A stretch of 64,000 nt of DNA, taken from an uncultured Bacteroidales bacterium (lineage in GTDB: Bacteria; Bacteroidota; Bacteroidia; Bacteroidales; UBA932). The notes beneath the pieces are model-generated. The model worked only from the letters and a program-made list of their open reading frames with translations. It made no database searches and was not told where the DNA came from. The stretch covers positions 1 to 64,000 of the forward strand of contig ONCE01000007.1 in the NCBI GenBank assembly GCA_900316245.1. The letters are read 5' to 3'. Made by a program: the position numbers and the translations under genes. Shown one piece after another: positions 1 to 64,000 of this stretch (position 1 is its first letter; each line of letters starts with the position of its first letter).

Positions 1-422
1 ATACAGTGGGCCTCGTCCACCACGATGTAGGAGATTTTGAGCACGTCCAGGTAGGACTGGAACAGGCGGGTCTGGAGGCGTTCCGGGCTCAGGTACAGGA
101 ACTTGTAGTCTCCGTAAGCGGCATTGTTGAGGGCCAGGTCTACCTCGTGGCGGCTCATTCCGGCGTGGATGGCCATAGCCCGCACGCCGCGGTCCTGGAG
201 GTTCTGGACCTGGTCCTTCATAAGGGCGATGAGCGGGGTAACCACCAAGGCAATCCCCTCCTTCATCAGGCAGGGAACCTGGAAGCACACGCTCTTGCCG
301 CCGCCCGTGGGGAGGATGGCCAGGACATCGCGCTCTGCCAGCGCTTCCCGGATAATCTCCTCCTGCATAGGACGGAAGGCATCATAGCCCCAATATGTCT
401 TTAAAACCTCCTGTGGCGACAT
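1..422 (-). CDS. recQ: RecQ-family ATP-dependent DNA helicase (5' part, runs off the window)
   Basis: The first 140 residues of a superfamily 2 DNA helicase are visible; the rest lies beyond base 1. The order is characteristic of RecQ: the aromatic-rich motif 0 (FRPMQ, residues 16-20), Walker A (PTGGGKS, 38-44), motif Ia (TPLIALMKDQ, 62-71), the SPERL stretch (112-116) and the DEAH box (136-139) just at the window edge. RecQ unwinds recombination and stalled-fork structures in the 3'-5' direction. The start is the ATG at 420-422. A near-match to the Bacteroidota -7 box (TAACTTAG, minus strand, 429-436) lies just upstream, back to back with the ybaK promoter. Whether this is the main RecQ or a shorter paralogue cannot be told from the fragment. 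Confidence 0.93.
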   Translation of the reverse strand, partial: MSPQEVLKTYWGYDAFRPMQEEIIREALAERDVLAILPTGGGKSVCFQVPCLMKEGIALVVTPLIALMKDQVQNLQDRGVRAMAIHAGMSRHEVDLALNNAAYGDYKFLYLSPERLQTRLFQSYLDVLKISYIVVDEAHC

Positions 423-424
423 AG

Positions 425-456
425 TTTGCTAAGTTACGGATTATTTCCTAATTTTG
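425..456 (+). promoter_or_regulatory. Promoter for ybaK: TTTG-N20-TAATTTTG
   Basis: TAATTTTG at 449-456 matches the Bacteroidota -7 consensus TAnnTTTG, and TTTG at 425-428 sits 20 bases upstream as the -33 element. The ybaK ATG begins only 3 bases after the box, so transcription would start at or next to the start codon and the mRNA should be leaderless. Confidence 0.7.
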
Positions 457-459
457 GGT

Positions 460-930
460 ATGCAAGTTCAGAAAACCAACGCGGCCCGGCTCCTGGATGC
501 AGCCGGCATTCCCTACACCCTGGTCCCCTACGAGGTGGACGAGGAGCATCTGGAGGCCTCCCACGTGGCCGAACAACTGGGAGAAGACCTGGACCGCGTG
601 TTCAAGACGCTGGTCCTGCGGGGAGACAAGAACGGCCTCTTCGTCTGTGTGGTCCCGGGCTCTATGGAAGTGGACCTCAAGGTAGCGGCCCGCATCTCCG
701 GCAATAAGAACTGTGCGATGATCCACGTGAAGGAACTCCTGCCCCTAACCGGCTACATCCGCGGGGGCTGCTCCCCCATCGGCATGAAAAAGCCTTTTCC
801 CACCTTCCTCCACGAAAGCGCTCTCCTGTGGGACACCATCTACATCAGCGCCGGCGTCCGCGGCCTGCAGATCTGCATAGCCCCCCAGGCGCTCATAGAT
901 TTTGTAGGTGCGGGAATTTATCCGTTATAA
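460..930 (+). CDS. ybaK: YbaK/EbsC-family aminoacyl-tRNA deacylase (Cys-tRNA(Pro) type)
   Basis: This 156-residue protein has the single-domain length and pattern of YbaK/EbsC proteins, which hydrolyse mischarged tRNA such as Cys-tRNA(Pro). Typical features are the N-terminal AARLLDAAGIPY stretch, VFKTLVLRGDK near residues 48-58 with the conserved lysine, and the GYIRGGCSPIGMKK loop near 104-117. I chose the ATG at 460 over the in-frame TTG at 454 because the TTG lies inside the predicted -7 box. It is divergent from recQ and convergent with the MBL hydrolase. Family assignment is firm; which tRNA it edits is inferred from the family. Confidence 0.93.
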   Translation: MQVQKTNAARLLDAAGIPYTLVPYEVDEEHLEASHVAEQLGEDLDRVFKTLVLRGDKNGLFVCVVPGSMEVDLKVAARISGNKNCAMIHVKELLPLTGYIRGGCSPIGMKKPFPTFLHESALLWDTIYISAGVRGLQICIAPQALIDFVGAGIYPL

Positions 931-962
931 TACCGCTCTTAACTCGGTTTCTACCCGTATCG

Positions 963-1757
963 TTAGAGGTTAAGCAGCGGAGAAGCGACGCCCCGCCGAA
1001 GGACGCGAAGATTCACGGTGCCGGGTTCTACACCGGCCGCTTCCAGGGCGCCGCGGGCACTGGCATAGGCCAGCTCGGGGGTATTGTTGTTGCCGCTGAG
1101 GTGGCACAGGAAGAGGTTCCTCAGGCCCGGATGCAGGAAGCGGGGGATGGCCTGGGCACAGGCGTCGTTGGACAGGTGGCCAATTCCGTGGGAAATGCGG
1201 TCCTTGAGCACCTGCGGATAACTGCCGCCCATCAGCATTTCCAAATCGTAATTGGATTCAATCACCACCGTAGTGGCCTGGGAGGCCCACTGCAGGGCTT
1301 CGTCCGTGGCGTGGCCCATATCGGTCATAAGCACAAAGAGCTCTTCTCCGCAGCGGATGGCATAACCCACGCACTGGGTGGAATCGTGCGGCACCACAAA
1401 GTACTGCACGTCAAAGTCTTCCGTAACGGGATTCCAGACACCGGCCTGCAGATCCTGGCGGCAGGGGCCAATCCAGTCGCGGGTGAAGGGATGCCACAGA
1501 AGGGCGTCGTGGATCATCGGCGTGGTCCACACGGGAGCCCCCACCCGTTTGCAGAAGGAGCCCAGGGAACGGATATGGTCTCCGTGGTCGTGGGTAATCA
1601 GGATGGCCGATATATTCTCATACCCCAGATGCAGGGATTCCAGTTCTTTCCGGATGCTGCGGATACCCACGCCGGCATCCAGGAGAATGCCGGAAGAGGG
1701 GCCCAGAAGGAGGGAACAGTTGCCGCAGCTGCCGCTGGAAAAACTAATGAAACGCAT
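963..1757 (-). CDS. MBL-fold metallohydrolase, YycJ/WalJ-like
   Basis: A 264-residue metallo-beta-lactamase-fold protein. The metal-binding motif HDHGDH is seen near residue 56, with a downstream Asp (MTDMGH) and His residues (HLSN, CHLSGNN) that fit the YycJ/WalJ group of predicted nucleases or phosphodiesterases. The N-terminal SSGSCGNC is also typical of this group. The start MRFISFSSG at 1757 is preferred: its ATG overlaps the stop of the upstream TPR gene by one base (TGATG), so the two are co-transcribed and probably translationally coupled. An upstream GTG or TTG start would add eight residues not expected for the family. The physiological substrate is not known from sequence. Confidence 0.88.
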   Translation of the reverse strand: MRFISFSSGSCGNCSLLLGPSSGILLDAGVGIRSIRKELESLHLGYENISAILITHDHGDHIRSLGSFCKRVGAPVWTTPMIHDALLWHPFTRDWIGPCRQDLQAGVWNPVTEDFDVQYFVVPHDSTQCVGYAIRCGEELFVLMTDMGHATDEALQWASQATTVVIESNYDLEMLMGGSYPQVLKDRISHGIGHLSNDACAQAIPRFLHPGLRNLFLCHLSGNNNTPELAYASARGALEAAGVEPGTVNLRVLRRGVASPLLNL

Positions 1758-3736
1758 CACGGCCGATTCTCCTCTTCGCAATAGCGGCCTATGACGCTGT
1801 AGGCGTCGTCAACGCCCAGTTCACCGGCACGGGACAGGTCTATGCAACCCTTTTCCTTGTCTTTGAGGTAGATGAGCACCAGACCTCTGTTAAAGTAGGC
1901 GCTTCCCATCCAAGGGTACAGTTTGATGGCCTTGTCGTAGCTGTCGATGGCTTCCACGAAGCGGGAGCTCAGGCAATAGAGGTTGCCCAGGTTGAACTGG
2001 ATATAAGGGAAGGAAGGCAGCAGCGCGGCGGCGGACTCCATATCCGCGAGCGCCTCCGAATAGTCATATTCACGGGTTATCTGCTCCCGCACCCGGGCGC
2101 GGGTATTTCCGCGGTCATCCATAGTGAGGGTCTGCACGTTGGACTCGAAGGAGGCAATGAACTCAATCATTTCGGCCCGCAGAGCGCCCCGGTTCATCAG
2201 GTAGAAAGCCTTATAATAGTTGGCGTAAGGATCTTTGTCGTCGGCCTCCACTGCGTCGGTATAATGCAGGAGGGCCGATGAATACTGCTTGAGCCCCGCA
2301 TCCTGCAGAGCCTTGAAGAAGGCTCCCTTCACGGGCTGGGTCAGCACCGGCGACGTGATGGGAATGTTGTCAGACCCGGAAACCACTGTCAGCGGCAGCG
2401 GTGCTTGGGCTATGAAGTTGTCCAGCAGGCGGTTCTCATAGCGGTGGGCCAGGGCGTAGTTGGTGGCGTCGGTCTGCTCCACCACGGCAAAGCGGTAGAG
2501 GGGCTTGAGGTTGATGTCCACGTCTCTGTGGCGCAGCATCTCGTCCTCGAAGCCGCCGCTGCGGGCGAACTCGGCGTCAAAGGCCAGCAGGTTGCTGTAT
2601 TTCTTGGTGGTGTCGGAGAAATCGGCCCCTCCGGAAGTTGCCGATTCATATTCGGCCACTTTCCTTCTGGCAATGCGGTAGTCTTCCTTGGAAGCGCGCG
2701 TCATACCCATCTGCAATTCCACGTAGGCGCGGTTCTGGTAGGCCTTGGCAAAGTCCGGATACAGTTCGATGGCTTTGTTGTAGTCTGCCAGGGCGTCGTC
2801 CCAGCGCTGCATCTCAATGAAGTAGCCGGCCCGGTTGAAATAGGCCAGCACGTTGCCGGGATTGATGGCAATCACGCGGTCCATATCTTCCAGGGCACCT
2901 TCGTAATCTCCCACCTGGGCGCTCAGGAGGCTTCGGTTGTAGAGGGTGAGGGCGTTGCCGGGCTCATATTTGAGCACGGTGTTGAGGTCCTGCATTGCGT
3001 CCTTGAGCTCTCCCTTATCGGCCCTTACCAAAGCACGCTGGAAGTAAGCCAGCGTAACGGTGGAGTCCAGCTGAATGGCTTTGTCCAGGTCCTGGAGGGC
3101 GGCGTCGTAGCGCTTGCGGGCGGCTTCCAATCCGCCGCGGCGGAGGTAGCCTTCCGGTTCAAAACGGTCTATGCGGATGGCCTGGTTGTAGTCTGCCAGA
3201 GCCTTGAGCGTATCTCCCATAAAGAGGTAGGAAGCGCCGCGGTTGAGGTACGAGGCGGGGTCCTTGGGTTCCTGGCGGATGTATTTGTCAAAGTCGGAGA
3301 CGGCGCGCTCAAACTGGCGGCTCAGGAAGTAGGTGACACCGCGCGTGAAATACAGGCCGGACGATCCGGGTCTCAGTTTGATGGCCTGTTCCAGGTCCCG
3401 GAGGGCACCGTCGTAGTTGCCGGTGCGGCTTTCCGTAATGGCCCGGTAGTGATAGCCGGAGGTGAACACGGGATTGAGGCGCACGGCTGTGGAGAAATCG
3501 GCCTTGGCACCGCGGATGTCTCCCAAGTTGTACTTGGCGATGCCGCGGTAGAAAAAGGTCCAGTAATCCGTGGAATCCAACTGGGCCAGGATGTTGAAAT
3601 TGGAGACGGCTTCGCTCAGGCGACCGTCCTGCAGGGCCGTGCGGCCCCGGAAGGAAAAGACGTCTTTGTCGTACTGCGCGTGGGCGGCCAGGGGCAGCAA
3701 CAACGCAAAAAGTATGGCGATTGAGCGGATTTTCAT
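1757..3736 (-). CDS. Secreted TPR-repeat protein
   Basis: About 659 residues with an N-terminal signal peptide (MKIRSIAILFALLLPLAAHA) and an almost continuous run of tetratricopeptide repeats. Eight or more 34-residue units with the A-Y-x-x-R-G-x-x and A-x-x-D-x-x-x-A-I-x-L-x-P pattern cover roughly residues 25-350, and further units lie near the C-terminus. TPR arrays are protein-binding scaffolds; in Bacteroidota, exported ones commonly work in the periplasm or at the outer membrane, but the partner is unknown here. Another Met five residues earlier (MKIFLMKIRS) could be the real start. It is divergent from the M28-like gene across 46 bases and is followed by the overlapping MBL hydrolase. 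Confidence 0.85.
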   Translation of the reverse strand: MKIRSIAILFALLLPLAAHAQYDKDVFSFRGRTALQDGRLSEAVSNFNILAQLDSTDYWTFFYRGIAKYNLGDIRGAKADFSTAVRLNPVFTSGYHYRAITESRTGNYDGALRDLEQAIKLRPGSSGLYFTRGVTYFLSRQFERAVSDFDKYIRQEPKDPASYLNRGASYLFMGDTLKALADYNQAIRIDRFEPEGYLRRGGLEAARKRYDAALQDLDKAIQLDSTVTLAYFQRALVRADKGELKDAMQDLNTVLKYEPGNALTLYNRSLLSAQVGDYEGALEDMDRVIAINPGNVLAYFNRAGYFIEMQRWDDALADYNKAIELYPDFAKAYQNRAYVELQMGMTRASKEDYRIARRKVAEYESATSGGADFSDTTKKYSNLLAFDAEFARSGGFEDEMLRHRDVDINLKPLYRFAVVEQTDATNYALAHRYENRLLDNFIAQAPLPLTVVSGSDNIPITSPVLTQPVKGAFFKALQDAGLKQYSSALLHYTDAVEADDKDPYANYYKAFYLMNRGALRAEMIEFIASFESNVQTLTMDDRGNTRARVREQITREYDYSEALADMESAAALLPSFPYIQFNLGNLYCLSSRFVEAIDSYDKAIKLYPWMGSAYFNRGLVLIYLKDKEKGCIDLSRAGELGVDDAYSVIGRYCEEENRP

Positions 3737-3782
3737 CAAAAAAATTTTCATTTCAGCCACGAAATATCTAATTTCGCGCCAA

Positions 3783-4769
3783 ATGACAAAGATAAGAAAA
3801 TATTTCATAATATTTTTCCTCACGCTCTGCTCTTCCGCCGCTGCGCAGCGCTACACCATCAGTCCCATCAACGCCGATCTAGTCCTGAATCAGGAGAAAA
3901 TCCAGGCCAACGTGGAGTACCTGTGCTCGGAGGAATTGGGTGGCCGTGCCACCGGTACGGATGGTGGCAAAAAGACGGCTGCCTGGCTGGAGGGCGAGTT
4001 CAGAATCCTGGGCCTCAAGCCCCTGGGAGGTGCCTGGCTGCACGGGTTCAGCACCAACGACGGCCTGGCCCGCAACGTGGTGGGCCTCATTCCCGGCAGC
4101 GCCACGCCCGCCCGCTATATGATTCTGATGGCTCATTTTGACAACCTGGGAACCCTTAACGGCACCTTCTACCCCGGGGCCGACAGCAACGCCTCCGGCG
4201 TGGCCGCCCTGCTGCAGGTAACGGAGATGATCACCCAGATGAACACCTGCCGCAAAATCTACCGCCACGGCCTCATTGTAGTAGCCCTGGATGCCAAGGA
4301 AAAGAACCAGGCCGGGGCCGAAGAACTCTGGCGCAACTTATCGGCCGGCAAACTCCTGGACCCCGTTTCCGGACAGCCGGTAAGCCCTTCCCAGATTGAC
4401 CTGGTCATCAACCTGGACCAGCTGGGTTCCACCAAGGCCCCGCTTACCGAGGGGCAGGACCGCTATCTGATGATGCTCTCTGACGAATCCACCGGCCGCC
4501 GCAGCTCGCTCGAAAGTGCCAACCGGGACGCCGGAACAGACTTCCAACTGGGTTACGATTATTACGGCAGCAAGGATTTCACACGGCTTTTCTTCCGCCG
4601 CATCAGTGACCAGCGCGTGTTCCTGGACCACAACATCCCCTCCGTGATGTTCACTTCCGGCATCACTATGCTCAACAACAAGCCCACGGACAACCCCGCC
4701 TCCCTGGACTACGAAGTCCTCAAAGACCGCATCCGCCTCATCTTCCGTTATCTGGATAAGGTCTTGTAA
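3783..4769 (+). CDS. Secreted M28-family peptidase homologue with altered active-site residues
   Basis: A 328-residue protein with a signal peptide (KYFIIFFLTLCSSAAAQ) and the fold signatures of M28 zinc aminopeptidases: AHFDNLG (His118, Asp120), GADSNASG (Asp134), NLDQLG (Asp212) and a C-terminal PTDNPASLDYE. In active M28 enzymes a Glu-Glu pair supplies the general base and a zinc ligand; here the pair reads Lys172-Glu173 (DAKEK). The late zinc-ligand His of the HTPxD motif is Asn299 (NNKPTD). It may therefore be a non-catalytic member or use a changed metal site. The start is the ATG at 3783, since the longer frame upstream is antisense to the TPR gene. TAATTTCG (3769-3776), a one-mismatch -7 box, lies just before it. 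Confidence 0.85.
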   Translation: MTKIRKYFIIFFLTLCSSAAAQRYTISPINADLVLNQEKIQANVEYLCSEELGGRATGTDGGKKTAAWLEGEFRILGLKPLGGAWLHGFSTNDGLARNVVGLIPGSATPARYMILMAHFDNLGTLNGTFYPGADSNASGVAALLQVTEMITQMNTCRKIYRHGLIVVALDAKEKNQAGAEELWRNLSAGKLLDPVSGQPVSPSQIDLVINLDQLGSTKAPLTEGQDRYLMMLSDESTGRRSSLESANRDAGTDFQLGYDYYGSKDFTRLFFRRISDQRVFLDHNIPSVMFTSGITMLNNKPTDNPASLDYEVLKDRIRLIFRYLDKVL

Positions 4770-4783
4770 TTGATCAATCCGGA

Positions 4784-4824
4784 GGAAATTGGTTTTTCGG
4801 GTCCCGTCCCGAAAAATAATTTCC
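4784..4824. repeat. Long imperfect hairpin between the M28 gene and the ABC exporter
   Basis: Inner arms TTTTTCGGG (4793-4801) and CCCGAAAAA (4808-4816) pair around a 6-base loop, and outer arms GGAAATT (4784-4790) and AATTTCC (4818-4824) extend the stem. There is no clean T-run directly after it on either strand, so it may be a weak terminator or a dispersed palindromic repeat. Confidence 0.5.
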
Positions 4825-4896
4825 GGAGGATGGTTGGCTATAACGGATAAATAGCGGTATTTCCTCCCCGCTGCTGGTGCTGTAAAGGATTTTTCG

Positions 4897-4904
4897 TATC
4901 TTTG
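4897..4904 (+). promoter_or_regulatory. -7 box TATCTTTG for the ABC exporter operon
   Basis: Exact TAnnTTTG match ending 6 bases before the exporter ATG at 4911. No convincing -33 element. The transcript would have almost no 5' leader. Confidence 0.6.
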
Positions 4905-4910
4905 TAGGAT

Positions 4911-6761
4911 ATGAGGGATTTCTTGAAACTGATGAGGCAATATGCCTCTCCTTATAAGGGATATCTGGCCGGAGCGGTGGTGCTGAACATTCTCAGTGCG
5001 GTGTTCAACATCTTTTCCTTCGCCATTCTGGTCCCCATCCTCAACATCCTGTTCAAGGTGGACAGCACGGTTTACGAGTTCATCCCCTGGGGCAGCGAGG
5101 CCGCTTTCAAGGACAAGGTCATCAACAACTTCTACTACTACGTTTCTGACCTGGCCGCCACCTATGGGGCTGGCCAAACCCTGTTTATGCTGGCGGGCGT
5201 GATGATCTTCTTCACGGCCCTCAAGACCAGCTGCTACTTCGGTTCCAACGCCGTGATGGTTCCCATCTCTACGGGAATTGTACGGGAACTCCGTTGCCGC
5301 ATTTATGACAAGATCTTGAACCTCCCCATCGGCTTTTTCACCGAAGAACGGAAGGGAGACATCATAGCCCGCATCACCGGAGACGTGTCGGAGGTGGAAA
5401 ACTCCATCATCGCCTCGCTCTCGATGCTCATCAAGGACCCCATCCTCATTGTCATCTACTTTGGCTTCCTTACCTGGGTGAGCCCGGAAATGATGATTTT
5501 CACCATTGTCTTTGCTCCGGCCTTCATCTGGATTATGGGCCTCATCGGCAAGCAGCTCAAGCGCTCTTCCCTGGAAGCCCAGAGCCTCTGGAGCGACACG
5601 ATGAGCCAGGTGGATGAAACCTTGGGCGGCCTGCGGGTAATCAAGGCCTTCAACGCCGAGAAGACCATGCGCCGCCGCTTCCACGACATCACGGACCGGA
5701 TGCGCCGCAAACTGGCCCGCGTGAGCGTCCGGCAGGCCACGGCCCACCCGGTGAGCGAATTCCTGGGCACCATTATGTTAATGATTGTGCTCTGCGTGGG
5801 CGGCGTGATGATCATAGGCGGCAAGAGCCTGCTTGGCAACGGCCACTTTATGGACGCCTCCACCTTCATTTACTTCCTGGTCATCCTCTATTCCGTCATA
5901 GAGCCCATCAAGGAACTGTCCCGCGCCACCTACGGAGTGCGAAAGGGCCTGGCTTCGATGGAGCGCATCAATAAAGTTTTGGAGGCCGAAAACCCCATCA
6001 AGGACCCCCAGAACCCCGAAAAGCTGGAAGGGTTCCAGGACTGCATCCGCCTGGAGAACGTAAGCTTCGCCTACGATAACGGCCGACAGATCCTCAAGGA
6101 CGTGAACCTGGAGATCCCCCGCGGCAAGATGATAGCCATAGTGGGAGAATCGGGTGCCGGCAAATCCACGCTGGTAGACCTCATCCCCCGCTTCTGGGAT
6201 GTCACCGGCGGCCGCATCACCCTGGACGGAAAAGACATCCGCCACGTGGCGGTGAAAGACCTCCGGGCCCTGATGGGCAACGTAAACCAGGAGCCCATCC
6301 TCTTCAACGACACCATCTTCAACAACATAGCCTTTGGCGTAGAAGGCGCCACGGAGGCCGATGTAATAGCCGCCGCCAAGATTGCCAACGCCCACGACTT
6401 CATTATGGAGAAGGAAGAAGGCTACCAGACCAATATCGGCGACCGGGGTTCCAAGCTCTCGGGAGGCCAGCGCCAGCGGCTTTCCATTGCCCGGGCCATC
6501 CTCAAGAACCCGCCCATCCTCATCCTGGACGAGGCCACGGCCTCCCTGGATACGGAGAGCGAGCGCGCCGTACAGGATGCCCTGGACCGTCTGATGTCTT
6601 CCCGCACCACCATAGCCATCGCCCACAGGCTGTCCACCATCCGCCACGCCGACGAGATTGTGGTCCTGCACGAAGGCCGGATTGTGGAGCGCGGCAAGCA
6701 CGAGGAACTCATTGCCCTGGGTGGTTATTACAAGAAACTTAACGACATGCAAGCCCTATGA
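4911..6761 (+). CDS. ABC transporter, fused permease-ATPase (MsbA-like exporter)
   Basis: 616 residues: an ABC type-1 exporter membrane domain (about 1-340, six hydrophobic segments) followed by an ATPase domain with Walker A (GESGAGKST, near 411), the Q-loop (NVNQEPILF), signature LSGGQRQRLS (near 515), Walker B with catalytic Glu (ILILDEA, near 537) and the switch His (IAHRLST). Such half-transporters work as homodimers and export lipids, lipid A-oligosaccharide or hydrophobic drugs. MsbA is the closest named type, but substrate cannot be read from sequence. It heads a cluster in which each gene overlaps the next by 1-4 bases (CBM9-like, VanZ-like, amidase-like). Confidence 0.9.
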   Translation: MRDFLKLMRQYASPYKGYLAGAVVLNILSAVFNIFSFAILVPILNILFKVDSTVYEFIPWGSEAAFKDKVINNFYYYVSDLAATYGAGQTLFMLAGVMIFFTALKTSCYFGSNAVMVPISTGIVRELRCRIYDKILNLPIGFFTEERKGDIIARITGDVSEVENSIIASLSMLIKDPILIVIYFGFLTWVSPEMMIFTIVFAPAFIWIMGLIGKQLKRSSLEAQSLWSDTMSQVDETLGGLRVIKAFNAEKTMRRRFHDITDRMRRKLARVSVRQATAHPVSEFLGTIMLMIVLCVGGVMIIGGKSLLGNGHFMDASTFIYFLVILYSVIEPIKELSRATYGVRKGLASMERINKVLEAENPIKDPQNPEKLEGFQDCIRLENVSFAYDNGRQILKDVNLEIPRGKMIAIVGESGAGKSTLVDLIPRFWDVTGGRITLDGKDIRHVAVKDLRALMGNVNQEPILFNDTIFNNIAFGVEGATEADVIAAAKIANAHDFIMEKEEGYQTNIGDRGSKLSGGQRQRLSIARAILKNPPILILDEATASLDTESERAVQDALDRLMSSRTTIAIAHRLSTIRHADEIVVLHEGRIVERGKHEELIALGGYYKKLNDMQAL

Positions 6762-7390
6762 CAAGTCTTCACGTTCCCTTTATAGATTGTAAGGATTGGG
6801 ACACCGCCCTGGAACTGGGTGGCGCCCGCTTTGATGTAGCCTGTGTGAACTGGCCGGAGACCTTCCCCTATGCTCCCCTGTGCAGCGGCCGCGTAGCCCG
6901 CACCAAGGACGCCCTGGTGGTGGATTTCCGCGTCAGCGGCCTGGACCTCAGGGCCCAGAACACCGAAGACAACGGCCGCCAGTGGGAAGACAGCTGCGTG
7001 GAGGTTTTCATCAAGGACCCGCAGAAGGCCGATTATTATAACTTCGAGATCAATGCCCTGGGCAAGGTGCTCGCCTGCTACGGACCAGACCGCCACGGTC
7101 GCGTGGCCCGTCCGGCCGAAGAGATGAAGAGAATCGCTCGCTTCGGCCATACCGTCATCCCTGGACCGACCGGGGATCTCCAAGGCGTCCAGACCTGGCG
7201 CGTGGGGGTGGTCATTCCCTTCGAGCTCATTGGCGTAGACCCCAACAACCTGCCCAACAGCATCCGCGTCAATTTCTACAAGTGCGGAGACAAGACCGCT
7301 CACCCGCACTACCTGAGCTGGAGCCCTATCGACACTCCTAAACCGGATTTCCATCGGCCCGAATTCTTTGGAGAACTCCTTCTGAAGTAA
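6758..7390 (+). CDS. Carbohydrate-binding family 9-like protein
   Basis: A 210-residue protein resembling the CBM9-like beta-sandwich found alone in many Bacteroidota. Visible features are WEDSCVEVFIKDP, YYNFEINALGKVLACYG, and W-x-V-x-V-x-I-P-F-E-L (WRVGVVIPFEL), where the last beta strands shape the sugar site. No signal peptide is evident, so it is probably cytoplasmic unless exported by another route. Its ATG overlaps the exporter stop (ATGA), so it belongs to that operon. The ligand is unknown; binding is inferred from fold only. Confidence 0.8.
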   Translation: MTSLHVPFIDCKDWDTALELGGARFDVACVNWPETFPYAPLCSGRVARTKDALVVDFRVSGLDLRAQNTEDNGRQWEDSCVEVFIKDPQKADYYNFEINALGKVLACYGPDRHGRVARPAEEMKRIARFGHTVIPGPTGDLQGVQTWRVGVVIPFELIGVDPNNLPNSIRVNFYKCGDKTAHPHYLSWSPIDTPKPDFHRPEFFGELLLK

Positions 7391-7791
7391 TGAAGATTTC
7401 GCTTAAAAAACTCTCCCGGTTCGGCTTTGTCCTTTACTTGTTGGCCGTGCTGTACCTGTGCTTCGGCAAGTTTGAAAACACGCCGGATATCCCCTGGTCT
7501 TTCCTGGGCATTCCGTCCGACAAACTGGTCCACTTCTGTATGTTCTTCCCGTTCCCCATCCTGGCCTTCCTGGCCTTCGACCGGTTTACGGAAACGCACA
7601 AATCCACCTTCCTCTTTTCCGGCATCACCTGGCTCACGGGCCTGGCGCTGGCTTTTGCCACGGAATGGGGACAGGCGCACCTGACGGACTATCGCAGCGG
7701 AGACCCTTGGGACCTGCTGGCCGACGGCCTGGCCATCACCCTTAGTACCATAGTAGTCATTATCTGGGACCTGAGTAAACAGAAAAAATGA
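7390..7791 (+). CDS. VanZ-like integral membrane protein
   Basis: A 133-residue protein with four predicted hydrophobic helices and the VanZ family pattern: DKLVHFCMFFPF after helix 1, a Glu near the third helix (ATEWGQ) and RSGDPWDLLADGLA before the last helix. VanZ in enterococci gives low-level teicoplanin resistance, but most VanZ-like proteins have no known role. It starts at the last base of the CBM9-like gene stop (TAATG) and its own stop overlaps the next ATG (ATGA), indicating tight translational coupling. Confidence 0.85.
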   Translation: MKISLKKLSRFGFVLYLLAVLYLCFGKFENTPDIPWSFLGIPSDKLVHFCMFFPFPILAFLAFDRFTETHKSTFLFSGITWLTGLALAFATEWGQAHLTDYRSGDPWDLLADGLAITLSTIVVIIWDLSKQKK

Positions 7792-10724
7792 AACGACTCC
7801 TCCTTTCCCTAGCCCTGGTGCTGGCTTTTCTTCCCAGCCCGGCCCAGACTCCCAAGGCACGGGATTTCAGTACCGTTACAGACTCATTGCAACAGCGGCT
7901 CAAACGCCGCACCGGGGTAACCACCCGCTTCAAACTGGAGAAAGTCCTCGTGCGCGGCAACGCCCTGGATTTCTACTTCTCCCAGAACCTCCTGGGCCAG
8001 CCTTACCGCAAGGGAGACATTACCTGGCTCACGGAGCAGATTGAGGAGCTGGGGAAATCCAAACTGGGCAAATACAAAGTAGGTAACATCTACGCCAAGG
8101 GTATCCGGCTGGCCCATATCACCCAGCCCGCCGTGAACAACGACGGCACCGCCCTGGCCACCTCGTTCCGCGTGGACGAGCCCAAGGGAACGCCGCTGGT
8201 ACAGGGGGCCGATGAATGGCCGCTGGGCCTGACCGGCCGCCACATTGCCCTCTGGCAGAGCCACGGCCGCTATTTCAACGACGAGACCGGCCTCTGGGAC
8301 TGGCAGCGCTCCCCCAATCACCGCACGCTGGAGGATGTCTACACCCAGAGTTACGTACTCCCCTTCCTCATTCCGATGCTGGAGAACGCCGGCGCCGTGG
8401 TGCTCACCCCGCGCGAGCGGGACACCCAGACCCGCGAGGTGGTGTGCGACAATGACCCCGCCTTCACGGAAGGCCGGACGCCCAGCGTCCGTGCCCGGGG
8501 CCGATACCAGGAAACCGGAGAATGGGAAGAGGCCGGCACCGGCTTCGCCGATTTCAGCGCTGTCTACAAGGGCTATGACTTCCCCTTTGGGAAAGGATCG
8601 GCCCGAAAGATCCATACCGCCCGCGAGGGCGAAGTGCCAGCCCGCATTATCTGGCGGCCCACCATTGAAGAGAAAGGCAACTATGCCGTCTATGTGAGCT
8701 ACAAGACCCTGCCGGAAAGCACTTCCGACGCCCGCTATACCATCCATCACCTGGGAGGCGAAACCCTCAAGCACGTGAACCAGCAGATGGGCGGCGGAAT
8801 GTGGATTTACCTGGGCACCTATCTCTTTGACAAGGGCACCCAGGGCTTTGTTGAACTCACCAACCTGTCTTCCGACCTGGGCATTGTAACGGCCGATGCC
8901 GTCCGCTTCGGCGGCGGTATGGGCAAGGTGGAAAGGGGCGGAGAAATCTCCGGCCAGCCCGCCTACATCGAAGGCGCCCTGTACAACCTGCAGTACAGCG
9001 GAATAGACCTGTCCATCACCGATGAATGGGACACCGAATACACCCGGGAATACGCCAGCCGCGGTGCCTGGGTGCAGGAAATCACCGGCGGTTCCCGCGT
9101 GAATCCGCAGGCTACGGGAAGGCGCATTCCCATTGACCTTTCGCTGGCCTTCCACACGGATGCCGGCATCACCCCCAACGATTCCATTATAGGCACCCTG
9201 GCTATCTATACCTTAAAGAACAAAGGGGCCGAAGTATTCCCCAGCGGCGAGAAGCGCCTGAGTTCCCGCCTGCTGTGCGACCTGGTCCAGACGCAGGTGG
9301 TGCAAGATATCCGCACCCTGTACGAGCCCAACTGGAGCCGGCGCGAAACGTGGGACCGCAGTTACAGCGAGAGCCGCACCCCCAATGTGCCGGCCCTGCT
9401 GCTGGAACTCCTCTCCCACCAGAACTTCGCCGATATGCGCTACGGCCTGGATCCCAGCTTCCGCTTCGATGCCTGCCGTGCCGTGTACAAAGGCATCCTC
9501 AAGTTCCTGAGCGCCCGCTACGGTGTCCCTTACGCCGTGCAGCCCCTGCCGGTCCACGCGTTCAGCGCCAAACTGGACAGCACGCACCAAGTGGTCCTCA
9601 ACTGGGCCGAAACCAGAGATCCGCTGGAGCCCACGGCCCAGGCTGCCTATTATAAGGTCTATACCCGCAAGGACGACGGCGGCTTTGACAACGGCCGCCA
9701 GGTGAAGGAAAACACCTGCACGCTGCCGCTGGAAGCCGGCCACGTGTACAGTTTCAAGATCACGGCCTGCAATGCCGGCGGAGAGAGTTTCCCCTCCGAG
9801 ATTCTGGCGGCGGGCTTCCCTTCGGCCGATACTAAGAAAGTGCTGGTGGTGAACAATTTTACCCGCGTAGCGGCCCCTACCTGGTTTGACTCTCCGCAGT
9901 ATGCCGGCTTTATGGACAACCAGGAGAGCGGCGTTCCGTGGGGCAAGGATATCCTGATGGCCGGTACGGTCTACAACTTTGACCGCAACTCCGAGTACGT
10001 CTCCGACGACAACCCGGGCTTTGGAGGTTCCTACACCGATATGTGCGGCAGCCAGATTGCCGGCAACACCTTTGACTTTGTCTATCAGCACGGCCGCGCC
10101 GTACTGGAGGCCGGCTATGCCTTTGAATCTTCTTCGGCCGAAGCCTTCACCGGCGGCACCGATGCCTGGGCCGTAGACCTTATCTGCGGCAAGCAGCTCA
10201 CCACCCAGGTGGGCCGCGGCGCCGTTCCCAACAAGTTCGAGGTGTTTACCCACGACCTTCAGAATGCCCTCAAGACCTATACCACCCGCGGCGGCAACGT
10301 GCTCATCTCCGGCTCCTACATTGCCACGGATGCCTGGGACCACCTGTATCCCGGCGTTCCCAAGGCTCCGGAAAGCACCCGTGCCTTCATCAAGCAGGTG
10401 CTGGGCTACGACTGGGTTACCAACTTCGGAGATGTGTCGGGCTTTGCCAAACCCCAGGCCGGAAGCGGCCTGCCGCTGGTCAGTTACAACCGCGCCTGGT
10501 CCCCGCTCATCTATAAAGTGGACAATGCCGACGGCATAGCTCCCGCCGGCAGGGACAGCCGCGTACTGCTCCGTTACGAAGGCACCAACATCCCGGCCGC
10601 CACCCTGTACAAAGGAAAAGGCTACCAAGTGGCAGCCTTCGGATTTCCTTTGGAAACTTCCGCCCAGATGGGCGAAGTGGTAAAAAGCGTATTACATACG
10701 TTCCGGCAGGGCAATTCCCAGTAA
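7788..10724 (+). CDS. Large secreted amidase-like protein with inserted beta domain and FN3
   Basis: 978 residues with a signal peptide (LLLSLALVLAFLPSPAQ). The N-terminal half looks like an N-acetylmuramoyl-L-alanine amidase (amidase_3) fold split by an insertion: a first ligand-like His in QSHGRYF (near 160), Glu in LEDVY (near 183), a second His in AFHTDAG (near 457) and the late Glu in ALLLELLSH (near 541). The insertion (about 250-390) resembles the golvesin/xanthan-lyase C-terminal domain. A fibronectin type III-like segment (about 590-690) and an unassigned C-terminal 280 residues follow. Peptidoglycan cleavage is inferred. The 3' end overlaps the convergent argS gene by 33 bases. Confidence 0.75.
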   Translation: MKRLLLSLALVLAFLPSPAQTPKARDFSTVTDSLQQRLKRRTGVTTRFKLEKVLVRGNALDFYFSQNLLGQPYRKGDITWLTEQIEELGKSKLGKYKVGNIYAKGIRLAHITQPAVNNDGTALATSFRVDEPKGTPLVQGADEWPLGLTGRHIALWQSHGRYFNDETGLWDWQRSPNHRTLEDVYTQSYVLPFLIPMLENAGAVVLTPRERDTQTREVVCDNDPAFTEGRTPSVRARGRYQETGEWEEAGTGFADFSAVYKGYDFPFGKGSARKIHTAREGEVPARIIWRPTIEEKGNYAVYVSYKTLPESTSDARYTIHHLGGETLKHVNQQMGGGMWIYLGTYLFDKGTQGFVELTNLSSDLGIVTADAVRFGGGMGKVERGGEISGQPAYIEGALYNLQYSGIDLSITDEWDTEYTREYASRGAWVQEITGGSRVNPQATGRRIPIDLSLAFHTDAGITPNDSIIGTLAIYTLKNKGAEVFPSGEKRLSSRLLCDLVQTQVVQDIRTLYEPNWSRRETWDRSYSESRTPNVPALLLELLSHQNFADMRYGLDPSFRFDACRAVYKGILKFLSARYGVPYAVQPLPVHAFSAKLDSTHQVVLNWAETRDPLEPTAQAAYYKVYTRKDDGGFDNGRQVKENTCTLPLEAGHVYSFKITACNAGGESFPSEILAAGFPSADTKKVLVVNNFTRVAAPTWFDSPQYAGFMDNQESGVPWGKDILMAGTVYNFDRNSEYVSDDNPGFGGSYTDMCGSQIAGNTFDFVYQHGRAVLEAGYAFESSSAEAFTGGTDAWAVDLICGKQLTTQVGRGAVPNKFEVFTHDLQNALKTYTTRGGNVLISGSYIATDAWDHLYPGVPKAPESTRAFIKQVLGYDWVTNFGDVSGFAKPQAGSGLPLVSYNRAWSPLIYKVDNADGIAPAGRDSRVLLRYEGTNIPAATLYKGKGYQVAAFGFPLETSAQMGEVVKSVLHTFRQGNSQ

Positions 10725-12422
10725 GTCCATAGCGCTGCGGAGCGTGCGCGCCAGAACGGCGATGAGCTCCAGGCGGAACTTGAGTACGGCCTCGTTCTCC
10801 TCCTTGAGGATGGGCGTGTCGTGGTAGTACTGGTTGAATTCCTTGGCCAGGTCGTAGGCGTAGTTGGCGATGATGGCGGGGCTCAGGGCGGCGCCGGCTT
10901 CGGCCACCTTGCCCGGGTACAGGCTCAGCAGCTGGATGAGGCGGATTTCCTTGGCGGAGGGCTCCACATCGGCCGAAATGCTTTCCGGACCGTAGGCCAC
11001 AGTGGCCTTGCGCAGGATGCTGCAGATGCGGGCGTGCGTGTACTGGATGAAGGGTCCGGTGTTGCCATTGAAGTCGATGGACTCCTTGGGATTGAAGAGC
11101 ATCGTCTTCTTGGGATCCACCTTGATGATGAAATACTTCAGGGCACCCAGGCCAATCATATGGTACAGTTTCTCCTTCTCCTCCTGAGGCATATCGGCCA
11201 GTTTGCCGCTTTCCTCGGAGGTCTTCTTGGCCTCTTCGTACATACTCTGGATGAGGTCGTCGGCATCCACCACCGTACCTTCGCGGGACTTCATCTTGCC
11301 TTCCGGGAGTTCCACCATACCGTAGGAGAGGTGGTAAATCTGGTCGGCCCAGTCAAAGCCCAGTTTCTTGAGGATGAGCTTGAGCACCTGGAAGTGATAG
11401 TCCTGCTCGTTACCTACTACATATACGTGGGAATCCAGTTTGTAGTTGGCGAAGCGGCGCTCGGCGGTGCCCAGGTCCTGGGTGATGTACACGGAAGTGC
11501 CGTCTCCGCGGAGGACCAGCTTGCGGTCCAGGCCGTCGGCGGTGAGGTCGCACCAGACGGAGCCGTCGGGGTCCTTCACGAAGGCGCCCATATCCAGGCC
11601 CTTCTGAACGAGTTCCTTACCCAGAAGGTAAGTGTCGTGCTCGTAGTCCACCTTGTCGAAGGAAATGCCCAGGGCCTTGTAGGTCTGGTCGAAGCCTTCG
11701 AACACCCAGCCGTTCATCATACTCCAGAGCTGCCGCACGTGCGGGTCACCGGCTTCCCAGTCTACCAGCATCTTGTGCACGTCGTCCAGCACCTCGGGGT
11801 GTTCCTTTTCCAGCTTGGCGTAGGCCACGTAGCAGTCTCCTACCAGGTGGTCGCCTTTCTTGCCGGTGCTTTCCGGAGTGGCTCCGTTGAAGAGCTTCTC
11901 CCAGGCGTACATACTCTTGCAGATGTGCACGCCGCGGTCGTTCACCAGGGTGGCCTTGATGACCTCGTTGCCGCAGGCCTTGATGATGCGGGACACGCTG
12001 TCTCCCAGCAGGTTGTTGCGGATGTGACCCAGGTGCAGGGGCTTGTTGGTGTTGGGGGAAGAGAATTCCACCATCACCTTGCGGCCCGTGGCGGGCAGCT
12101 GGCCAAAGGCTCCGTCCTCGGCAATGGAGCGAAGGTTCTCGTTCCAGTACAGCGGAGAGAACTGCAGGTTCAAAAAGCCCTTGACGCAGTTGAAGGCCGA
12201 TATTTCCTTCACGTTCTCCACCAGCCAAGCGCCGATGGCATTGCCGGTGGCGTCCGGGGCGGCGTGGGTGATTTTCAATAACGGAAAGGTGACCAGGGTA
12301 TAGTCACCTTCAAATTCTTTACGGGTTACCGATACCTGCAGGGAGGATTCCGGTACATCGGCCCCATACAGGGCCTTGACAGCGGCAGCAGCCTTTTGCT
12401 GAATAAACTGTTCTGCGCTCAT
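10692..12422 (-). CDS. argS: Arginyl-tRNA synthetase
   Basis: 576 residues, normal for bacterial ArgRS, which charges tRNA(Arg). It has the N-terminal Add-1-like domain (1-110), the class I signature HLGH (130-133, in KPLHLGHIRNN), a KMSKS-like loop (GKMKSREG) and a C-terminal DALR anticodon-binding domain starting near FIQYTHARICSILR. Its ATG overlaps the rpoD stop by one base (TAATG), so it is the second gene of a sigma-factor operon. Its stop lies inside the convergent amidase-like gene. Confidence 0.97.
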   Translation of the reverse strand: MSAEQFIQQKAAAAVKALYGADVPESSLQVSVTRKEFEGDYTLVTFPLLKITHAAPDATGNAIGAWLVENVKEISAFNCVKGFLNLQFSPLYWNENLRSIAEDGAFGQLPATGRKVMVEFSSPNTNKPLHLGHIRNNLLGDSVSRIIKACGNEVIKATLVNDRGVHICKSMYAWEKLFNGATPESTGKKGDHLVGDCYVAYAKLEKEHPEVLDDVHKMLVDWEAGDPHVRQLWSMMNGWVFEGFDQTYKALGISFDKVDYEHDTYLLGKELVQKGLDMGAFVKDPDGSVWCDLTADGLDRKLVLRGDGTSVYITQDLGTAERRFANYKLDSHVYVVGNEQDYHFQVLKLILKKLGFDWADQIYHLSYGMVELPEGKMKSREGTVVDADDLIQSMYEEAKKTSEESGKLADMPQEEKEKLYHMIGLGALKYFIIKVDPKKTMLFNPKESIDFNGNTGPFIQYTHARICSILRKATVAYGPESISADVEPSAKEIRLIQLLSLYPGKVAEAGAALSPAIIANYAYDLAKEFNQYYHDTPILKEENEAVLKFRLELIAVLARTLRSAMDLLGIALPERM

Positions 12423-13282
12423 TATCCCAGATAGCCTTTAAGCAGTTTGGAACGGGAAGGGCTCTTGAGGCGGCGGATGGCCTTCTCCTTGATCTGGCGC
12501 ACACGCTCGCGGGTAAGGCCGAAGCGCTCGCCAATCTCTTCCAGCGTCATCTCCTGGCAGCCAATGCCGAAGAAGGACTTCACAATCTCCCTCTCACGGT
12601 CCGTGAGGGTACTCAGGGCACGCTCAATCTCCGTATTGAGGCTCTCGTTCACCAGGCCGCGGTCTGCCGACGGGGAATCGTCGTTGGGCAGGACGTCCAG
12701 CAGGCTGTTGTCTTCTCCTTCCACGAAGGGGGCGTCCACGCTGACGTGGCGGCTGCCCACACGCAGGGTGTCGGAAATCTTGTCCTTGGGAACGTCAATC
12801 ATCTCGGACAGTTCCTCATTCGTAGGCTGACGCTCATTTTCCTGCTCAAAGCGGGTGAGGGCCTTGTTGATCTTATTCAGGGAGCCCACCTGGTTCAGCG
12901 GCAGACGGACAATTCGGCTTTGTTCGGCCAGGGCCTGAAGAATGCTCTGGCGGATCCACCACACGGCGTAGGAGATAAATTTAAAACCGCGGGTTTCATC
13001 AAACTTCTCAGCGGCCTTGATCAGACCCAGGTTGCCCTCGTTGATGAGGTCGGGCAGGCTCAGACCCTGGTTCTGATACTGTTTGGCTACAGATACTACG
13101 AAACGGAGGTTGGCACGGGTCAGTTTTTCCAGAGCCTCCTGGTCACCTTTGCGAATGCGCTGGGCCAGTTCCACTTCTTCATCGGGGGTAACGAGTTCCT
13201 CGCGGCCGATTTCCTGCAGGTACTTGTCCAGCGACGCGCTCTCGCGGTTGGTGATGGACTTGGTGATCTTTAATTGACGCAT
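12422..13282 (-). CDS. rpoD: RNA polymerase primary sigma factor (RpoD/SigA, Bacteroidota type)
   Basis: 286 residues, the short form of sigma-70 typical of Bacteroidota, lacking the long N-terminal region 1.1. Region 1.2 ([11 protein letters not shown]), region 2 ([42 protein letters not shown]), region 3 and region 4 with the helix-turn-helix [23 protein letters not shown] are complete. This protein should read the -33 TTTG / -7 TAnnTTTG promoters seen across the window. It is upstream of and overlapping argS. No clear -7 box was found before its own ATG. Confidence 0.97.
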
Positions 13283-13298
13283 TATCTTACTATAAATA

Positions 13299-13334
13299 TT
13301 TCGGTCAGCTCCTCACGTAAGGAACTGACCGAAA
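13299..13334 (-). terminator. Terminator hairpin downstream of htrA
   Basis: Arms TTTCGGTCAG (13299-13308) and CTGACCGAAA (13325-13334) are perfectly complementary; inner bases extend the stem. On the minus strand it is followed by an A/T-rich stretch (ATATTTAT), as expected for an intrinsic terminator of htrA. It lies between htrA and rpoD. Confidence 0.75.
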
Positions 13335-13357
13335 CTCAACTTGACTGCGGCAATCCC

Positions 13358-14824
13358 TTACTTGCCGAAACCAAAGTAGAAGGTTCTTCCGTTCTTGTCC
13401 ACACCTTCAATGTAGATGGCGCGGGTGGCCTTCTTGGCCTTGGCTACGACGTCTTCGGGTTTTGAGACGGCCTCATCGTTCACATACAGGATGATGCTGC
13501 CCGCCTTGGCTCCGGATTCTGCCATCTTACCGCTGCCCAGGGAAACAATCTCCACACCGGACTTGAGTCCCAGTGCTTTGAGCGTTTCGGGGTTGGCAGC
13601 TTTGAGATTGGCACCGTAGAAAGCAACCGCACCATCCTGGGAAGTGGCTCCGTTCTGCTGGGAGCTGGCCTGGAACACCACTTGGGTTTCCTGGGTCTTT
13701 CCGTCACGGATATAGGTGATGGTGGCTTTGTCTCCGGGGTGGTAAGTACTTACCTTGACCTGAACCGAGGAAGCATCCGTAATCTTCTGACCGTCAATGG
13801 CTATGATTACATCTTTCTCCTTGAGGCCGGCCTTGTCGGCAGCACTTCCCTTCAAAACCTCGTTAATATATACGCCGGACACGGCGGAAAGTTTCATTTC
13901 GTCGGCAAACTTTTTGTCAACAGTTGCCATGGTAATTCCCAGCACGGCGCGCTTGACGGAACCAAAGTCCATCAGGTCCTGGGCCACGCGCTTGACAATG
14001 TTCACGGGAACGGCAAAGGAGTAACCGGTATAGGAGCCAGTCTGGGACACGATGGCGGTGTTGATACCCACCAGTTCACCCTTCTTGTTTACCAGGGCGC
14101 CGCCGGAGTTGCCGGGGTTCACGGCCGCATCGGTCTGGATGAAGGATTCAATCTTGAACTCACCGGAATTGTCCGGCATCGAACGGCCCTTGGCGCTCAC
14201 GATACCGGCGGTGATGGTGGAACGGAGCTGGGCACCCAGCGGGGAGCCAATAGCCAGTACCCACTCACCCAGGCGGAGCTTGTCGCTGTCTCCCAGCGGA
14301 ATGGTGGGAAGGCCGGTGGCGTCTACCTTGATGATGGCTACGTCCGTGGCAGGGTCTGCACCCACCACCGTAGCTTCGTACTGCTGGTTGTTATTGAGGG
14401 TAACCTGGATGGAGGTGGCACCGCTGACCACGTGGTTGTTGGTGACGATATAACCGTCGGGGCGGATAATGACGCCGGAACCGCTGCCTTTCTGCTCCTG
14501 GGAACGGGGCTGGCCGAAGCCATAGCCGTCACCGAAGCCGAAGAAGAACTCGAACGGATCGATGGAACGGGACTGGCGCTGGACGGTTACCTCTACATAA
14601 ACGACGGCCTCCACGGCGCTCTCAGCAGCATAGGTGAAGTCCGGATAATCCGTCTCTGCCAAATTGACAGTGCGATATTCCACGGCGTTGCCCGATCCGT
14701 CCGTGACCACGGTGGTGGTACCCTGGGGCTCTGCGGTTTTCGGTTCAGTGGCTTTCACAACGGCATAGGCGGTAATTCCACCCGCAAGCACGGAAAGCAG
14801 AACAGTCAAGAATCCTTTTTTCAT
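13358..14824 (-). CDS. htrA: HtrA/DegP-family periplasmic serine protease (Do)
   Basis: 488 residues: an N-terminal signal or anchor (FLTVLLSVLAGGITAYAV), a trypsin-like domain with catalytic triad His131 (TNNHVVSG), Asp161 (ATDVAII) and Ser240 (GNSGGAL), and two PDZ domains (about 320-410 and 420-488). It degrades or refolds damaged envelope proteins, usually as a trimer-based oligomer. A Gly/Phe-rich loop (FFFGFGDGYGFGQ, 93-105) matches the LA loop position of Do proteases. It is monocistronic, with its own terminator. A near -7 box (TAAATTTTG, one base longer than consensus) lies upstream on the minus strand around 14880-14895. Confidence 0.95.
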   Translation of the reverse strand: MKKGFLTVLLSVLAGGITAYAVVKATEPKTAEPQGTTTVVTDGSGNAVEYRTVNLAETDYPDFTYAAESAVEAVVYVEVTVQRQSRSIDPFEFFFGFGDGYGFGQPRSQEQKGSGSGVIIRPDGYIVTNNHVVSGATSIQVTLNNNQQYEATVVGADPATDVAIIKVDATGLPTIPLGDSDKLRLGEWVLAIGSPLGAQLRSTITAGIVSAKGRSMPDNSGEFKIESFIQTDAAVNPGNSGGALVNKKGELVGINTAIVSQTGSYTGYSFAVPVNIVKRVAQDLMDFGSVKRAVLGITMATVDKKFADEMKLSAVSGVYINEVLKGSAADKAGLKEKDVIIAIDGQKITDASSVQVKVSTYHPGDKATITYIRDGKTQETQVVFQASSQQNGATSQDGAVAFYGANLKAANPETLKALGLKSGVEIVSLGSGKMAESGAKAGSIILYVNDEAVSKPEDVVAKAKKATRAIYIEGVDKNGRTFYFGFGK

Positions 14825-14925
14825 ATTTATCTATTTTTAAAATTTTTTTCCGAAGGTCCTTTTACTCAAAACCTGTGCCACTACAAAATTTATCGCGAAT
14901 CATTTGCATTCTTAAAAATTCTTAA

Positions 14926-14933
14926 TACCTTTG
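14926..14933 (+). promoter_or_regulatory. -7 box TACCTTTG for the his operon
   Basis: Exact TAnnTTTG match. The leader-peptide ATG starts at 14940, 6 bases downstream, so translation of the leader begins at or near the transcript 5' end. Confidence 0.75.
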
Positions 14934-14939
14934 TAGCAC

Positions 14940-14993
14940 ATGTTTGGCTTCAACGCATACCATCATCACCACCGTACCCCCCAGGTCCGGTAG
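14940..14993 (+). CDS. hisL: Histidine operon leader peptide (His-His-His-His)
   Basis: A 17-codon reading frame, MFGFNAYHHHHRTPQVR, with four consecutive His codons (14961-14972) followed by a TAG stop. It sits between the TACCTTTG promoter and an intrinsic terminator upstream of hisG, exactly where an attenuation leader should be. Ribosome stalling at the His codons when His-tRNA is scarce would leave bases 14984-14993 free to form the antiterminator with 15024-15034. The stop codon lies inside that antiterminator strand, so a ribosome finishing the peptide would block it. Function is inferred from this arrangement. Confidence 0.85.
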   Translation: MFGFNAYHHHHRTPQVR

Positions 14994-15034
14994 GTTTTTC
15001 GTATGCATACACCCATACAAGGCTTGCCGGAACC
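14984..15034 (+). promoter_or_regulatory. Predicted antiterminator stem of the his attenuator
   Basis: GGT-CCGG-TAG (14984-14993) can pair with TTGCCGG-A-ACC (15024-15034) with one bulged A and two G-U pairs. The downstream strand is the left arm and loop of the terminator, so the two structures are mutually exclusive. Confidence 0.6.
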
Positions 15035-15050
15035 CCGGCGAGCCTTTTTT
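15019..15050 (+). terminator. his operon attenuator terminator
   Basis: AAGGCTTGCCGG (15019-15030) and CCGGCGAGCCTT (15035-15046) form a 12-pair stem with one G-U, closed by the loop AACC and followed by TTTTTT (15045-15050). It lies between the leader peptide and hisG, a textbook intrinsic terminator in the attenuator position. Confidence 0.9.
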
Positions 15051-15073
15051 ATGTTAATAATTTTATATTCAAT

Positions 15074-15925
15074 ATGTTACGTTTAGCAATACAATCCAAG
15101 GGGCGCCTGAGCGACGAGAGCACCGCCCTCCTCAAAGAAATAGGAGTGAGCCTGGACGACTCTCACCGCAAGTTCCTCCTGCAGGCCCAGGGCCTTCCCC
15201 TGGAACTGCTGTACCTGCGGGACGACGACATTCCCCAGGTGGTCTCCGACGGCACCGCCGCCTTGGGCATCGTGGGCCTCAACGAAGTGGAGGAGCGCGG
15301 TCTCCCCGTAAAAATTGTGAAGAAACTGAGCTTTGGCAACTGCCGCATCTCGCTGGCCGTTCCCAAGAACGCCGGCTACGACGGTCCCCAGTGGTTCAAC
15401 GGCAAGCGCATCGCCACCTCCTACCCCAACATCCTCAATAAGTGGCTGCAGGAGAACGGGGTAGACGCCAAGGTGCAGGTAATCACGGGCTCCGTGGAAG
15501 TGGCCCCCGCCGCCGGCATAGCCGACGCCATCTTTGACATCGTCTCCTCCGGCGGCACGCTGGTAGCCAACGGCCTGCTGGAAGTGGAGAAAGTCTTCTG
15601 GTCCGAAGCCGTACTCATCTCCGGCGGAGAACTGGGGGCCGAAGGCGAGGAAATCCTCAAGGAGATGCTCTTCCGAATGGATTCGGCCCAGGTGAGCCGC
15701 GGCAAGAAGTACCTTCTGATGAACATCCCCACGGCTGCGGTGGACGAGGCCATCCGCATCATTCCCGCGATGCGCAGCCCCACCATTATGCCCCTGGCGG
15801 CCGAAGGCTGGTGCTCCATGCACTCCGTAGTGGACGAGGCCGACCTCTGGGACAAAGTAAAGCTACTGAGGGCCATAGGGGCCGAAGGCATCCTGGTACT
15901 GAACATTGACAAAATCATTCCCTAA
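15074..15925 (+). CDS. hisG: ATP phosphoribosyltransferase (long form)
   Basis: 283 residues. HisG condenses ATP with PRPP, the first and feedback-inhibited step of histidine synthesis. It begins LRLAIQSKGRLSDES (the phosphate-binding KGRL motif) and contains the PRPP-loop region (ADAIFDIVSSGGTLVANGL, 155-173). The C-terminal 70 residues match the regulatory HisG_C domain, so it is the hexameric long form that does not need HisZ. The ATG at 15074 was chosen because it gives the family N-terminus; the open frame further upstream runs through the attenuator and antisense of htrA. A weakly A/T-rich leader replaces a Shine-Dalgarno. Confidence 0.97.
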   Translation: MLRLAIQSKGRLSDESTALLKEIGVSLDDSHRKFLLQAQGLPLELLYLRDDDIPQVVSDGTAALGIVGLNEVEERGLPVKIVKKLSFGNCRISLAVPKNAGYDGPQWFNGKRIATSYPNILNKWLQENGVDAKVQVITGSVEVAPAAGIADAIFDIVSSGGTLVANGLLEVEKVFWSEAVLISGGELGAEGEEILKEMLFRMDSAQVSRGKKYLLMNIPTAAVDEAIRIIPAMRSPTIMPLAAEGWCSMHSVVDEADLWDKVKLLRAIGAEGILVLNIDKIIP

Positions 15926-15928
15926 TCT

Positions 15929-17185
15929 ATGATCCAGATTCTGCAGAACCCGTCCCGGGATACTTGGGAAGCCCTGTGCCGCCGTCCCGCCTCCGACAAT
16001 CCGGTTGTGCTGGAGCGCGTGAAGCGCATCCTGCAGCGCGTGAAAGAGCAAGGCGACGAAGCCCTCCGCGCCCTTTCCCACGAAATTGACGGACGTCCCC
16101 TGGACGCCATCGAGATCAGCCCCGACGAGATTAAAAAGGCCGAAGAAAGCGTCTCCCCCGCCGTCAAGGCCGCTGTGGCCGAAGCGGCTGCCCACATCCG
16201 CGCTTTCCACAAGGCCCAGCAGCCGCGCGAGATCTGCGTGGAGACGGCCCCCGGCGTCCGCTGCATCCAGCGGCCGGTGCCCATCCAGCGGGTGGGCCTG
16301 TACATCCCCGGCGGCAGCGCTCCCCTCTTCTCCACCGTGCTGATGCTGGCCCTTCCGGCCCAGATTGCCGGCTGCCGTGAGGTGGTGCTCTGCACCCCCG
16401 CCGAGAGCCCCGAGGTACTGTATGCGGCTGCCTTCTGCGGCATCCGGCGCATTTTCCGGCTGGGCGGTGCCCAGGCCATTGCCGCTATGGGATATGGCAC
16501 GGAAAGCGTTCCCAAGGTGGACAAAATCTTCGGCCCGGGCAACCAGTACGTGACCACCGCCAAGCAGCTGCTGAGCGCCGGCACCGTGGCCATCGATATG
16601 CCCGCCGGTCCTTCGGAGGTGATGGTGATTGCCGACAGCACTACCCCTGCCTCCTTTGCCGCCGCCGACCTCCTTTCCCAGGCCGAGCACGGCCCCGACA
16701 GCCAGGTGATGCTGGTGTGCGAGTCGGAGGCCACCTGCCGGAAGATTCTCTCCGAGGTGGAGCGGCAGACCGCGCTTCTGCCCCGCAGCGCCATTGCCCT
16801 GCAGGCGCTGGAAAAGAGCCGGGCTTTTGTCTTCGGCCCGGAAGAGACCGTGGCCTTTGCCAATGCGTATGCTCCCGAGCACCTGATCATTGCCACCGAG
16901 CAGCCCTGGGCCGTTGCCGACCGCATTACCAATGCCGGCAGCGTGTTTGTGGGACTCTATACTCCGGAAAGCGCCGGCGACTATGCCTCCGGCACCAACC
17001 ACACCCTTCCCACCTGCGGCTGGGCCCGCGCCTTCAGCGGCGTGAACCTGGACAGTTTCTACCGCAAGATGACCCTGCAGGAAATCAGCCAGGAAGGCCT
17101 TCAGGGCCTCTCCCGGACCATTGTCACCATGGCCGAAGCCGAAGGACTTCAGGCCCACGCCAACGCCGTAACCGTAAGAATATGA
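15929..17185 (+). CDS. hisD: Histidinol dehydrogenase
   Basis: 418 residues. HisD oxidises L-histidinol to L-histidine with two NAD+, the last two steps of the pathway. Family blocks are present: RVGLYIPGGSAPLFSTVLM (about 115-133), KIFGPGNQYVTTAKQ (near 197), the zinc-site region with SQAEHGPDSQ (His near 254) and the C-terminal NAGSVFVGLYTPESAGDYASGTNHTLPT. It starts 3 bases after hisG and its stop overlaps the hisC start (ATGA). Confidence 0.97.
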   Translation: MIQILQNPSRDTWEALCRRPASDNPVVLERVKRILQRVKEQGDEALRALSHEIDGRPLDAIEISPDEIKKAEESVSPAVKAAVAEAAAHIRAFHKAQQPREICVETAPGVRCIQRPVPIQRVGLYIPGGSAPLFSTVLMLALPAQIAGCREVVLCTPAESPEVLYAAAFCGIRRIFRLGGAQAIAAMGYGTESVPKVDKIFGPGNQYVTTAKQLLSAGTVAIDMPAGPSEVMVIADSTTPASFAAADLLSQAEHGPDSQVMLVCESEATCRKILSEVERQTALLPRSAIALQALEKSRAFVFGPEETVAFANAYAPEHLIIATEQPWAVADRITNAGSVFVGLYTPESAGDYASGTNHTLPTCGWARAFSGVNLDSFYRKMTLQEISQEGLQGLSRTIVTMAEAEGLQAHANAVTVRI

Positions 17186-18213
17186 TCGAACTCGAACAAC
17201 TGGTGCGCCCCAACATCCGCACCCTCTCCCCCTATTCCACCGCCCGCGACGAGTGCCAGGGCAGCCCGGAGATTTTCCTGGACGCCAACGAGAGCCCGTA
17301 TCCCGGCATTGGCTACAACCGCTACCCGGATCCCCGGCAGAAGGTGCTCAAGGCCCGCGTATCGGCCCTCAAAGGGCTGCCCGTGGAGAACATCTTCCTG
17401 GGCAACGGCAGCGACGAAGCCATTGACCTGATGTTCCGCATCTTCTGCACTCCGGGTCAGGACAACGCCGTGGCCATTGTGCCCAGTTACGGAATGTACG
17501 CCGTGGCGGCCGACATCAACGACGTCCAGATGCGCGGCGTGCCGCTGGGGCCGGACTTTTCCCTGCCCGTGGAGGAACTGCTGAAAGCCACCGATGAGCG
17601 CACCAAGCTGCTATTCCTCTGCAGCCCCAACAATCCTTCGGGCAACGCCTTTGAGCCGGATCAGATCCTGGAGCTGGTGGACCGCTTCCCCGGCATCGTG
17701 GTGCTGGACGAGGCGTATGCCGATTTCAGCGCCAAGGGCAGCCTTCGCGACCAGATTGCCCAGCGGCCCAACCTGGTAATTCTGCAAACCTTCTCCAAGG
17801 CTTACGGCATGGCCGGTCTGCGCATTGGAATGGCCTTTGCCGACGCCTACATCATTGACCTGATGAACCGGGTCAAGTATCCTTACAACATCAGCCAGGC
17901 TACGCTGGATGCCGCTCTGAAGGCCCTGGACGAACCCGTCCTGGCCCGGGTGGCCCAGATTGTGGTGCAGCGGGCCCGGCTGTCATCGGCCCTTCTCCGC
18001 TTCCCCTTTGTGAAGAAGGTCTGGCCCAGCGACGCCAACTTCCTGCTGGTGCAGGTGACGGACCCTGACGCCCTCTATCAGCATCTTCTGGGAGACGGCA
18101 TCATTGTTCGCAACCGCTCGCGCGTGAGCGGCTGTGCCAGCTGCCTCCGCTTTACGGTGGGAACGCCTTCCGAAAACGACAACTTGCTTAAATCCCTCGC
18201 CACTTATGAATAA
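17182..18213 (+). CDS. hisC: Histidinol-phosphate aminotransferase
   Basis: 343 residues. A PLP enzyme that converts imidazole-acetol phosphate and glutamate to histidinol phosphate. Class II aminotransferase features are clear: [19 protein letters not shown] near the N-terminus, CSPNNPSGN (binding the cofactor), [11 protein letters not shown], and the PLP lysine in [14 protein letters not shown]. The C-terminal [14 protein letters not shown] is typical. The ATG at 17182 overlaps the hisD stop; longer upstream frames lack family similarity. Its 3' end overlaps hisB by 8 bases. Confidence 0.96.
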
Positions 18214-19264
18214 AGTAATCTTCGTAGACCGTGACGGCACCCTCCTGAAGGAACCCGCCGACGAGCAGATTGACGCCCTGGACAAGGTGGAATTCGTACC
18301 CGGAGCCATCTCCGGAATGAAGGCCCTCGTGGGCCTGGGCTATGAACTGGTGATGGCCTCCAACCAGGACGGGCTGGGCACTCCGGCCTTCCCGGAAGAC
18401 ACTTTCTGGCCGGCCCAGAACCTGCTCCTCAATACTTTGAAAGGTGAAGGCGTGGTGTTTGACGACATCTTGATAGACCCGTCTTTCCCGGAAGACAACT
18501 CCCCTTGCCGCAAGCCGGGAATTGGGATGTTTGGAAAGTATCTGGACGGTTCGTACGACCTGGCTGGCTCCTGGGTCATCGGGGATCGCGAGACGGACCT
18601 GCAGCTGGCCGCCAACCTGGGCGCCAGAGGGCTCCGGCTGGGCCCCCTCACCTGGGAGCAGATTGTGGAGACCATCCGCAGCACCGAGCGCAGTGCCACG
18701 GTGGCCCGCAAGACCGCCGAAACCGACATTTACGTGAGAGTGGACCTGGACGGAAAGGGTCCCTCTTCCGTGGACACCGGCCTCAAGTTCCTGGACCATA
18801 TGCTGCAGCAGCTGGTGACGCACGGAGGCCTGGCGCTGGAAATCCGCTGCCAGGGAGACCTTGAGGTGGACGAGCACCACACTATGGAAGACGTGGCCAT
18901 TGCCCTGGGCGAAGCCATCCGGCAGGCCCTGGGAGACAAACGGGGCATCGAGCGCTACGGCTTTGCCCTCCCTATGGATGAGAGCCGGGCCCTGGTACTG
19001 CTGGACTTCGGCGGCCGAAGCGAACTGGTCTGGGACGTGGAGTTTACCCGGGAGTACGTCGGTGACGTGCCCACGGAAATGTTCAAGCACTTCTTCAAAT
19101 CCCTCTCCGACTCCCTTCGCGCCAACCTGTACGTACAGGCCCGCGGCGAGAACAACCACCACCTGGCCGAGGGCATCTTCAAGGCCCTGGCCCGCAGCAT
19201 CAAGCAGGCGGCCCGCCGCAATGTATTCTCTTACGATTTACCCTCCAGCAAAGGACTCCTATGA
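18206..19264 (+). CDS. hisB: Bifunctional histidinol-phosphatase / imidazoleglycerol-phosphate dehydratase
   Basis: 352 residues. The N-terminal HAD phosphatase (about 1-165) has the nucleophile motif FVDRDGTLL and the GDRETD metal motif, while the C-terminal dehydratase (about 170-352) has the duplicated metal-binding HHTMED and [12 protein letters not shown] motifs plus [11 protein letters not shown]. It thus performs steps 6 and 8. This HisN-HisB fusion is common in enterobacteria and many Bacteroidota. The ATG at 18206 lies within the end of hisC. The stop overlaps the hisH start (ATGA). Confidence 0.97.
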
Positions 19265-19848
19265 TAACGCTAGTAGATTACGACGCCGGCAACATCCGCT
19301 CGGTGGGAAACGCCCTCTCCCGGCTGGGTGCGGAGTATGAGTTAACGGCCGATCCGGCCCGCATTGCCGCGGCCTCCAAAGTGATCCTGCCCGGCGTGGG
19401 CAACGCGGCCGAGGCTATGGAGCACCTCCGCGAGCGGGGGCTCTGTGAAGTGATCCGCAACCTGCGCGTACCCGTGCTGGGTATCTGCGTGGGCCTGCAG
19501 GTACTCTGCAAGAGTTCCGAGGAAGGGCCCGTGAACTGCCTGGGTATCTTTGACGCCCGCATCCGCCGCTTCCCGGAGAATCCCGAAGCCAAGGTGCCGC
19601 ATATGGGCTGGAACAACATAGGAAACCTGGAGACCAAGCTCTTCAAGGACCTCCCCGGCGGCAGTTACGTGTACTTTGTGCACTCCTATTACCCGGAGCT
19701 TTGCCCGGACACAATAGCCACCTGCCGGCACGGGGAAACGCTCCTGAGCGCCGCCCTGCGCTGGGAGAACTTCTACGGCACGCAGTTCCACCCGGAAAAG
19801 AGCGGCTCCGCCGGGGCCGCCATCCTCCAAAACTTCCTGGCCCTATGA
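19261..19848 (+). CDS. hisH: Imidazole glycerol phosphate synthase, glutaminase subunit
   Basis: 195 residues, a class I glutamine amidotransferase that feeds ammonia to HisF. The triad is visible: the nucleophile Cys in [10 protein letters not shown] (near 80) and His and Glu in [10 protein letters not shown] (near 177-179). The N-terminus [14 protein letters not shown] is typical of HisH. Stop and start overlaps (ATGA) join it to hisB and hisA, and HisF, its partner, is encoded one gene later. Confidence 0.97.
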
Positions 19849-20570
19849 TTCAGATTATTCCCGCCATCGATTTGATGGAAGGCCGATGCGTCCGCCTTAC
19901 CAAGGGTGACTACGGCCAGAAAAAAGTATACGACGGCTCCCCCGTGGACGTGGCCAAGCAGTATGCCGATGCCGGCGTGCAGCGCATCCACCTCGTTGAC
20001 CTGGACGGTGCCAAGGCCGGAGAGCCCCGCAACCTGAAGACCCTGGAAGCCATCGCCGGCGCCGTTTCCTGCCAGCTGGAATGGGGCGGCGGAATTGCCA
20101 ACTCCGAGGCCCTGCAGGCGGTCTTTGATGCCGGAGCCACCCACGCCATCGCCGGCAGCGTAGCCGCCCTTCGGCCCGAACGCTTTGAATCCTGGCTTTC
20201 CTGCTACGGTTCCCGGATGATTCTGGGGGCCGATGTCCGCGACGGGCAGATTGCCGTCAAGGGCTGGCTGGAGCAGGTGCCGGTGAGCATCGACGCCCTG
20301 GTGGAGCGCTTCCTCCCCCTGGGCCTCCGGGAATGCATAGTCACGGACATCTCCCGCGACGGAATGCTCCAGGGCCCTTCTACGCCGCTTTACCAGCGGC
20401 TGCAGAAGGCTTTCCCCAAGGTTTCCTTTACGGTTTCCGGCGGCATTTCCTCGGTGGAGGACATCCGCACGCTGGACAGCCTGGGCCTTCAGAAAGTGAT
20501 TGTGGGCAAGGCCCTTTACGAGCAGCATATCACCCTTAAAGACTTGAAAGAATGGTTGCCAAACGCATAA
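19845..20570 (+). CDS. hisA: Phosphoribosylformimino-5-aminoimidazole carboxamide ribotide isomerase
   Basis: 241 residues, a TIM barrel catalysing the Amadori rearrangement of ProFAR to PRFAR. The first catalytic Asp is in AIDLMEGRCVRLTKGDY (Asp8) and the second in ILGADVRDGQIAVKGW (near 126-129). The phosphate-binding SGGISSVEDIR lies near 197-207. The ATG at 19845 overlaps the hisH stop, and the 3' end overlaps hisF by 19 bases, so translation of the two is likely coupled. Confidence 0.97.
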   Translation: MIQIIPAIDLMEGRCVRLTKGDYGQKKVYDGSPVDVAKQYADAGVQRIHLVDLDGAKAGEPRNLKTLEAIAGAVSCQLEWGGGIANSEALQAVFDAGATHAIAGSVAALRPERFESWLSCYGSRMILGADVRDGQIAVKGWLEQVPVSIDALVERFLPLGLRECIVTDISRDGMLQGPSTPLYQRLQKAFPKVSFTVSGGISSVEDIRTLDSLGLQKVIVGKALYEQHITLKDLKEWLPNA

Positions 20571-21304
20571 TCCCCTGCCTGGACGTCAAGGACGGACAGG
20601 TGGTCAAAGGCATTAACTTCGAAGGCCTCCGCGAGGTGGGCGACGCCGTGGAAATGGGCGCCCAGTATGCCCGGGAAGGGGCCGATGAACTGGTGTACCT
20701 GGATATCAGCGCCAGCCGGGAAGGCCGCCGCACCTTTGCCGCCCTAGTGGAAAAGATTGCCGAAAGGATAGACATCCCCTTCACCGTGGGAGGCGGCATT
20801 GGCTCGCTGGAAGACGCCGCGCGCCTGCTGGAGGCCGGGGCCGACAAGGTGTCAGTAAACAGCGCCGCCCTGGCCCGTCCCCAGCTCATCAGCGAGCTGG
20901 CCGGCAAATACGGCAGCCAGTTTGTGGTGGTGGCCATAGACGCCAAGCAGTTGGAAGGCCAATGGATCTGCACCACCCACGGCGGCAGCCGCTTCACGGA
21001 GCGGGAACTCTACTCCTGGGCCCGCGAGGCGCAGGAAAGAGGCGCCGGCGAGATTCTGTTCACCTCGATGGACCACGACGGCACCAAGGCCGGCTACGCC
21101 TGCGACGTGTACGCCCGCCTCTGCTCTAACCTTTCCATCCCGGTGATTGCCTCCGGCGGCGCCGGAAGCGTGCAGGACATAGTGGATGTGCTCACCATAG
21201 GTAAGGCCGATGCCGCCCTCGCCGCCAGCATCTTCCACTACGGCACCCTCCCCATCCCCGTACTCAAACAAGCCTTGAAAAACGCAAACGTGAACGTAAG
21301 ATGA
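20552..21304 (+). CDS. hisF: Imidazole glycerol phosphate synthase, cyclase subunit
   Basis: 250 residues, the (beta-alpha)8 cyclase partner of HisH that makes imidazole glycerol phosphate and AICAR. It begins AKRIIPCLDVKDGQVVKGINF with the first catalytic Asp (Asp10 or 11 by numbering), contains VVVAIDAKQ for the second, and TVGGGIGSLEDAARLLEAGADKVSVNS and IASGGAGSVQDIVDV for the phosphate sites. The stop overlaps hisIE (ATGA). Confidence 0.97.
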   Translation: MVAKRIIPCLDVKDGQVVKGINFEGLREVGDAVEMGAQYAREGADELVYLDISASREGRRTFAALVEKIAERIDIPFTVGGGIGSLEDAARLLEAGADKVSVNSAALARPQLISELAGKYGSQFVVVAIDAKQLEGQWICTTHGGSRFTERELYSWAREAQERGAGEILFTSMDHDGTKAGYACDVYARLCSNLSIPVIASGGAGSVQDIVDVLTIGKADAALAASIFHYGTLPIPVLKQALKNANVNVR

Positions 21305-21900
21305 AATACAGTGATTTCCAATTGGACAAGACCGGCGACGGACTGCTGCCGGTGATTGTGCAGGACGCCACCACCCTCAAAGTGCTGATGCTGGGTTATA
21401 TGAATCAGGAGGCCTTTGAAAAGACCCGGGCCGAAGGAAAAGTGACCTTCTGGTCCCGGGGCCGGCAGTGCCTCTGGACCAAGGGAGAGACCAGCGGGAA
21501 CTTCCTGCACGTGGTGAAGATGTACCCGGACTGCGACGCCGACACCCTGCTCATCCAGGCCCGGCCCGACGGCCCCACCTGCCACCGCGGCACCACCGCC
21601 TGCTTCGATACGCCGGAGGAGGAGGGCTTCGTGCGGTCGCTATCGGCCCTTATCCAAAAACGGCATCGGGAGATGCCGGAAGGCTCCTATACCACCAAGC
21701 TTTTTGTCAAGGGTCCCAAGGTCATTGGCAAGAAGGTGGGAGAAGAGGCTGTGGAGGCCGTGATCGAGGCCGTGGACGGCAACCGCGACCGCTTCATCTA
21801 CGAAGCCTCCGACCTGGTGTATCACCTGCTGGTGCTGCTGGAAAGCCAGGGCGTCAGCGTCCAGGACCTGGAAAAGGAGCTGGCTCTTAGGCACAAATAA
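21301..21900 (+). CDS. hisIE: Bifunctional phosphoribosyl-AMP cyclohydrolase / phosphoribosyl-ATP pyrophosphatase
   Basis: 199 residues carrying steps 2 and 3 of histidine synthesis. The HisI part (1-110) shows WSRGRQCLWTKGETSGN and the metal site DCDADTLL, with a late Cys pair (CHRGTTACF). The HisE part (about 112-199) has an alpha-helical MazG-like pattern with KKVGEEAVEAVIEA and ASDLVYHLLVLL. It is the last gene of the his operon; no terminator is visible before dnaN 73 bases on. Confidence 0.97.
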   Translation: MKYSDFQLDKTGDGLLPVIVQDATTLKVLMLGYMNQEAFEKTRAEGKVTFWSRGRQCLWTKGETSGNFLHVVKMYPDCDADTLLIQARPDGPTCHRGTTACFDTPEEEGFVRSLSALIQKRHREMPEGSYTTKLFVKGPKVIGKKVGEEAVEAVIEAVDGNRDRFIYEASDLVYHLLVLLESQGVSVQDLEKELALRHK

Positions 21901-21937
21901 AAATGGGGGCAGATTAGGGCTTTTGTGAGAAAATGAT

Positions 21938-21945
21938 TATATTTG
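21938..21945 (+). promoter_or_regulatory. -7 box TATATTTG for dnaN
   Basis: Exact TAnnTTTG match, 28 bases before the dnaN ATG, giving a predicted leader of about 20-25 bases. It makes dnaN independent of the attenuated his operon. Confidence 0.6.
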
Positions 21946-21973
21946 TGAGTTGAGATTATAAAGAAAAAGAGAT

Positions 21974-23095
21974 ATGAATCTGACCATTTCCAGCACCCAC
22001 CTCCTGAAGGCCCTGATGGACGTTTCCAAGGCCATCCCGTCCAAGTCTCCGCTTCCCATCCTGGAGAACTTCCTGTTCGTACTCAAGGACGGCAAATTGG
22101 AAATCACCGCCTCGGACTCCGAGCTCACCCTCCTCACTTCCATTGAGGTGGACAGCGCAGAGGAAGACGGCTCCGTAGCCGTGCCCGCCCGCCATATGAC
22201 GGACCTCCTGAAGGAACTGCCGGACCAGCCCCTCCGCATCAAGACGGTGTCGGACTCCTCCTTCGAGTGCAGCTGGGCCAGCGGTAACTCCGTGCTGCCC
22301 TACTTCCCGGCAGACGACTATCCGGAAATCAAAACCACCGGAGACGACGCCCTGAAGGTCAGTTTCCCCGCCGAAAGCCTGGCAGACGGCATCCAGAGCA
22401 CCATCTACGCCACCGCAGATGATGAGATCCGTCCCGCTATGAACGGTATCTTCTTTGACATTGATCTCACCAGCACCACCCTTGTGGCTTCAGATTCCCA
22501 CAAGCTCATCTGCTACACCACCCAGGACGTAAAGGCCTCCGAAAAGGCTTCCTTCATCCTGCACAAGAAGCCGGCCGCCGTGCTGCGCTCCATCCTGGGC
22601 AAGGATGTGGAAACCGTAGAGATTGCCTTTGACAGCTCCACCGCCCAGTTTACCTTTGGCAGCACCACTATGGTCTGCCGCCTGGTCGTGGGCAAGTACC
22701 CCAAGTACCGGGATGTCATCCCTATGAACAACTCCAACGTCCTGCAGATAGACCGTCAGCTCCTCCTCAACACGGTGAAGCGTGTGGCCGTGTGCGCCAA
22801 CAAGGCCTCCAACCACATCAAGTTCACCCTCAAGGAAGGCCAGCTGGAAATCAGCGCCCAGGACCTCGGCTTTGCCCTGGCCGCCTATGAGAAGATCAAC
22901 TGCAACTATGCCGGAGACGAACTCACCATTGGCTTCAAGTCCACCTTCCTCACGGAGATTCTGGCCAATATGAGCTGCAACGGTCTGGTGATCAAGTTTG
23001 CAGACGCCCGCCGCGCCGCCCTCATCCTTCCCGCCGAAGAGGAGGCTGAGACCGAGAAGGTCTGCGGCATTTTAATGCCTATAATGATCCAATAA
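21974..23095 (+). CDS. dnaN: DNA polymerase III subunit beta (sliding clamp)
   Basis: 373 residues with the three-fold repeated clamp domain structure (about 1-120, 128-245, 250-373). Recognisable stretches are ALMDVSKAIPSKSPLPILENF, VPARHMTDLLKELPD, RPAMNGIFFDI, SDSHKLICY and the C-terminal ADARRAALILP, ending in MPIMIQ in place of the common MPMRL. The ring dimer tethers the replicative polymerase to DNA. It is followed after 6 bases by a DnaQ-like exonuclease, suggesting co-expression of replication or repair functions. Confidence 0.97.
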   Translation: MNLTISSTHLLKALMDVSKAIPSKSPLPILENFLFVLKDGKLEITASDSELTLLTSIEVDSAEEDGSVAVPARHMTDLLKELPDQPLRIKTVSDSSFECSWASGNSVLPYFPADDYPEIKTTGDDALKVSFPAESLADGIQSTIYATADDEIRPAMNGIFFDIDLTSTTLVASDSHKLICYTTQDVKASEKASFILHKKPAAVLRSILGKDVETVEIAFDSSTAQFTFGSTTMVCRLVVGKYPKYRDVIPMNNSNVLQIDRQLLLNTVKRVAVCANKASNHIKFTLKEGQLEISAQDLGFALAAYEKINCNYAGDELTIGFKSTFLTEILANMSCNGLVIKFADARRAALILPAEEEAETEKVCGILMPIMIQ

Positions 23096-23101
23096 GTTCT
23101 T

Positions 23102-23992
23102 ATGGAACTCAATCTTCAACGGCCGCTGCTCTTCTTCGATATAGAGAGCACCGGCCTTAATATTGCCACCGACTGCATTTGTGAGCTCAGTTTTGTGAAG
23201 GTGTTTCCCGGAGGGGAGACGCGTATCAAGACGTGGCGGTTCAAGCCCTGGGACTATGTGGCCCAGCGGCAGTATCCCATCCACCCCCAGGCATCGGCCG
23301 TGAATGGCCTCAAAGACGAGGATCTGGCCGGCTGCCCCCGCTTCTTCGAATGCGTGGACGAGGTCCTGGAATGGCTCTCGGATGCAGACCTGGCCGGCTT
23401 CAACAGCGCCAAGTTCGACCTCCCGATGCTGGCCGAAGAAATTGAGCGCGTACGCACTTACACCCAGAAGGAAATCGATGTAGACCTCCACTCCAAACTG
23501 ATGGTGGACGTCCAGAACATCTACCACTATATGGAACCGCGCAACCTCAAGGCCGCCTACCGCTTCTACTGCGGTGGAGAAGACTTTGAGAATGCCCACA
23601 CCGCCGAGGCAGACACGGTAGCCACCTACGAGGTCCTCAAGGGCCAGTTGGATATGTATCCGGACAAGCTGAAGAACGACGTGGGCTTCCTCGCCACCGT
23701 GGCGGGCCGTCCCCGCACCGTGGACTATGCCGGCCGCCTGGTCCTGGGAGAAAACGGAGAAGCCGTGGTAAGTTTTGGCAAGCACAAGGGCAAGACCGCC
23801 CGCGAGGTTTGGAACACGGAACCCTCCTACTTTGCCTGGATTGAAGGCGGAGACTTCACCCTGGACACCAAGCGCCAGTTCTCCCGCCTCAAGAGCCAGT
23901 TCCAGAAGGAACGCAAGGAGGCATTAAACAGGCCAGCCACCACAGACGAACTGCAGGGGCTGGCCGATAAATTCAACGGAAGGCTCTTCTAA
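23102..23992 (+). CDS. DnaQ-like 3'-5' exonuclease with ExoX-type C-terminal domain
   Basis: 296 residues. The N-terminal DEDDh exonuclease has ExoI DIEST (Asp14, Glu16), ExoII AGFNSAKFDLPML and ExoIII HTAEADTVAT with the conserved His and Asp. After about residue 210 a small domain, FGKHKGKTAREVWNTEPSYFAWI, matches the C-terminal module found in exonuclease X-like proteins. It could proofread or process DNA ends; the position directly after dnaN in Bacteroidota suggests a replication or repair link. It converges on the btuC-like gene with a 5-base gap. Confidence 0.88.
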   Translation: MELNLQRPLLFFDIESTGLNIATDCICELSFVKVFPGGETRIKTWRFKPWDYVAQRQYPIHPQASAVNGLKDEDLAGCPRFFECVDEVLEWLSDADLAGFNSAKFDLPMLAEEIERVRTYTQKEIDVDLHSKLMVDVQNIYHYMEPRNLKAAYRFYCGGEDFENAHTAEADTVATYEVLKGQLDMYPDKLKNDVGFLATVAGRPRTVDYAGRLVLGENGEAVVSFGKHKGKTAREVWNTEPSYFAWIEGGDFTLDTKRQFSRLKSQFQKERKEALNRPATTDELQGLADKFNGRLF

Positions 23993-23997
23993 GCCAA

Positions 23998-24801
23998 CTA
24001 CATCTCCTTTTCGGGAGTTTTGACAAAGATCATGGCCATCAGCGGCAACGCAATGATGGCCATTGTTGCGCTTATGGGGAGGTAAATGCCAAAGTTCACG
24101 AACTCTACCACCAGGTAGGTGATCAGGAGCAGGCCCACGCCCATCGCACTGCTGATCCAGTAGTGCTGGCGGATGTCCTTGCTCTTGCAGATGAGCCGGC
24201 TCAGGTTGGGAACGCCCAGGGAGATGAAGCCGATGGGGCCGCAGATGCTCACCGCACTGGTGACCAGGCACATAATGGCCAGAAGCAGCCAGGCCTTGTC
24301 CACGTTGGGAATCTCAATCTCTTCCTTGAAATGCCGGGTAAGCCTTTTGGCCTGCCACAGGGCCACGCCAAAGCCCACGGCAAAGAGCACCACGGAGAAG
24401 AGGATGTCCCCGGTGGTGACGCCTTCCAGGCGGAAGTTGGCGGCGCCCCAGAGGTAATACTGCTTGAGGTGGTCTCCGGTGGGGGCGTTGGTCACCACAA
24501 TGGTTCCCAGAGAGCCGATGAAGGTTCCGAAGAGGATGCCGAAGGTGATGAGCTGCTGGGTGTTCACCTTGAGGGTGACAAAGAAGCAGATTATGGTGCA
24601 GATGAGGGTGCAGATGAAACTGCCCACCGTAAGGGAGCACCAGCCGCTCATAGTAGCAGCCGCAGCGCCCAGACAGGCAGCGCTGCCCAGCCCGAGGCTA
24701 TACACATCCCCGAGCTGGTTGCGCCACAGATACTGCATCTGGATACCGCCCACCGGCAGGGCAATACCCGACAATAATACGTATAAAAGACTCAGTAACA
24801 T
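23998..24801 (-). CDS. FecCD/BtuC-family permease, N-terminally short
   Basis: 267 residues, all membrane-spanning, with the FecCD hallmark GIALPVGGIQMQYLWRNQLGDVYSLGLGSA (split by a few changes) and the later GPIGFISLGVPNLSRLI coupling region that contacts the ATPase. Typical members are about 330 residues; this one begins right at the second helix and lacks the first helix and the RxPR motif. Its ATG overlaps the btuB stop (TAATG), so it shares the cobalamin-riboswitch transcript. A role in cobalamin import is inferred from that context. No BtuD or BtuF gene is next to it. Confidence 0.82.
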   Translation of the reverse strand: MLLSLLYVLLSGIALPVGGIQMQYLWRNQLGDVYSLGLGSAACLGAAAATMSGWCSLTVGSFICTLICTIICFFVTLKVNTQQLITFGILFGTFIGSLGTIVVTNAPTGDHLKQYYLWGAANFRLEGVTTGDILFSVVLFAVGFGVALWQAKRLTRHFKEEIEIPNVDKAWLLLAIMCLVTSAVSICGPIGFISLGVPNLSRLICKSKDIRQHYWISSAMGVGLLLITYLVVEFVNFGIYLPISATMAIIALPLMAMIFVKTPEKEM

Positions 24802-26612
24802 TAGAACTTATATTCTACGCCGGCCATAAAACTGCGGCCGGGCATGGGATAGTCACGGATAACCTCGTAACGGTTATTGAAGAGGTTATAGGCGCTTGCC
24901 TTGATGCCGATTTCACCGGCTTTACCCAGGCAGAAGGACTTGCCCAGGGTAAGATCCAGAGTGTTCCAGTTGGGCATTTCGCCGGTTCCGTCCAGACGGC
25001 CGGCCCGGAGGTTGAACACGGCGTTCAGGCTCAGACCTTTCCAGTCGATGTCTCCGGCCAGCACAACCGTATGGCGGGCCACATAGGGAATCTGCTTGTC
25101 CAGGTTTGCGCTGTCCGGGGTCTTGTCCAGGGCTTTCTGCCAGCCGTAGCGGGCGCTCACGCCGCCTTTCCAGCTGCCGGAGACGAAGTGGGCATCGGCC
25201 AGCAGGTCGGCGCCCCAGGCCTTCACCTTACCTACATTGTAAGGCAGCCATACCCAGGGATCGTCCGGGGAAGGAGCAGAGATGATCTTGTTGCTCAGGA
25301 TATTGTAGTAGCCATCCAGGCGGGCCTTGAGGGTCCAGACACCCACGGGACGGGCGAAGTCTATACCCAGGTCGGTGAGCCAGGCGTCCTCGGGCTTGAG
25401 GTCCGGGTTGCCGTAGCCGGGATAGTACAGTTCATTGAAGGTAGGAGTGCGGTAAGCACGGCGGCCGAAGGCCACCAGGTCCAGGCCTTTTACGATGGTG
25501 AAACGGAGGTCCACCGAAGGAGAGAGGTTCTTCCAGGTACTGGCGTCCTGATCCAGGATATAGGCATACTCAAGAGCCACATCCAGTTTGAAGCGATCCC
25601 AGCGGAAGGCCGAACCCACGGCGGTAAGACCGCTGAGGCGATACTTGGAATAGGCGCCGGCATCGGCATCGGAGGAATGAAGGTCCTTGCCCAGGAAATC
25701 ATAGGTAAGGTCTTCGGCCAGCGTAACCGTCCACCAATCCTTGATGCGGAATTTGTGGGCGGTATTGAGCTGGAATTCCGTCTGGTTATACTGGTTGTTC
25801 CCCCATTCGCTGAAATAATAGAGGTTGTCAAAGGCCAGTTTGCTGCTGATATTGAGCGTGTAGAAGGTTCCGAAAAGCTTGCGGAAAAGGCCCTGGACGG
25901 CCAGGTTCTTGTCTTTCTGGCGGTCGGTGGAAGGCCAGGAAATGGAGCCGGGCGTTCCGCGGTCGGCGCCGTTATAGGAGATCTTGGCGTGATAGTCGCC
26001 GCCTTTCAGAAGGCCGAAGAGGTCGGCCCCGGCCTGGATCTGTTTCATATCGTTGTTGCCCCAGGTGGTGCCGTCGGAGAGGGGGAAGGCACCCTTGGTG
26101 ATGAGGCCGCCCACGTGGGCACCCAGGCTTACCTTGGGAGAAAGACGGAAAGCGATGTTGCCATAAGGCTTCCAGGTTCCGAAGGAGCCACCCTGTACGC
26201 TTACGGTACCGGTCACGGGACCGTTATGGAAGACCGGACGGGCGGTGATGAAGGACAGGCTGTTCTGGGCATAGTCTGCCACGATGGAGCCGAAGGAGGC
26301 GATGTCCAGGTTGCCCAGGTCGGCCTGGCCGGACTGAACGTTTCCAACCCGTACGCCATCTACATAGATGGCCGTGTGGGAACTGCCAAAGCCGCGGAGG
26401 CTGGCGCTCTTGAGGCCGGAGAATCCGCCGTAATCACCCACGTAAAGGCCCGGAAGGGTCTGAAGGGTGGTGGCAACGTTAAGGGTAGAATTGATTTTTA
26501 CGGTATCGGTACGGGATACCACCACGCCGCGGTCTGCTACCACGGTCACTGCCTGCAAGGTGTCAGGCTGGGCTGCCATCAGAACAGCAGCCGTCAAAAA
26601 AGAAAAAAGCAT
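24801..26612 (-). CDS. btuB: TonB-dependent outer-membrane receptor, BtuB-like
   Basis: 603 residues: signal peptide (LFSFLTAAVLMAAQ), a TonB-box-like segment (DTLQAVTVVADRG), a plug domain (LQTLPGLYVGDYGGF, LRGFGSSHTAIYVDGVRVGN) and a 22-strand-type barrel ending in a C-terminal aromatic (GVEYKF) for BAM recognition. The size fits BtuB. The cobalamin riboswitch directly upstream identifies the likely substrate as vitamin B12 or a related corrinoid. It is co-transcribed with the overlapping permease gene. Confidence 0.92.
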   Translation of the reverse strand: MLFSFLTAAVLMAAQPDTLQAVTVVADRGVVVSRTDTVKINSTLNVATTLQTLPGLYVGDYGGFSGLKSASLRGFGSSHTAIYVDGVRVGNVQSGQADLGNLDIASFGSIVADYAQNSLSFITARPVFHNGPVTGTVSVQGGSFGTWKPYGNIAFRLSPKVSLGAHVGGLITKGAFPLSDGTTWGNNDMKQIQAGADLFGLLKGGDYHAKISYNGADRGTPGSISWPSTDRQKDKNLAVQGLFRKLFGTFYTLNISSKLAFDNLYYFSEWGNNQYNQTEFQLNTAHKFRIKDWWTVTLAEDLTYDFLGKDLHSSDADAGAYSKYRLSGLTAVGSAFRWDRFKLDVALEYAYILDQDASTWKNLSPSVDLRFTIVKGLDLVAFGRRAYRTPTFNELYYPGYGNPDLKPEDAWLTDLGIDFARPVGVWTLKARLDGYYNILSNKIISAPSPDDPWVWLPYNVGKVKAWGADLLADAHFVSGSWKGGVSARYGWQKALDKTPDSANLDKQIPYVARHTVVLAGDIDWKGLSLNAVFNLRAGRLDGTGEMPNWNTLDLTLGKSFCLGKAGEIGIKASAYNLFNNRYEVIRDYPMPGRSFMAGVEYKF

Positions 26613-26660
26613 AGTTTGCGTTTATACCGAAGCTTGTCCCCGAGCCCCTACGTTAAACTT

Positions 26661-26824
26661 GACAAGGCAGGTCTTCTGACTGCTCCCGGCGCGGCCGCCT
26701 TCTCGCTTTCGCAATGGCATGGATGACCGGACCGTTAAGGAGTTCACAGCTGCGGGCACAGTTCCGGACTTTCACCGGCTTCCCTTTTAAGGTATCTTCG
26801 GCACGAAGCATACTCACCTTTGTC
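26661..26824 (-). promoter_or_regulatory. Cobalamin riboswitch upstream of btuB
   Basis: On the minus strand the conserved core GCCGGTGAAAGTCCGG (26764-26779) is followed by a CTGTGCCCGCAGCTGTGA block and the B12 box AGTCAGAAGACCTGCC (26666-26681). P1 can form between GACAAAGG (26817-26824) and CCTTGTC (26661-26667). Just downstream, GACAAG (26633-26638) can compete with P1 by pairing CTTGTC (26661-26666), which is a plausible expression platform. The family represses B12-uptake genes when adenosylcobalamin or another corrinoid binds. Confidence 0.95.
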
Positions 26825-26830
26825 CGGGCA

Positions 26831-26838
26831 CAAAGGTA
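26831..26838 (-). promoter_or_regulatory. -7 box TACCTTTG for the riboswitch-btuB transcript
   Basis: Exact TAnnTTTG match on the minus strand, ending 6 bases before the 5' strand of the riboswitch P1 stem, so the RNA would begin almost at the aptamer. Confidence 0.75.
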
Positions 26839-26865
26839 TAAAAAAACTTTGATTTATGAGTGGAA

Positions 26866-27423
26866 TTACATCAACCAGCGGGACATATCCTTGCCGGCGG
26901 CGAGGCCCTGGCGGATTTCCGTGGAGGAGATGGTGACGAGCGGGGCTTTCAGGAGCTCAATCTTATAGTTCGGGTTCTCCCGGAGGAGGCGGGCCTTGGC
27001 ATAGCCGCGGTGATAGCCCTTGCGGGGGAAAACGGCCACGCCGTATTCCAGCAGGATGCGCTCGTGATAGCGCCAGCCGGAGAAGTTAGCCAAGTTATCG
27101 GCCCCTATTACCAGCGTGAAATCGTTTTCCGGCTCACGGTCCCGGAGGGCATCCAGCGTGCGGATGGTGTACTGCGGCGGGGTCATCTTGAGCTCGATGT
27201 CCTGCGCCACCACCTTGAGGTCCGGGTGACGGGCAATGGCCGCCAGGGCCGCATCGTAGCGGTCCTGTCCGGCGGGAAGGCTGTGGGCGCGTTTGAAAGG
27301 GTTCTGGGGCGTGACCACCAGATATACCAGGTCGAAGCCGGCTTCCTGGGTAAGAAAACGGATGATGGCCTCGTGCCCTTTGTGCAGGGGATTGAAGCTG
27401 CCGCTATACACTGCTATCTTCAT
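26866..27423 (-). CDS. nadD: Nicotinate-nucleotide adenylyltransferase
   Basis: 185 residues. NadD joins ATP and nicotinate mononucleotide to make deamido-NAD. The nucleotidyltransferase motif is YSGSFNPLHKGHEAII (with the HxGH-type KGH), the middle has TLVIGADNLANFSGWRYHERIL, and the C-terminal ISSTEIRQGLAAG is the family ISSTxIR motif. It is divergently transcribed from gmk. Its own -7 box lies 7 bases before the ATG. Confidence 0.96.
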   Translation of the reverse strand: MKIAVYSGSFNPLHKGHEAIIRFLTQEAGFDLVYLVVTPQNPFKRAHSLPAGQDRYDAALAAIARHPDLKVVAQDIELKMTPPQYTIRTLDALRDREPENDFTLVIGADNLANFSGWRYHERILLEYGVAVFPRKGYHRGYAKARLLRENPNYKIELLKAPLVTISSTEIRQGLAAGKDMSRWLM

Positions 27424-27430
27424 TTGGGTA

Positions 27431-27438
27431 CAAAGTTA
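27431..27438 (-). promoter_or_regulatory. -7 box TAACTTTG for nadD
   Basis: Exact minus-strand TAnnTTTG match, 7 bases before the nadD ATG, implying a very short leader. Confidence 0.7.
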
Positions 27439-27451
27439 TAGTTTTTTTGAC

Positions 27452-27459
27452 TATATTTG
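27452..27459 (+). promoter_or_regulatory. -7 box TATATTTG for gmk
   Basis: Exact match, back to back with the nadD box 13 bases away. The gmk start at 27484 gives a leader of roughly 20 bases. Confidence 0.65.
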
Positions 27460-27483
27460 TATGATTACGCAAAACGATTGTCT

Positions 27484-28050
27484 ATGTCCGGCAAAGTCCT
27501 CATCTTTTCGGCCCCTTCCGGAAGCGGGAAGAGCACCATAGTGAACCACCTTCTGAGCCTCCATCCGGAGATTGAATTCTCCGTTTCGGCCACTTCCCGG
27601 CCGCCCCGCGGCGCAGAACAGGACGGTGTGGAGTATCTCTTCTATTCGGCCGATGTTTTCCGCGCCCTCGTGGCCCAGGACAAGTTTGTAGAGTATGAGG
27701 AAGTGTATCCGGACCGCTTTTACGGCACCCTCAAGAGCGAGGTCAACCGCATTTGGGCCAAGGGCCACGTGATCATCTTTGACGTAGATGTGAAAGGCGG
27801 CGTTTCCCTCAAGAAATACTTTGGAGACGCGGCCCTGTCCGTCTTTATCCAGGCCCCTTCCGTGGAGGAACTCCGCAGGCGGCTCATCACCCGTGCCACC
27901 GACCCTATGGACGCCATCGAGACGCGGGTGGCCAAGGCGGCCGAAGAAATGACCTACGCCCCCAAGTTTGACAAGGTGCTGGTCAACGATGACCTCCAGA
28001 CCGCTTTGAAAGAGGCCGAAGAACTCGTAAACAACTTCTTAAAACACTAA
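27484..28050 (+). CDS. gmk: Guanylate kinase
   Basis: 188 residues. Gmk phosphorylates GMP to GDP. The P-loop SAPSGSGKST (9-18), the GMP-binding stretch SVSATSRPPRGAEQDGVEYLF (conserved TTRxxRxxE-like region) and the later IFDVDVKGG and ATDPMDAIETRVAKAAEEM are all present. The ATG at 27484 is preferred: the upstream in-frame TTG at 27457 lies inside the promoter box. The tricorn-like gene starts one base after its stop. Confidence 0.97.
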   Translation: MSGKVLIFSAPSGSGKSTIVNHLLSLHPEIEFSVSATSRPPRGAEQDGVEYLFYSADVFRALVAQDKFVEYEEVYPDRFYGTLKSEVNRIWAKGHVIIFDVDVKGGVSLKKYFGDAALSVFIQAPSVEELRRRLITRATDPMDAIETRVAKAAEEMTYAPKFDKVLVNDDLQTALKEAEELVNNFLKH

Positions 28051-28051
28051 T

Positions 28052-31000
28052 ATGAAACGAATGATCGCATCTTTGACGCTCCTTGCCGCGCTGGTGGGGA
28101 GTGCTATGGCCGCACCCACCGAGGAAGCCCGTCTGCTGCGCTTCCCGGCCACCGACGGCTCCCACGTGGTGTTCTCCTATGCCGGAGACCTCTGGACCGT
28201 TCCGCTGAGGGGCGGTGAAGCCCGCAGACTCACTTCTCATATCGGCTATGAGATGTTCGCCCGCTACTCCCCCGACGGCAAGACCATTGCCTTCACCGGA
28301 GAATACGACGGCAACCGCGAGGTATACAGCATCCCCGCCCAGGGCGGAGAGCCGGTCCGCATCACCTACACCGCCACCAATCACCGTGACGACCTGGGAG
28401 ACCGTATGGGCCCCAACAACATTGTGATGACCTGGAGCCCGGACGGCAAGAAGATTGTCTTCCGCAACCGCACCGGAGACGGCTTCGAGGGCCTGCTCTG
28501 GACCATTTCTCCCAACGGCGGTATGCCCACCCAGATTCCCCTTCCGGAAGGCGGCTGGTGCAGCTACTCCCCCGACGGTTCCAAACTGGCCTACAACCGC
28601 GTAATGCGCGAATTCCGCACCTGGAAGTATTACCGCGGCGGTATGGCGGACGATATCTGGATTTACGATCCCAAGGCCCAGAAGGTGACCAACATCACCA
28701 ACAACGTGGCCCAGGATATCTTCCCTATGTGGATTGGAGAGGAAATCTACTTTGCCTCCGACAGGGATATGATTATGAACCTGTTCGTGTACAACACCCG
28801 CACCGGTCAGACCCAGAAGGTAACCAACTTCAAGGAATACGATGTCAAGTTCCCGTCCACCGACGGCAAGATCATCGTGTTTGAAAACGGCGGCTGGCTG
28901 TACAAGCTGGATCCTGCTACCAAGCAGAGCACCAAGATTCCCGTGACGCTGGCCTCCGACGACATCTACGGAAGGGCCGAGCGCCGCGAACTGGACTCCC
29001 GCGATGCTTCCGCCGTCTCCGCCGCCCCCGACGGCTCCCGTATGGTGGTCACCGCCCGCGGCGAGGTCTTTGACGTGCCCGTGGGCAAGGGTGTCACCCG
29101 CAACCTCACCCGTTCCTCCAACTCCAACGACCGCGGCGCCGCCTGGAGCCCGGACGGCAAGTTCATTGCCTGGATTGGAGACGCCACCGGTGAAACCGAG
29201 GTGTACCTCTACGACGTGAAGGCCGGCACCACCAAGCAGCTGACCAAAAACAACGACACTTACATCCGCACCCTCACCTGGGCTCCGGACAGCAAGCATA
29301 TCTACTACACGGACCGCAAGAACCGCTATGTGGAAGTGGATCCCGCTTCCGGCGCCAAGCGCACCGTGATGCAGAATCCCGAGGCCGAATTCCGCGGCGT
29401 GGACATTTCCCCGGACAGCAAGTGGCTCACCTACACCCGCCCCGCTGCCAATGAGATGGACATCGTCTACCTCCGCAGCCTGGAAAGCGGCAAGGAATAT
29501 CCTGTGACCGAGCGTTGGTACAACAGCGGAAGCCCCCGCTTCAGCGCCGACGGCAAGTACCTCATCTTCACCAGCGACCGCGATATGAATCCCCAGTACA
29601 GCCGCATCGAATGGAACTACAGCTTCCAGGATATGAGCGGCGTGTACCTGGCCCTCCTGGCCAAAGACACCCCGTCCCCGCTCATCGCCAAGGACCCCGT
29701 TGTTTCCACCGAGAAACCCGCCGCTCCGGAGAAGAAGGCCGATGCTTCCAAGAAGCCGGAAGCACCCGCCGGTGCCAAGATTGAACCCGACGGCATCACC
29801 GAGCGCATCATCAAGCTGCCCTTCAAAGGCCGCAGCTTCTACTCCGACGAAGGCAAGATCTGGTATCTGGGCCGTGGCGGCACCCGCGTCTACGACTTCA
29901 AGACCGGCGAGGACTCCGAATGCACGGACGCCTCGATGTGGCCCGTCCCGGGCACCAAGAAGGCCCTCTTCCGCAAGGGTGGCAATGTATTCGTAGCCAA
30001 CATCGGCCCCAAAGTGGCCCTCAAGGACAAGGCCGATCTGACCAACCTGGTAGCCAACATCGACTTCAACGAGGAATGGGCCCAGCTTTATGACGAAGTC
30101 TGGCGCGCTTTCCGCGACGGTTACTATCTGGAGAATATGCACGGCCGCGACTGGAACGCCGTCAAGGCCAAGTATGAGGTTCTCCTCCCCTACGCCAAGA
30201 CGCGTCTGGATGTGAACTACATCCTGGGAGAGATGATCTCCGAGGTGGCCAGCGGTCACTGCTACGTGACGCCCGGCGAGTATCCCAAGCCCGAGCGCGT
30301 GGAGATGGGTCTGCTGGGTGCCGAATTCTCCAAGGTGGCCGATGGCTTCCGCATCGACAAGATCCTGGAAGGCGCCACCTATCGGCCCGAACTCCGTTCC
30401 CCGCTCACCGAACCCGGCCTGGGCGTGAAGGAAGGCGACGTGATCACCGCCATTGACGGCGTTTCCCTCAAGGACGTTGACAACATTTACAAGCTTCTCA
30501 TTGGCAAGGCCGATGTGCTCACCGAGCTCACCATTGGCGGCAAGAAGGTGGTGGTGAAGCCCATCTCCGACGAAGGTCCCCTGTACCACTACGCCTGGGT
30601 GATGAAGAACATCCGCACCGTGGAGAAGCTCTCCAACGGCCGCGTGGGCTACATCTACATCCCCGATATGAGCCAGGAAGGCCTGAGCGAATGGGCCCGC
30701 TACTACTATCCCCAGCTGGATAAGGAAGCCCTCATCGTGGACGACCGCTCCAACGGCGGCGGAAACATCTCGCCGATGATCATCGAGCGTCTGCAGCGCC
30801 ACGTGTACCGCATGACCATGCGCCGCGGCTCCACCCTCACCGGCACCGTGCCCGAGGGCACCCACACCGGTCCCAAGGTACTCCTGATCAACAAGTACTC
30901 CGCCTCCGACGGAGACCTCTTCCCCTGGAGCTTCAAGGCCAACAACCTGGGTACCGTGATTGGCACCCGCACCTGGGGCGGTATCGTGGGTATCAGCGGT

Positions 31001-31267
31001 TCCCTGCCCTATGTGGACGGCACCGATGTCCGCGTTCCTTTCTTCACCAATTACGACGCCGCTACCGGCCAGTGGATTGTGGAGAACCACGGCGTAGACC
31101 CTGACATCCTGCTGGACAACGACCCCATCAAAGAATTTGCCGGTACCGACCAGCAGTTGGAGAAAGCCGTAGAGGTTGCCCTGGAGCAGCTCAAGGACCG
31201 CAAGCCCCTCCCCGGCGTGCCCGCTCCCCGTACTTTCAAAGACTTAGGTCTTCCGGAGGTATTTTAA
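28052..31267 (+). CDS. Tricorn-like S41 family peptidase, secreted
   Basis: 1071 residues with a signal peptide (IASLTLLAALVGSAMAA). The first 540 residues hold WD40-like PD40 beta-propeller repeats (YSPDGKTIAF, WSPDGKKIVF, WSPDGKFIAWIGD and others), followed by an Ala/Lys/Pro-rich linker (about 550-575), a C1 helical region, a PDZ domain (about 755-850) and the S41 catalytic domain. The likely catalytic His is in SGHCYV (near 734) and the Ser in KYSASDGD (near 950). Tricorn proteases cut oligopeptides released by other proteases; here it should act in the periplasm. Confidence 0.92.
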   Translation: MKRMIASLTLLAALVGSAMAAPTEEARLLRFPATDGSHVVFSYAGDLWTVPLRGGEARRLTSHIGYEMFARYSPDGKTIAFTGEYDGNREVYSIPAQGGEPVRITYTATNHRDDLGDRMGPNNIVMTWSPDGKKIVFRNRTGDGFEGLLWTISPNGGMPTQIPLPEGGWCSYSPDGSKLAYNRVMREFRTWKYYRGGMADDIWIYDPKAQKVTNITNNVAQDIFPMWIGEEIYFASDRDMIMNLFVYNTRTGQTQKVTNFKEYDVKFPSTDGKIIVFENGGWLYKLDPATKQSTKIPVTLASDDIYGRAERRELDSRDASAVSAAPDGSRMVVTARGEVFDVPVGKGVTRNLTRSSNSNDRGAAWSPDGKFIAWIGDATGETEVYLYDVKAGTTKQLTKNNDTYIRTLTWAPDSKHIYYTDRKNRYVEVDPASGAKRTVMQNPEAEFRGVDISPDSKWLTYTRPAANEMDIVYLRSLESGKEYPVTERWYNSGSPRFSADGKYLIFTSDRDMNPQYSRIEWNYSFQDMSGVYLALLAKDTPSPLIAKDPVVSTEKPAAPEKKADASKKPEAPAGAKIEPDGITERIIKLPFKGRSFYSDEGKIWYLGRGGTRVYDFKTGEDSECTDASMWPVPGTKKALFRKGGNVFVANIGPKVALKDKADLTNLVANIDFNEEWAQLYDEVWRAFRDGYYLENMHGRDWNAVKAKYEVLLPYAKTRLDVNYILGEMISEVASGHCYVTPGEYPKPERVEMGLLGAEFSKVADGFRIDKILEGATYRPELRSPLTEPGLGVKEGDVITAIDGVSLKDVDNIYKLLIGKADVLTELTIGGKKVVVKPISDEGPLYHYAWVMKNIRTVEKLSNGRVGYIYIPDMSQEGLSEWARYYYPQLDKEALIVDDRSNGGGNISPMIIERLQRHVYRMTMRRGSTLTGTVPEGTHTGPKVLLINKYSASDGDLFPWSFKANNLGTVIGTRTWGGIVGISGSLPYVDGTDVRVPFFTNYDAATGQWIVENHGVDPDILLDNDPIKEFAGTDQQLEKAVEVALEQLKDRKPLPGVPAPRTFKDLGLPEVF

Positions 31268-31284
31268 ATTTCATCAAAATTTCG

Positions 31285-31292
31285 TAACTTTG
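31285..31292 (+). promoter_or_regulatory. -7 box TAACTTTG for fba
   Basis: Exact match 47 bases before the fba ATG. The leader contains a small hairpin, GCCTTT-CC-AAAGGC (31296-31309), at its 5' end, of a kind that can protect an abundant mRNA. Confidence 0.7.
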
Positions 31293-31339
31293 CAAGCCTT
31301 TCCAAAGGCCCAAAAGAAGGTTAATTTATTTTTATACTT

Positions 31340-32341
31340 ATGGTATCTTACAAAGAAATTGGTCTTGTGAACACCCGTGAGATGTTCAAGAAGGCCGTTG
31401 CCGGCGGTTACGCCATCCCCGCTTTCAACTTCAACAACATGGAGCAGCTTCAGGCCATCATCCAGGCCTCCGCAGAGACCAAGAGCCCTGTGATTCTCCA
31501 GGTTTCCAAGGGTGCCCGTAACTACGCCAACCAGACCCTCCTCCGCTACATGGCAGAGGGTGCCGTAGAATACGCCAAGGAACTGGGTTGGGAGCATCCT
31601 CAGATTGTCCTCCACCTGGACCACGGCGACAGCTTCGAGCTGTGCAAGAGCTGCGTTGACATGGGCTTCAGCTCCGTGATGATCGACGCCTCCTCCCTCC
31701 CTTACGAAGAGAACATCGCCCTCACCAAGAAGGTGGTTGATTACGCTCACAAGTATGATGTGACCGTAGAGGCCGAACTGGGCGTTCTCGCCGGTGTTGA
31801 AGATGAGGTTGCCGCTGAGGAATCTCACTACACCCGTCCGGAAGAAGTGATCGACTTCGCTACCCGCACCGGTTGCGATTCCCTCGCTATCTCCATCGGT
31901 ACCAGCCACGGTGCTTACAAGTTCAAGCCCGAGCAGTGCACCCGTGACCCCAAGACCGGTCGTCTGGTTCCCCCGCCGCTGGCCTTCGACGTGCTCCACG
32001 AGATTGAGAAGAAGCTTCCCGGCTTCCCCATCGTTCTCCACGGCTCCAGCTCCGTTCCTCAGGAGTATGTAGACATCATCAACGCCAACGGTGGCAAACT
32101 GCCCGATGCAGTAGGTATCCCCGAGGAGCAGCTCCGCGAGGCTTCCAAGAGCGCCGTTTGCAAGATCAACATTGACTCCGACAGCCGTCTGGCCATGACC
32201 GCCGCCATCCGCAAAGTCTTCAACGAGAAGCCCGGTGAGTTCGATCCTCGTAAGTACCTGGGTCCCGCCCGCGACGAGATGAAAAAGCTCTACATGCACA
32301 AGATCATCAACGTGCTGGGTTCCGACGGCAAGGCTGAGTAA
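31340..32341 (+). CDS. fba: Class II fructose-bisphosphate aldolase
   Basis: 333 residues. A zinc aldolase of glycolysis and gluconeogenesis. Zinc-site and catalytic stretches are LHLDHGDS (first His/Asp pair), VEAELGVLAG, SIGTSHGAYKF and VLHGSSSVPQEYV. The codon use differs slightly from its neighbours (more CATG and GAC/AAC runs), as expected for a strongly expressed gene. It is monocistronic with its own promoter and a bidirectional terminator. Confidence 0.96.
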   Translation: MVSYKEIGLVNTREMFKKAVAGGYAIPAFNFNNMEQLQAIIQASAETKSPVILQVSKGARNYANQTLLRYMAEGAVEYAKELGWEHPQIVLHLDHGDSFELCKSCVDMGFSSVMIDASSLPYEENIALTKKVVDYAHKYDVTVEAELGVLAGVEDEVAAEESHYTRPEEVIDFATRTGCDSLAISIGTSHGAYKFKPEQCTRDPKTGRLVPPPLAFDVLHEIEKKLPGFPIVLHGSSSVPQEYVDIINANGGKLPDAVGIPEEQLREASKSAVCKINIDSDSRLAMTAAIRKVFNEKPGEFDPRKYLGPARDEMKKLYMHKIINVLGSDGKAE

Positions 32342-32360
32342 GCCAAACCCCAACCAATAA

Positions 32361-32393
32361 AAAAATCCGACTCGATTGAGCCGGATTTTTTTT
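32361..32393. terminator. Bidirectional terminator between fba and trpS
   Basis: AAAAATCCG-a-CTC (32361-32373) pairs with GAG-c-CGGATTTTT (32378-32390) around GATT, with one mismatch. T-runs follow on both strands (T8 on plus; A-run 32359-32365 reads as T on minus), serving both convergent genes. Confidence 0.88.
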
Positions 32394-32405
32394 GTTCCGT
32401 ATTTC

Positions 32406-33548
<1,143 letters not shown>

Positions 33549-33550
33549 TC

Positions 33551-33579
33551 AAAAAAAGCGACGCCTGCAAGCGTCGCTT
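33551..33579 (-). terminator. dnaK terminator
   Basis: Perfect 9-base arms AAGCGACGC (33556-33564) and GCGTCGCTT (33571-33579), loop of 6, followed on the minus strand by seven T (33551-33557). Classic intrinsic terminator. Confidence 0.92.
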
Positions 33580-33588
33580 CCTTTGTCT

Positions 33589-35472
33589 TTACTGCTCGTC
33601 AGGACCCTGATCCTGCGGGCCGGGCTGAGGACCCTGAGGGCCACCCTGGAACGGTCCCTGGGGACCGCCCTGGGCCTGCTGGCCGGCCTGGTACATCTTC
33701 TCGAAGGCCTTGTTGAGGGCTTCGGTGTACTTGTCGATATCGGCCAGGTTCTGGGCCTTCACGGCTTCCTTCAGGGCGTTGCAGTTGGTCTCCACCTCGC
33801 TCTTGACATCGGCAGGAACCTTGTCGCCATTCTCCTTCAAGAACTTTTCGGCCTGGAAGGTGAGGGCATCTGCGTTGTTGATCTTGTCGATGCGCTCCTT
33901 TTCGGCCTGGTCGGCTGCTTCGTTGGCCTTGGCCTCGTCACGCATACGCTGGATTTCGGCGTCGGACAGGCCGCTGGAGGCCTCGATGCGGATGTGCTGC
34001 TCCTTACCGGTAGCCTTATCCACAGCGCTTACGTTCAGGATACCGTTGGCATCGATATCGAAGGTAACTTCAATCTGAGGTACGCCACGGGGTGCGGGGG
34101 CAATGCCGTCCAGGTGGAAGATACCGATCTGCTTGTTATCCTTGGCCATAGGGCGCTCGCCCTGGAGCACGCGGATCTCTACGCCGGGCTGGTTGTCTGC
34201 TGCGGTGGAGAACACCTGGCTCTTCTTGGCAGGAATGGTGGTGTTGGACTCGATAAGCTTGGTCATAACGCCGCCGAGGGTTTCGATACCCAGGCTCAGC
34301 GGAGTAACATCCAGAAGAAGCACGTCCTTCACGTCACCGGCCAGAACGCCACCCTGGATGGAAGCACCGATGGCTACCACTTCGTCGGGGTTCACGCTCT
34401 TGTTGGGCTCCTTGCCGAAGAAGTTCTTCACCAGTTCCTGTACGTAAGGGATACGGGTGGAACCGCCCACGAGGAGGACCTCGTCAATGTCGGAGGGATT
34501 GAGGTGAGCATCGGCCAGGGCCTGCTTGCAAGGGGCGATGGAGCGCTGGAAGAGGGCATCCGAAAGCTGCTCGAACTTGGAACGCGTGAGCGTCTTGGCG
34601 AGGTGCTTGGGCACGCCGTCCACCGGCATAATATAAGGCAGGTTGATCTCCGTGGAGGTCTGGCTGGACAGTTCGATCTTGGCCTTTTCGGCAGCTTCCT
34701 TCAGACGCTGCAGGGCCATAGGGTCTTTCTTGAGGTCCAGACCGCCGTTCTCGGCGGCGAACTCGGAAGCGAGCCAGTCAATGATGACCTGGTCGAAGTC
34801 GTCACCGCCCAGGTGGGTGTCACCGTTGGTGGACAGAACCTCGAAGACGCCGTCACCCAGCTGCAGGATGGAGATATCGAAGGTACCGCCACCGAGGTCG
34901 TACACGGCCACCTTCATATCCTTGTCCTTCTTGTCCAGGCCATAGGCCAGGGCAGCGGCGGTGGGTTCATTGATGATACGCTTCACATCCAGACCTGCGA
35001 TGCGGCCGGCCTCCTTGGTGGCCTGACGCTGAGAGTCGGAGAAGTAGGCGGGGACGGTGATCACGGCCTCGGTCACTTCCTGGCGGAGGTATTCCTCGGC
35101 GGTCTTCTTCATCTTCTGAAGAATCATGGCCGAAATCTCCTGAGGAGTATAGAGCTTACCGCCGATGTCCACGCGGGGGGTGTTGTTCTCTCCACGGACC
35201 ACCTTGTAGGGGACGCGGTTCACCTCGGTGTTTACCTGATCGTAGGTCTCACCCATGAAACGCTTGATGGAGAAAACGGTATTGTTGGGGTTGGTGATAG
35301 CCTGACGCTTGGCCGGAGAGCCAATCTTACGCTCTCCACCCTCGGTGAAAGCTACCACGGAAGGGGTAGTGCGCTGCCCCTCGTTGTTGATGATGACGGT
35401 AGGCTGGTTGCCTTCCATCACTGCGACGCAGGAATTAGTAGTTCCCAGGTCAATTCCGATAATCTTACCCAT
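33589..35472 (-). CDS. dnaK: Molecular chaperone DnaK (Hsp70)
   Basis: 627 residues: ATPase domain with [18 protein letters not shown] at the start, [15 protein letters not shown] and [14 protein letters not shown]; the interdomain linker [16 protein letters not shown]; a substrate-binding domain; and a Gly/Pro/Gln-rich tail (repeated GGPQGP units) ending in PDEQ. It refolds proteins with DnaJ and GrpE, neither of which is in this window. It appears monocistronic. The 115-base upstream gap shows no CIRCE-like repeat and no perfect TAnnTTTG, so its stress control is not evident. Confidence 0.98.
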
Positions 35473-35500
35473 AGTATTCTAATTTTTTATTGTTTTCGTA

Positions 35501-35536
35501 TAAAAATTTGGCGCCACTCGTAGTGAGCGACGCCAA
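35501..35536 (-). terminator. Terminator of the OmpP1-like gene
   Basis: TTGGCG (35508-35513) and CGCCAA (35531-35536), with inner CACT/AGTG pairs, form a stem. On the minus strand it is followed by AATTTTTA. A second small palindrome, GTCAGC-AGG-GCTGAC (35560-35574), lies just upstream in the same transcript. Confidence 0.75.
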
Positions 35537-35587
35537 GTAAATATCGAACTTCGTGCCAAGTCAGCAGGGCTGACAAAATGGCAGAAA

Positions 35588-37213
35588 CTAGAACCTCCAG
35601 CCTATGGTAAGCAGGCCATCCAGCATGGCGCTCCTGACTTTTACCTCCGGTGTAAGGATGGAATCATCCACCACCTTGTAGTAGAACTGGTTGGGATTGG
35701 GGGCGTAATAATAGTTATAAGGGATGACGTAATCTGCCGGCACAAAGCGGGCGCGGACGGCGGCATCCAGGAAGAAACTGCCAAAGGAGAAACCGGCACC
35801 CACGGACAGGTTGTGCTTGAGAAGGGTATGCTCCCTTTCTCCATTGGTGATAAGGTTGTAACCGGCACGCAGGGCCACACCGGGCGTCACCTTAACCTCT
35901 GCTCCCAGACGCAACTGATGGCTGGCTGTGAGCAAGTCCCTGATATCCTGGTTCACCTCCGAGAAGGAGCCGATGGAATAGCCATTGTCACTGCGGGAAC
36001 GGAAAGCGGAGGAGGCATAATTGACAAACTCATAGTCTGCGCTCACCACGGCCACATTACCGATGGCATACGCCAGGCCCAGGTTGGCACGGAAAGGAGT
36101 ACGCAGGGCGTAGATCCAGTCGTCCTCGGGGCTGCTGGCGCTGCCGCCATAGTGGCCGGAGAGAGTTACCTCACCGGAATAGCCGTAGCGCTCGCGGATA
36201 TTGAGCATAGTGGGCGTCTGCACGGCTGCACCGATGCGCAGGCCGGCGACGGGACGCCACAGCATACCCAATTTGAAATAGACGCCGTTGCCATCCAGGC
36301 GGTAGTTGCGCTTCATCCGCAGCGACTCAAACCGGGCGGTGGTACCGTCTGAGTACTCGATGACAGGGAACGCATCCGGATTGTCAGGCGTTTCCCTCCA
36401 GTACTCGGACAGGGAATAATGCAGCGTGGTCACACCCAGGTTGGCACCGATGTAGAACTTGTCGGAGAAGTTGAGGGCGTAGTTGAGCAGGATGTCGTGC
36501 TTGCTGCCGCGGGTCTGCTGACCATACTCCTGGTAAACGGGAGCGGCCAGACGGAAATTCCCATCCGGATCAATGATTTCCGTAAGGGCCACATAGGCAC
36601 CGTCACGGCCGGCCACACTGTTGAACATACCGGCACGGTAACCGGTCATATCCACCCAGGCGGGCATACGGGTAGGGTCTCCGCTGTAATACCAGTCTTC
36701 GTTGTCCAGTACGTTGGAGGCGAATCCGTCTGCCGACGAGGCCAGCGAAGCGGCGTAGGAATTGTCGTCGTTTACGCCGGATGCGTTGAAGCGACCGGTA
36801 AAGTTATTGGTGGCGTTGACCACAAAGCCGAAGGACATCCTCCTCAGGCCCGACCGGCGGCCGGTATCCAGATTGAAGATGAATCCCACGTTGGGCATCT
36901 TGACCCCACCGTAGAAAGTGTTCCGCTTGTCTGCCATATACGGCATTCCGTCTGCCGGGCCTACATTGGCCAGGGAGAAGGTGAAGCCGGGCGTAATCTC
37001 AAACTGGGAATACGAAGCCACGGCCGAACCGGCGGGATTGAACGTCAGGGAACCGGCATCTCCGCCGATGGCGGTAAGGGCATTGCCCATACCCACACTG
37101 CGGGCCGTTCCGGAATAGTTATTCTCAGAAAACAGCAGGGCGTCCTGCCAGGTCTGGGCCCCGGCGGCCACAGCCACTGTGGCACCCAGGACAAAACATA
37201 TGATTTTTTTCAT
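35588..37213 (-). CDS. Outer-membrane transport protein, OmpP1/FadL/TodX-like
   Basis: 541 residues with signal peptide (KKIICFVLGATVAVAAGAQ) and an early ARSVGMGNALTAIGGDAGSLTFNPAG segment, which is the FadL/OmpP1 hatch pattern. The rest alternates like a 14-strand beta barrel and ends in Phe (LTIGWRF). FadL proteins pass hydrophobic compounds such as long-chain fatty acids across the outer membrane; the substrate here is not known. It lies 19 bases downstream of the aromatic/Ser-rich lipoprotein gene, probably in one transcript. Confidence 0.88.
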   Translation of the reverse strand: MKKIICFVLGATVAVAAGAQTWQDALLFSENNYSGTARSVGMGNALTAIGGDAGSLTFNPAGSAVASYSQFEITPGFTFSLANVGPADGMPYMADKRNTFYGGVKMPNVGFIFNLDTGRRSGLRRMSFGFVVNATNNFTGRFNASGVNDDNSYAASLASSADGFASNVLDNEDWYYSGDPTRMPAWVDMTGYRAGMFNSVAGRDGAYVALTEIIDPDGNFRLAAPVYQEYGQQTRGSKHDILLNYALNFSDKFYIGANLGVTTLHYSLSEYWRETPDNPDAFPVIEYSDGTTARFESLRMKRNYRLDGNGVYFKLGMLWRPVAGLRIGAAVQTPTMLNIRERYGYSGEVTLSGHYGGSASSPEDDWIYALRTPFRANLGLAYAIGNVAVVSADYEFVNYASSAFRSRSDNGYSIGSFSEVNQDIRDLLTASHQLRLGAEVKVTPGVALRAGYNLITNGEREHTLLKHNLSVGAGFSFGSFFLDAAVRARFVPADYVIPYNYYYAPNPNQFYYKVVDDSILTPEVKVRSAMLDGLLTIGWRF

Positions 37214-37232
37214 AACTGTCTAGATTAATTGC

Positions 37233-38441
37233 CTAACGGCGACGGGATCCACCACCCCCACCGTAAGAACCGCCTCCGGAATAACCGCCGCCCGAGGAAC
37301 GGGTGGAGCCGCCACCGGAATAACCGCCACCGGAAGAACGCGTGCTGCCAGAGGAGCGCGTGCTGCTGCCGGAAGAACGGTAGCTGGAAGCACCGGAAGA
37401 GGAACGGACATCCGTGCTGCCGCTGGAGCGGTAGTTGGAAGAACCGGAAGAGCGGGTGCTGCCGGCAGAAGAACGGACGTTGCTACTGCTCCTGCTACCG
37501 CTGCCGGCCGAACGATAGTTGGAAGGACGGCGGGAAGAAGAAGCCGAAGAGCGCGTGGAAGAGCTGCTGCTGCCGGAAGTAACGGAGCGGGTGCTGCTGC
37601 CGGACGCAGAATGGGTTACGGTAGAAGGAGCCCGCGTTACGCCGGAAGAGCGGCGACTGGAAGATCCCACCACGGAAGAACGCGTGGAAGCGCCGGTACG
37701 GGCCGATGAGCCGCTGCGCACGCCGCCCGAGGCCTTGGTGGCCCGGGAAACGCTGCTGCGGGAAGCCGCAGCGTGGCGGGAATAGCTGCTGTGGGTAGCG
37801 GCACCGCGGGCCGAGAAGTTACCCTCCCGGTGACCCAGACTCATGGCGTGGCTGCGGTGAATACGGGTTGCGCCGCCCCAGTGGTAAGGATAGTAATAGC
37901 CCGCGTAATGGCCGGGATAGAACCGGTTCCAGTACCAGGAGTCATAATACCAGGAATGGTAGAAGGACGAGTGGTACCAGGGGCCGTACCAGTAAGGATC
38001 TCCATACCAATATCCCCAACGGTCATAATACCAAGGGTCGTAATACCACGAAGAGTAATACCAGGGACTGCGGTACCAAGGTCTCCACCCCCAGGAATAA
38101 TAGTAGTCACTCAGATACCACGGCCTGAAAGCCCAGGAATAGTTCCAGGACCAGGACGGGGAATCCCAAACCGTTATGGTATTGTCTTTAAGGGAGAAAC
38201 GGATGTTCTTGCCTTCCGGAATCACCAGGGTGTCTCCGGCGCTAAGGATATAAGCCTCGGAGGAGTGGGAATCGGCCAGCAGATTGTCCAGTTCTTCATT
38301 GGTCGGGGCCGGTTGCTGGGCCACAACGGAAGGACGGGAGTAGATACCGTCATCAAAGGCCTGGCTCTGAAGACGGCTTGTGGTAGAGCATGAAAGGGCG
38401 GCCAGAAGCATCAGAATGCCTGCCATAAATCTCTTTTTCAT
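37233..38441 (-). CDS. Low-complexity lipoprotein: Trp/Tyr-rich middle, Ser/Arg/Gly-rich tail
   Basis: 402 residues of unrecognised function. A lipoprotein signal peptide ends in LSC (Cys18). A short ordered part (about 60-90, EAYILSAGDTLVIPEGKNIRF) precedes about 100 residues dominated by Trp and Tyr (units like YYSSWYYDPWYYDRW), then about 200 residues of Ser with Arg and Gly (SSTRSS, YRSSGS, GGGYSGGGS), ending GGGGSRRR. The composition suggests a surface-exposed, adhesive or condensate-like protein, but this is speculation. It has an unusually perfect Shine-Dalgarno and is followed by the OmpP1-like gene. Confidence 0.8.
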   Translation of the reverse strand: MKKRFMAGILMLLAALSCSTTSRLQSQAFDDGIYSRPSVVAQQPAPTNEELDNLLADSHSSEAYILSAGDTLVIPEGKNIRFSLKDNTITVWDSPSWSWNYSWAFRPWYLSDYYYSWGWRPWYRSPWYYSSWYYDPWYYDRWGYWYGDPYWYGPWYHSSFYHSWYYDSWYWNRFYPGHYAGYYYPYHWGGATRIHRSHAMSLGHREGNFSARGAATHSSYSRHAAASRSSVSRATKASGGVRSGSSARTGASTRSSVVGSSSRRSSGVTRAPSTVTHSASGSSTRSVTSGSSSSSTRSSASSSRRPSNYRSAGSGSRSSSNVRSSAGSTRSSGSSNYRSSGSTDVRSSSGASSYRSSGSSTRSSGSTRSSGGGYSGGGSTRSSGGGYSGGGSYGGGGGSRRR

Positions 38442-38448
38442 AATCTTT

Positions 38449-38455
38449 ACCTCCT
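38449..38455 (-). promoter_or_regulatory. Strong Shine-Dalgarno AGGAGGT before the low-complexity lipoprotein
   Basis: Minus-strand AGGAGGT with a 7-base spacer to the ATG at 38441. It is a full match to the anti-Shine-Dalgarno, while the other genes in this window have none or weak ones, as is usual in Bacteroidota. Confidence 0.8.
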
Positions 38456-38475
38456 AATAATCCAATAAAAATAAG

Positions 38476-38483
38476 TATCTTTG
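38476..38483 (+). promoter_or_regulatory. -7 box TATCTTTG upstream of proS
   Basis: Exact match, 108 bases before proS. The resulting long leader contains two inverted repeats, TTACTC-AG-GAGTAA and AATGCA-N11-TGCATT, between about 38502 and 38537. Confidence 0.55.
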
Positions 38484-38591
38484 TGCCGGTTAAAAATCGG
38501 CCTTACTCAGGAGTAATGCAATTTTTGTACCTGCATTCCCCTATTTAGGCAACAATATTAAGCACAAATACAAAAAAAAGCAAATAAGATT

Positions 38592-40070
38592 ATGGCAAAA
38601 GAGGTAACCAAAAGGGAAGAAAACTATTCCCAGTGGTACAATGACCTGGTAGTAAAAGCAGACCTGGCCGAGCAGTCCGCCGTACGCGGCTGTATGGTCA
38701 TCAAACCCTATGGCTATGCCATTTGGGAGAAGATGCAGGGCATCCTGGACGGCATGTTCAAGGAGACCGGCGTAAAGAACGCCTACTTCCCCCTGTTCAT
38801 CCCCAAGAGTTTCTTCAGCCGTGAGGCCGAACACGTGGCCGGCTTTGCCAAGGAATGCGCCGTGGTTACCCACCACCGCCTGATGAACGACCCTAACGGC
38901 AACGGCATCGTGGTGGATCCGGAAGCCAAGCTGGAAGAGGAACTCATTGTCCGTCCCACCTCCGAAACCATTATCTGGAACACCTACAAGGGCTGGGTCC
39001 ACTCCTGGAGAGACCTTCCCATCCTGTGCAACCAGTGGTGCAACGTAGTGCGCTGGGAAATGCGCACCCGTCTGTTCCTCCGCACGGCCGAATTCCTCTG
39101 GCAGGAGGGCCATACCGCCCACGCCACCGCCCAGGAGGCCGAAGCCCGCAAAGAGCAGATGGTCAACGTATACGCCAAGTTTGCCCGTGAGGTGATGGCC
39201 CTTCCCGTGGTAGTGGGTCACAAGAGCCCCGGCGAGCGTTTTGCCGGCGCCCTGGACACTATGACCATCGAGGCCCTGATGCAGGACGGCAAGGCCCTGC
39301 AGGCCGGTACGTCCCACTTCCTGGGCCAGAACTTTGCCAAGAGCTTTGACGTCCAGTTCACCAACGCAGAAGGCAAGCAGGACTTTGTCTGGGCTACTTC
39401 CTGGGGCGTGAGCACCCGTCTGATGGGTGCCCTCATCATGGCCCACGGAGACGACAACGGCCTGGTCCTTCCTCCGGCCCTGGCTCCCATCCAGGTTGTG
39501 ATGGTTCCCATCTACAAGAGCGACGAGGAACGTAGCGCCGTGCTGGACAAGATGTACGAGCTCAAGAAGGCCCTGGAAGCCAAGGGCCACAGCGTAGAGA
39601 TTGACGACAGAGACACCCTCCGTCCCGGCTTCAAGTTTGCCGAGTGGGAGCTCAAGGGCGTTCCCGTGCGTCTGGCTATGGGTCCCCGCGACCTCCAGAA
39701 CGGCACCGTGGAAGTGGCCCGCAGAGATACCCTGGAAAAGATCTCCGAACCTCTGGAAGGTCTGGAAGACCGCATCATCGGCCTGCTGGACGATATCCAG
39801 AAGAGCATTTACAACAAGGCCCTCGCCTTCCGCGACGCTTCCATCCGCAAGGTGGATACCTGGGAGCAGTTCAAGGAAGAAATCGAGAAGGGCGGCTTCC
39901 TGCTCTGCCACTGGGACGGCACGGCCGAGACCGAGGCCAGGATCCAGGAAGAGACCAAGGCTACCATCCGCTGCATCCCCGTGGACAGCGCCGTGTGCAT
40001 GGAAGAAGGCAAGTGCATCTACACCGGCAAGCCTTCCCACCAGAGAGTTCTCTTTGCCCGTTCTTACTAA
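38592..40070 (+). CDS. proS: Prolyl-tRNA synthetase (archaeal/eukaryal-like, ProS type 3)
   Basis: 492 residues. Class II synthetase whose motifs are [13 protein letters not shown] (motif 1 region), [14 protein letters not shown] and [28 protein letters not shown] (motif 2), and a C-terminal zinc-binding-like domain ending VLFARSY (terminal Tyr, typical of this type). It lacks the INS editing domain of bacterial ProS, which fits with a separate YbaK-type deacylase at the left end of the window. It is followed by the DUF3078 gene after 7 bases. Confidence 0.96.
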
Positions 40071-40077
40071 ACTTGAT

Positions 40078-41103
40078 ATGAAACGTATTCTTCTCACCCT
40101 CTCCCTCCTGGCTGCCGCCACGGTGGCCTGGGGTCAGAACACCCAGGAGGCGGCCGCCGCCGCTGCCGCTGCCCTCAGCGCTGCAGAGGATGTTCCCGTG
40201 AAGGAAGAAAAGCCCAAGTACTGGACCAACACCTTTAACGCCAACCTCAACTTTGGCCAGACTTATCTGAGCCAGTGGGTGGCCGGCGGTTTCAACAACA
40301 TCAGCGTCACCGCCAACGTGGACGCCGTAGCCAAGTTCGCCAAGGGCAAGGCCCTGGGCAACTCCCGCATCCAGCTGGAGTACGGCCAGCTGTACTCGGC
40401 CGACAAGCCCATCTTCCAGAAGACCAAAGACCGTATCTATCTGGAGTCCAAGTGGGGTTATCAGACTTCGGTGAAGAACCTGGCTTATTCCGCCAGCATC
40501 GACTTCAAGACGCAGTTCGGCAAGAACTACACCTACGGAACCCCCAAGGAATACCAGGGAGACGAGCCCACCCGGGAGGACTGGCTCATTGCCCGCACCC
40601 TCAAGTCCGGCTTCCTTGCACCCGCCTACCTCAATATCGGTGTGGGTGCCCTCTGGACCCCGGCACCCTGGATTTCCATCAACGTGGCCCCGCTCTCCGG
40701 CGGTGGTGTGCTGGTGACCATTCCCGAACTCAGAAAGACGTACGGTATGGATCTCCGGGAAGGCAGTGAGACGGAATACACCAACTTCCGCGCAGAATTC
40801 GGTGCCCAGATCAAGGTGGATATGGCGTGGGTGGTCAACGACGTCTTCTCCTACTCCACCCAGGTAACCGCCTTCTACAACTACCTTACGCCCAAGATGG
40901 AACCCCGTATCACCTGGGATAACAAGATCTCCTGGAAGGTGGTCAAGTTCTTTGCCATCAACCTGAGCACCAACCTCATCTACGACCCTCGTGTGCTGGT
41001 ACGCGACACGGACAAGACTACACCCGGACTGGAGGCCAAGGGCGTTCAGTTCAAGGAATACTGCGAGTTAGGTTTCACCTATACCATCACCCGTAAGCAC
41101 TAG
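40078..41103 (+). CDS. DUF3078 outer-membrane-type protein
   Basis: 341 residues with signal peptide (ILLTLSLLAAATVAWGQ) followed by an Ala run and the DUF3078 core: YWTNTFNANLNFGQTYLSQWVAGGFNN, then alternating beta-barrel-like strands to GFTYTITRKH. DUF3078 proteins are common in Bacteroidota and presumed to be outer-membrane proteins of unknown role. The ATG at 40078 gives the signal peptide; the longer frame overlaps proS and was discarded. It is likely co-transcribed with proS and tilS. Confidence 0.88.
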   Translation: MKRILLTLSLLAAATVAWGQNTQEAAAAAAAALSAAEDVPVKEEKPKYWTNTFNANLNFGQTYLSQWVAGGFNNISVTANVDAVAKFAKGKALGNSRIQLEYGQLYSADKPIFQKTKDRIYLESKWGYQTSVKNLAYSASIDFKTQFGKNYTYGTPKEYQGDEPTREDWLIARTLKSGFLAPAYLNIGVGALWTPAPWISINVAPLSGGGVLVTIPELRKTYGMDLREGSETEYTNFRAEFGAQIKVDMAWVVNDVFSYSTQVTAFYNYLTPKMEPRITWDNKISWKVVKFFAINLSTNLIYDPRVLVRDTDKTTPGLEAKGVQFKEYCELGFTYTITRKH

Positions 41104-41107
41104 GCCG

Positions 41108-42283
41108 ATGCTTCTCGTTGCAGTCAGCGGAGGCATCGATTCTATGTGCCTGGCAGAAAAGGTCCGTCTGGAAGGCGGGCCTTTCGCCATTGCACACTGC
41201 AACTTCGGCCTGAGGGGAGAAGAAAGCGACGGCGATGAGGCCTTCGTAAAAGAATGGGCCGATCAGTACGGCATTCCCCTCCACATCCGGCGCTTTGAAA
41301 CCGAGGCCTTTGCCGCCCGGGAGGGCATCAGCATCGAGATGGCCGCCCGCCGCCTGCGGTACCACTGGTTCGGGCAGCTGTGCCGGGAACACGGTTACGA
41401 AGCCGTAGCCGTGGCCCACAACGCCAACGACAACGCCGAGACCCTCCTCCTGAATCTCCTGAGGGGAACCGGCCTCAAGGGCCTTCTAGGGATGAAGGCC
41501 GAAGGGAAGATTCCCGACCCCAACTTCACCGACATTCCCCTGCTGAGACCCCTGCTGGGAATGACCCGCGAGGAGATTGAGGCCTTCGCCGCCGAGCACG
41601 GACTCGCCTGGAGAGAAGACCGCACCAACGCCTGCAACGACTTCAAACGCAATAAGATCCGTAACCAGGTTTTCCCAATCTTCAAAGAGATTAACCCCTC
41701 TTTCATCCAAACTCTGAATAGTGATATACAGAGGTTCTCAGAGGAGATTTCGTGCGGCGCGATGGACTTTTTTGGCGCTCATCAGAGCGCCCGGCCGTAC
41801 CCGGGACTTTGCGACAGCAAAGTCGTTGAGGGAGAAAAGGCCGCGGGGGATAATAGGGGGCAGAGCCCCCTCACATTCGGGGGTGGCGAAGGTTCTGAGG
41901 ACAACACTTCCTCCGAAAGTGACAACATTTCTCCCGAAAAAGAAGAATTCACTATTACTGAGGAGGTTTGGGACGGAAGTGGAGAGGTGAAGCAGCCGGA
42001 AGGGATGCTGATCCTGGATGCTGACAAGGCCGGAGAACTGACAGAGGGCCGATGGGAGACTGGAGACTGGATTAGGCCCCTGGGAGCTCCCGGAAAAAAG
42101 AAACTGCAGGACTGGTTCACGGACCATCACGTCCCGGTGGATGAAAAACCGTTCATCCCCCTCTACAAGAGCACCAAAGACCCGCACCACGTGCTGGCCA
42201 TCGCCGGCCGGTGCATCGACCACTCGGTCCGCGTGACCGCCGCCACCCGCCGAATCCTTCGGATTTCAGAAAAAAAGTGGTAA
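41108..42283 (+). CDS. tilS: tRNA(Ile)-lysidine synthase with an inserted hairpin-rich segment
   Basis: 391 residues. TilS converts the wobble C of tRNA(Ile)(CAU) to lysidine. The PP-loop SGGIDSM (7-13) is nearly at the N-terminus, about 15-20 residues earlier than in most homologues, and no start lies upstream. HNANDNAETLLLNLLRGTGLKGL and the RNKIRN motif are intact. Residues about 213-278, where the central domain should be, are low in complexity (Gly/Ser/Glu-rich) and encoded by DNA full of hairpins. The C-terminal domain (WIRPLGAPGKKKLQDWFTDHHVP) is intact. The stop codon is part of the gpmI -7 box. Confidence 0.9.
   Translation: MLLVAVSGGIDSMCLAEKVRLEGGPFAIAHCNFGLRGEESDGDEAFVKEWADQYGIPLHIRRFETEAFAAREGISIEMAARRLRYHWFGQLCREHGYEAVAVAHNANDNAETLLLNLLRGTGLKGLLGMKAEGKIPDPNFTDIPLLRPLLGMTREEIEAFAAEHGLAWREDRTNACNDFKRNKIRNQVFPIFKEINPSFIQTLNSDIQRFSEEISCGAMDFFGAHQSARPYPGLCDSKVVEGEKAAGDNRGQSPLTFGGGEGSEDNTSSESDNISPEKEEFTITEEVWDGSGEVKQPEGMLILDADKAGELTEGRWETGDWIRPLGAPGKKKLQDWFTDHHVPVDEKPFIPLYKSTKDPHHVLAIAGRCIDHSVRVTAATRRILRISEKKW
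41746..41941 (+). repeat. Hairpin-rich in-frame insertion within tilS
   Basis: Three perfect hairpins, GGCGCTC-ATCA-GAGCGCC (41774-41791), GACTTTGC-GACA-GCAAAGTC (41805-41824) and AGGGGGC-AGA-GCCCCCT (41855-41871), are followed by a 21-base imperfect tandem repeat (41900-41920, 41921-41941). AGGTTCT-(CA)-GAGGA occurs at both borders (41732-41745 and 41890-41901). The reading frame stays open throughout. Confidence 0.65.
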
Positions 42284-42288
42284 CTTTG
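42281..42288 (+). promoter_or_regulatory. -7 box TAACTTTG for gpmI
   Basis: Exact match whose first three bases are the tilS stop codon. Leader of about 60 bases to the gpmI ATG, containing a GC-rich GCGTACGC palindrome. Confidence 0.7.
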
Positions 42289-42351
42289 CAGACTTGACGC
42301 GCACGCGCGAAGCGTACGCAATTACATAGTTTAATCAGAACAAAAGACAAT

Positions 42352-43872
42352 ATGAACCGTAAAGTACTTCTTATGATTCTGGACGGCTGGGGAGAAGGCC
42401 GCCACGACTATTCCAACGCCATCTGGACCCAGGGCACGCCCAACATTGACGCTCTCCGCGCCAAGTATCCTTATGGCCACCTGCAGGCCTGCGGCGAGTA
42501 CGTAGGTCTTCCGGACGGCCAGATGGGCAACTCCGAGGTGGGTCATATGAACCTGGGCGCCGGACGCGTGGTATACCAGGATCTGGTGAAGATCAATATC
42601 GCCTGCCGTGAGCACAAGCTCCTGGAGAACAAAGAAATCAAGGCCGCATACGAGTACGTAAAGAAGAGCGGCAAGAAACTGCACCTGATGGGCCTCACCT
42701 CCCACGGTGGCGTCCACAGCTCCCTGGACCACGTGTACGAATTCTTGCGCGTAGCCAAGGAAGAAGGCCTGGACAAAGTGTACGTGCACGCCTTTATGGA
42801 CGGCCGTGACACGGACCCTCACAGCGGACTGGGCTTCGTGAAAGAACTGGAAGAAAAGATGGCCCAGACCACCGGTAAGGTGGCTACCGTCTGCGGCCGC
42901 TTCTATGCGATGGACCGTGACAAGCGCTGGGCCCGCGTAAAGGAAGCCTACGACCTCCTGGTAGAAGGCAAGGGCAACGAATTTGAGAGCGCTCAGGCCG
43001 GTATCCAGGCCAGCTACGATGCAGACGTAACCGACGAATTCATCAAGCCCATCGTAGTTACCGAGAACGGCAAGCCCGTGGCCACCATCGAGGAAGGAGA
43101 TGCCATCATCTTCTACAACTTCCGCAACGACCGCGCCCGCGAGCTCACCTCCGTCCTCACCCAGCAGGATATGCCGGAAGAAGGTATGCACACCATTCCG
43201 CTGTACTACTGCTGCCTCACTCCTTACGACGCTTCCTTCAAGGGCGTGCACATCCTCTTTGACAAGGAACTGGTGCAGGACACCCTGGGAGAGACCGTTT
43301 CCAAGGCCGGCAAGCACCAGCTCCGCATTGCCGAAACCGAGAAATACGCCCACGTCACCTTCTTCTTCAACGGCGGCCGTGAGACCGTGTTCGAGAACGA
43401 GGAACGCATCCTGGTGAACAGCCCCAAGGTTCCCACCTACGACATCCTGCCCCAGATGAGCGCCCCCGAAGTGGCCGAAAAGCTCATAGACCAGATCCGC
43501 AGCGAGAAGCAGGATATGATCATCCTCAACTTCGCCAACGGCGATATGGTGGGCCACACCGGCATCTATCCCGCCGTTACCCAGGCCGTGGCCTGCATCG
43601 ACAGACTGGTGGGCCAGGTGGTAAAAGAGGCCATTGACCACGACTACGTGGTGCTCCTCACCGCCGACCACGGCAACGCAGACTTTGAAGTAAACCCCGA
43701 CGGTACCCCCAACACCGCCCACTCCCTGAACATCGTTCAGTTTGTGGTAATCAACGCCGGTGACGAGGTAAAGACCGTGAAGGACGGCGCCCTCTGCAAC
43801 GTGGCTCCTACCATCCTCAAGCTGATGGGTATTCCTCAGCCCGCTGCCATGACGGCCGAACCTCTTATCTAA
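42352..43872 (+). CDS. gpmI: 2,3-bisphosphoglycerate-independent phosphoglycerate mutase
   Basis: 506 residues. Mn-dependent mutase that interconverts 3- and 2-phosphoglycerate. It has the alkaline-phosphatase-like core with LMILDGWG at the start, the phosphoserine nucleophile in [11 protein letters not shown] (Ser61), the [14 protein letters not shown] and MDGRDTDP blocks, and the metal site LTADHGNAD near the C-terminus. It is followed after 3 bases by lpxD. Confidence 0.97.
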
Positions 43873-43875
43873 GCA

Positions 43876-44865
43876 ATGGAACTTACCGCCAAATTCTTAG
43901 CCCAGCTTCTGAAGGGCACCGTAGAGGGCGACGAAAACGCCAAGGCTACCAAGTTTGCCAAGATTGAACACGGCAAGCCCGGTACCCTGAGCTTTTTTGC
44001 CAATCCCAAATACGAGGAGTTTGTCTACACCAGCCAGGCTTCCATCCTCATCGTGGACAAGAGCTTCGAGCCCAAACAGCCCGTCAAGGCTACGATGGTC
44101 CGGGTAGACAATGCCTACTCTTCCATCGCAGACCTCCTCAAATATGTATCGGCCCAGAAACAGAAGGCCAAAAGGCACCGCAGCCTGCTGGCCCGCTGGC
44201 ACTTCTCCACGCACTTTGGCAAGAAGGTGTACCTGGCCGCCTACAGCTATGTGGGCCGCCACGTAACCATCGGGGACAATACCGTCATCCACGAGCACGT
44301 TACCATTGGGGACAACACCGTCATTGGCAAAAACTGCATCATTTATCCGGGCGTAGTCATCTATCCTGGAATGATTATTGGAAATAACGTAATCCTGCAC
44401 GCCGGATGCATCATCGGCGGTGACGGCTTTGGCAACGCCCCGCGTCCGGACGGCAGCTGGGAGAAGATAGAGCACCTGGGCAACGTAATCATTGGAGACG
44501 ACGTAGAGATTGGCTGCAACACCACCGTGGACCGCGCCCAGATGGAATCCACCGTCATTGGCAACGGCGTGCGCATTGACAACCTTTGTATGATAGCCCA
44601 CAACGTTGTCATCGGAGACCACACTGTGATGGCGGCCCAGACGGGCATCGCCGGCTCCACCGAGGTGGGCAAGTACTGCATCTTCGCCGGGCAGGTGGGC
44701 ATCGCCGGCCACGCCAAGATAGCCGACCACACCACCATCCTGGCCCAGGGAGGCGTGATGGGCAACATCCGCAAGGAAGGCCAGACGCTGCTGGGCTCGC
44801 CGGTGATGGACGCCAAACAGTATATCAAAGCCTATGCTTTGTTTAAACGCGCCGCGGAAGAATAA
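43876..44865 (+). CDS. lpxD: UDP-3-O-acylglucosamine N-acyltransferase
   Basis: 329 residues. LpxD adds the second hydroxyacyl chain in lipid A synthesis. An N-terminal uridine-binding domain (about 1-95) is followed by a left-handed beta-helix of hexapeptide repeats ([27 protein letters not shown], and others) with the catalytic His in [12 protein letters not shown] or IAHNVVIG. It leads the lpxD-lpxC-lpxA cluster and is 3 bases from lpxC. Confidence 0.96.
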
Positions 44866-44868
44866 AGA

Positions 44869-45702
44869 ATGAACCAGAGGACGCTAAAAAATACGTACTT
44901 CTTTGAAGGAAAGGGACTGCATACGGGAACGTATGCGCATATGAAAGTTATGCCCGCCCCGGCCGGCTTCGGCATCCGTTTCTACCGGGTAGACCTGGAG
45001 GGTCAGCCGGAGATAGAGGCCCTGGCCCAGAACGTGACCAACACCTCCCGCAGCACCACCATCGGTTGCGGAGAGGCCCAGGCCGTGACCATCGAGCACA
45101 TTATGAGTGCCCTCACGGGTCTGGGCGTGGACAACGCCCGCATTGAACTGGACAACCAGGAAGTGCCCATCCTCAACGGCAGTGCAGAACCCTATGTAAA
45201 GGCTTTTCAGGCCGATGGGCTGGAAGACCAGGGGGTCCCCCGCCAGTACATCACCCTCCCCCTCGCCATCGAAGTGAGCGACCCTCGCACGGGCTCCTGG
45301 GTGAAGATTGAGCCGGCCGATGCCCCTTCGGCCCATATTACCGTGGATTTCAACTCCCCGGTGCTGGGCGTCCAGCAGGCCCATTGGGACGAGCAGACGG
45401 ATTATGCCAGCGAGATTGCTCCCTGCCGCACCTTCTGCTTCTACCGCGAAATTGAGCCTATGCTCAAGAACAACCTCATCAAGGGTGGAGACCTGTCCAA
45501 CGCGCTGGTGGTTACCGATACCGGCTATATGGACAACCCCGTCCTCCATTTCCCGGACGAGTGCGGCCGCCACAAACTGCTGGACCTGCTGGGAGATTTC
45601 CGTCTGGCCGGCGGCTACCTGAACGCCCGCATCACGGCTTTCAAGCCCGGCCATCCCATCAATACTAAAGCAGCCAAGGCCATCCGCGCCTTGCTTAAAT
45701 AA
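44869..45702 (+). CDS. lpxC: UDP-3-O-acyl-N-acetylglucosamine deacetylase, stand-alone
   Basis: 277 residues. The zinc deacetylase that commits to lipid A. Zinc ligands are TIEHIMSALTGLG (His near 81), and GRHKLLDLLGDF (His and Asp, near 228-232); the general acid His is in FKPGHPINTK. Most Bacteroidota encode LpxC fused to FabZ as a protein of about 460 residues; here it stops after the LpxC domain, and a separate fabZ lies at 61251-61667. It sits between lpxD and lpxA. Confidence 0.96.
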   Translation: MNQRTLKNTYFFEGKGLHTGTYAHMKVMPAPAGFGIRFYRVDLEGQPEIEALAQNVTNTSRSTTIGCGEAQAVTIEHIMSALTGLGVDNARIELDNQEVPILNGSAEPYVKAFQADGLEDQGVPRQYITLPLAIEVSDPRTGSWVKIEPADAPSAHITVDFNSPVLGVQQAHWDEQTDYASEIAPCRTFCFYREIEPMLKNNLIKGGDLSNALVVTDTGYMDNPVLHFPDECGRHKLLDLLGDFRLAGGYLNARITAFKPGHPINTKAAKAIRALLK

Positions 45703-45708
45703 TTGCTT

Positions 45709-46506
45709 ATGAACAAGATTCATCCCCTTGCCTGTGTAAGCCCCGAGGCCAAACTGGGAGACAATATAGAGGTAGGCCCCTTCGCCTTCATCGACGCCAA
45801 CGTAGAGATTGGTGACGGCTGCCGCATTCTCAACGGCGCCACCATCTACTCCTATGTCAAGATGGGCAAGGACTGCACCGTGTTCCCCGGCGCCGTGGTA
45901 GGTGCCATTCCCCAGGACCTCAAGTTCGAAGGTGAGGAATCCCGCGTAGAGATCGGTGACCGCGTGAACATCCGCGAGTGCGCCACCATCAACCGCGGTA
46001 CCGCCGCCAGCGGCAAATACGTTACCCGTGTGGGCAGCGACACCCTCATTATGAGCTACGCCCACATTGCCCACGACTGCACGGTAGGCAACCACTGCAT
46101 CATCGTGAGTTACACGGGCCTGGCCGGAGAGACCGACATTGACGACTGGGTAACCCTGGGAGGCCGCAGTATGTGCCACCAGTTTACCAAGGTGGGTACG
46201 CACGCCTTCGTGGCCGCCAGCACCAAGCTGGTGAAAGACGTTCCGCCGTACGTGCTGGTGGGTCGCGAACCCGCCGTGTTCGAAGGCGTGAACCGCGTGG
46301 GTCTGCTCCGCCGCGGCTTCAGCGAAGAAGAAGTAAACCTGATCAAGGAGTTCTACGACACCATCTACTTCAAGGGTATGAACGTGTCCCAGGCTCTGGA
46401 ATTCATTGAAGCCAATTATCCGCAGAGCGTCATCCGCGACACCATCGTGAACTTCATCCGCGGTTCCAAGCGCGGCATCCTGTCCAAGCCCCGTATGGGC
46501 CGGTAA
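45709..46506 (+). CDS. lpxA: UDP-N-acetylglucosamine acyltransferase
   Basis: 265 residues, the first enzyme of lipid A synthesis. Left-handed beta-helix hexapeptide repeats (NKIHPLACVSPEAKLGDNIEVGPFAFI, VGAIPQDLKFEGEESRVEIGD) with the catalytic His in SYAHIAHDC (near 120-123), and a helical C-terminal cap (GFSEEEVNLIKEFY). The ATG at 45709 is preferred over an in-frame TTG two codons upstream. Three bases separate its stop from the next gene. Confidence 0.97.
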   Translation: MNKIHPLACVSPEAKLGDNIEVGPFAFIDANVEIGDGCRILNGATIYSYVKMGKDCTVFPGAVVGAIPQDLKFEGEESRVEIGDRVNIRECATINRGTAASGKYVTRVGSDTLIMSYAHIAHDCTVGNHCIIVSYTGLAGETDIDDWVTLGGRSMCHQFTKVGTHAFVAASTKLVKDVPPYVLVGREPAVFEGVNRVGLLRRGFSEEEVNLIKEFYDTIYFKGMNVSQALEFIEANYPQSVIRDTIVNFIRGSKRGILSKPRMGR

Positions 46507-46508
46507 GC

Positions 46509-47141
46509 GTGCTCCTTTCCACCGCATACTTTCCGCCGCTGAGCTGGCTGGCCCTGGCGGCGCGCGACTTTCGGCCGGGTTTTCCCCCGGCCGTTATCGG
46601 CCTGGAAGCTTGCGAAAATTACCAGAAGCAGAGTTACCGCAACCGCTGCTACATCCTGGCCGGAGACGGCGTGCAGATGCTGCAGGTACCCGTTGTGCAC
46701 GGGGCTTCCTGGGCCATCAGGGACGTAAAGGTGGATTATTCCACCCCTTGGGTCGTCCGCACGGAACGCGCCCTGGATACCGCCTATGAGACATCGGCCT
46801 ACTATGAATATTATAGGGATGAGGTGTTTGCCCTTCTGGACGCCCAGCCCGAAACGCTTTGGGAGCTCAACCTCTCCACCATCCGTTTCCTCCTGAAAAA
46901 GACCGGGATAGCCTGCGAGCTCTCCCCTACCGCCTCCTTTGAAAGCCAGCAGGAGGCCGATGATTTCCGCTTTTCCCTTCACCCCAAGCGCCCGGATACC
47001 GTTCTGGCAGAACTGGGCCTGGACAAGCCTTACTACCAGGTTTTCCAGGACCGTATGGGCGGCTTCACCCCAAAACTAAGCTGTCTGGACCTTCTCTTTA
47101 ACGAAGGCCCAGACAGCATACTCTGGTTGAAGAAGCTTTAG
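46509..47141 (+). CDS. WbqC-family protein
   Basis: 210 residues starting at a GTG (46509). The N-terminal [17 protein letters not shown] and the [19 protein letters not shown] stretch are hallmarks of the WbqC family, which is often encoded near surface-polysaccharide or lipid A genes and whose enzymatic role is not established. It follows lpxA by 2 bases, so it is probably in the lipid A operon. Its last four bases overlap the convergent infB gene. Confidence 0.88.
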
Positions 47142-49864
47142 AGGCTTCTCTTGATTTCCACAATCTGGAAGGCTTCGATGATGTCTCCAGGGTGGATGTC
47201 GTTGTACTTATCAAGGCCGCAGCCGCATTCCATACCGGAAACCACTTCCTTGGCGTTGTCCTTGCCTCTCTGGAGGGAGGCCAGTTCGCCGGTGTACACC
47301 ACAATGCCGTCGCGGATGAGGCGCACCTGGGCTTTGTTCACCAGTTTGCCTTCCTTCACCAGACAGCCGGCGATGGTGCCCACCTTGGAAATCTTGAAGG
47401 TCTGCTTGACCTCGGCGGTGGCGGTGACTTCTTCCTTCTTCTCGGGCTCCAGCATACCCTCGATACCTTCCTTCACTTCGTTGATGCAGTCGTAAATCAC
47501 GGAGTAGAGGCGGATTTCGATGCCTTCCTTCTCGGCGGCGCGGCGGGCTTCGGAGCTGGGACGGACCTGGAAGCCGATGATCACGGCGTCGGAGGCTTCG
47601 GCCAGCAGGACATCGGATTCGCTGATGGCACCCACGGCCTTGTGGATCACGTTCACACGCACCTCCTCGGTGGAGAGCTTGATGAGGGAATCGGAGAGGG
47701 CTTCCACGGAACCGTCCACGTCACCCTTGACGATGATGTTGAGTTCCTTGAAGTTGCCAATGGCGATACGGCGGCCAATCTCTTCCAGGGTCAGGTGCTT
47801 CTGCGTCTTGATGCCCTGGATACGGATGAGCTGCTCGCGGCGCTGGGCAATGGACTTGGCCTCTTTTTCATCGGCCATAATGTTGAACTTTTCACCGGCG
47901 GCGGGGGCACCGTTCAGGCCCAGCAGGGATACCGGCGTGGAAGGACCGGCGCTTTCCACCTTCTGTCCACGCTCGTTGTACATAGCCTTCACGCGGCCGT
48001 AGTAGCTGCCGGAGATGATGACATCTCCCACGTGCACCGTACCATCCTGCACCAGCACCGTGGCCAGATAGCCGCGGCCCTTGTCCAGGGAGCTTTCAAT
48101 CACTGCGCCGCTTCCCAGTTTGTTGGGATTGGCCTTGAGTTCCAGGAGGTCGGTCTCGAAGAGCACTTTCTCCAGGAGCTTGTCCACGTTGATGCCCTTC
48201 TTGGCCGAAATTTCCTGGCACTGGTATTTGCCGCCCCAGTCTTCCACCAGGATGTTCATCTCGGAGAGCTGACGGCGGATGGTGTCGGGGTTGGCTCCGG
48301 GCTTATCAATCTTGTTGATGGCAAAGACCATAGGAACGCCGGCGGCCTGTGCGTGGGCGATGGCTTCCTTGGTCTGGGGCATCACAGCGTCATCGGCCGC
48401 TACTATGATAATGGCAAGGTCCGTCATCTGGGCACCACGGGCACGCATAGCGGTAAAGGCCTCGTGACCAGGGGTATCCAGGAAGGTGATGTGACGGCCG
48501 TTGTCCAGCGTAACACTGTAGGCACCGATGTGCTGGGTGATACCGCCGGCCTCACCGGCAATCACGTTGGAGTTGCGGATGTTGTCCAGGAGGGAGGTCT
48601 TACCGTGGTCTACGTGACCCATCACGGTGATCACAGGAGGACGCTCCACCAGATCTTCTTCGCGGTCGGGTTCCTGCTGCTGGATTTCTTCGGTGAGCTC
48701 GGCGGTTACGAATTCCACCTTGTAACCGAATTCTTCGGCAACGAGGACCAGGGTTTCGGCGTCCAGACGCTGATTGATGGACACCATCATACCCAGGGAC
48801 ATACAAGCACCGATAACCTTGACCACCGGCGTGTTGTTCATCAGGGTGGCGAGGTCGTTGACGGTTACGAACTCCGTTACCTTGAGCACCTTGTTCTCGG
48901 CTGCTGCGGCCTCCATTTCCTCCTGGGAACGGATGGCGGCAATCTCTCTCTTCTCCTTGCGGTGCTTGGCGCCGAAGTTGTTGCGGGTGCTCTCGTTCAT
49001 CTTGGCGTAGGTTTCCTTCACCTGCTTCTGGATCTCCTTCTGCAGTTCTTCCTGCTCGGCCTCGGTCATAGCCGGCTTGAAGCGGTCACCTTTCTTGCGC
49101 TTTCCACCCTGCTGGGCGGCGGCAGCACCCTGCTGCTGTTTCTTGTTGTCGTTTTTCTTGGGGGCTTTTTCGGCCTGAACCTTGGTAACGTCTACCTTCT
49201 GGGAGCCGGAAGCCTTGATTCTCTCACGCTTCTTGGCCTTCTTGGGGTCAAACTGGGAAAGGTCGATCTTGCCCAGCACCTTGAAAGGAGCGGCTTGCTC
49301 AGCAGGCTCGGCGGCAGGGGTTGCTTCCGCAGGGGTCGGTTCGGAAACTTCCTCTTCCTCGGGCTCCGGTTCAGGTTCCGGTTCGGGTTCGGGTTCTGCC
49401 ACAGGCTCCGGTTCCGGTTCAACTTCCGGCTCGGGCTCTGCCACGGGCTCGGGTTCCACTACCGGTTCGGGTTCTACCACGGGCTCCGGTTCCGGTTCTG
49501 CTACCGGCTCAGGTTCGGCCACGGGTTCCGGTTCCGGTTCGGGCTCCGGTTCCACGTTACGGGAAAGATTGTTGCTCTTGATCACCGTTACGCGCTCGGG
49601 CTCAAACTCGTCCTCTTCCTCGTCCTGCTTCTTGGAGGCCTTGTCCAGAATCTCCGTGAGCTTGACGTCCACCTTTTCGGCCTGTTCCTTCAGTTCCATA
49701 TCCTTGCCAAACTTCTTGTGCAGTTCGGGGAGGAACTCCTCCGAAACCTTCAGGTTGGGGTTGGCGTCTTCAATGCCGGCGCCTTTGGAATTGAGGAACT
49801 CCACCAGGGTGTCAAGCCCGATGTTGAATTGTTTGATAAGTTTCGATAATCTGATTTCTGCCAT
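47138..49864 (-). CDS. infB: Translation initiation factor IF-2
   Basis: 908 residues. The N-terminal IF2_N helix ([21 protein letters not shown]) is followed by a long disordered part with an extended Glu-Pro repeat (about 105-172, EPEP with VAEP and VVEP units) and a Lys-rich segment. The second IF2_N module ([15 protein letters not shown]) and G domain with GHVDHGKT (416-423), DTPGHEAF and NKID come next, then domains II, III and C2. IF-2 brings initiator tRNA to the ribosome. It is the third gene of rimP-nusA-infB. Confidence 0.98.
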
Positions 49865-49891
49865 ATAATAACCCCTTTTTCTTCTAAATAA

Positions 49892-51160
49892 TTAATCTTC
49901 AAACTCTTCGTGCAGAATGCGCAGCACCTCTTCCACGGTCTCGTCCTCGAGGTCGGCACGGGAGGCGATGTCTGCGGGAGCCAGAGCCATCACGCTGCGG
50001 GCGGTGTCGCAGCCAATGGACTGCAGACGCTCGATTACCCAAGGATCGATGACATCGGCAAACTCGCTCAGCAATACGTCGTCCTCCTCCTCTTCGTTCT
50101 GCGGGAGTTCACGCCATACTTCAATCTCACGGCCTACCAGCATACCGGCCAGCTTGATGTTCACGCCGCCCTTGCCAATACCCTTCTTGACTTCTTCGGC
50201 CTGCATATAGACCTTGATCTTGTCTTCGGGGGAGGTGCCCAGGTCGATGCGGGAGATGCGGGCCGGATTGAGGGCACGCTGGATCATCAGCTGAGGGTTG
50301 TTGCTCCACTGGATCACGTCGATGTTCTCGTTGCGGAGTTCACGGACGATACCCATAATGCGGGAACCCTTGACACCGATGCAGGCGCCGATGGGATCGA
50401 TGCGGTCGTCGTAGGATTCTACGGCCACTTTGGCACGCTCGCCGGGGATGCGGACCACCTTCTTGACGGTGATGAGGCCGTCGTAAATCTCGGGCACTTC
50501 CATTTCAAAGAGTTTCTCCAGGAAGCTCTCGGAGGTGCGGGACAGCACAATGTAAGGCGTGGTGTTGTTCTTCATCTCCACGCTCTTGATGATGGCGCGC
50601 ACGGAATCGCTCTTCTTGAAGCGCTCTCCGGGGATCTGCTCGTTCTTGGGCATACGGAGTTCGTTGCCGTCCTCGTCCAGGATGAGGACCTCGTTCTTCC
50701 AGGTCTGGTATACCTCGCCGGTGAAGATCTCACCCACACGCTCGGAGTATTTCTTGAAGACGTTGGCTTTTTCGATATCCATGATACGGCCCTGGAGGTT
50801 CTGACGGATGTTCAGAATACCGCGGCGGCCGAAGGAAGCCAGGGAAAGTTTGCGGGTGAAGGTGTCACCTATCTCGTAGTCGTCGTCTCCGGTTTCTTCC
50901 TTGATCTCGTCTACGGTGATCTGGGTCACAGGGTCTTCCACCTCTTCCACAACCTCAAAGTTCTGGTAAATTTCGCAGTCTCCCTTGTCCACGTTGATAA
51001 TGACGTCGAAGTTGTCGGCGCTGCCGTAGGTCTTGGCCAGCTGGGTGAGGAACACATCCTTCAGAACACCCAGCATCACGGGACGGTCGATGCTTTTCTC
51101 TTCCTTGAAATCCTTGAAAGCGTCAATCAAGGTAATTTCTTTCTCTTTTTCTTTTGCCAT
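49892..51160 (-). CDS. nusA: Transcription termination/antitermination factor NusA
   Basis: 422 residues: N-terminal polymerase-binding domain (about 1-130), S1 domain (about 135-200, FTGEVYQTWKNEVLILDEDGNEL), and two KH domains (GACIGVKGSRIMGIVRELRNENIDVI and GKGGVNIKLAGMLVGREIEVW), with an acidic C-terminal tail of about 75 residues that contains a helix-hairpin-helix-like ADIASRADLEDETVEEV. It binds RNA polymerase and RNA to modulate pausing and termination. It lies 14 bases after rimP and 27 before infB. Such an operon is autoregulated by NusA in E. coli. Confidence 0.97.
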   Translation of the reverse strand: MAKEKEKEITLIDAFKDFKEEKSIDRPVMLGVLKDVFLTQLAKTYGSADNFDVIINVDKGDCEIYQNFEVVEEVEDPVTQITVDEIKEETGDDDYEIGDTFTRKLSLASFGRRGILNIRQNLQGRIMDIEKANVFKKYSERVGEIFTGEVYQTWKNEVLILDEDGNELRMPKNEQIPGERFKKSDSVRAIIKSVEMKNNTTPYIVLSRTSESFLEKLFEMEVPEIYDGLITVKKVVRIPGERAKVAVESYDDRIDPIGACIGVKGSRIMGIVRELRNENIDVIQWSNNPQLMIQRALNPARISRIDLGTSPEDKIKVYMQAEEVKKGIGKGGVNIKLAGMLVGREIEVWRELPQNEEEEDDVLLSEFADVIDPWVIERLQSIGCDTARSVMALAPADIASRADLEDETVEEVLRILHEEFED

Positions 51161-51174
51161 GGTTTATGTTAGTA

Positions 51175-51642
51175 TTATTTAAAATCAATGTAGGGAGTGA
51201 CGGAGTTGATCTCGCTGAGGGGGAACGTCTCGTTGTGCTCCACCTTCTCCTTCTTCTTCTTGCCTTCCACAGCCTCCAGGGCGGTATATTGCAGGCCGAT
51301 GCTGTCTTCGGAAGCACCGGTGAGGGTGGCAATGATGCGCTTGCCGCCCTTGAACTTCACGTCCACCTGGGAGCCGATGGCCTTCTGATACTGGCGCAGC
51401 ACCTTGAAGGGGCGGTCCAGACCGGCCGATGATACCGTAAGGGCGTAGTCTTCCACGTCCTGGTCGAAGGCTTCGTGCACTACCTTGTCGATAGCGGCGC
51501 AGTCTTCCCAATCTACGATGCCTTCTTCCTTTTCGATGACAACCTCGATGTCGTTCTCGGCGCTGATGGTCACCTCCACCAGGAAGCAACCCCGCTCTGC
51601 GACGGCCGGCTCAATGGCCTGGATAATCTGTTCTTTGTTCAT
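51175..51642 (-). CDS. rimP: Ribosome maturation factor RimP
   Basis: 155 residues with the two-domain RimP layout: N-terminal alpha/beta (FLVEVTISAENDIEVVIEKEEGIVDWEDCAAIDKVVHEAFD) and C-terminal SH3-like domain (RPFKVLRQYQKAIGSQVDVKFKGGKRIIATLTGA). It assists 30S subunit assembly. The conserved VSSAGLDRPF segment is present as in the family. It heads the rimP-nusA-infB operon behind an unusual leader with a terminator. Confidence 0.96.
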   Translation of the reverse strand: MNKEQIIQAIEPAVAERGCFLVEVTISAENDIEVVIEKEEGIVDWEDCAAIDKVVHEAFDQDVEDYALTVSSAGLDRPFKVLRQYQKAIGSQVDVKFKGGKRIIATLTGASEDSIGLQYTALEAVEGKKKKEKVEHNETFPLSEINSVTPYIDFK

Positions 51643-51657
51643 AATTCCGTTTTCGTC

Positions 51658-51678
51658 ATTCCCGGTTTGCCCGGGAAT
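51658..51678 (-). repeat. GC-rich hairpin in the rimP leader
   Basis: Perfect 8-base arms ATTCCCGG (51658-51665) and CCGGGAAT (51671-51678) around TTTGC. It lies between the leader terminator and the rimP ATG, 15 bases from the start codon. Confidence 0.75.
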
Positions 51679-51680
51679 CT

Positions 51681-51713
51681 AAAAAAAAGATAGGGGACCG
51701 GCGTCCTCTATCT
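51681..51713 (-). terminator. Intrinsic terminator in the 5' leader of rimP-nusA-infB
   Basis: On the minus strand AGATAGAGGAC (51713-51703) pairs with GTCCCCTATCT (51698-51688) with one A/C mismatch around GCCG, followed by eight T (51688-51681). It starts only about 6 bases after the predicted transcription start, so it lies inside the rimP leader and not behind the upstream gene alone. Confidence 0.8.
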
Positions 51714-51725
51714 CGTTCACGTCTG

Positions 51726-51733
51726 CAAATGTA
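51726..51733 (-). promoter_or_regulatory. Promoter TTTG-N20-TACATTTG for rimP-nusA-infB
   Basis: Minus-strand TACATTTG is an exact -7 match, with TTTG exactly 20 bases upstream (51754-51757). No other -7 box is seen between it and rimP. Confidence 0.75.
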
Positions 51734-51758
51734 CGAACTATTTTTGTAAAATGCAAAT

Positions 51759-52811
51759 CTACAGCAGCAACAGAATGGCCAGCAGGCCCACGCAGTAGCC
51801 CTGGGCCAGTAAGCGGCGGCCGGTGACGTAGCGGGTGCTCAGGACCACGGGGTCTTCCGAAACGGCGGCCTGAATATCCTCCGGGAAATGCCCGGCACTC
51901 CATTTGTGCACCAGTTCTCCGTGATAGAAATAGGTTCCGCCCCCGTTGGAACGGTTGAGCGTAATAAGGGTCTTATAATCTGAGAAATAGGGTTCCACAT
52001 CCGGCGGAAGGACCGGCAGCTCCTCTTTGGTGGCCGATACCAGCAGGAGCGGCCGTGCCTGGGAGGCCTGGACCGTGCGGTATTGCTGCTCCAGGCGGGA
52101 CCAATCGGCCTTCTTGGCGTCGTAGATGGAGAAGACCACCACGCGTCCGGTGGCGGCCAGTTCGTCACAATAGACGCCGGCGGTGTCCGAGAAACTGAGG
52201 ATGGGGGCGCTGCGGAAATCGGCTTCTTCGGCGTTCTCGTCCAGCGAGGCGAAGAGCTGGGCACCCCAGTTATAAGGCGTGAAATCCACCAGCGGGAGGT
52301 GATGGTTGCTGTAGACGGCCGCCAGGACAATGGCCAGCGCCGCCACGGTGGCAGCCACCCTACGGTGTTTCTTGGAAGTGCCAAAATCCTTGAAGGGAGT
52401 GAAAGCGATGACCGCCAGAACCAGCAGCACCACATTCTTCCAGAAGCTCTGGGCGTGGGTGAGATGGATGGCCTGGCCAAAGCAGCCACAGTCCATGGCC
52501 GGGTTCTTGATCCAGAGAGCCAGGGTAAGGAGGGTGAAAGCGATGAGCAGGGCGTACGTAATGATGGCCGTAGCCTTGCGGAGCACGCCGGTAATAAGGC
52601 CGATGGCCACGAAGCATTCCAGGCAGGCAACGCCGATGCCCACCCCCTTGGCAGCGGGAATCAGGGACGGCAGGCCCAGGAATTTGAAGTACTCCGTGAC
52701 GATGAGCATAGTTCCCACCGGGTCTATCAGTTTGAGGAGTCCCGACAGGAGGAAGACTATTCCCAGGATGACGGCCGTATGGCGGCGGAAGCGCTGATAG
52801 GATGCTTTCAT
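51759..52811 (-). CDS. DoxX/MauE-like membrane protein (BT_3928-type)
   Basis: 350 residues. The N-terminal 150 residues hold four hydrophobic helices with the MauE/DoxX motif MDCGCFGQ (CxC near residue 107) and FLLSGLLKLIDPVG at the start. A further helix near 155-170 leads into a soluble 130-residue region, and a last helix ends the protein (VGLLAILLLL). The CxC motif suggests a redox or thiol role in the membrane; I know of no established function. It overlaps tmk (ATGA). Confidence 0.78.
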   Translation of the reverse strand: MKASYQRFRRHTAVILGIVFLLSGLLKLIDPVGTMLIVTEYFKFLGLPSLIPAAKGVGIGVACLECFVAIGLITGVLRKATAIITYALLIAFTLLTLALWIKNPAMDCGCFGQAIHLTHAQSFWKNVVLLVLAVIAFTPFKDFGTSKKHRRVAATVAALAIVLAAVYSNHHLPLVDFTPYNWGAQLFASLDENAEEADFRSAPILSFSDTAGVYCDELAATGRVVVFSIYDAKKADWSRLEQQYRTVQASQARPLLLVSATKEELPVLPPDVEPYFSDYKTLITLNRSNGGGTYFYHGELVHKWSAGHFPEDIQAAVSEDPVVLSTRYVTGRRLLAQGYCVGLLAILLLL

Positions 52812-53488
52812 ACCAGATAAGGATCTACGGCGGCACGCACCTTTTCAAAAATGGCATCCGGAGGGAGCATCTCTCCCTGAGGGCCGGAGCAGTCTATGCG
52901 GCGGAACTTGGGATCCAGGGCTGTCTGGGCCACATACATATCCCTAACAGCCTTCTGGAAGGCGATGGATGCCTCGTGAATATCCTGTGCACCGGACAGA
53001 TAATTGCGGTCCTGTCCCTCCCGGTGCGAAGTCAGGCTCTGCTCCACAAAGCCGATGGGCACATCCAGGAAGAGGTTCAGATCCGGTTCCGGCAGGTTGA
53101 AATCTCCATACTCGGTGTTGAAGATCCAGTCGCGGAGCTTCTCCCGCTCCTGGGGATCCTTCAGCTTGGCGCACTGGTAAGCAATGTTGGAGTACACATA
53201 GCGGTCCAGGAGCACGGTCTTTCCAGCAGTCAGCGCCTCCCGCATAACGGGAGCGGCTCCGTGCCGGTCTTCGGCAAACAGGAGGGCCACCAACTGCGGG
53301 TGCACAGCTTCGATGCTCCCGAATTCCCCTTTCAGGAAACGGGTAATGAGGTCTCCGTATACGGGGGCCTCGTAACGCGGAAAATGAATGTATTCCAGCG
53401 ATCCGCAGCGCTGCTGCAAGTATTCCCTGAGCTGCTTGACCTGGGTAGATTTACCCGCTCCGTCAAGCCCTTCCAAAACGATGAGCAT
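52808..53488 (-). CDS. tmk: Thymidylate kinase
   Basis: 226 residues. Tmk phosphorylates dTMP to dTDP. P-loop LEGLDGAGKSTQ (5-16), the DR motif (VLLDRYVYSNIAYQ), and a C-terminal region with FLDVPIGFVEQSL. The LID lacks a clear run of Arg between positions 145-160 (HREGQDRNYLSG), typical of long-form enzymes in this phylum. It has its own -7 box upstream. Confidence 0.95.
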   Translation of the reverse strand: MLIVLEGLDGAGKSTQVKQLREYLQQRCGSLEYIHFPRYEAPVYGDLITRFLKGEFGSIEAVHPQLVALLFAEDRHGAAPVMREALTAGKTVLLDRYVYSNIAYQCAKLKDPQEREKLRDWIFNTEYGDFNLPEPDLNLFLDVPIGFVEQSLTSHREGQDRNYLSGAQDIHEASIAFQKAVRDMYVAQTALDPKFRRIDCSGPQGEMLPPDAIFEKVRAAVDPYLV

Positions 53489-53507
53489 GGTTGTAAGTTA
53501 AATCACG

Positions 53508-53515
53508 CAAAGATA
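53508..53515 (-). promoter_or_regulatory. -7 box TATCTTTG for tmk
   Basis: Exact minus-strand match, 19 bases before the tmk ATG. Confidence 0.65.
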
Positions 53516-53553
53516 ACAAAAAAAGGAAGAATCTATGGAAGGTTTGTACCTGT

Positions 53554-53561
53554 TATCTTTG
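53554..53561 (+). promoter_or_regulatory. Upstream candidate -7 box TATCTTTG for msrA
   Basis: Exact match 110 bases before msrA, followed by a GC-rich palindrome and by a second box at 53644. It may be an additional distal promoter or a chance match. Confidence 0.4.
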
Positions 53562-53597
53562 TCTTTTCAGACTTTTAACGTTACCCCCTCCCGAAAC

Positions 53598-53616
53598 CCC
53601 TCCCCTCGGGGGAGGG
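53598..53616. repeat. G/C-rich palindrome CCCTCCCC-TCG-GGGGAGGG
   Basis: A perfect 8-base inverted repeat with extra C-rich and G-rich flanks (53584-53625), lying between two candidate promoters. It has no adjacent T-run on the plus strand. Related C/G tracts occur in the folP insertion. Confidence 0.6.
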
Positions 53617-53643
53617 ACTTATAGGGGAAATAAAAAAAAGTTG

Positions 53644-53651
53644 TACCTTTG
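53644..53651 (+). promoter_or_regulatory. -7 box TACCTTTG for the msrA operon
   Basis: Exact match, 20 bases before the msrA ATG. Confidence 0.7.
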
Positions 53652-53671
53652 GGCGTTAATTCAGTAGTGAT

Positions 53672-54574
53672 ATGAAGGAAATCTATTTTGCAGCAGGATG
53701 CTTCTGGGGAGCACAGCACTTCTTCGCCGGCGTGGACGGAGTAAAGGAAGCCGTGGCGGGTTATGCCAACGGAAACGGAGAGAACCCCTCTTATGAAGAA
53801 GTCTATACAGACACCACCGGCTTTGCCGAGACGGTGCGCGTAACCTATGACCCCAAGCGCATCAGCGTGAAGGAACTCACGGAGCTGTACTTCACCATCA
53901 TCAACCCCCTGAGCCTCAACAAGCAGGGCGGAGACATTGGCATTCGCTACCGCACGGGCGTATATTATAAGGATGAGGCCGACAAGGCCGAAGCCCTGCC
54001 CGTCTTCGAGGCCGTCTCCAAGCGCGTGGGAGCCCCGCTGGTGGTGGAACTGGAGCCGCTGCGCAATTTCTACCTGGCCGAAGAACGCCACCAGGACTAC
54101 CTGGACAAGAACCCGGACGGCTATTGCCACGTTCCGCTCAAGACCTTCCGCTACCTGCGTCTGTACCAGGACATCAAGCTGTTCCTGGGAGACGAGACCG
54201 ACCCTGTGGCCCGTATGGCCAATCTGGTGGCCCTGGTTCACGAGCGTATGCATTTCTTCTGGACCGGATTCTACCGCGTACAGGGAGAACAGCTGGTACT
54301 GGGACCCTTCCAAGGCCCGGAGGCCTGCTTCCGCATTGGCTTTGGCAAAGGCGTGTGCGGCAGTGCCTGGAAAGAAAAGCGCACCCTGGTGGTTCCCGAC
54401 GTAGAAGCCTTCCCCGGCCACATCGCCTGCTCTTCCCTCTCCCGCAGCGAGATTGTGGTGCCCGTTTTTGAAGGCAACACCACCACTTCCGTCCTGGACA
54501 TCGACAGCAAGGAACTGGCTATGTTCGACGCCACCGACGCCCTCTGGCTGGAAAAGATTGTAGAAGTACTGTGA
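53672..54574 (+). CDS. msrA: Methionine sulfoxide reductase A fused to free-Met-R-sulfoxide reductase (MsrA-fRMsr)
   Basis: 300 residues with two enzymes in one chain. Residues 1-162 are MsrA, with the catalytic motif GCFWG (Cys10) and the NPLSLNKQGGDIGIRYRTGVYY block. Residues about 165-300 are a GAF-type free methionine-(R)-sulfoxide reductase with FWTGFYRV, LVLGPFQGPEACFRI, GKGVCGSAW and GHIACSSLSRSEIVVPVF; all three family cysteines are present (219, 229, 253). MsrA reduces the S-epimer and fRMsr the R-epimer of free methionine sulfoxide, so the fusion would cover both. folP starts within its stop (GTGA). Confidence 0.9.
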   Translation: MKEIYFAAGCFWGAQHFFAGVDGVKEAVAGYANGNGENPSYEEVYTDTTGFAETVRVTYDPKRISVKELTELYFTIINPLSLNKQGGDIGIRYRTGVYYKDEADKAEALPVFEAVSKRVGAPLVVELEPLRNFYLAEERHQDYLDKNPDGYCHVPLKTFRYLRLYQDIKLFLGDETDPVARMANLVALVHERMHFFWTGFYRVQGEQLVLGPFQGPEACFRIGFGKGVCGSAWKEKRTLVVPDVEAFPGHIACSSLSRSEIVVPVFEGNTTTSVLDIDSKELAMFDATDALWLEKIVEVL

Positions 54575-55551
54575 TAGGTAACATCCATATCATGGGAATC
54601 CTCAACCTCAACGAGGATTCCTTTTTTGCCGCCAGCCGCACCAAGGCCAACGAGGTAGCGGCCCGCGCCGCCCGGCTCTTTGAAGAAGGGGCCGATGTCA
54701 TAGACCTCGGTGCCTGCTCCACCCGTCCCGGCTCGCAGCAGCCTGATGTAGAAGAAGAATGGCGCCGCCTGGAACCGGCCCTTAGGGAACTTCTGGAGGT
54801 AGAAGGATACTCCCTTCCGGGGGTCTGTGCACCCCCGCACCGAGGTAGGGGGAGGGGCCCGCAGATTTTTGGATATTTTCGGAGGGAGCTTGCTTCCGGA
54901 GAAAATGTTCAAAAAGCTGTGGGAGGGGCCGGAGTGAAGCGAAGCGTAACGGAGTCCCCCGGAAGGGAGTATCCTTCTATCTCCATAGACACTTTCCGGG
55001 CAGAGATTGTTCGCCGCACTTACGATACCATCGGCCCTTTTCTGGTGAATGATATTAGTGCGGGGCATCTGGATCCCGAGATGCTGGAGACGGTAGGACG
55101 GCTGGGTCTCCCCTACGTGGCCATGCACATGAGGGGCACGCCGGAGAATATGCAGCAGCTCACGGATTATACGGACATTGTCAAAGATATTGAGGCTTAT
55201 TTCCGGGAGTTTGCCCAGATGGCAGAGGAAGCCGGCATCAAGGAATGGATCCTGGACCCGGGCTTTGGGTTTGCCAAGACCATTGAACAGAACTATGAGT
55301 TGATGCGGCGGATGAACGAACTCAAGGAAGCCTTCCCGCAGGAGATCCTGGTAGGCGTTTCCCGCAAGAGCATGATCTATAAAGTTTTGGGCATCACTCC
55401 CGAAGAAGCGATGCCCGCAACGCAAGTCTTGAATTTTGCCGCTCTGGAAAGGGGCGCCACCTGGCTTCGTGTGCACGATGTAGCCCCCGCCGTTCAGACG
55501 GCCCAACTTTATTCTACAATGTATACGTCGTCTCCCGGGGCGGCAAAGTGA
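54571..55551 (+). CDS. folP: Dihydropteroate synthase with a 64-codon palindromic in-frame insertion
   Basis: 326 residues, where about 265-280 is usual. FolP condenses DHPPP with p-aminobenzoate in folate synthesis. Family blocks are intact: HIMGILNLNEDSF (start), GADVIDLGACSTRPGSQ, SISIDTFRAE, NDISAG, YVAMHMRGTPENMQ, ILDPGFGFAKT, VGVSRKSM and LRVHDV. Residues about 75-138 between RELLE and SISIDT are not found in the family and are encoded by a long palindrome. The GTG at 54571 overlaps the msrA stop; an ATG at 54592 is the alternative. Its 3' end overlaps the convergent ftsB-like gene by 43 bases. Confidence 0.92.
   Translation: MIGNIHIMGILNLNEDSFFAASRTKANEVAARAARLFEEGADVIDLGACSTRPGSQQPDVEEEWRRLEPALRELLEVEGYSLPGVCAPPHRGRGRGPQIFGYFRRELASGENVQKAVGGAGVKRSVTESPGREYPSISIDTFRAEIVRRTYDTIGPFLVNDISAGHLDPEMLETVGRLGLPYVAMHMRGTPENMQQLTDYTDIVKDIEAYFREFAQMAEEAGIKEWILDPGFGFAKTIEQNYELMRRMNELKEAFPQEILVGVSRKSMIYKVLGITPEEAMPATQVLNFAALERGATWLRVHDVAPAVQTAQLYSTMYTSSPGAAK
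54794..54985 (+). repeat. 192-base palindromic element inserted in frame in folP
   Basis: The 30-base ends 54794-54823 and 54956-54985 are inverted repeats of each other with one mismatch. An inner pair, 54858-54880 and 54901-54923, is complementary at 19 of 23 positions around a short centre (54881-54900) that is itself nearly palindromic. The length is 64 codons and there is no stop in the folP frame. Removing it would restore a normal FolP length of about 262. Confidence 0.85.
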
Positions 55552-55823
55552 TACGTTTCCCGCGCAAAGGTTTCCAGGGTGTCCGGATTGTTCCGGAGGT
55601 TCCGGATTTCGCGGTCCATCTCTTCGATTTCCTCTTTCAGCCGGGCCATCTCCTTCTGCTGGTTCTTCTCTTCCATAGTGGCACGGATCCAGGAGAGGAC
55701 GCTGTTGTGAGCAAAGAACAGGAGCCACAGGGCCACCAGCGTGGTGGTCACAATCACAAAGGGGACCAGGTAATTGTGGTCGCTCTTCTTGAGCCAGGCC
55801 CATTTGTCCTTCTGCTCTTCCAT
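55509..55823 (-). CDS. FtsB/DivIC-family septum protein
   Basis: 104 residues: short cytoplasmic N-terminus, one membrane helix (about 19-38, YLVPFVIVTTTLVALWLLFF), a coiled coil (about 50-78, EEKNQQKEMARLKEEIEEMDREIRNL) and the C-terminal RETYHFAAPGDDVYIVE, matching the septum formation initiator family (FtsB/DivIC). Such proteins join FtsL and FtsQ in the divisome. It follows the CPBP protease gene with a 1-base gap. The 3' end overlaps the convergent folP. Confidence 0.88.
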   Translation of the reverse strand: MEEQKDKWAWLKKSDHNYLVPFVIVTTTLVALWLLFFAHNSVLSWIRATMEEKNQQKEMARLKEEIEEMDREIRNLRNNPDTLETFARETYHFAAPGDDVYIVE

Positions 55824-55824
55824 C

Positions 55825-56757
55825 TTATTCCACTTCCAGGGTTACCGTATCGATATTGCCGCGTTCCTGCTCCACCGGGATCCGGTAGAAGGCATACAGG
55901 CAGGCCACCAGGGCCAGGACACCCACCAGGCACAGGACGGCGTACATTTCGGCGGGGATGATTTCTATCCAGTAGTCCGTTTCCTCCAGGGAGGACACCT
56001 GGGACAGCACCACGGCCGTACCGTTGTTCACAAAGTGGATGAGCATAGTAAGCCACAGGGAGCCCGTCTTGTAATACACATAACCCATTACCAGGCCGAT
56101 GCCGAAGGCATTGAGAGCCTGCCAGGGGTTCATATGGATAAAGGCGAAGAACAGGGCGCTGATGACAATGGCCCAGGCGGGCTTCATCTTGGTAAGAAGA
56201 CCTCTGAGCACCATACCGCGGCAGAGCCACTCCTCAAAGACGGGTGCAAAGATGGCCGTGAGCAGGAACGAACTCCAGAGAGGGCCGCCCGTCATCTTGG
56301 ACAGGGTCTCCATAAGCATATCGTAGAACTGCTTCATAAAGCCGTTCTGCGTAGTAAGCTTGAAATTGAGGTAGTTGGGATAGTCGAACGCCACCATAAA
56401 GCTGTAAGTGAGCACAACGGTAATCACGACTATCTGCCAGGCCTTGAACGGGCCGAAGTGGCTGCTGTTCAGTTTGTATCCGGTCTCGAAAAGGCTGTTT
56501 CGCTGGCTCTTCTGGGCCGCATACATCATAGGCGGGATGAAGGACAGCGGATAGACCACCAGCATACTGTAATCCATCATAACCTCGGAGGGTACAAACA
56601 TAGCGAAGATGGCCACCAGCAGGCTGGCCAGGAGGTTACCGATGAGGAACCATCCCAGGAGGACAAACATTCCCTTCACGCCCGGCACATACCAGGAGTG
56701 GTTGGCGTACAGGTCAAAGTTGTTGACCTTTCTGCCTTTCCTGAAAACGGGGACCAT
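55825..56757 (-). CDS. CPBP-family intramembrane metalloprotease
   Basis: 310 residues with about eight hydrophobic helices. The CPBP (Abi/CAAX-like) motifs are all present: EEWLCRG (Glu175-Glu176), FAFIHMN (His208) and HFVNN (His241), which form the metal site. It could process prenylated or membrane substrates; the substrate in Bacteroidota is unknown. It is one base upstream of ftsB-like and one base downstream of the nucleotidyltransferase gene. Confidence 0.9.
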   Translation of the reverse strand: MVPVFRKGRKVNNFDLYANHSWYVPGVKGMFVLLGWFLIGNLLASLLVAIFAMFVPSEVMMDYSMLVVYPLSFIPPMMYAAQKSQRNSLFETGYKLNSSHFGPFKAWQIVVITVVLTYSFMVAFDYPNYLNFKLTTQNGFMKQFYDMLMETLSKMTGGPLWSSFLLTAIFAPVFEEWLCRGMVLRGLLTKMKPAWAIVISALFFAFIHMNPWQALNAFGIGLVMGYVYYKTGSLWLTMLIHFVNNGTAVVLSQVSSLEETDYWIEIIPAEMYAVLCLVGVLALVACLYAFYRIPVEQERGNIDTVTLEVE

Positions 56758-56758
56758 A

Positions 56759-57691
56759 TCAATACAGGGGGCTAGGATAAACGCCTTTTGCTACGAGCTC
56801 GGCAAACTTGGCCACCACGCCGGGACGGTCTTCCTTGTAGGTGACACCGAACCAGCGGGACGGGGTGGACAGAACCTCGCACGTACCCTCACCGTTTTTG
56901 ACGATGACGTCTACCACGTAAGGGATATAGAATTCCTTCTTGGGCTCGTTGATGTTTTCCTTGAGGAAGCCCGTGAAGAGTTTCTCGCTCTTGGCGAAAT
57001 AGTCCGGGGTGAAGCCCCACATATTCATGGAGCAGAGGGCCTTGGCGGCCAGCTCTACGTGGGTCTTGCCATTGGCGGAATTGTTGCCGTAGACCTTTCC
57101 GTCGGCCTCTTTGGCAATCTCCAGGTGCTCGACAACGTCCGTCAGGTTGCCATTGGCGTCGTAGGAGCAGATGCCGCGGGATACGCTGCCGTTCTCGCTG
57201 AGCGTGTTCTCCAGTTCGAAGCCGATGATGCAATACTGGCCCTTCGTGTTGGCGTGGGCGCGGCACCAGTCTCCCAGGATCTTGAAGGACTGCTTGCCAT
57301 AGAAATCGTCACCGTTGATGACGGCAAAAGGTTCGTTGATGACACCGGCCGCCATCATAACGGCGTGGGCGGTGCCCCAGGGCTTTACGCGGGTCTCAGG
57401 CACGGTGAAACCGGCAGGAATCTTATCCAGTTCCTGGGTTACGAAGACAAACTGGAGGGGCTCTCCGTCTACCGTCTTGACACCGGCATACTTCTCTTTC
57501 ACGGCCTCTTCCATCTGGGCCTTGAACGATTCGCGCACAATGTAGACCACCTTGCCGAAACCGGCTTCCACGGCATCGTGGATGGAGTAGTCAATGATGG
57601 TTTCCCCGTGGGGACCGAGGCCGTCCATTTGTTTGAGACCGCCATAACGGCTGCCCATACCGGCAGCCAAAACGAGGAGTGTAGGTTTCAT
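56759..57691 (-). CDS. Sugar/NTP nucleotidyltransferase family protein
   Basis: 310 residues. The N-terminal LVLAAGMGSRYGGLKQMDGLGPHGETIIDYSI carries the GxGxRxG nucleotide motif of the NTP_transferase family, and NGDDFYG supplies the metal-binding Asp pair. GTAHAVMMAAG and a late ADGKVYGNNSANGKTHVELAA insertion are seen. It resembles glucose-1-phosphate or N-acetylhexosamine-1-phosphate nucleotidyltransferases, but no specific substrate can be assigned. It is 2 bases after the DUF4293 gene. Confidence 0.85.
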   Translation of the reverse strand: MKPTLLVLAAGMGSRYGGLKQMDGLGPHGETIIDYSIHDAVEAGFGKVVYIVRESFKAQMEEAVKEKYAGVKTVDGEPLQFVFVTQELDKIPAGFTVPETRVKPWGTAHAVMMAAGVINEPFAVINGDDFYGKQSFKILGDWCRAHANTKGQYCIIGFELENTLSENGSVSRGICSYDANGNLTDVVEHLEIAKEADGKVYGNNSANGKTHVELAAKALCSMNMWGFTPDYFAKSEKLFTGFLKENINEPKKEFYIPYVVDVIVKNGEGTCEVLSTPSRWFGVTYKEDRPGVVAKFAELVAKGVYPSPLY

Positions 57692-57693
57692 GA

Positions 57694-58131
57694 TTACTTC
57701 TTTCTATTACGTTTTCTTCTTTCACGGACGCGGTAAGCGCTTTCTACCATAAGCTGGTCCTGAAAATCTCCGCGGGCTGCCATCAGGTTGGACAGGCAGA
57801 TCAGAAGCGGGAAGATAACCGTCCAGCGGAACACCGGACCTTCCATGGTAAAGTACAGATAAGCCAGCCAGAGCTGCATACCCAGGGCCATAATGCCGGA
57901 GAGCACCGCCAGGCGCATCTGCAGGATGCGGGATTTGTATACCACCAGGGCCAGCACAATGAGGAAGGCCACGATGCCCAGGAGGATACCGAAATAGGGG
58001 CTCTCGATTTGCCAGTAGCTGGCCGTGATGAAACCGTCCGGCGTTGCCACCTTATAAGCGGTTCCAAAGCAGAGGGCAGCCACCAGGCCGGTGGAGATAA
58101 GCAGATACAGGGTCTGGATTCTTTGCCACAT
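57694..58131 (-). CDS. DUF4293 membrane protein
   Basis: 145 residues with four predicted membrane helices, starting MWQRIQTLYLLISTGLVAAL and ending in a basic Arg/Lys tail (RRKRNRKK). MWQRIQTLYL is the signature start of DUF4293, a family largely confined to Bacteroidota and of unknown function. It lies 3 bases downstream of murQ. Confidence 0.88.
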   Translation of the reverse strand: MWQRIQTLYLLISTGLVAALCFGTAYKVATPDGFITASYWQIESPYFGILLGIVAFLIVLALVVYKSRILQMRLAVLSGIMALGMQLWLAYLYFTMEGPVFRWTVIFPLLICLSNLMAARGDFQDQLMVESAYRVRERRKRNRKK

Positions 58132-58134
58132 AGT

Positions 58135-58944
58135 TTATTTGTTCTTGTTGTAGGCATCTACGGCAGCACGCACCTGACCATATTGGAGGAGCATACGCTT
58201 GGCCTCTTCGTAGTCTGTGATGCCGGTGCCTTCCATGATCATACGGGTTCCGCGGTCTACCAGTTTCTTGTTGGTAAGCTGCATATCCACCATCTTGTTG
58301 CCCTTCACGTGACCCAGGCGGATCATGGCGGCAGTAGAAATCATATTGAGGATGAGCTTGGCCGATGTACCCGACTTCATTCGGGTGGAACCTGTTACAA
58401 ATTCCGGGCCGACTTTGGCCACCATGGCTATCTCTGCGGCTTCTGCCACGGCGCTGCCTTCGTTGTTGGTGATGGCGCCGGTAAGCATTCCGAACTCACG
58501 GGCTTTCTTGATGGCACCCACCACGTAGGGGGCTCCGCCGGAAGCGGTGATGCCCACCAGCACATCGTTGGGGGTAAGCTTGTATTCCTGAAGGTCCAGC
58601 CAGCCCTGTTCAGGGTCGTCCTCGGCGCCTTCAACGGCGTTGCGGATGGCGCCGTCACCTCCGGCCATAATGCCGATGAAGGTGTCCAGGACGCCGTAGG
58701 TGGGGGGAATCTCAGAGGCATCTACAATGCCCAATCGGCCGGAAGTACCGGCTCCGGTATAAAAAACGCGACCGCCCTTGGGGACGCGCTCTACGATTCC
58801 GTCTACAAGTTTTTCGATAGCGGGGATGGCTTCTGCCACGGCCAACGGCACGCGGCGGTCCTCCTCATTGATGCCCTCCAATATCTCACGGGTGGACATC
58901 GCATCCAGGTGTTCGTAATAAGAGCTTTGTTCTGTGGTTTTCAT
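58135..58944 (-). CDS. murQ: N-acetylmuramic acid 6-phosphate etherase
   Basis: 269 residues with a SIS domain (about 50-215). MurQ removes the lactyl ether of MurNAc-6-P during cell-wall recycling. Family blocks are VFYTGAGTSGRLGIVDASE, DVLVGITASGGAPYVVGAIKKA, TRMKSGTSAKLILNMIS and HVKGNKMVDM. The ATG at 58944 is chosen; an upstream GTG would add three residues. TAACTTCG, a one-mismatch -7 box, lies about 20-28 bases upstream on the minus strand. Confidence 0.96.
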   Translation of the reverse strand: MKTTEQSSYYEHLDAMSTREILEGINEEDRRVPLAVAEAIPAIEKLVDGIVERVPKGGRVFYTGAGTSGRLGIVDASEIPPTYGVLDTFIGIMAGGDGAIRNAVEGAEDDPEQGWLDLQEYKLTPNDVLVGITASGGAPYVVGAIKKAREFGMLTGAITNNEGSAVAEAAEIAMVAKVGPEFVTGSTRMKSGTSAKLILNMISTAAMIRLGHVKGNKMVDMQLTNKKLVDRGTRMIMEGTGITDYEEAKRMLLQYGQVRAAVDAYNKNK

Positions 58945-59021
58945 AATTCTCACAAAATAGTATGCGAAGTTACTTAAAAAACTCCGGATATGCCAATTTT
59001 TGTAAAATCCTTGAAAATACC

Positions 59022-59029
59022 TAACTTTG
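59022..59029 (+). promoter_or_regulatory. -7 box TAACTTTG for the fab genes
   Basis: Exact match, 8 bases before the fabK ATG at 59038, again implying an almost leaderless mRNA. Confidence 0.7.
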
Positions 59030-59037
59030 TAAACTAT

Positions 59038-59979
59038 ATGAAAACTGCAATAACCGAGTTATTGGGGATTGAAAAGCCCATTTTCCAGGGAGGCATGGCC
59101 TGGATTGCCGATGCCCGCCTGGCAGCCGCCGTATCCAATGCCGGCGGCCTGGGGCTCATTTCGTCCATCAATGCCGGTACGGAGGCCGTCCGCAATGAAA
59201 TTCGCCGGGCCCGGGAACTCACCCGCAAGCCCTTTGGCGTAAACATTATGCTGGCCGCCCCCAATGCAGCCGAGATAGCCGCCCTGGTGGTGGAAGAAGG
59301 CGTGAGCATCGTAACCACCGGCGCCGGCAGCCCCGCCCCCTATATGGAGGCCTGGAAAGCAGCCGGCATCCGCGTGATTCCCGTGGTGGCCTCGGTGGCC
59401 TATGCCCTCAAGTTCCAGGAACTGGGTGCATCGGCCCTCATTGCCGAAGGCGCCGAATCCGGAGGCCACGTGGGAGAGCTCCATACCATGGCCCTGGTGC
59501 CCCAGGTGGTGGATGCCGTCCACATCCCTGTCCTGGCCGCCGGCGGTATCTTCGACGGACGCGGTGCCGCTGCCGCCTTTATGCTGGGCGCCTGCGGCGT
59601 ACAGGTAGGAACGCGTTTCCTGGTGGCCGATGAGTGCCGCGTGCACCCGGTGTACAAGGAGCGCCTCATCAAGGCTTCCGACATTGGGACTATGGTCACC
59701 GGCAAGAGCCTGGGAGACGCCGTGCGCTGCCTCAAAACGCCCTTCGCCAAGCAGTTTGCCAAGATGGAGGCCAATCCTGACGTAACGGACGAAGAAATCC
59801 GCGCCTTTGGCACCGGCTCCCTCCGGAAAGCCGTCTTTGACGGAGACCTGTCCGGGGGCAGTTTCCTGGCCGGAGAAACGGCGGGTATGATAACCCGCAC
59901 CGAACCCGCCGCCGCCATCGTGGAAGACATCATAGGCGGGGCCGAAAAACTTTTGGCGCAAGCCAATAAATTGATTTAA
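59038..59979 (+). CDS. fabK: Enoyl-ACP reductase II (FabK-type, nitronate-monooxygenase fold)
   Basis: 313 residues, an FMN-binding TIM barrel. TELLGIEKPIFQGGMAWIADARLAAAVSNAGGLGLI at the start, AEGAESGGHVGELHTMALVPQVVDAV and LAAGGIFDGRGAAAAFMLGACGVQVGTRF follow the FabK pattern. FabK performs the last reduction of the elongation cycle. The neighbouring fabF and fabZ make FabK more likely than a nitronate monooxygenase. The ATG at 59038 is favoured by the promoter and family start. Confidence 0.88.
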   Translation: MKTAITELLGIEKPIFQGGMAWIADARLAAAVSNAGGLGLISSINAGTEAVRNEIRRARELTRKPFGVNIMLAAPNAAEIAALVVEEGVSIVTTGAGSPAPYMEAWKAAGIRVIPVVASVAYALKFQELGASALIAEGAESGGHVGELHTMALVPQVVDAVHIPVLAAGGIFDGRGAAAAFMLGACGVQVGTRFLVADECRVHPVYKERLIKASDIGTMVTGKSLGDAVRCLKTPFAKQFAKMEANPDVTDEEIRAFGTGSLRKAVFDGDLSGGSFLAGETAGMITRTEPAAAIVEDIIGGAEKLLAQANKLI

Positions 59980-59992
59980 AATTAGATACTAT

Positions 59993-61249
59993 ATGGAACC
60001 GAAAAGAGTAGTCGTTACCGGAATGGGCGTTATTTCCTGCTTGGGAAATGATGTCAACACCTTCTGGAACAACCTGATCAATGGCGTCTGCGGCATCAAG
60101 TACGTAGAAGCTTTCAAGGATATGCCTGTCACCTTTGCCGGCAAAGTGCAGGATTTCAATGCCGAAGACTATGGGATGGACAAGCCCTTCATCCGCAAGC
60201 AGGACAACTTCACCCTCTACGGAATGGCTGCCGCCTGGCAGGCCATGAAGCAGTCCGGACTGGTCTCCGAAGGCGAAGGAAGCAATATCGATCCCTTCCG
60301 CCTGGGCGTGTATGTGGGTTCCGGTATCGGCGGTTTCGAGGTTCAGTACCGCGAAACCCAGAAGATGATTGAAGACCCCACCGGCCAGTGGATTTCCCCG
60401 CTGTTCATCGCTACGATGATCTCCAACATCGCCGCCGGCCACATTGCCATCAAGCACCAGGCCAAGGGCCCGTGCCTGGACATTGTGACGGCCTGCGCCA
60501 CATCCTCGCACTGCATCGGCGAGGCCTTCCGCGCCATCCGCCACGGCTATGCCGACGCCATCATCGCCGGCGGAGCCGAGCACGCCTCCATTCCCATCGG
60601 CGTAGCCGGTTTCTTCAACGCCAAGGCCCTTACCCGCGCCACGGATCCCGCCTACTCTTCCCTGCCCTTCAACATCAACCGTCAGGGCTTTGTGATGGGC
60701 GACGGCGCCGCTGTCCTCATCCTGGAATCCCTGGACCACGCCCTGGAGCGCGGTGCCACCATTTACGGTGAGGTGGTGGGTTACGGCAACACCTGCGACG
60801 CCTACCACGCCACGGCTCCCCGCCCGGACGCCAGCACCCAGGCCCAGTCCATCAAGGACGCCCTCACGGAAGCCGGCTTTGACGCCTCCAAGGACAACCT
60901 TTACATCAACGCCCACGGAACCGGCACCAAGCTCAACGACGTTGCCGAGACCCTGGCCTACAAGGTAGCGATGGGAGACTATGCCTACAAGGCCCATATC
61001 TCCTCCACCAAGTCGATGACCGGCCATATGTTCGGCGCCGCCGGCGCTGCCGAGGCCATCGCCACCGTACTGGCCCTGAAGGACGGCATCTGCCCTCCTA
61101 CCATCAATCTGGATGCTCCGGACCCCGAGTGCGACCTTGATTACACGCCCAACGTGGCCGTTAAGACGGATCTTACCCTGGGTATCTCCGATTCCTTCGG
61201 TTTTGGCGGTCACAACGCCTGCATAGCCTTCAGACCTTACAAGGGATAA
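59993..61249 (+). CDS. fabF: 3-oxoacyl-ACP synthase II
   Basis: 418 residues. KASII elongates acyl-ACP with malonyl-ACP. The thiolase-fold triad is visible: Cys168 in DIVTACATSSH, His in NAHGTGTKLND (near 309) and His in TKSMTGHMFGAAG (near 346). Family blocks VVVTGMGVISCLG and DSFGFGGHNACIAF are also present. It is 13 bases after fabK and 1 base before fabZ. Confidence 0.97.
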   Translation: MEPKRVVVTGMGVISCLGNDVNTFWNNLINGVCGIKYVEAFKDMPVTFAGKVQDFNAEDYGMDKPFIRKQDNFTLYGMAAAWQAMKQSGLVSEGEGSNIDPFRLGVYVGSGIGGFEVQYRETQKMIEDPTGQWISPLFIATMISNIAAGHIAIKHQAKGPCLDIVTACATSSHCIGEAFRAIRHGYADAIIAGGAEHASIPIGVAGFFNAKALTRATDPAYSSLPFNINRQGFVMGDGAAVLILESLDHALERGATIYGEVVGYGNTCDAYHATAPRPDASTQAQSIKDALTEAGFDASKDNLYINAHGTGTKLNDVAETLAYKVAMGDYAYKAHISSTKSMTGHMFGAAGAAEAIATVLALKDGICPPTINLDAPDPECDLDYTPNVAVKTDLTLGISDSFGFGGHNACIAFRPYKG

Positions 61250-61250
61250 A

Positions 61251-61667
61251 ATGGACCGGGAAGAAATCCAGACCATCCTCCCCCACCGAGACCCGATGTT
61301 GCTGGTGGACCGGATGGAAGTGGACGCCCAGGGGGTGGGCCACGCCTGGTACCGCATTCCCAGCAACCCTTTCTACTGCCAGGGACACTTCCCCGGCAAT
61401 CCCATTGTGCCCGGCGTGATTCTCTGTGAAATTATGGCCCAGAGTACTTGCCAACTCTACCCCGAAGTGTTCAAGGACCACCTGGTGGTATACCGCGGCA
61501 TGGACCGGGTCAAGTTCCGCGGCACCGTCAAGCCCGGAGACCTCTGCGAGGTCACCTGCACCCTGAAAGAACAAAAAGGCAGCCTCTTTGTCTGCGAGGC
61601 TGCCCTTTCGGTTTCCGGAAAACGCTGCGCCCAGGCTCAACTCACCTTGGCAGCCGTTCCCAAATAA
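61251..61667 (+). CDS. fabZ: 3-hydroxyacyl-ACP dehydratase FabZ, stand-alone
   Basis: 138 residues, a hot-dog fold. The catalytic His46 is in YCQGHFPGNPIVPG and Glu60 in ILCEIMAQ. LPHRDPMLLVDR at the start is typical. It dehydrates 3-hydroxyacyl-ACP. In many Bacteroidota FabZ is the C-terminal half of an LpxC-FabZ fusion; here it is separate and next to fabF and fabK. It converges on queF with a 1-base gap. Confidence 0.95.
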   Translation: MDREEIQTILPHRDPMLLVDRMEVDAQGVGHAWYRIPSNPFYCQGHFPGNPIVPGVILCEIMAQSTCQLYPEVFKDHLVVYRGMDRVKFRGTVKPGDLCEVTCTLKEQKGSLFVCEAALSVSGKRCAQAQLTLAAVPK

Positions 61668-61668
61668 G

Positions 61669-62124
61669 CTATTCGTGCTTGAATAATCTTTCTTCGGCCA
61701 GCTTCTCCCATTTGGTACCGGGGCGGCCGTAATTGGCGTAGGGATAGATGGAGATGCCTCCGCGGGGCGTAAAGAAGCCCGTCACCTCCAGATACTTGGG
61801 ATCCATCAGCTTCACCAGGTCCTTCATAATGAGGTTCACGCAGTCTTCGTGGAAGTCTCCGTTGTTGCGGAAGCTGAACAGATACAGCTTGAGGCTCTTG
61901 GATTCTACCATCTTCACATCCGGCACATAGCAGATGCGGATTTCGGCAAAGTCCGGCTGGCCCGTGATGGGGCACAGGGTGGTGAATTCGGGGCAGTTGA
62001 AACGGACCCAGTAGTCGTTGTCCCGGTGCTTGTTCTCGAAGGTTTCCAGTACGTCCGGGTTGTAGGTCTGGCTGTAGACGCTCTCGCGGCCCAGAGCCTT
62101 TACTTCTTCTCTTTTTCTGGACAT
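61669..62124 (-). CDS. queF: NADPH-dependent 7-cyano-7-deazaguanine reductase
   Basis: 151 residues, the unimodular (type I) QueF. It reduces preQ0 to preQ1 for queuosine. The catalytic Cys51 in [15 protein letters not shown] and Asp58, the substrate-binding Glu74 in VESKSLK, and FHEDCVN are conserved. Its ATG overlaps the prfA stop by one base (TAATG), linking it to release factor 1, probably only as a translation-themed operon. Confidence 0.96.
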
Positions 62125-63221
62125 TATGCTTCCTCCCCTGCTTCTTTGAGACGTTCTGCGTTTTCTGCAATCTGCAGCTGGTCAATGCACTCCTGGATGT
62201 CTCCGTCCATAAACACGGGCAGGTTGTACATACTCCAGCCAATGCGGTGGTCCGTCACGCGGCCCTGCGGGTAGTTGTAGGTACGGATCTTGGCGCTGCG
62301 GTCACCGGTGCTCACCATGGTCTTGCGCTTGGCGGCAATGCCGTCCAGGTATTTCTGGTGCTCCATATTGTACAGACGGGTACGGAGTTCTTCCATAGCA
62401 CGGTCCAGGTTCTTGAGCTGGGAGCGCTCTTCCTGGCACTGGACCACGATACCGGAAGGGATGTGGGTGAGGCGGACGGCGCTGTAGGTAGTGTTAACAC
62501 CCTGACCGCCGGGGCCGGAGGCGCAGAAGAGGTCTTTGCGGATATCGGCCGGATTGAGCTCGATATCGAATTCTCCGGCTTCCGGGAACACGGCCACGGA
62601 AGCGGCCGAAGTCTGGATGCGGCCCTGGGTTTCCGTCTGGGGCACACGCTGCACGCGGTGCACGCCGGACTCGTATTTCATCACGCCGTATACGCCGTCG
62701 GTGGAGGAGGAAAGCTTGAATACAATCTGCTTGTAACCACCGGAGGTGCCGGGAGCCTGGTCTGTGATTTCCAGTTTCCAGCCGCGGCGCTCGGCAAAGT
62801 GCTGATACATGCGGAAAAGGTCACCGGCAAAGATGGCGGCCTCGTCACCGCCGGTACCGCCGCGGATTTCCACCATGGCGTTCTTGCTGTCGTCCGGATC
62901 GGCCGGGATGAGGAGAAGCTTGATGTTCTGCTCCATCTCGGGCAGCTTGGGCTCAATCTGGGCAATCTCGTCCTTGGCCATCTCCTTGAGGTCCTCGTCC
63001 TTCTCGTTCATCAGGATGTCCTTGGCCTGCGCCAGTTCGTTCACCAGACGCTCGTACTCGAGGCCGGCGGCGATGATGGGCTGCAGCTCCTTGTAGTCCT
63101 TGTTGAGCTGGACGAACTTCTTCATATCGCCAATCACTTCCGGATCGGCCAGCTGCTCTTCCAGCTTCTTGTATTTATCCTGAAGGCTCAACACCTTCTC
63201 CAACAGCGTATTCTCTGCCAT
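62124..63221 (-). CDS. prfA: Peptide chain release factor 1
   Basis: 365 residues. RF1 reads UAA and UAG. The GGQ loop [12 protein letters not shown] (near 241-252) triggers peptide release. The stop-codon-reading domain includes the [14 protein letters not shown] block (the tripeptide anticodon region lies here and should read PxT-like), which fits RF1 more than RF2, and no programmed frameshift is seen. It has its own -7 box upstream and overlaps queF. Confidence 0.95.
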
Positions 63222-63241
63222 AGCAATTGTATTTTAGCCTG

Positions 63242-63249
63242 CAAAGATA
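63242..63249 (-). promoter_or_regulatory. -7 box TATCTTTG for prfA
   Basis: Exact minus-strand match, 20 bases before the prfA ATG. Confidence 0.65.
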
Positions 63250-63275
63250 CTAAAAAAATATGAATGTTGGGGAGG

Positions 63276-64000
63276 CTACCGGCCGAAGCGTTCAAACGCG
63301 GCACGGGAGAGGGCCTCTCGGTCCTCGGGATGGGCGATGGAGATGAGGAGTCGGGCGCGTTCCTGCAAGGATTTGCCATAAAGGTTGACGGCACCGAATT
63401 CCGTGACGACCCATTGGATATCGGCCCTGGGGGTTACTACACCGGCACCGGGCTTGAGGGTGGGCACAATCTTGGGAAGGCCTTTGGCGGTACGGGAAGC
63501 CAGCGCTATGATGGCCTTGCCGCCTTTGGAAAGCTTGGCGCCGCGCACGAAATCCAGCTGGCCGCCGGTTCCGGAATAAATGCGCTCGCCTATGGAATCT
63601 GCACACACCTGGCCGGTGAGGTCAATTTCAATGGCCGAATTGATGGACACCATACCGGGGTTCTGCGCAATGACGCGAGGGTCGTTGGTGTAGGCGATGT
63701 CCAGCATAAGCACCTGCGGGTTGTGGTCGATGAAGGAATAGACCTCCTGGGAACCCAGCAGGAAAGAGGCCACCACCTTGCCTTTGTCAATGGCTTTGTT
63801 TTCTCCGTCAATGACCCCGCTCTTGATGAGGGCCAGGGCCCCGTCCGAGAACATTTCCGTATGGAGGCCCAGGTGTTTATGGTCCTTGAGGGCTGCGCAG
63901 ATGGCGTTGGGCATGGCGCCGATTCCCATTTGCAGGCAGGCTCCGTCCGGAACCAGTTCCGAGCAGATGCGGCCAATCTGAAGGTCCGTCTCGGAAGGAG
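63276..64000 (-). CDS. Acetyl-CoA hydrolase/transferase family protein (3' part, runs off the window)
   Basis: About 241 C-terminal residues are visible, reading PSETDLQIGRICSELVPDG onward to AAFERFGR. Blocks GIGAMPNAICAAL, LGLHTEMFSDG, YTNDPRVIAQNPGMVSINSAIEIDLTGQV and GTGGQLDFVRGA are typical of the ACH1/AbfT group (acetate, succinate or 4-hydroxybutyrate CoA-transferases). The Glu of HTEM is the likely CoA-accepting residue by family analogy. Substrate cannot be told. The start lies beyond base 64000. Confidence 0.9.
   Translation of the reverse strand, partial: PSETDLQIGRICSELVPDGACLQMGIGAMPNAICAALKDHKHLGLHTEMFSDGALALIKSGVIDGENKAIDKGKVVASFLLGSQEVYSFIDHNPQVLMLDIAYTNDPRVIAQNPGMVSINSAIEIDLTGQVCADSIGERIYSGTGGQLDFVRGAKLSKGGKAIIALASRTAKGLPKIVPTLKPGAGVVTPRADIQWVVTEFGAVNLYGKSLQERARLLISIAHPEDREALSRAAFERFGR

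Follow-up and report, generated by a model that had tools for sequence, protein, structure and literature searches.

Palindromes that are translated as part of proteins are best known from Rickettsia, and are described here across a genus of gut Bacteroidales. In MITEs, such as ERIC and NEMIS, the terminal repeats are common to the copies. According to PMC10969869, which cites Ogata 2000 and 2002, RPEs are palindromic, multi-copy sequences of roughly 100-200 nt, many of which lie in frame in metabolic genes, and MITEs are non-autonomous, have inverted ends and can create in-frame fusions. The CGTC-tagged REPs, as described by Di Nocera et al. 2013 (PMC3733652), are short stem-loops with stems of 8-9 bp, a loop of 4-5 nt and a CGTC tag; they are reported from Bacteroidetes, have intragenic copies and no dedicated transposase, some families lie in palindromic targets, and a CGTC end tag is also described for RPE-4 and RPE-6. 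Coding palindromes of the mitochondria of Nematomorpha are, according to the abstract of PMC6649704, long inverted repeats in translated genes, in which both arms encode conserved host protein. Among openly licensed PMC titles and the starts of their abstracts, no description of a family like the one studied here was found for Bacteroidales.

The palindrome was found in folP, the gene for dihydropteroate synthase, of an uncultured Bacteroidales bacterium (assembly GCA_900316245.1). The window analysed is the whole stretch of 64,000 nucleotides from position 1 of contig ONCE01000007.1, and the features of the locus are collected in Table 1. Among the six inverted repeats of the window (at least 18 nt long and at most 300 nt apart) the folP palindrome is the longest, followed by one of 24 nt with 79% complementarity. 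Its outer arms, 54794-54826 and 54953-54985, are 33 nt long, complementary at 31 of 33 positions (94%) and spaced by 126 nt; for the inner pair, a count by hand gave 19 complementary positions out of 23. The 192 nt correspond to 64 codons, the folP frame continues across them without a stop, and PF00809 (Pterin_bind) was matched in two stretches of the ORF (E 9.4e-62, Pfam). The first-pass annotation, which had proposed inverted-repeat ends, a second inner pair and an in-frame insertion of 64 codons, is confirmed in these points. The borders that it gave, 54794 and 54985, are the limits of complementarity and not demonstrated ends of a mobile unit: the outer arms are not common to the other genomic copies and continue into the flanking FolP codons. 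The part shared with other copies in blastn spans approximately 54815-54964 (query 22-171), and the hairpin 2 module also occurs with other ends elsewhere in the genome (G000:C13:56458-56553, 90% identity, blastn). No tRNA was detected in the window; a Cobalamin riboswitch was identified at 26649-26837 on the - strand (83.8 bits). The gene upstream of folP (53672-54574) presumably encodes a fusion of MsrA with a free methionine-R-sulfoxide reductase of the GAF type, as its motifs suggest.

Table 1. Features of the folP locus (positions in the window).
Feature	Position	Strand	Evidence
folP (dihydropteroate synthase) ORF with insertion	54571..55551	+	open frame of 326 aa, Pfam PF00809, AlphaFold2 model
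Palindromic element, delimited by self-complementarity, 192 nt	54794..54985	+ (own top strand = + strand)	inverted-repeat search, blastn
Left arm, site-specific part, 25 nt	54794..54818	+	pairs with right arm; absent from other genomic copies
Right arm, site-specific part, 25 nt	54961..54985	+	pairs with left arm; absent from other genomic copies
Core common to dispersed family (GGGGG...CCCCC)	54819..54960	+	blastn, family alignment
Hairpin 1 (GTGC ACCCCC GCAC)	54827..54840	+	covaries in family
Hairpin 2, inner module (arms 54858-54880, 54901-54923)	54858..54923	+	self-complementarity
Conserved 3' block (GGGAGGGGCCGGAGTGAAGCGAAGCGTAACGGAGT)	54921..54955	+	among the family's most conserved stretches

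AlphaFold2 modelling on an alignment of 27 FolP proteins resulted in a mean pLDDT of 81, with values mostly above 90 outside the inserted region and below 50 for residues 80-131, located between a helix (60-77) and a strand (137-140). About 50 of the 64 inserted amino acids are predicted to be disordered, and in the model the insert falls in a helix-to-strand loop. In such barrels these loops lie on the side facing away from the active site.

The same position was surveyed in 52 FolP loci, which gave 39 distinct alleles, two of them from other genera (L063, L084), after nine loci without a recognisable left motif (among them L082, which starts inside the gene) and four duplicates were set aside. 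Nineteen of the 39 alleles have a short canonical segment without insertion (e.g., ...RREFPDARVSIDT...), nine hold the folP-palindrome family, with both orientations represented, five hold other palindromes, two are remnants, three are short (31-32 codons in the region) and in one the loop is longer and does not fold strongly; all classes other than the family were assigned by eye. In all 39 extracted alleles the segment is open in frame. The closest relative found, L080 (87% FolP identity), has the same segment, and the insertion in folP is therefore not very recent. A segment conserved across all relatives is thus not what was found: apart from L080, most relatives lack it or carry a different one. 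A further in-frame palindrome family with a SGTFARTGSRSDVEE-like peptide was observed in folP of other species (L073, L075, L077 and L078) and beside a folP-type element in one M20 peptidase of genome G037 (L154:6680-7978). Core-less palindromes, perhaps naked arms or another family, were seen at the same sites in folP of L079 and in murB of G003 (L338).

A blastn search of the own genome with the folP palindrome returned 16 rows at E<=1, including the query itself and its two arms. With a covariance model built from 13 copies, 19 copies were identified in this genome at E<=3e-6, and two weaker ones. Matches at E<=1e-3 were present in 38 of 81 genomes, namely the own genome and 37 of 48 relatives of the same genus, and in none of 32 genomes representing other Bacteroidales families (one per family); in this search stricter filters were used, by which weak matches are lost, and the best 35 candidates per genome were scored. 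The DNA is thus present in many copies outside folP. The span of the family by the model is 97-203 nt at E<=1e-4. The named relatives are for the most part MAGs of Bacteroidales, with rumen and gut samples as a frequent source, and all data are draft MAGs, in which palindromes assemble badly. An origin from a phage or plasmid was rejected, as blastn against phage and plasmid collections gave no match at E<=1e-3. Membership in a known RNA family was likewise rejected, as nothing in Rfam exceeded the gathering threshold; two chance-like matches at E<1 scored far below it. Seven copies in G037 (L146-L152; C59, C3, C11, C38, C5, C2, C10) are near-identical and share their arms too; several of them are flanked by the same other short repeats, and duplication of a composite cluster may explain some. 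G038 contains a separate abundant inverted repeat (about ATAATCCTCGTTCGAAATTTGAACGAGGATTAT; query about 172-250) with dozens of matches in that genome.

Many copies lie inside genes. In the own genome, at least five of the 19 copies interrupt a conserved gene without breaking its frame (folP, truA, mtaB, ygiQ and a trmH-like gene for a SpoU/TrmH-like methyltransferase), and in G037, with 21 matches, nine of the 18 copies fetched lie in folP, murB (two), tilS, yggS, ygiQ, truB and the genes for an M20 peptidase and an aminotransferase. Overall, the host genes in frame are folP, truA, trmH-like, mtaB, ygiQ, murB, truB, tilS, yggS, M20 peptidase and aminotransferase, named by NCBIfam/Pfam, by which the aminotransferase, M20 and trmH-like proteins are resolved to family level only. 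The first core motif of sense copies is in phase 0 in folP, truB and the trmH-like gene of G011, and in phase 1 in the own trmH-like gene, mtaB, ygiQ, yggS and the aminotransferase gene; antisense copies occur as well, in several phases. With at least two sense phases and antisense copies, the open frame therefore looks like a survival filter and not like a fixed design.

Sites other than folP are also variably occupied. The 18 TruA alleles comprise four with the folP-palindrome family, five with REP-type peptides, four with other insertions and five empty ones (three of 21 loci yielded no segment, and two genomes give two alleles each); the 17 trmH-like alleles comprise five with the family, in both orientations, two with another palindrome, four of REP type and six empty ones. 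In both sets the classes other than the family were assigned by eye. For ygiQ seven of nine extracted alleles were filled, and for truB five of 17; since the patterns caught nine of 28 fetched ygiQ loci, and the truB alleles represent 17 genomes from 42 fetched loci, these fill rates are not estimates for the genus. As judged from these sequences, palindrome families unrelated to each other recur in the same protein loops, and CGTC-REP-like elements with HSRLDRES, SERSEES and VIPGLTG peptides, by eye separate families, lie in the same loops as the folP-type family. The unfilled alleles of murB in G005 and yggS in G028 are deletion remnants, and therefore the state before insertion is known mainly from more distant relatives. 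When empty and filled sites were compared for a target site duplication, no clean pair of recent origin was available. One MurB protein has two family copies at two separate loops (L153:1107-2510). A gene at L015 (G000:C33:70809-73824, around locus 1400-1560), which resembles a superoxide dismutase gene, contains a different palindrome (CATTCCGGGCTTGACCCGGAATC, HSGLDPES peptide) twice; as translated by eye, both copies are in frame.

Because copies are dispersed, orthologues without the element exist and copies lie in frame in several genes, the family is read as mobile. The reading to which we give a probability of roughly 60% is that of non-autonomous mobile palindromes of about 100-200 nt, of which a single strand of defined polarity would fold, dispersed in one Bacteroidales genus and lying in frame in protein loops. 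Indeed, the first-pass annotation had considered a mobile repeat that tolerates life in coding genes, similar to RPEs and in another phylum, and the dispersal, the orthologues without it and the several in-frame host genes speak for that view.

The arms, approximately 20-30 bp long, are complementary within each copy and mostly different between copies. In 99 distinct copies, aligned by fitting to the covariance model, 97.2% of the arm cells of the outer helix were paired and all 19 arm pairs had double changes; for hairpin 1 (helix 2) 98.8% of the cells were paired and five of six pairs changed on both sides, and for helix 3 86.5% were paired without double changes. Covariation over the whole 31-pair structure was 0.818 compared to 0.187 for shuffled and at most 0.143 for slid alignments; the count of pairs with double changes was a weak measure (26 versus 24.4 in shuffles, 46/500). 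Over the outer 14 nt, complementarity between the two arms of a copy was 92% and the identity of arms from different copies was 44%, compared to 34% (sd 18%) for shuffled letters, counted with gaps because ungapped counting understates the identity between copies (one listed pair was a mere shift). Arms were at chance level in 207 of 250 pairs with cores 80-90% identical and in 15 of 25 pairs with cores 90-95% identical (together 222 of 275), and in only five of 32 pairs with cores at least 95% identical, where the mean arm identity was 82%. Therefore, young relatives mostly share their arms, with exceptions such as yggS and murB of G037, in which the cores are identical and the arms unlike. 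In the FolP arms, 12 mismatches at 191 positions were counted within nine alleles and 354 differences at 1216 positions between eight alleles, and the host flank of 45 nt differed by 29% between alleles, the same as the arms. Assuming one origin of the FolP insertions, it is concluded that the arms diverge at the speed of the host sequence and are kept complementary. Paired changes in both arms were also seen when G019 and G037 were compared at an intergenic site (C44).

As a candidate mover, Y1 transposases were considered. The own genome contains seven Y1_Tnp matches at E<=1, three of which are over the Pfam cut-off, and HUH motifs were identified by eye in four of its ORFs. Within the genus, 35 of 38 element-bearing genomes had Y1_Tnp (E<=0.01), compared to four of 11 element-free ones (Fisher p 3.5e-4, ancestry uncontrolled), leaving three element-bearing genomes without Y1_Tnp and four element-free genomes with it. 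The numbers of elements and Y1_Tnp matches were correlated (Spearman 0.57), and in genomes at least 85% complete the association had p 0.015 and the correlation was 0.62; the correlation is confounded by ancestry and incomplete genomes. Within 1.5 kb of the seven own matches no core motif was found, except for one stray 8-mer in L030, and an autonomous partner next to the copies was rejected on this ground. RAYT-type Y1 transposases possibly move the element.

These proteins bear on the alternative that the family is new but otherwise of the ordinary REP/REPIN type that belongs with RAYTs, with outer arms that are fast-decaying ends travelling with the element. In its favour, Y1 proteins with HUH motifs occur and track the elements in number, most near-identical cores do share arms, and REPs inside genes are reported from other bacteria (PMC3733652). 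However, neither tag is enriched in the left arms (on the element strand, GTAG was found in 10 of 99 versus 14.6 expected; CGTC in four of 99 versus 9.8 expected), arms that stay complementary yet differ at cores 80-95% identical do not suit ends that travel along, and the own genome has no RAYT gene flanked by the element. This alternative is considered doubtful.

A sub-hypothesis that is compatible with mobility, and also rather unlikely, is that the host flank on one side is copied in inverted orientation on insertion; one arm would then be old host sequence and the other its new inverted copy. In FolP, the peptide GREFP/GREYP, similar to RREFP of the insertion-free alleles, is encoded by the right arm and not by the left, and the left arm of truA in G037 resembles the empty site in G038 (both by eye). 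The idea was strong at first at FolP and yggS, but was weakened because some of the unfilled yggS and murB alleles are remnants and because a loose GG(R)TAY motif recurs in the arms (found in 34 of 99 copies versus 8.8 expected; a motif chosen after looking). Moreover, at the intergenic site G037:C44 both arms are additional relative to the own genome (G000) and G034.

The copies have a strand polarity. On the element's own strand, G.T mismatches in the arms outnumbered A.C mismatches 103 to 33 (p 1.4e-9), both in gene-borne copies (36 versus 10) and in the others (67 versus 23). Counted per copy, 50 favoured G.T and 11 did not, with 38 ties, and with repeats of a site dropped by hand the ratio was 80 to 26 in 82 copies. 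Pairing that scores G.T and A.C alike was used for this count, and the covariance-model alignment was not, because it rewards G-U. The top strand was the more stable one in 98 of 99 copies with RNA parameters and in 96 of 99 with DNA parameters. The difference between the strands was 11.1 kcal/mol compared to 6.3 kcal/mol in dinucleotide shuffles, and exceeded the shuffles in 83 of 99 copies; about 6.3 kcal/mol of it can thus be put down to composition. The wobble bias and the excess in stability over the shuffles therefore suggest a role for a single strand that folds and has a fixed polarity. The chemistry of IS200/IS605-type and RAYT enzymes acts on single-stranded DNA, and by analogy the polarity seems to fit this chemistry or an RNA intermediate.

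Covarying stems and a wobble bias on the top strand are also what is expected of a functional RNA. That the family is a conserved structured RNA or regulatory element selected for its function and only incidentally located in genes is nevertheless improbable, since it occurs in both orientations, in many unrelated genes, in several reading phases and with presence and absence among related species, has no Rfam match over threshold, and its bias is not clearly on the mRNA strand. On the strand of the host mRNA the counts were 28 G.T and 18 A.C (p 0.18, not significant; orientations of the 30 gene-borne rows were assigned by hand), and selection at the mRNA level was rejected. The suggestion of the first-pass annotation that an RNA element is spliced from, or acts on, the folP mRNA found no support either: the FolP alleles are all open, Rfam gave nothing over threshold, and the excess of G.T lies on the strand of the element itself and not on that of the mRNA. 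That no mobile element exists, and that palindromes arise anew in tolerant loops through indels and template switching at hairpins, is the least probable alternative, for although FolP alleles L079, L073 and L077 have long palindromes without the family core and arms can extend into host codons, a core of at least 60 nt common to unlinked copies at 80-100% identity is not given by such growth, which is contradicted for the core and may still explain the outer arms.

Within the reading as mobile palindromes, the comparison of single sites between sister species is informative. In yggS, G005 and G037 have the same arms and different hairpin modules; in ygiQ, G037 and G038 have the same arms and the core in opposite orientation; in truB of G005, G037 and G038 the arms are identical and the core is nearly the same; and in the M20 gene G037 is distinct from G005/G038 in core type as well as in arms. 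What is unusual about this family is that cores are exchanged and inverted between complementary arms that are bound to their site. Two effects seen here, the homogenisation of the arms and the inversion of the spacer, are reported in PMC8604942 for template switching between inverted repeats.

In a proposed mechanism, the mobile form would be the folded single strand of the core, on which RAYT-type Y1/HUH transposases would perhaps act in trans. By switching templates from one arm to the other, replication would keep the arms complementary and flip the core, and recombination between dispersed copies would swap cores and hairpin modules. An insertion would be kept in a gene only if its length is a multiple of three, the frame is open and the peptide lies in a tolerant loop; the folP segment would be translated and not spliced. 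A more specific version, offered tentatively and at clearly less than even odds, resembles a socket and a cartridge: the arms, made or renewed on site and not carried along, would persist at a gene site through several species, the core would be inverted or replaced, by which an in-frame protein segment is switched wholesale, and selection would act on the folded single strand of fixed polarity.

Since dozens of related genomes allow individual sites to be compared, the mode of insertion, the complementarity of the arms and the exchange of cores become testable, as does the way in which conserved enzymes accommodate 40-64 foreign residues. Such peptides may also be present, unrecognised, in the protein databases for this clade.

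Compared with the known systems, the folP-type family is most similar to RPEs: it is palindromic and multi-copy (19 own copies, 97-203 nt) and lies in frame in unrelated protein genes. It differs from them in its phylum, in arms that vary between sites and are nevertheless complementary, in module swap and core inversion at a site, and in having no conserved peptide in one preferred frame, being read in several phases and both orientations; unlike RPE-4 and RPE-6, it shows no enrichment of a CGTC end tag. With REP/REPIN elements and RAYTs it shares short folding palindromes, several RAYT-type Y1 proteins in the genome and strand polarity, but it is longer, has multiple hairpins and lacks enrichment of the GTAG tag. 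The CGTC REPs resemble it in being reported from Bacteroidetes, in their intragenic copies and in having no dedicated transposase, whereas its arms have on average 28.5 paired bp and CGTC is not enriched. Like MITEs, it is non-autonomous with inverted ends, but its outer arms differ between most copies (0.44 versus 0.34 shuffled, with a within-copy complementarity of 0.92), although arms are shared in 27 of the 32 pairs whose cores are near-identical. The palindromes of Nematomorpha are likewise inverted repeats in translated genes, and the dispersed core of the folP-type family has no counterpart in the abstract that describes them (PMC6649704). Because tests for a preferred frame, for enriched tags and for common terminal repeats were negative, the family is not filed as RPE, GTAG REP, CGTC REP or MITE. 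It is concluded that the folP palindrome is real, that there is good support for a dispersed palindrome with coding copies and that a mobile element which works like the RPEs explains it best.
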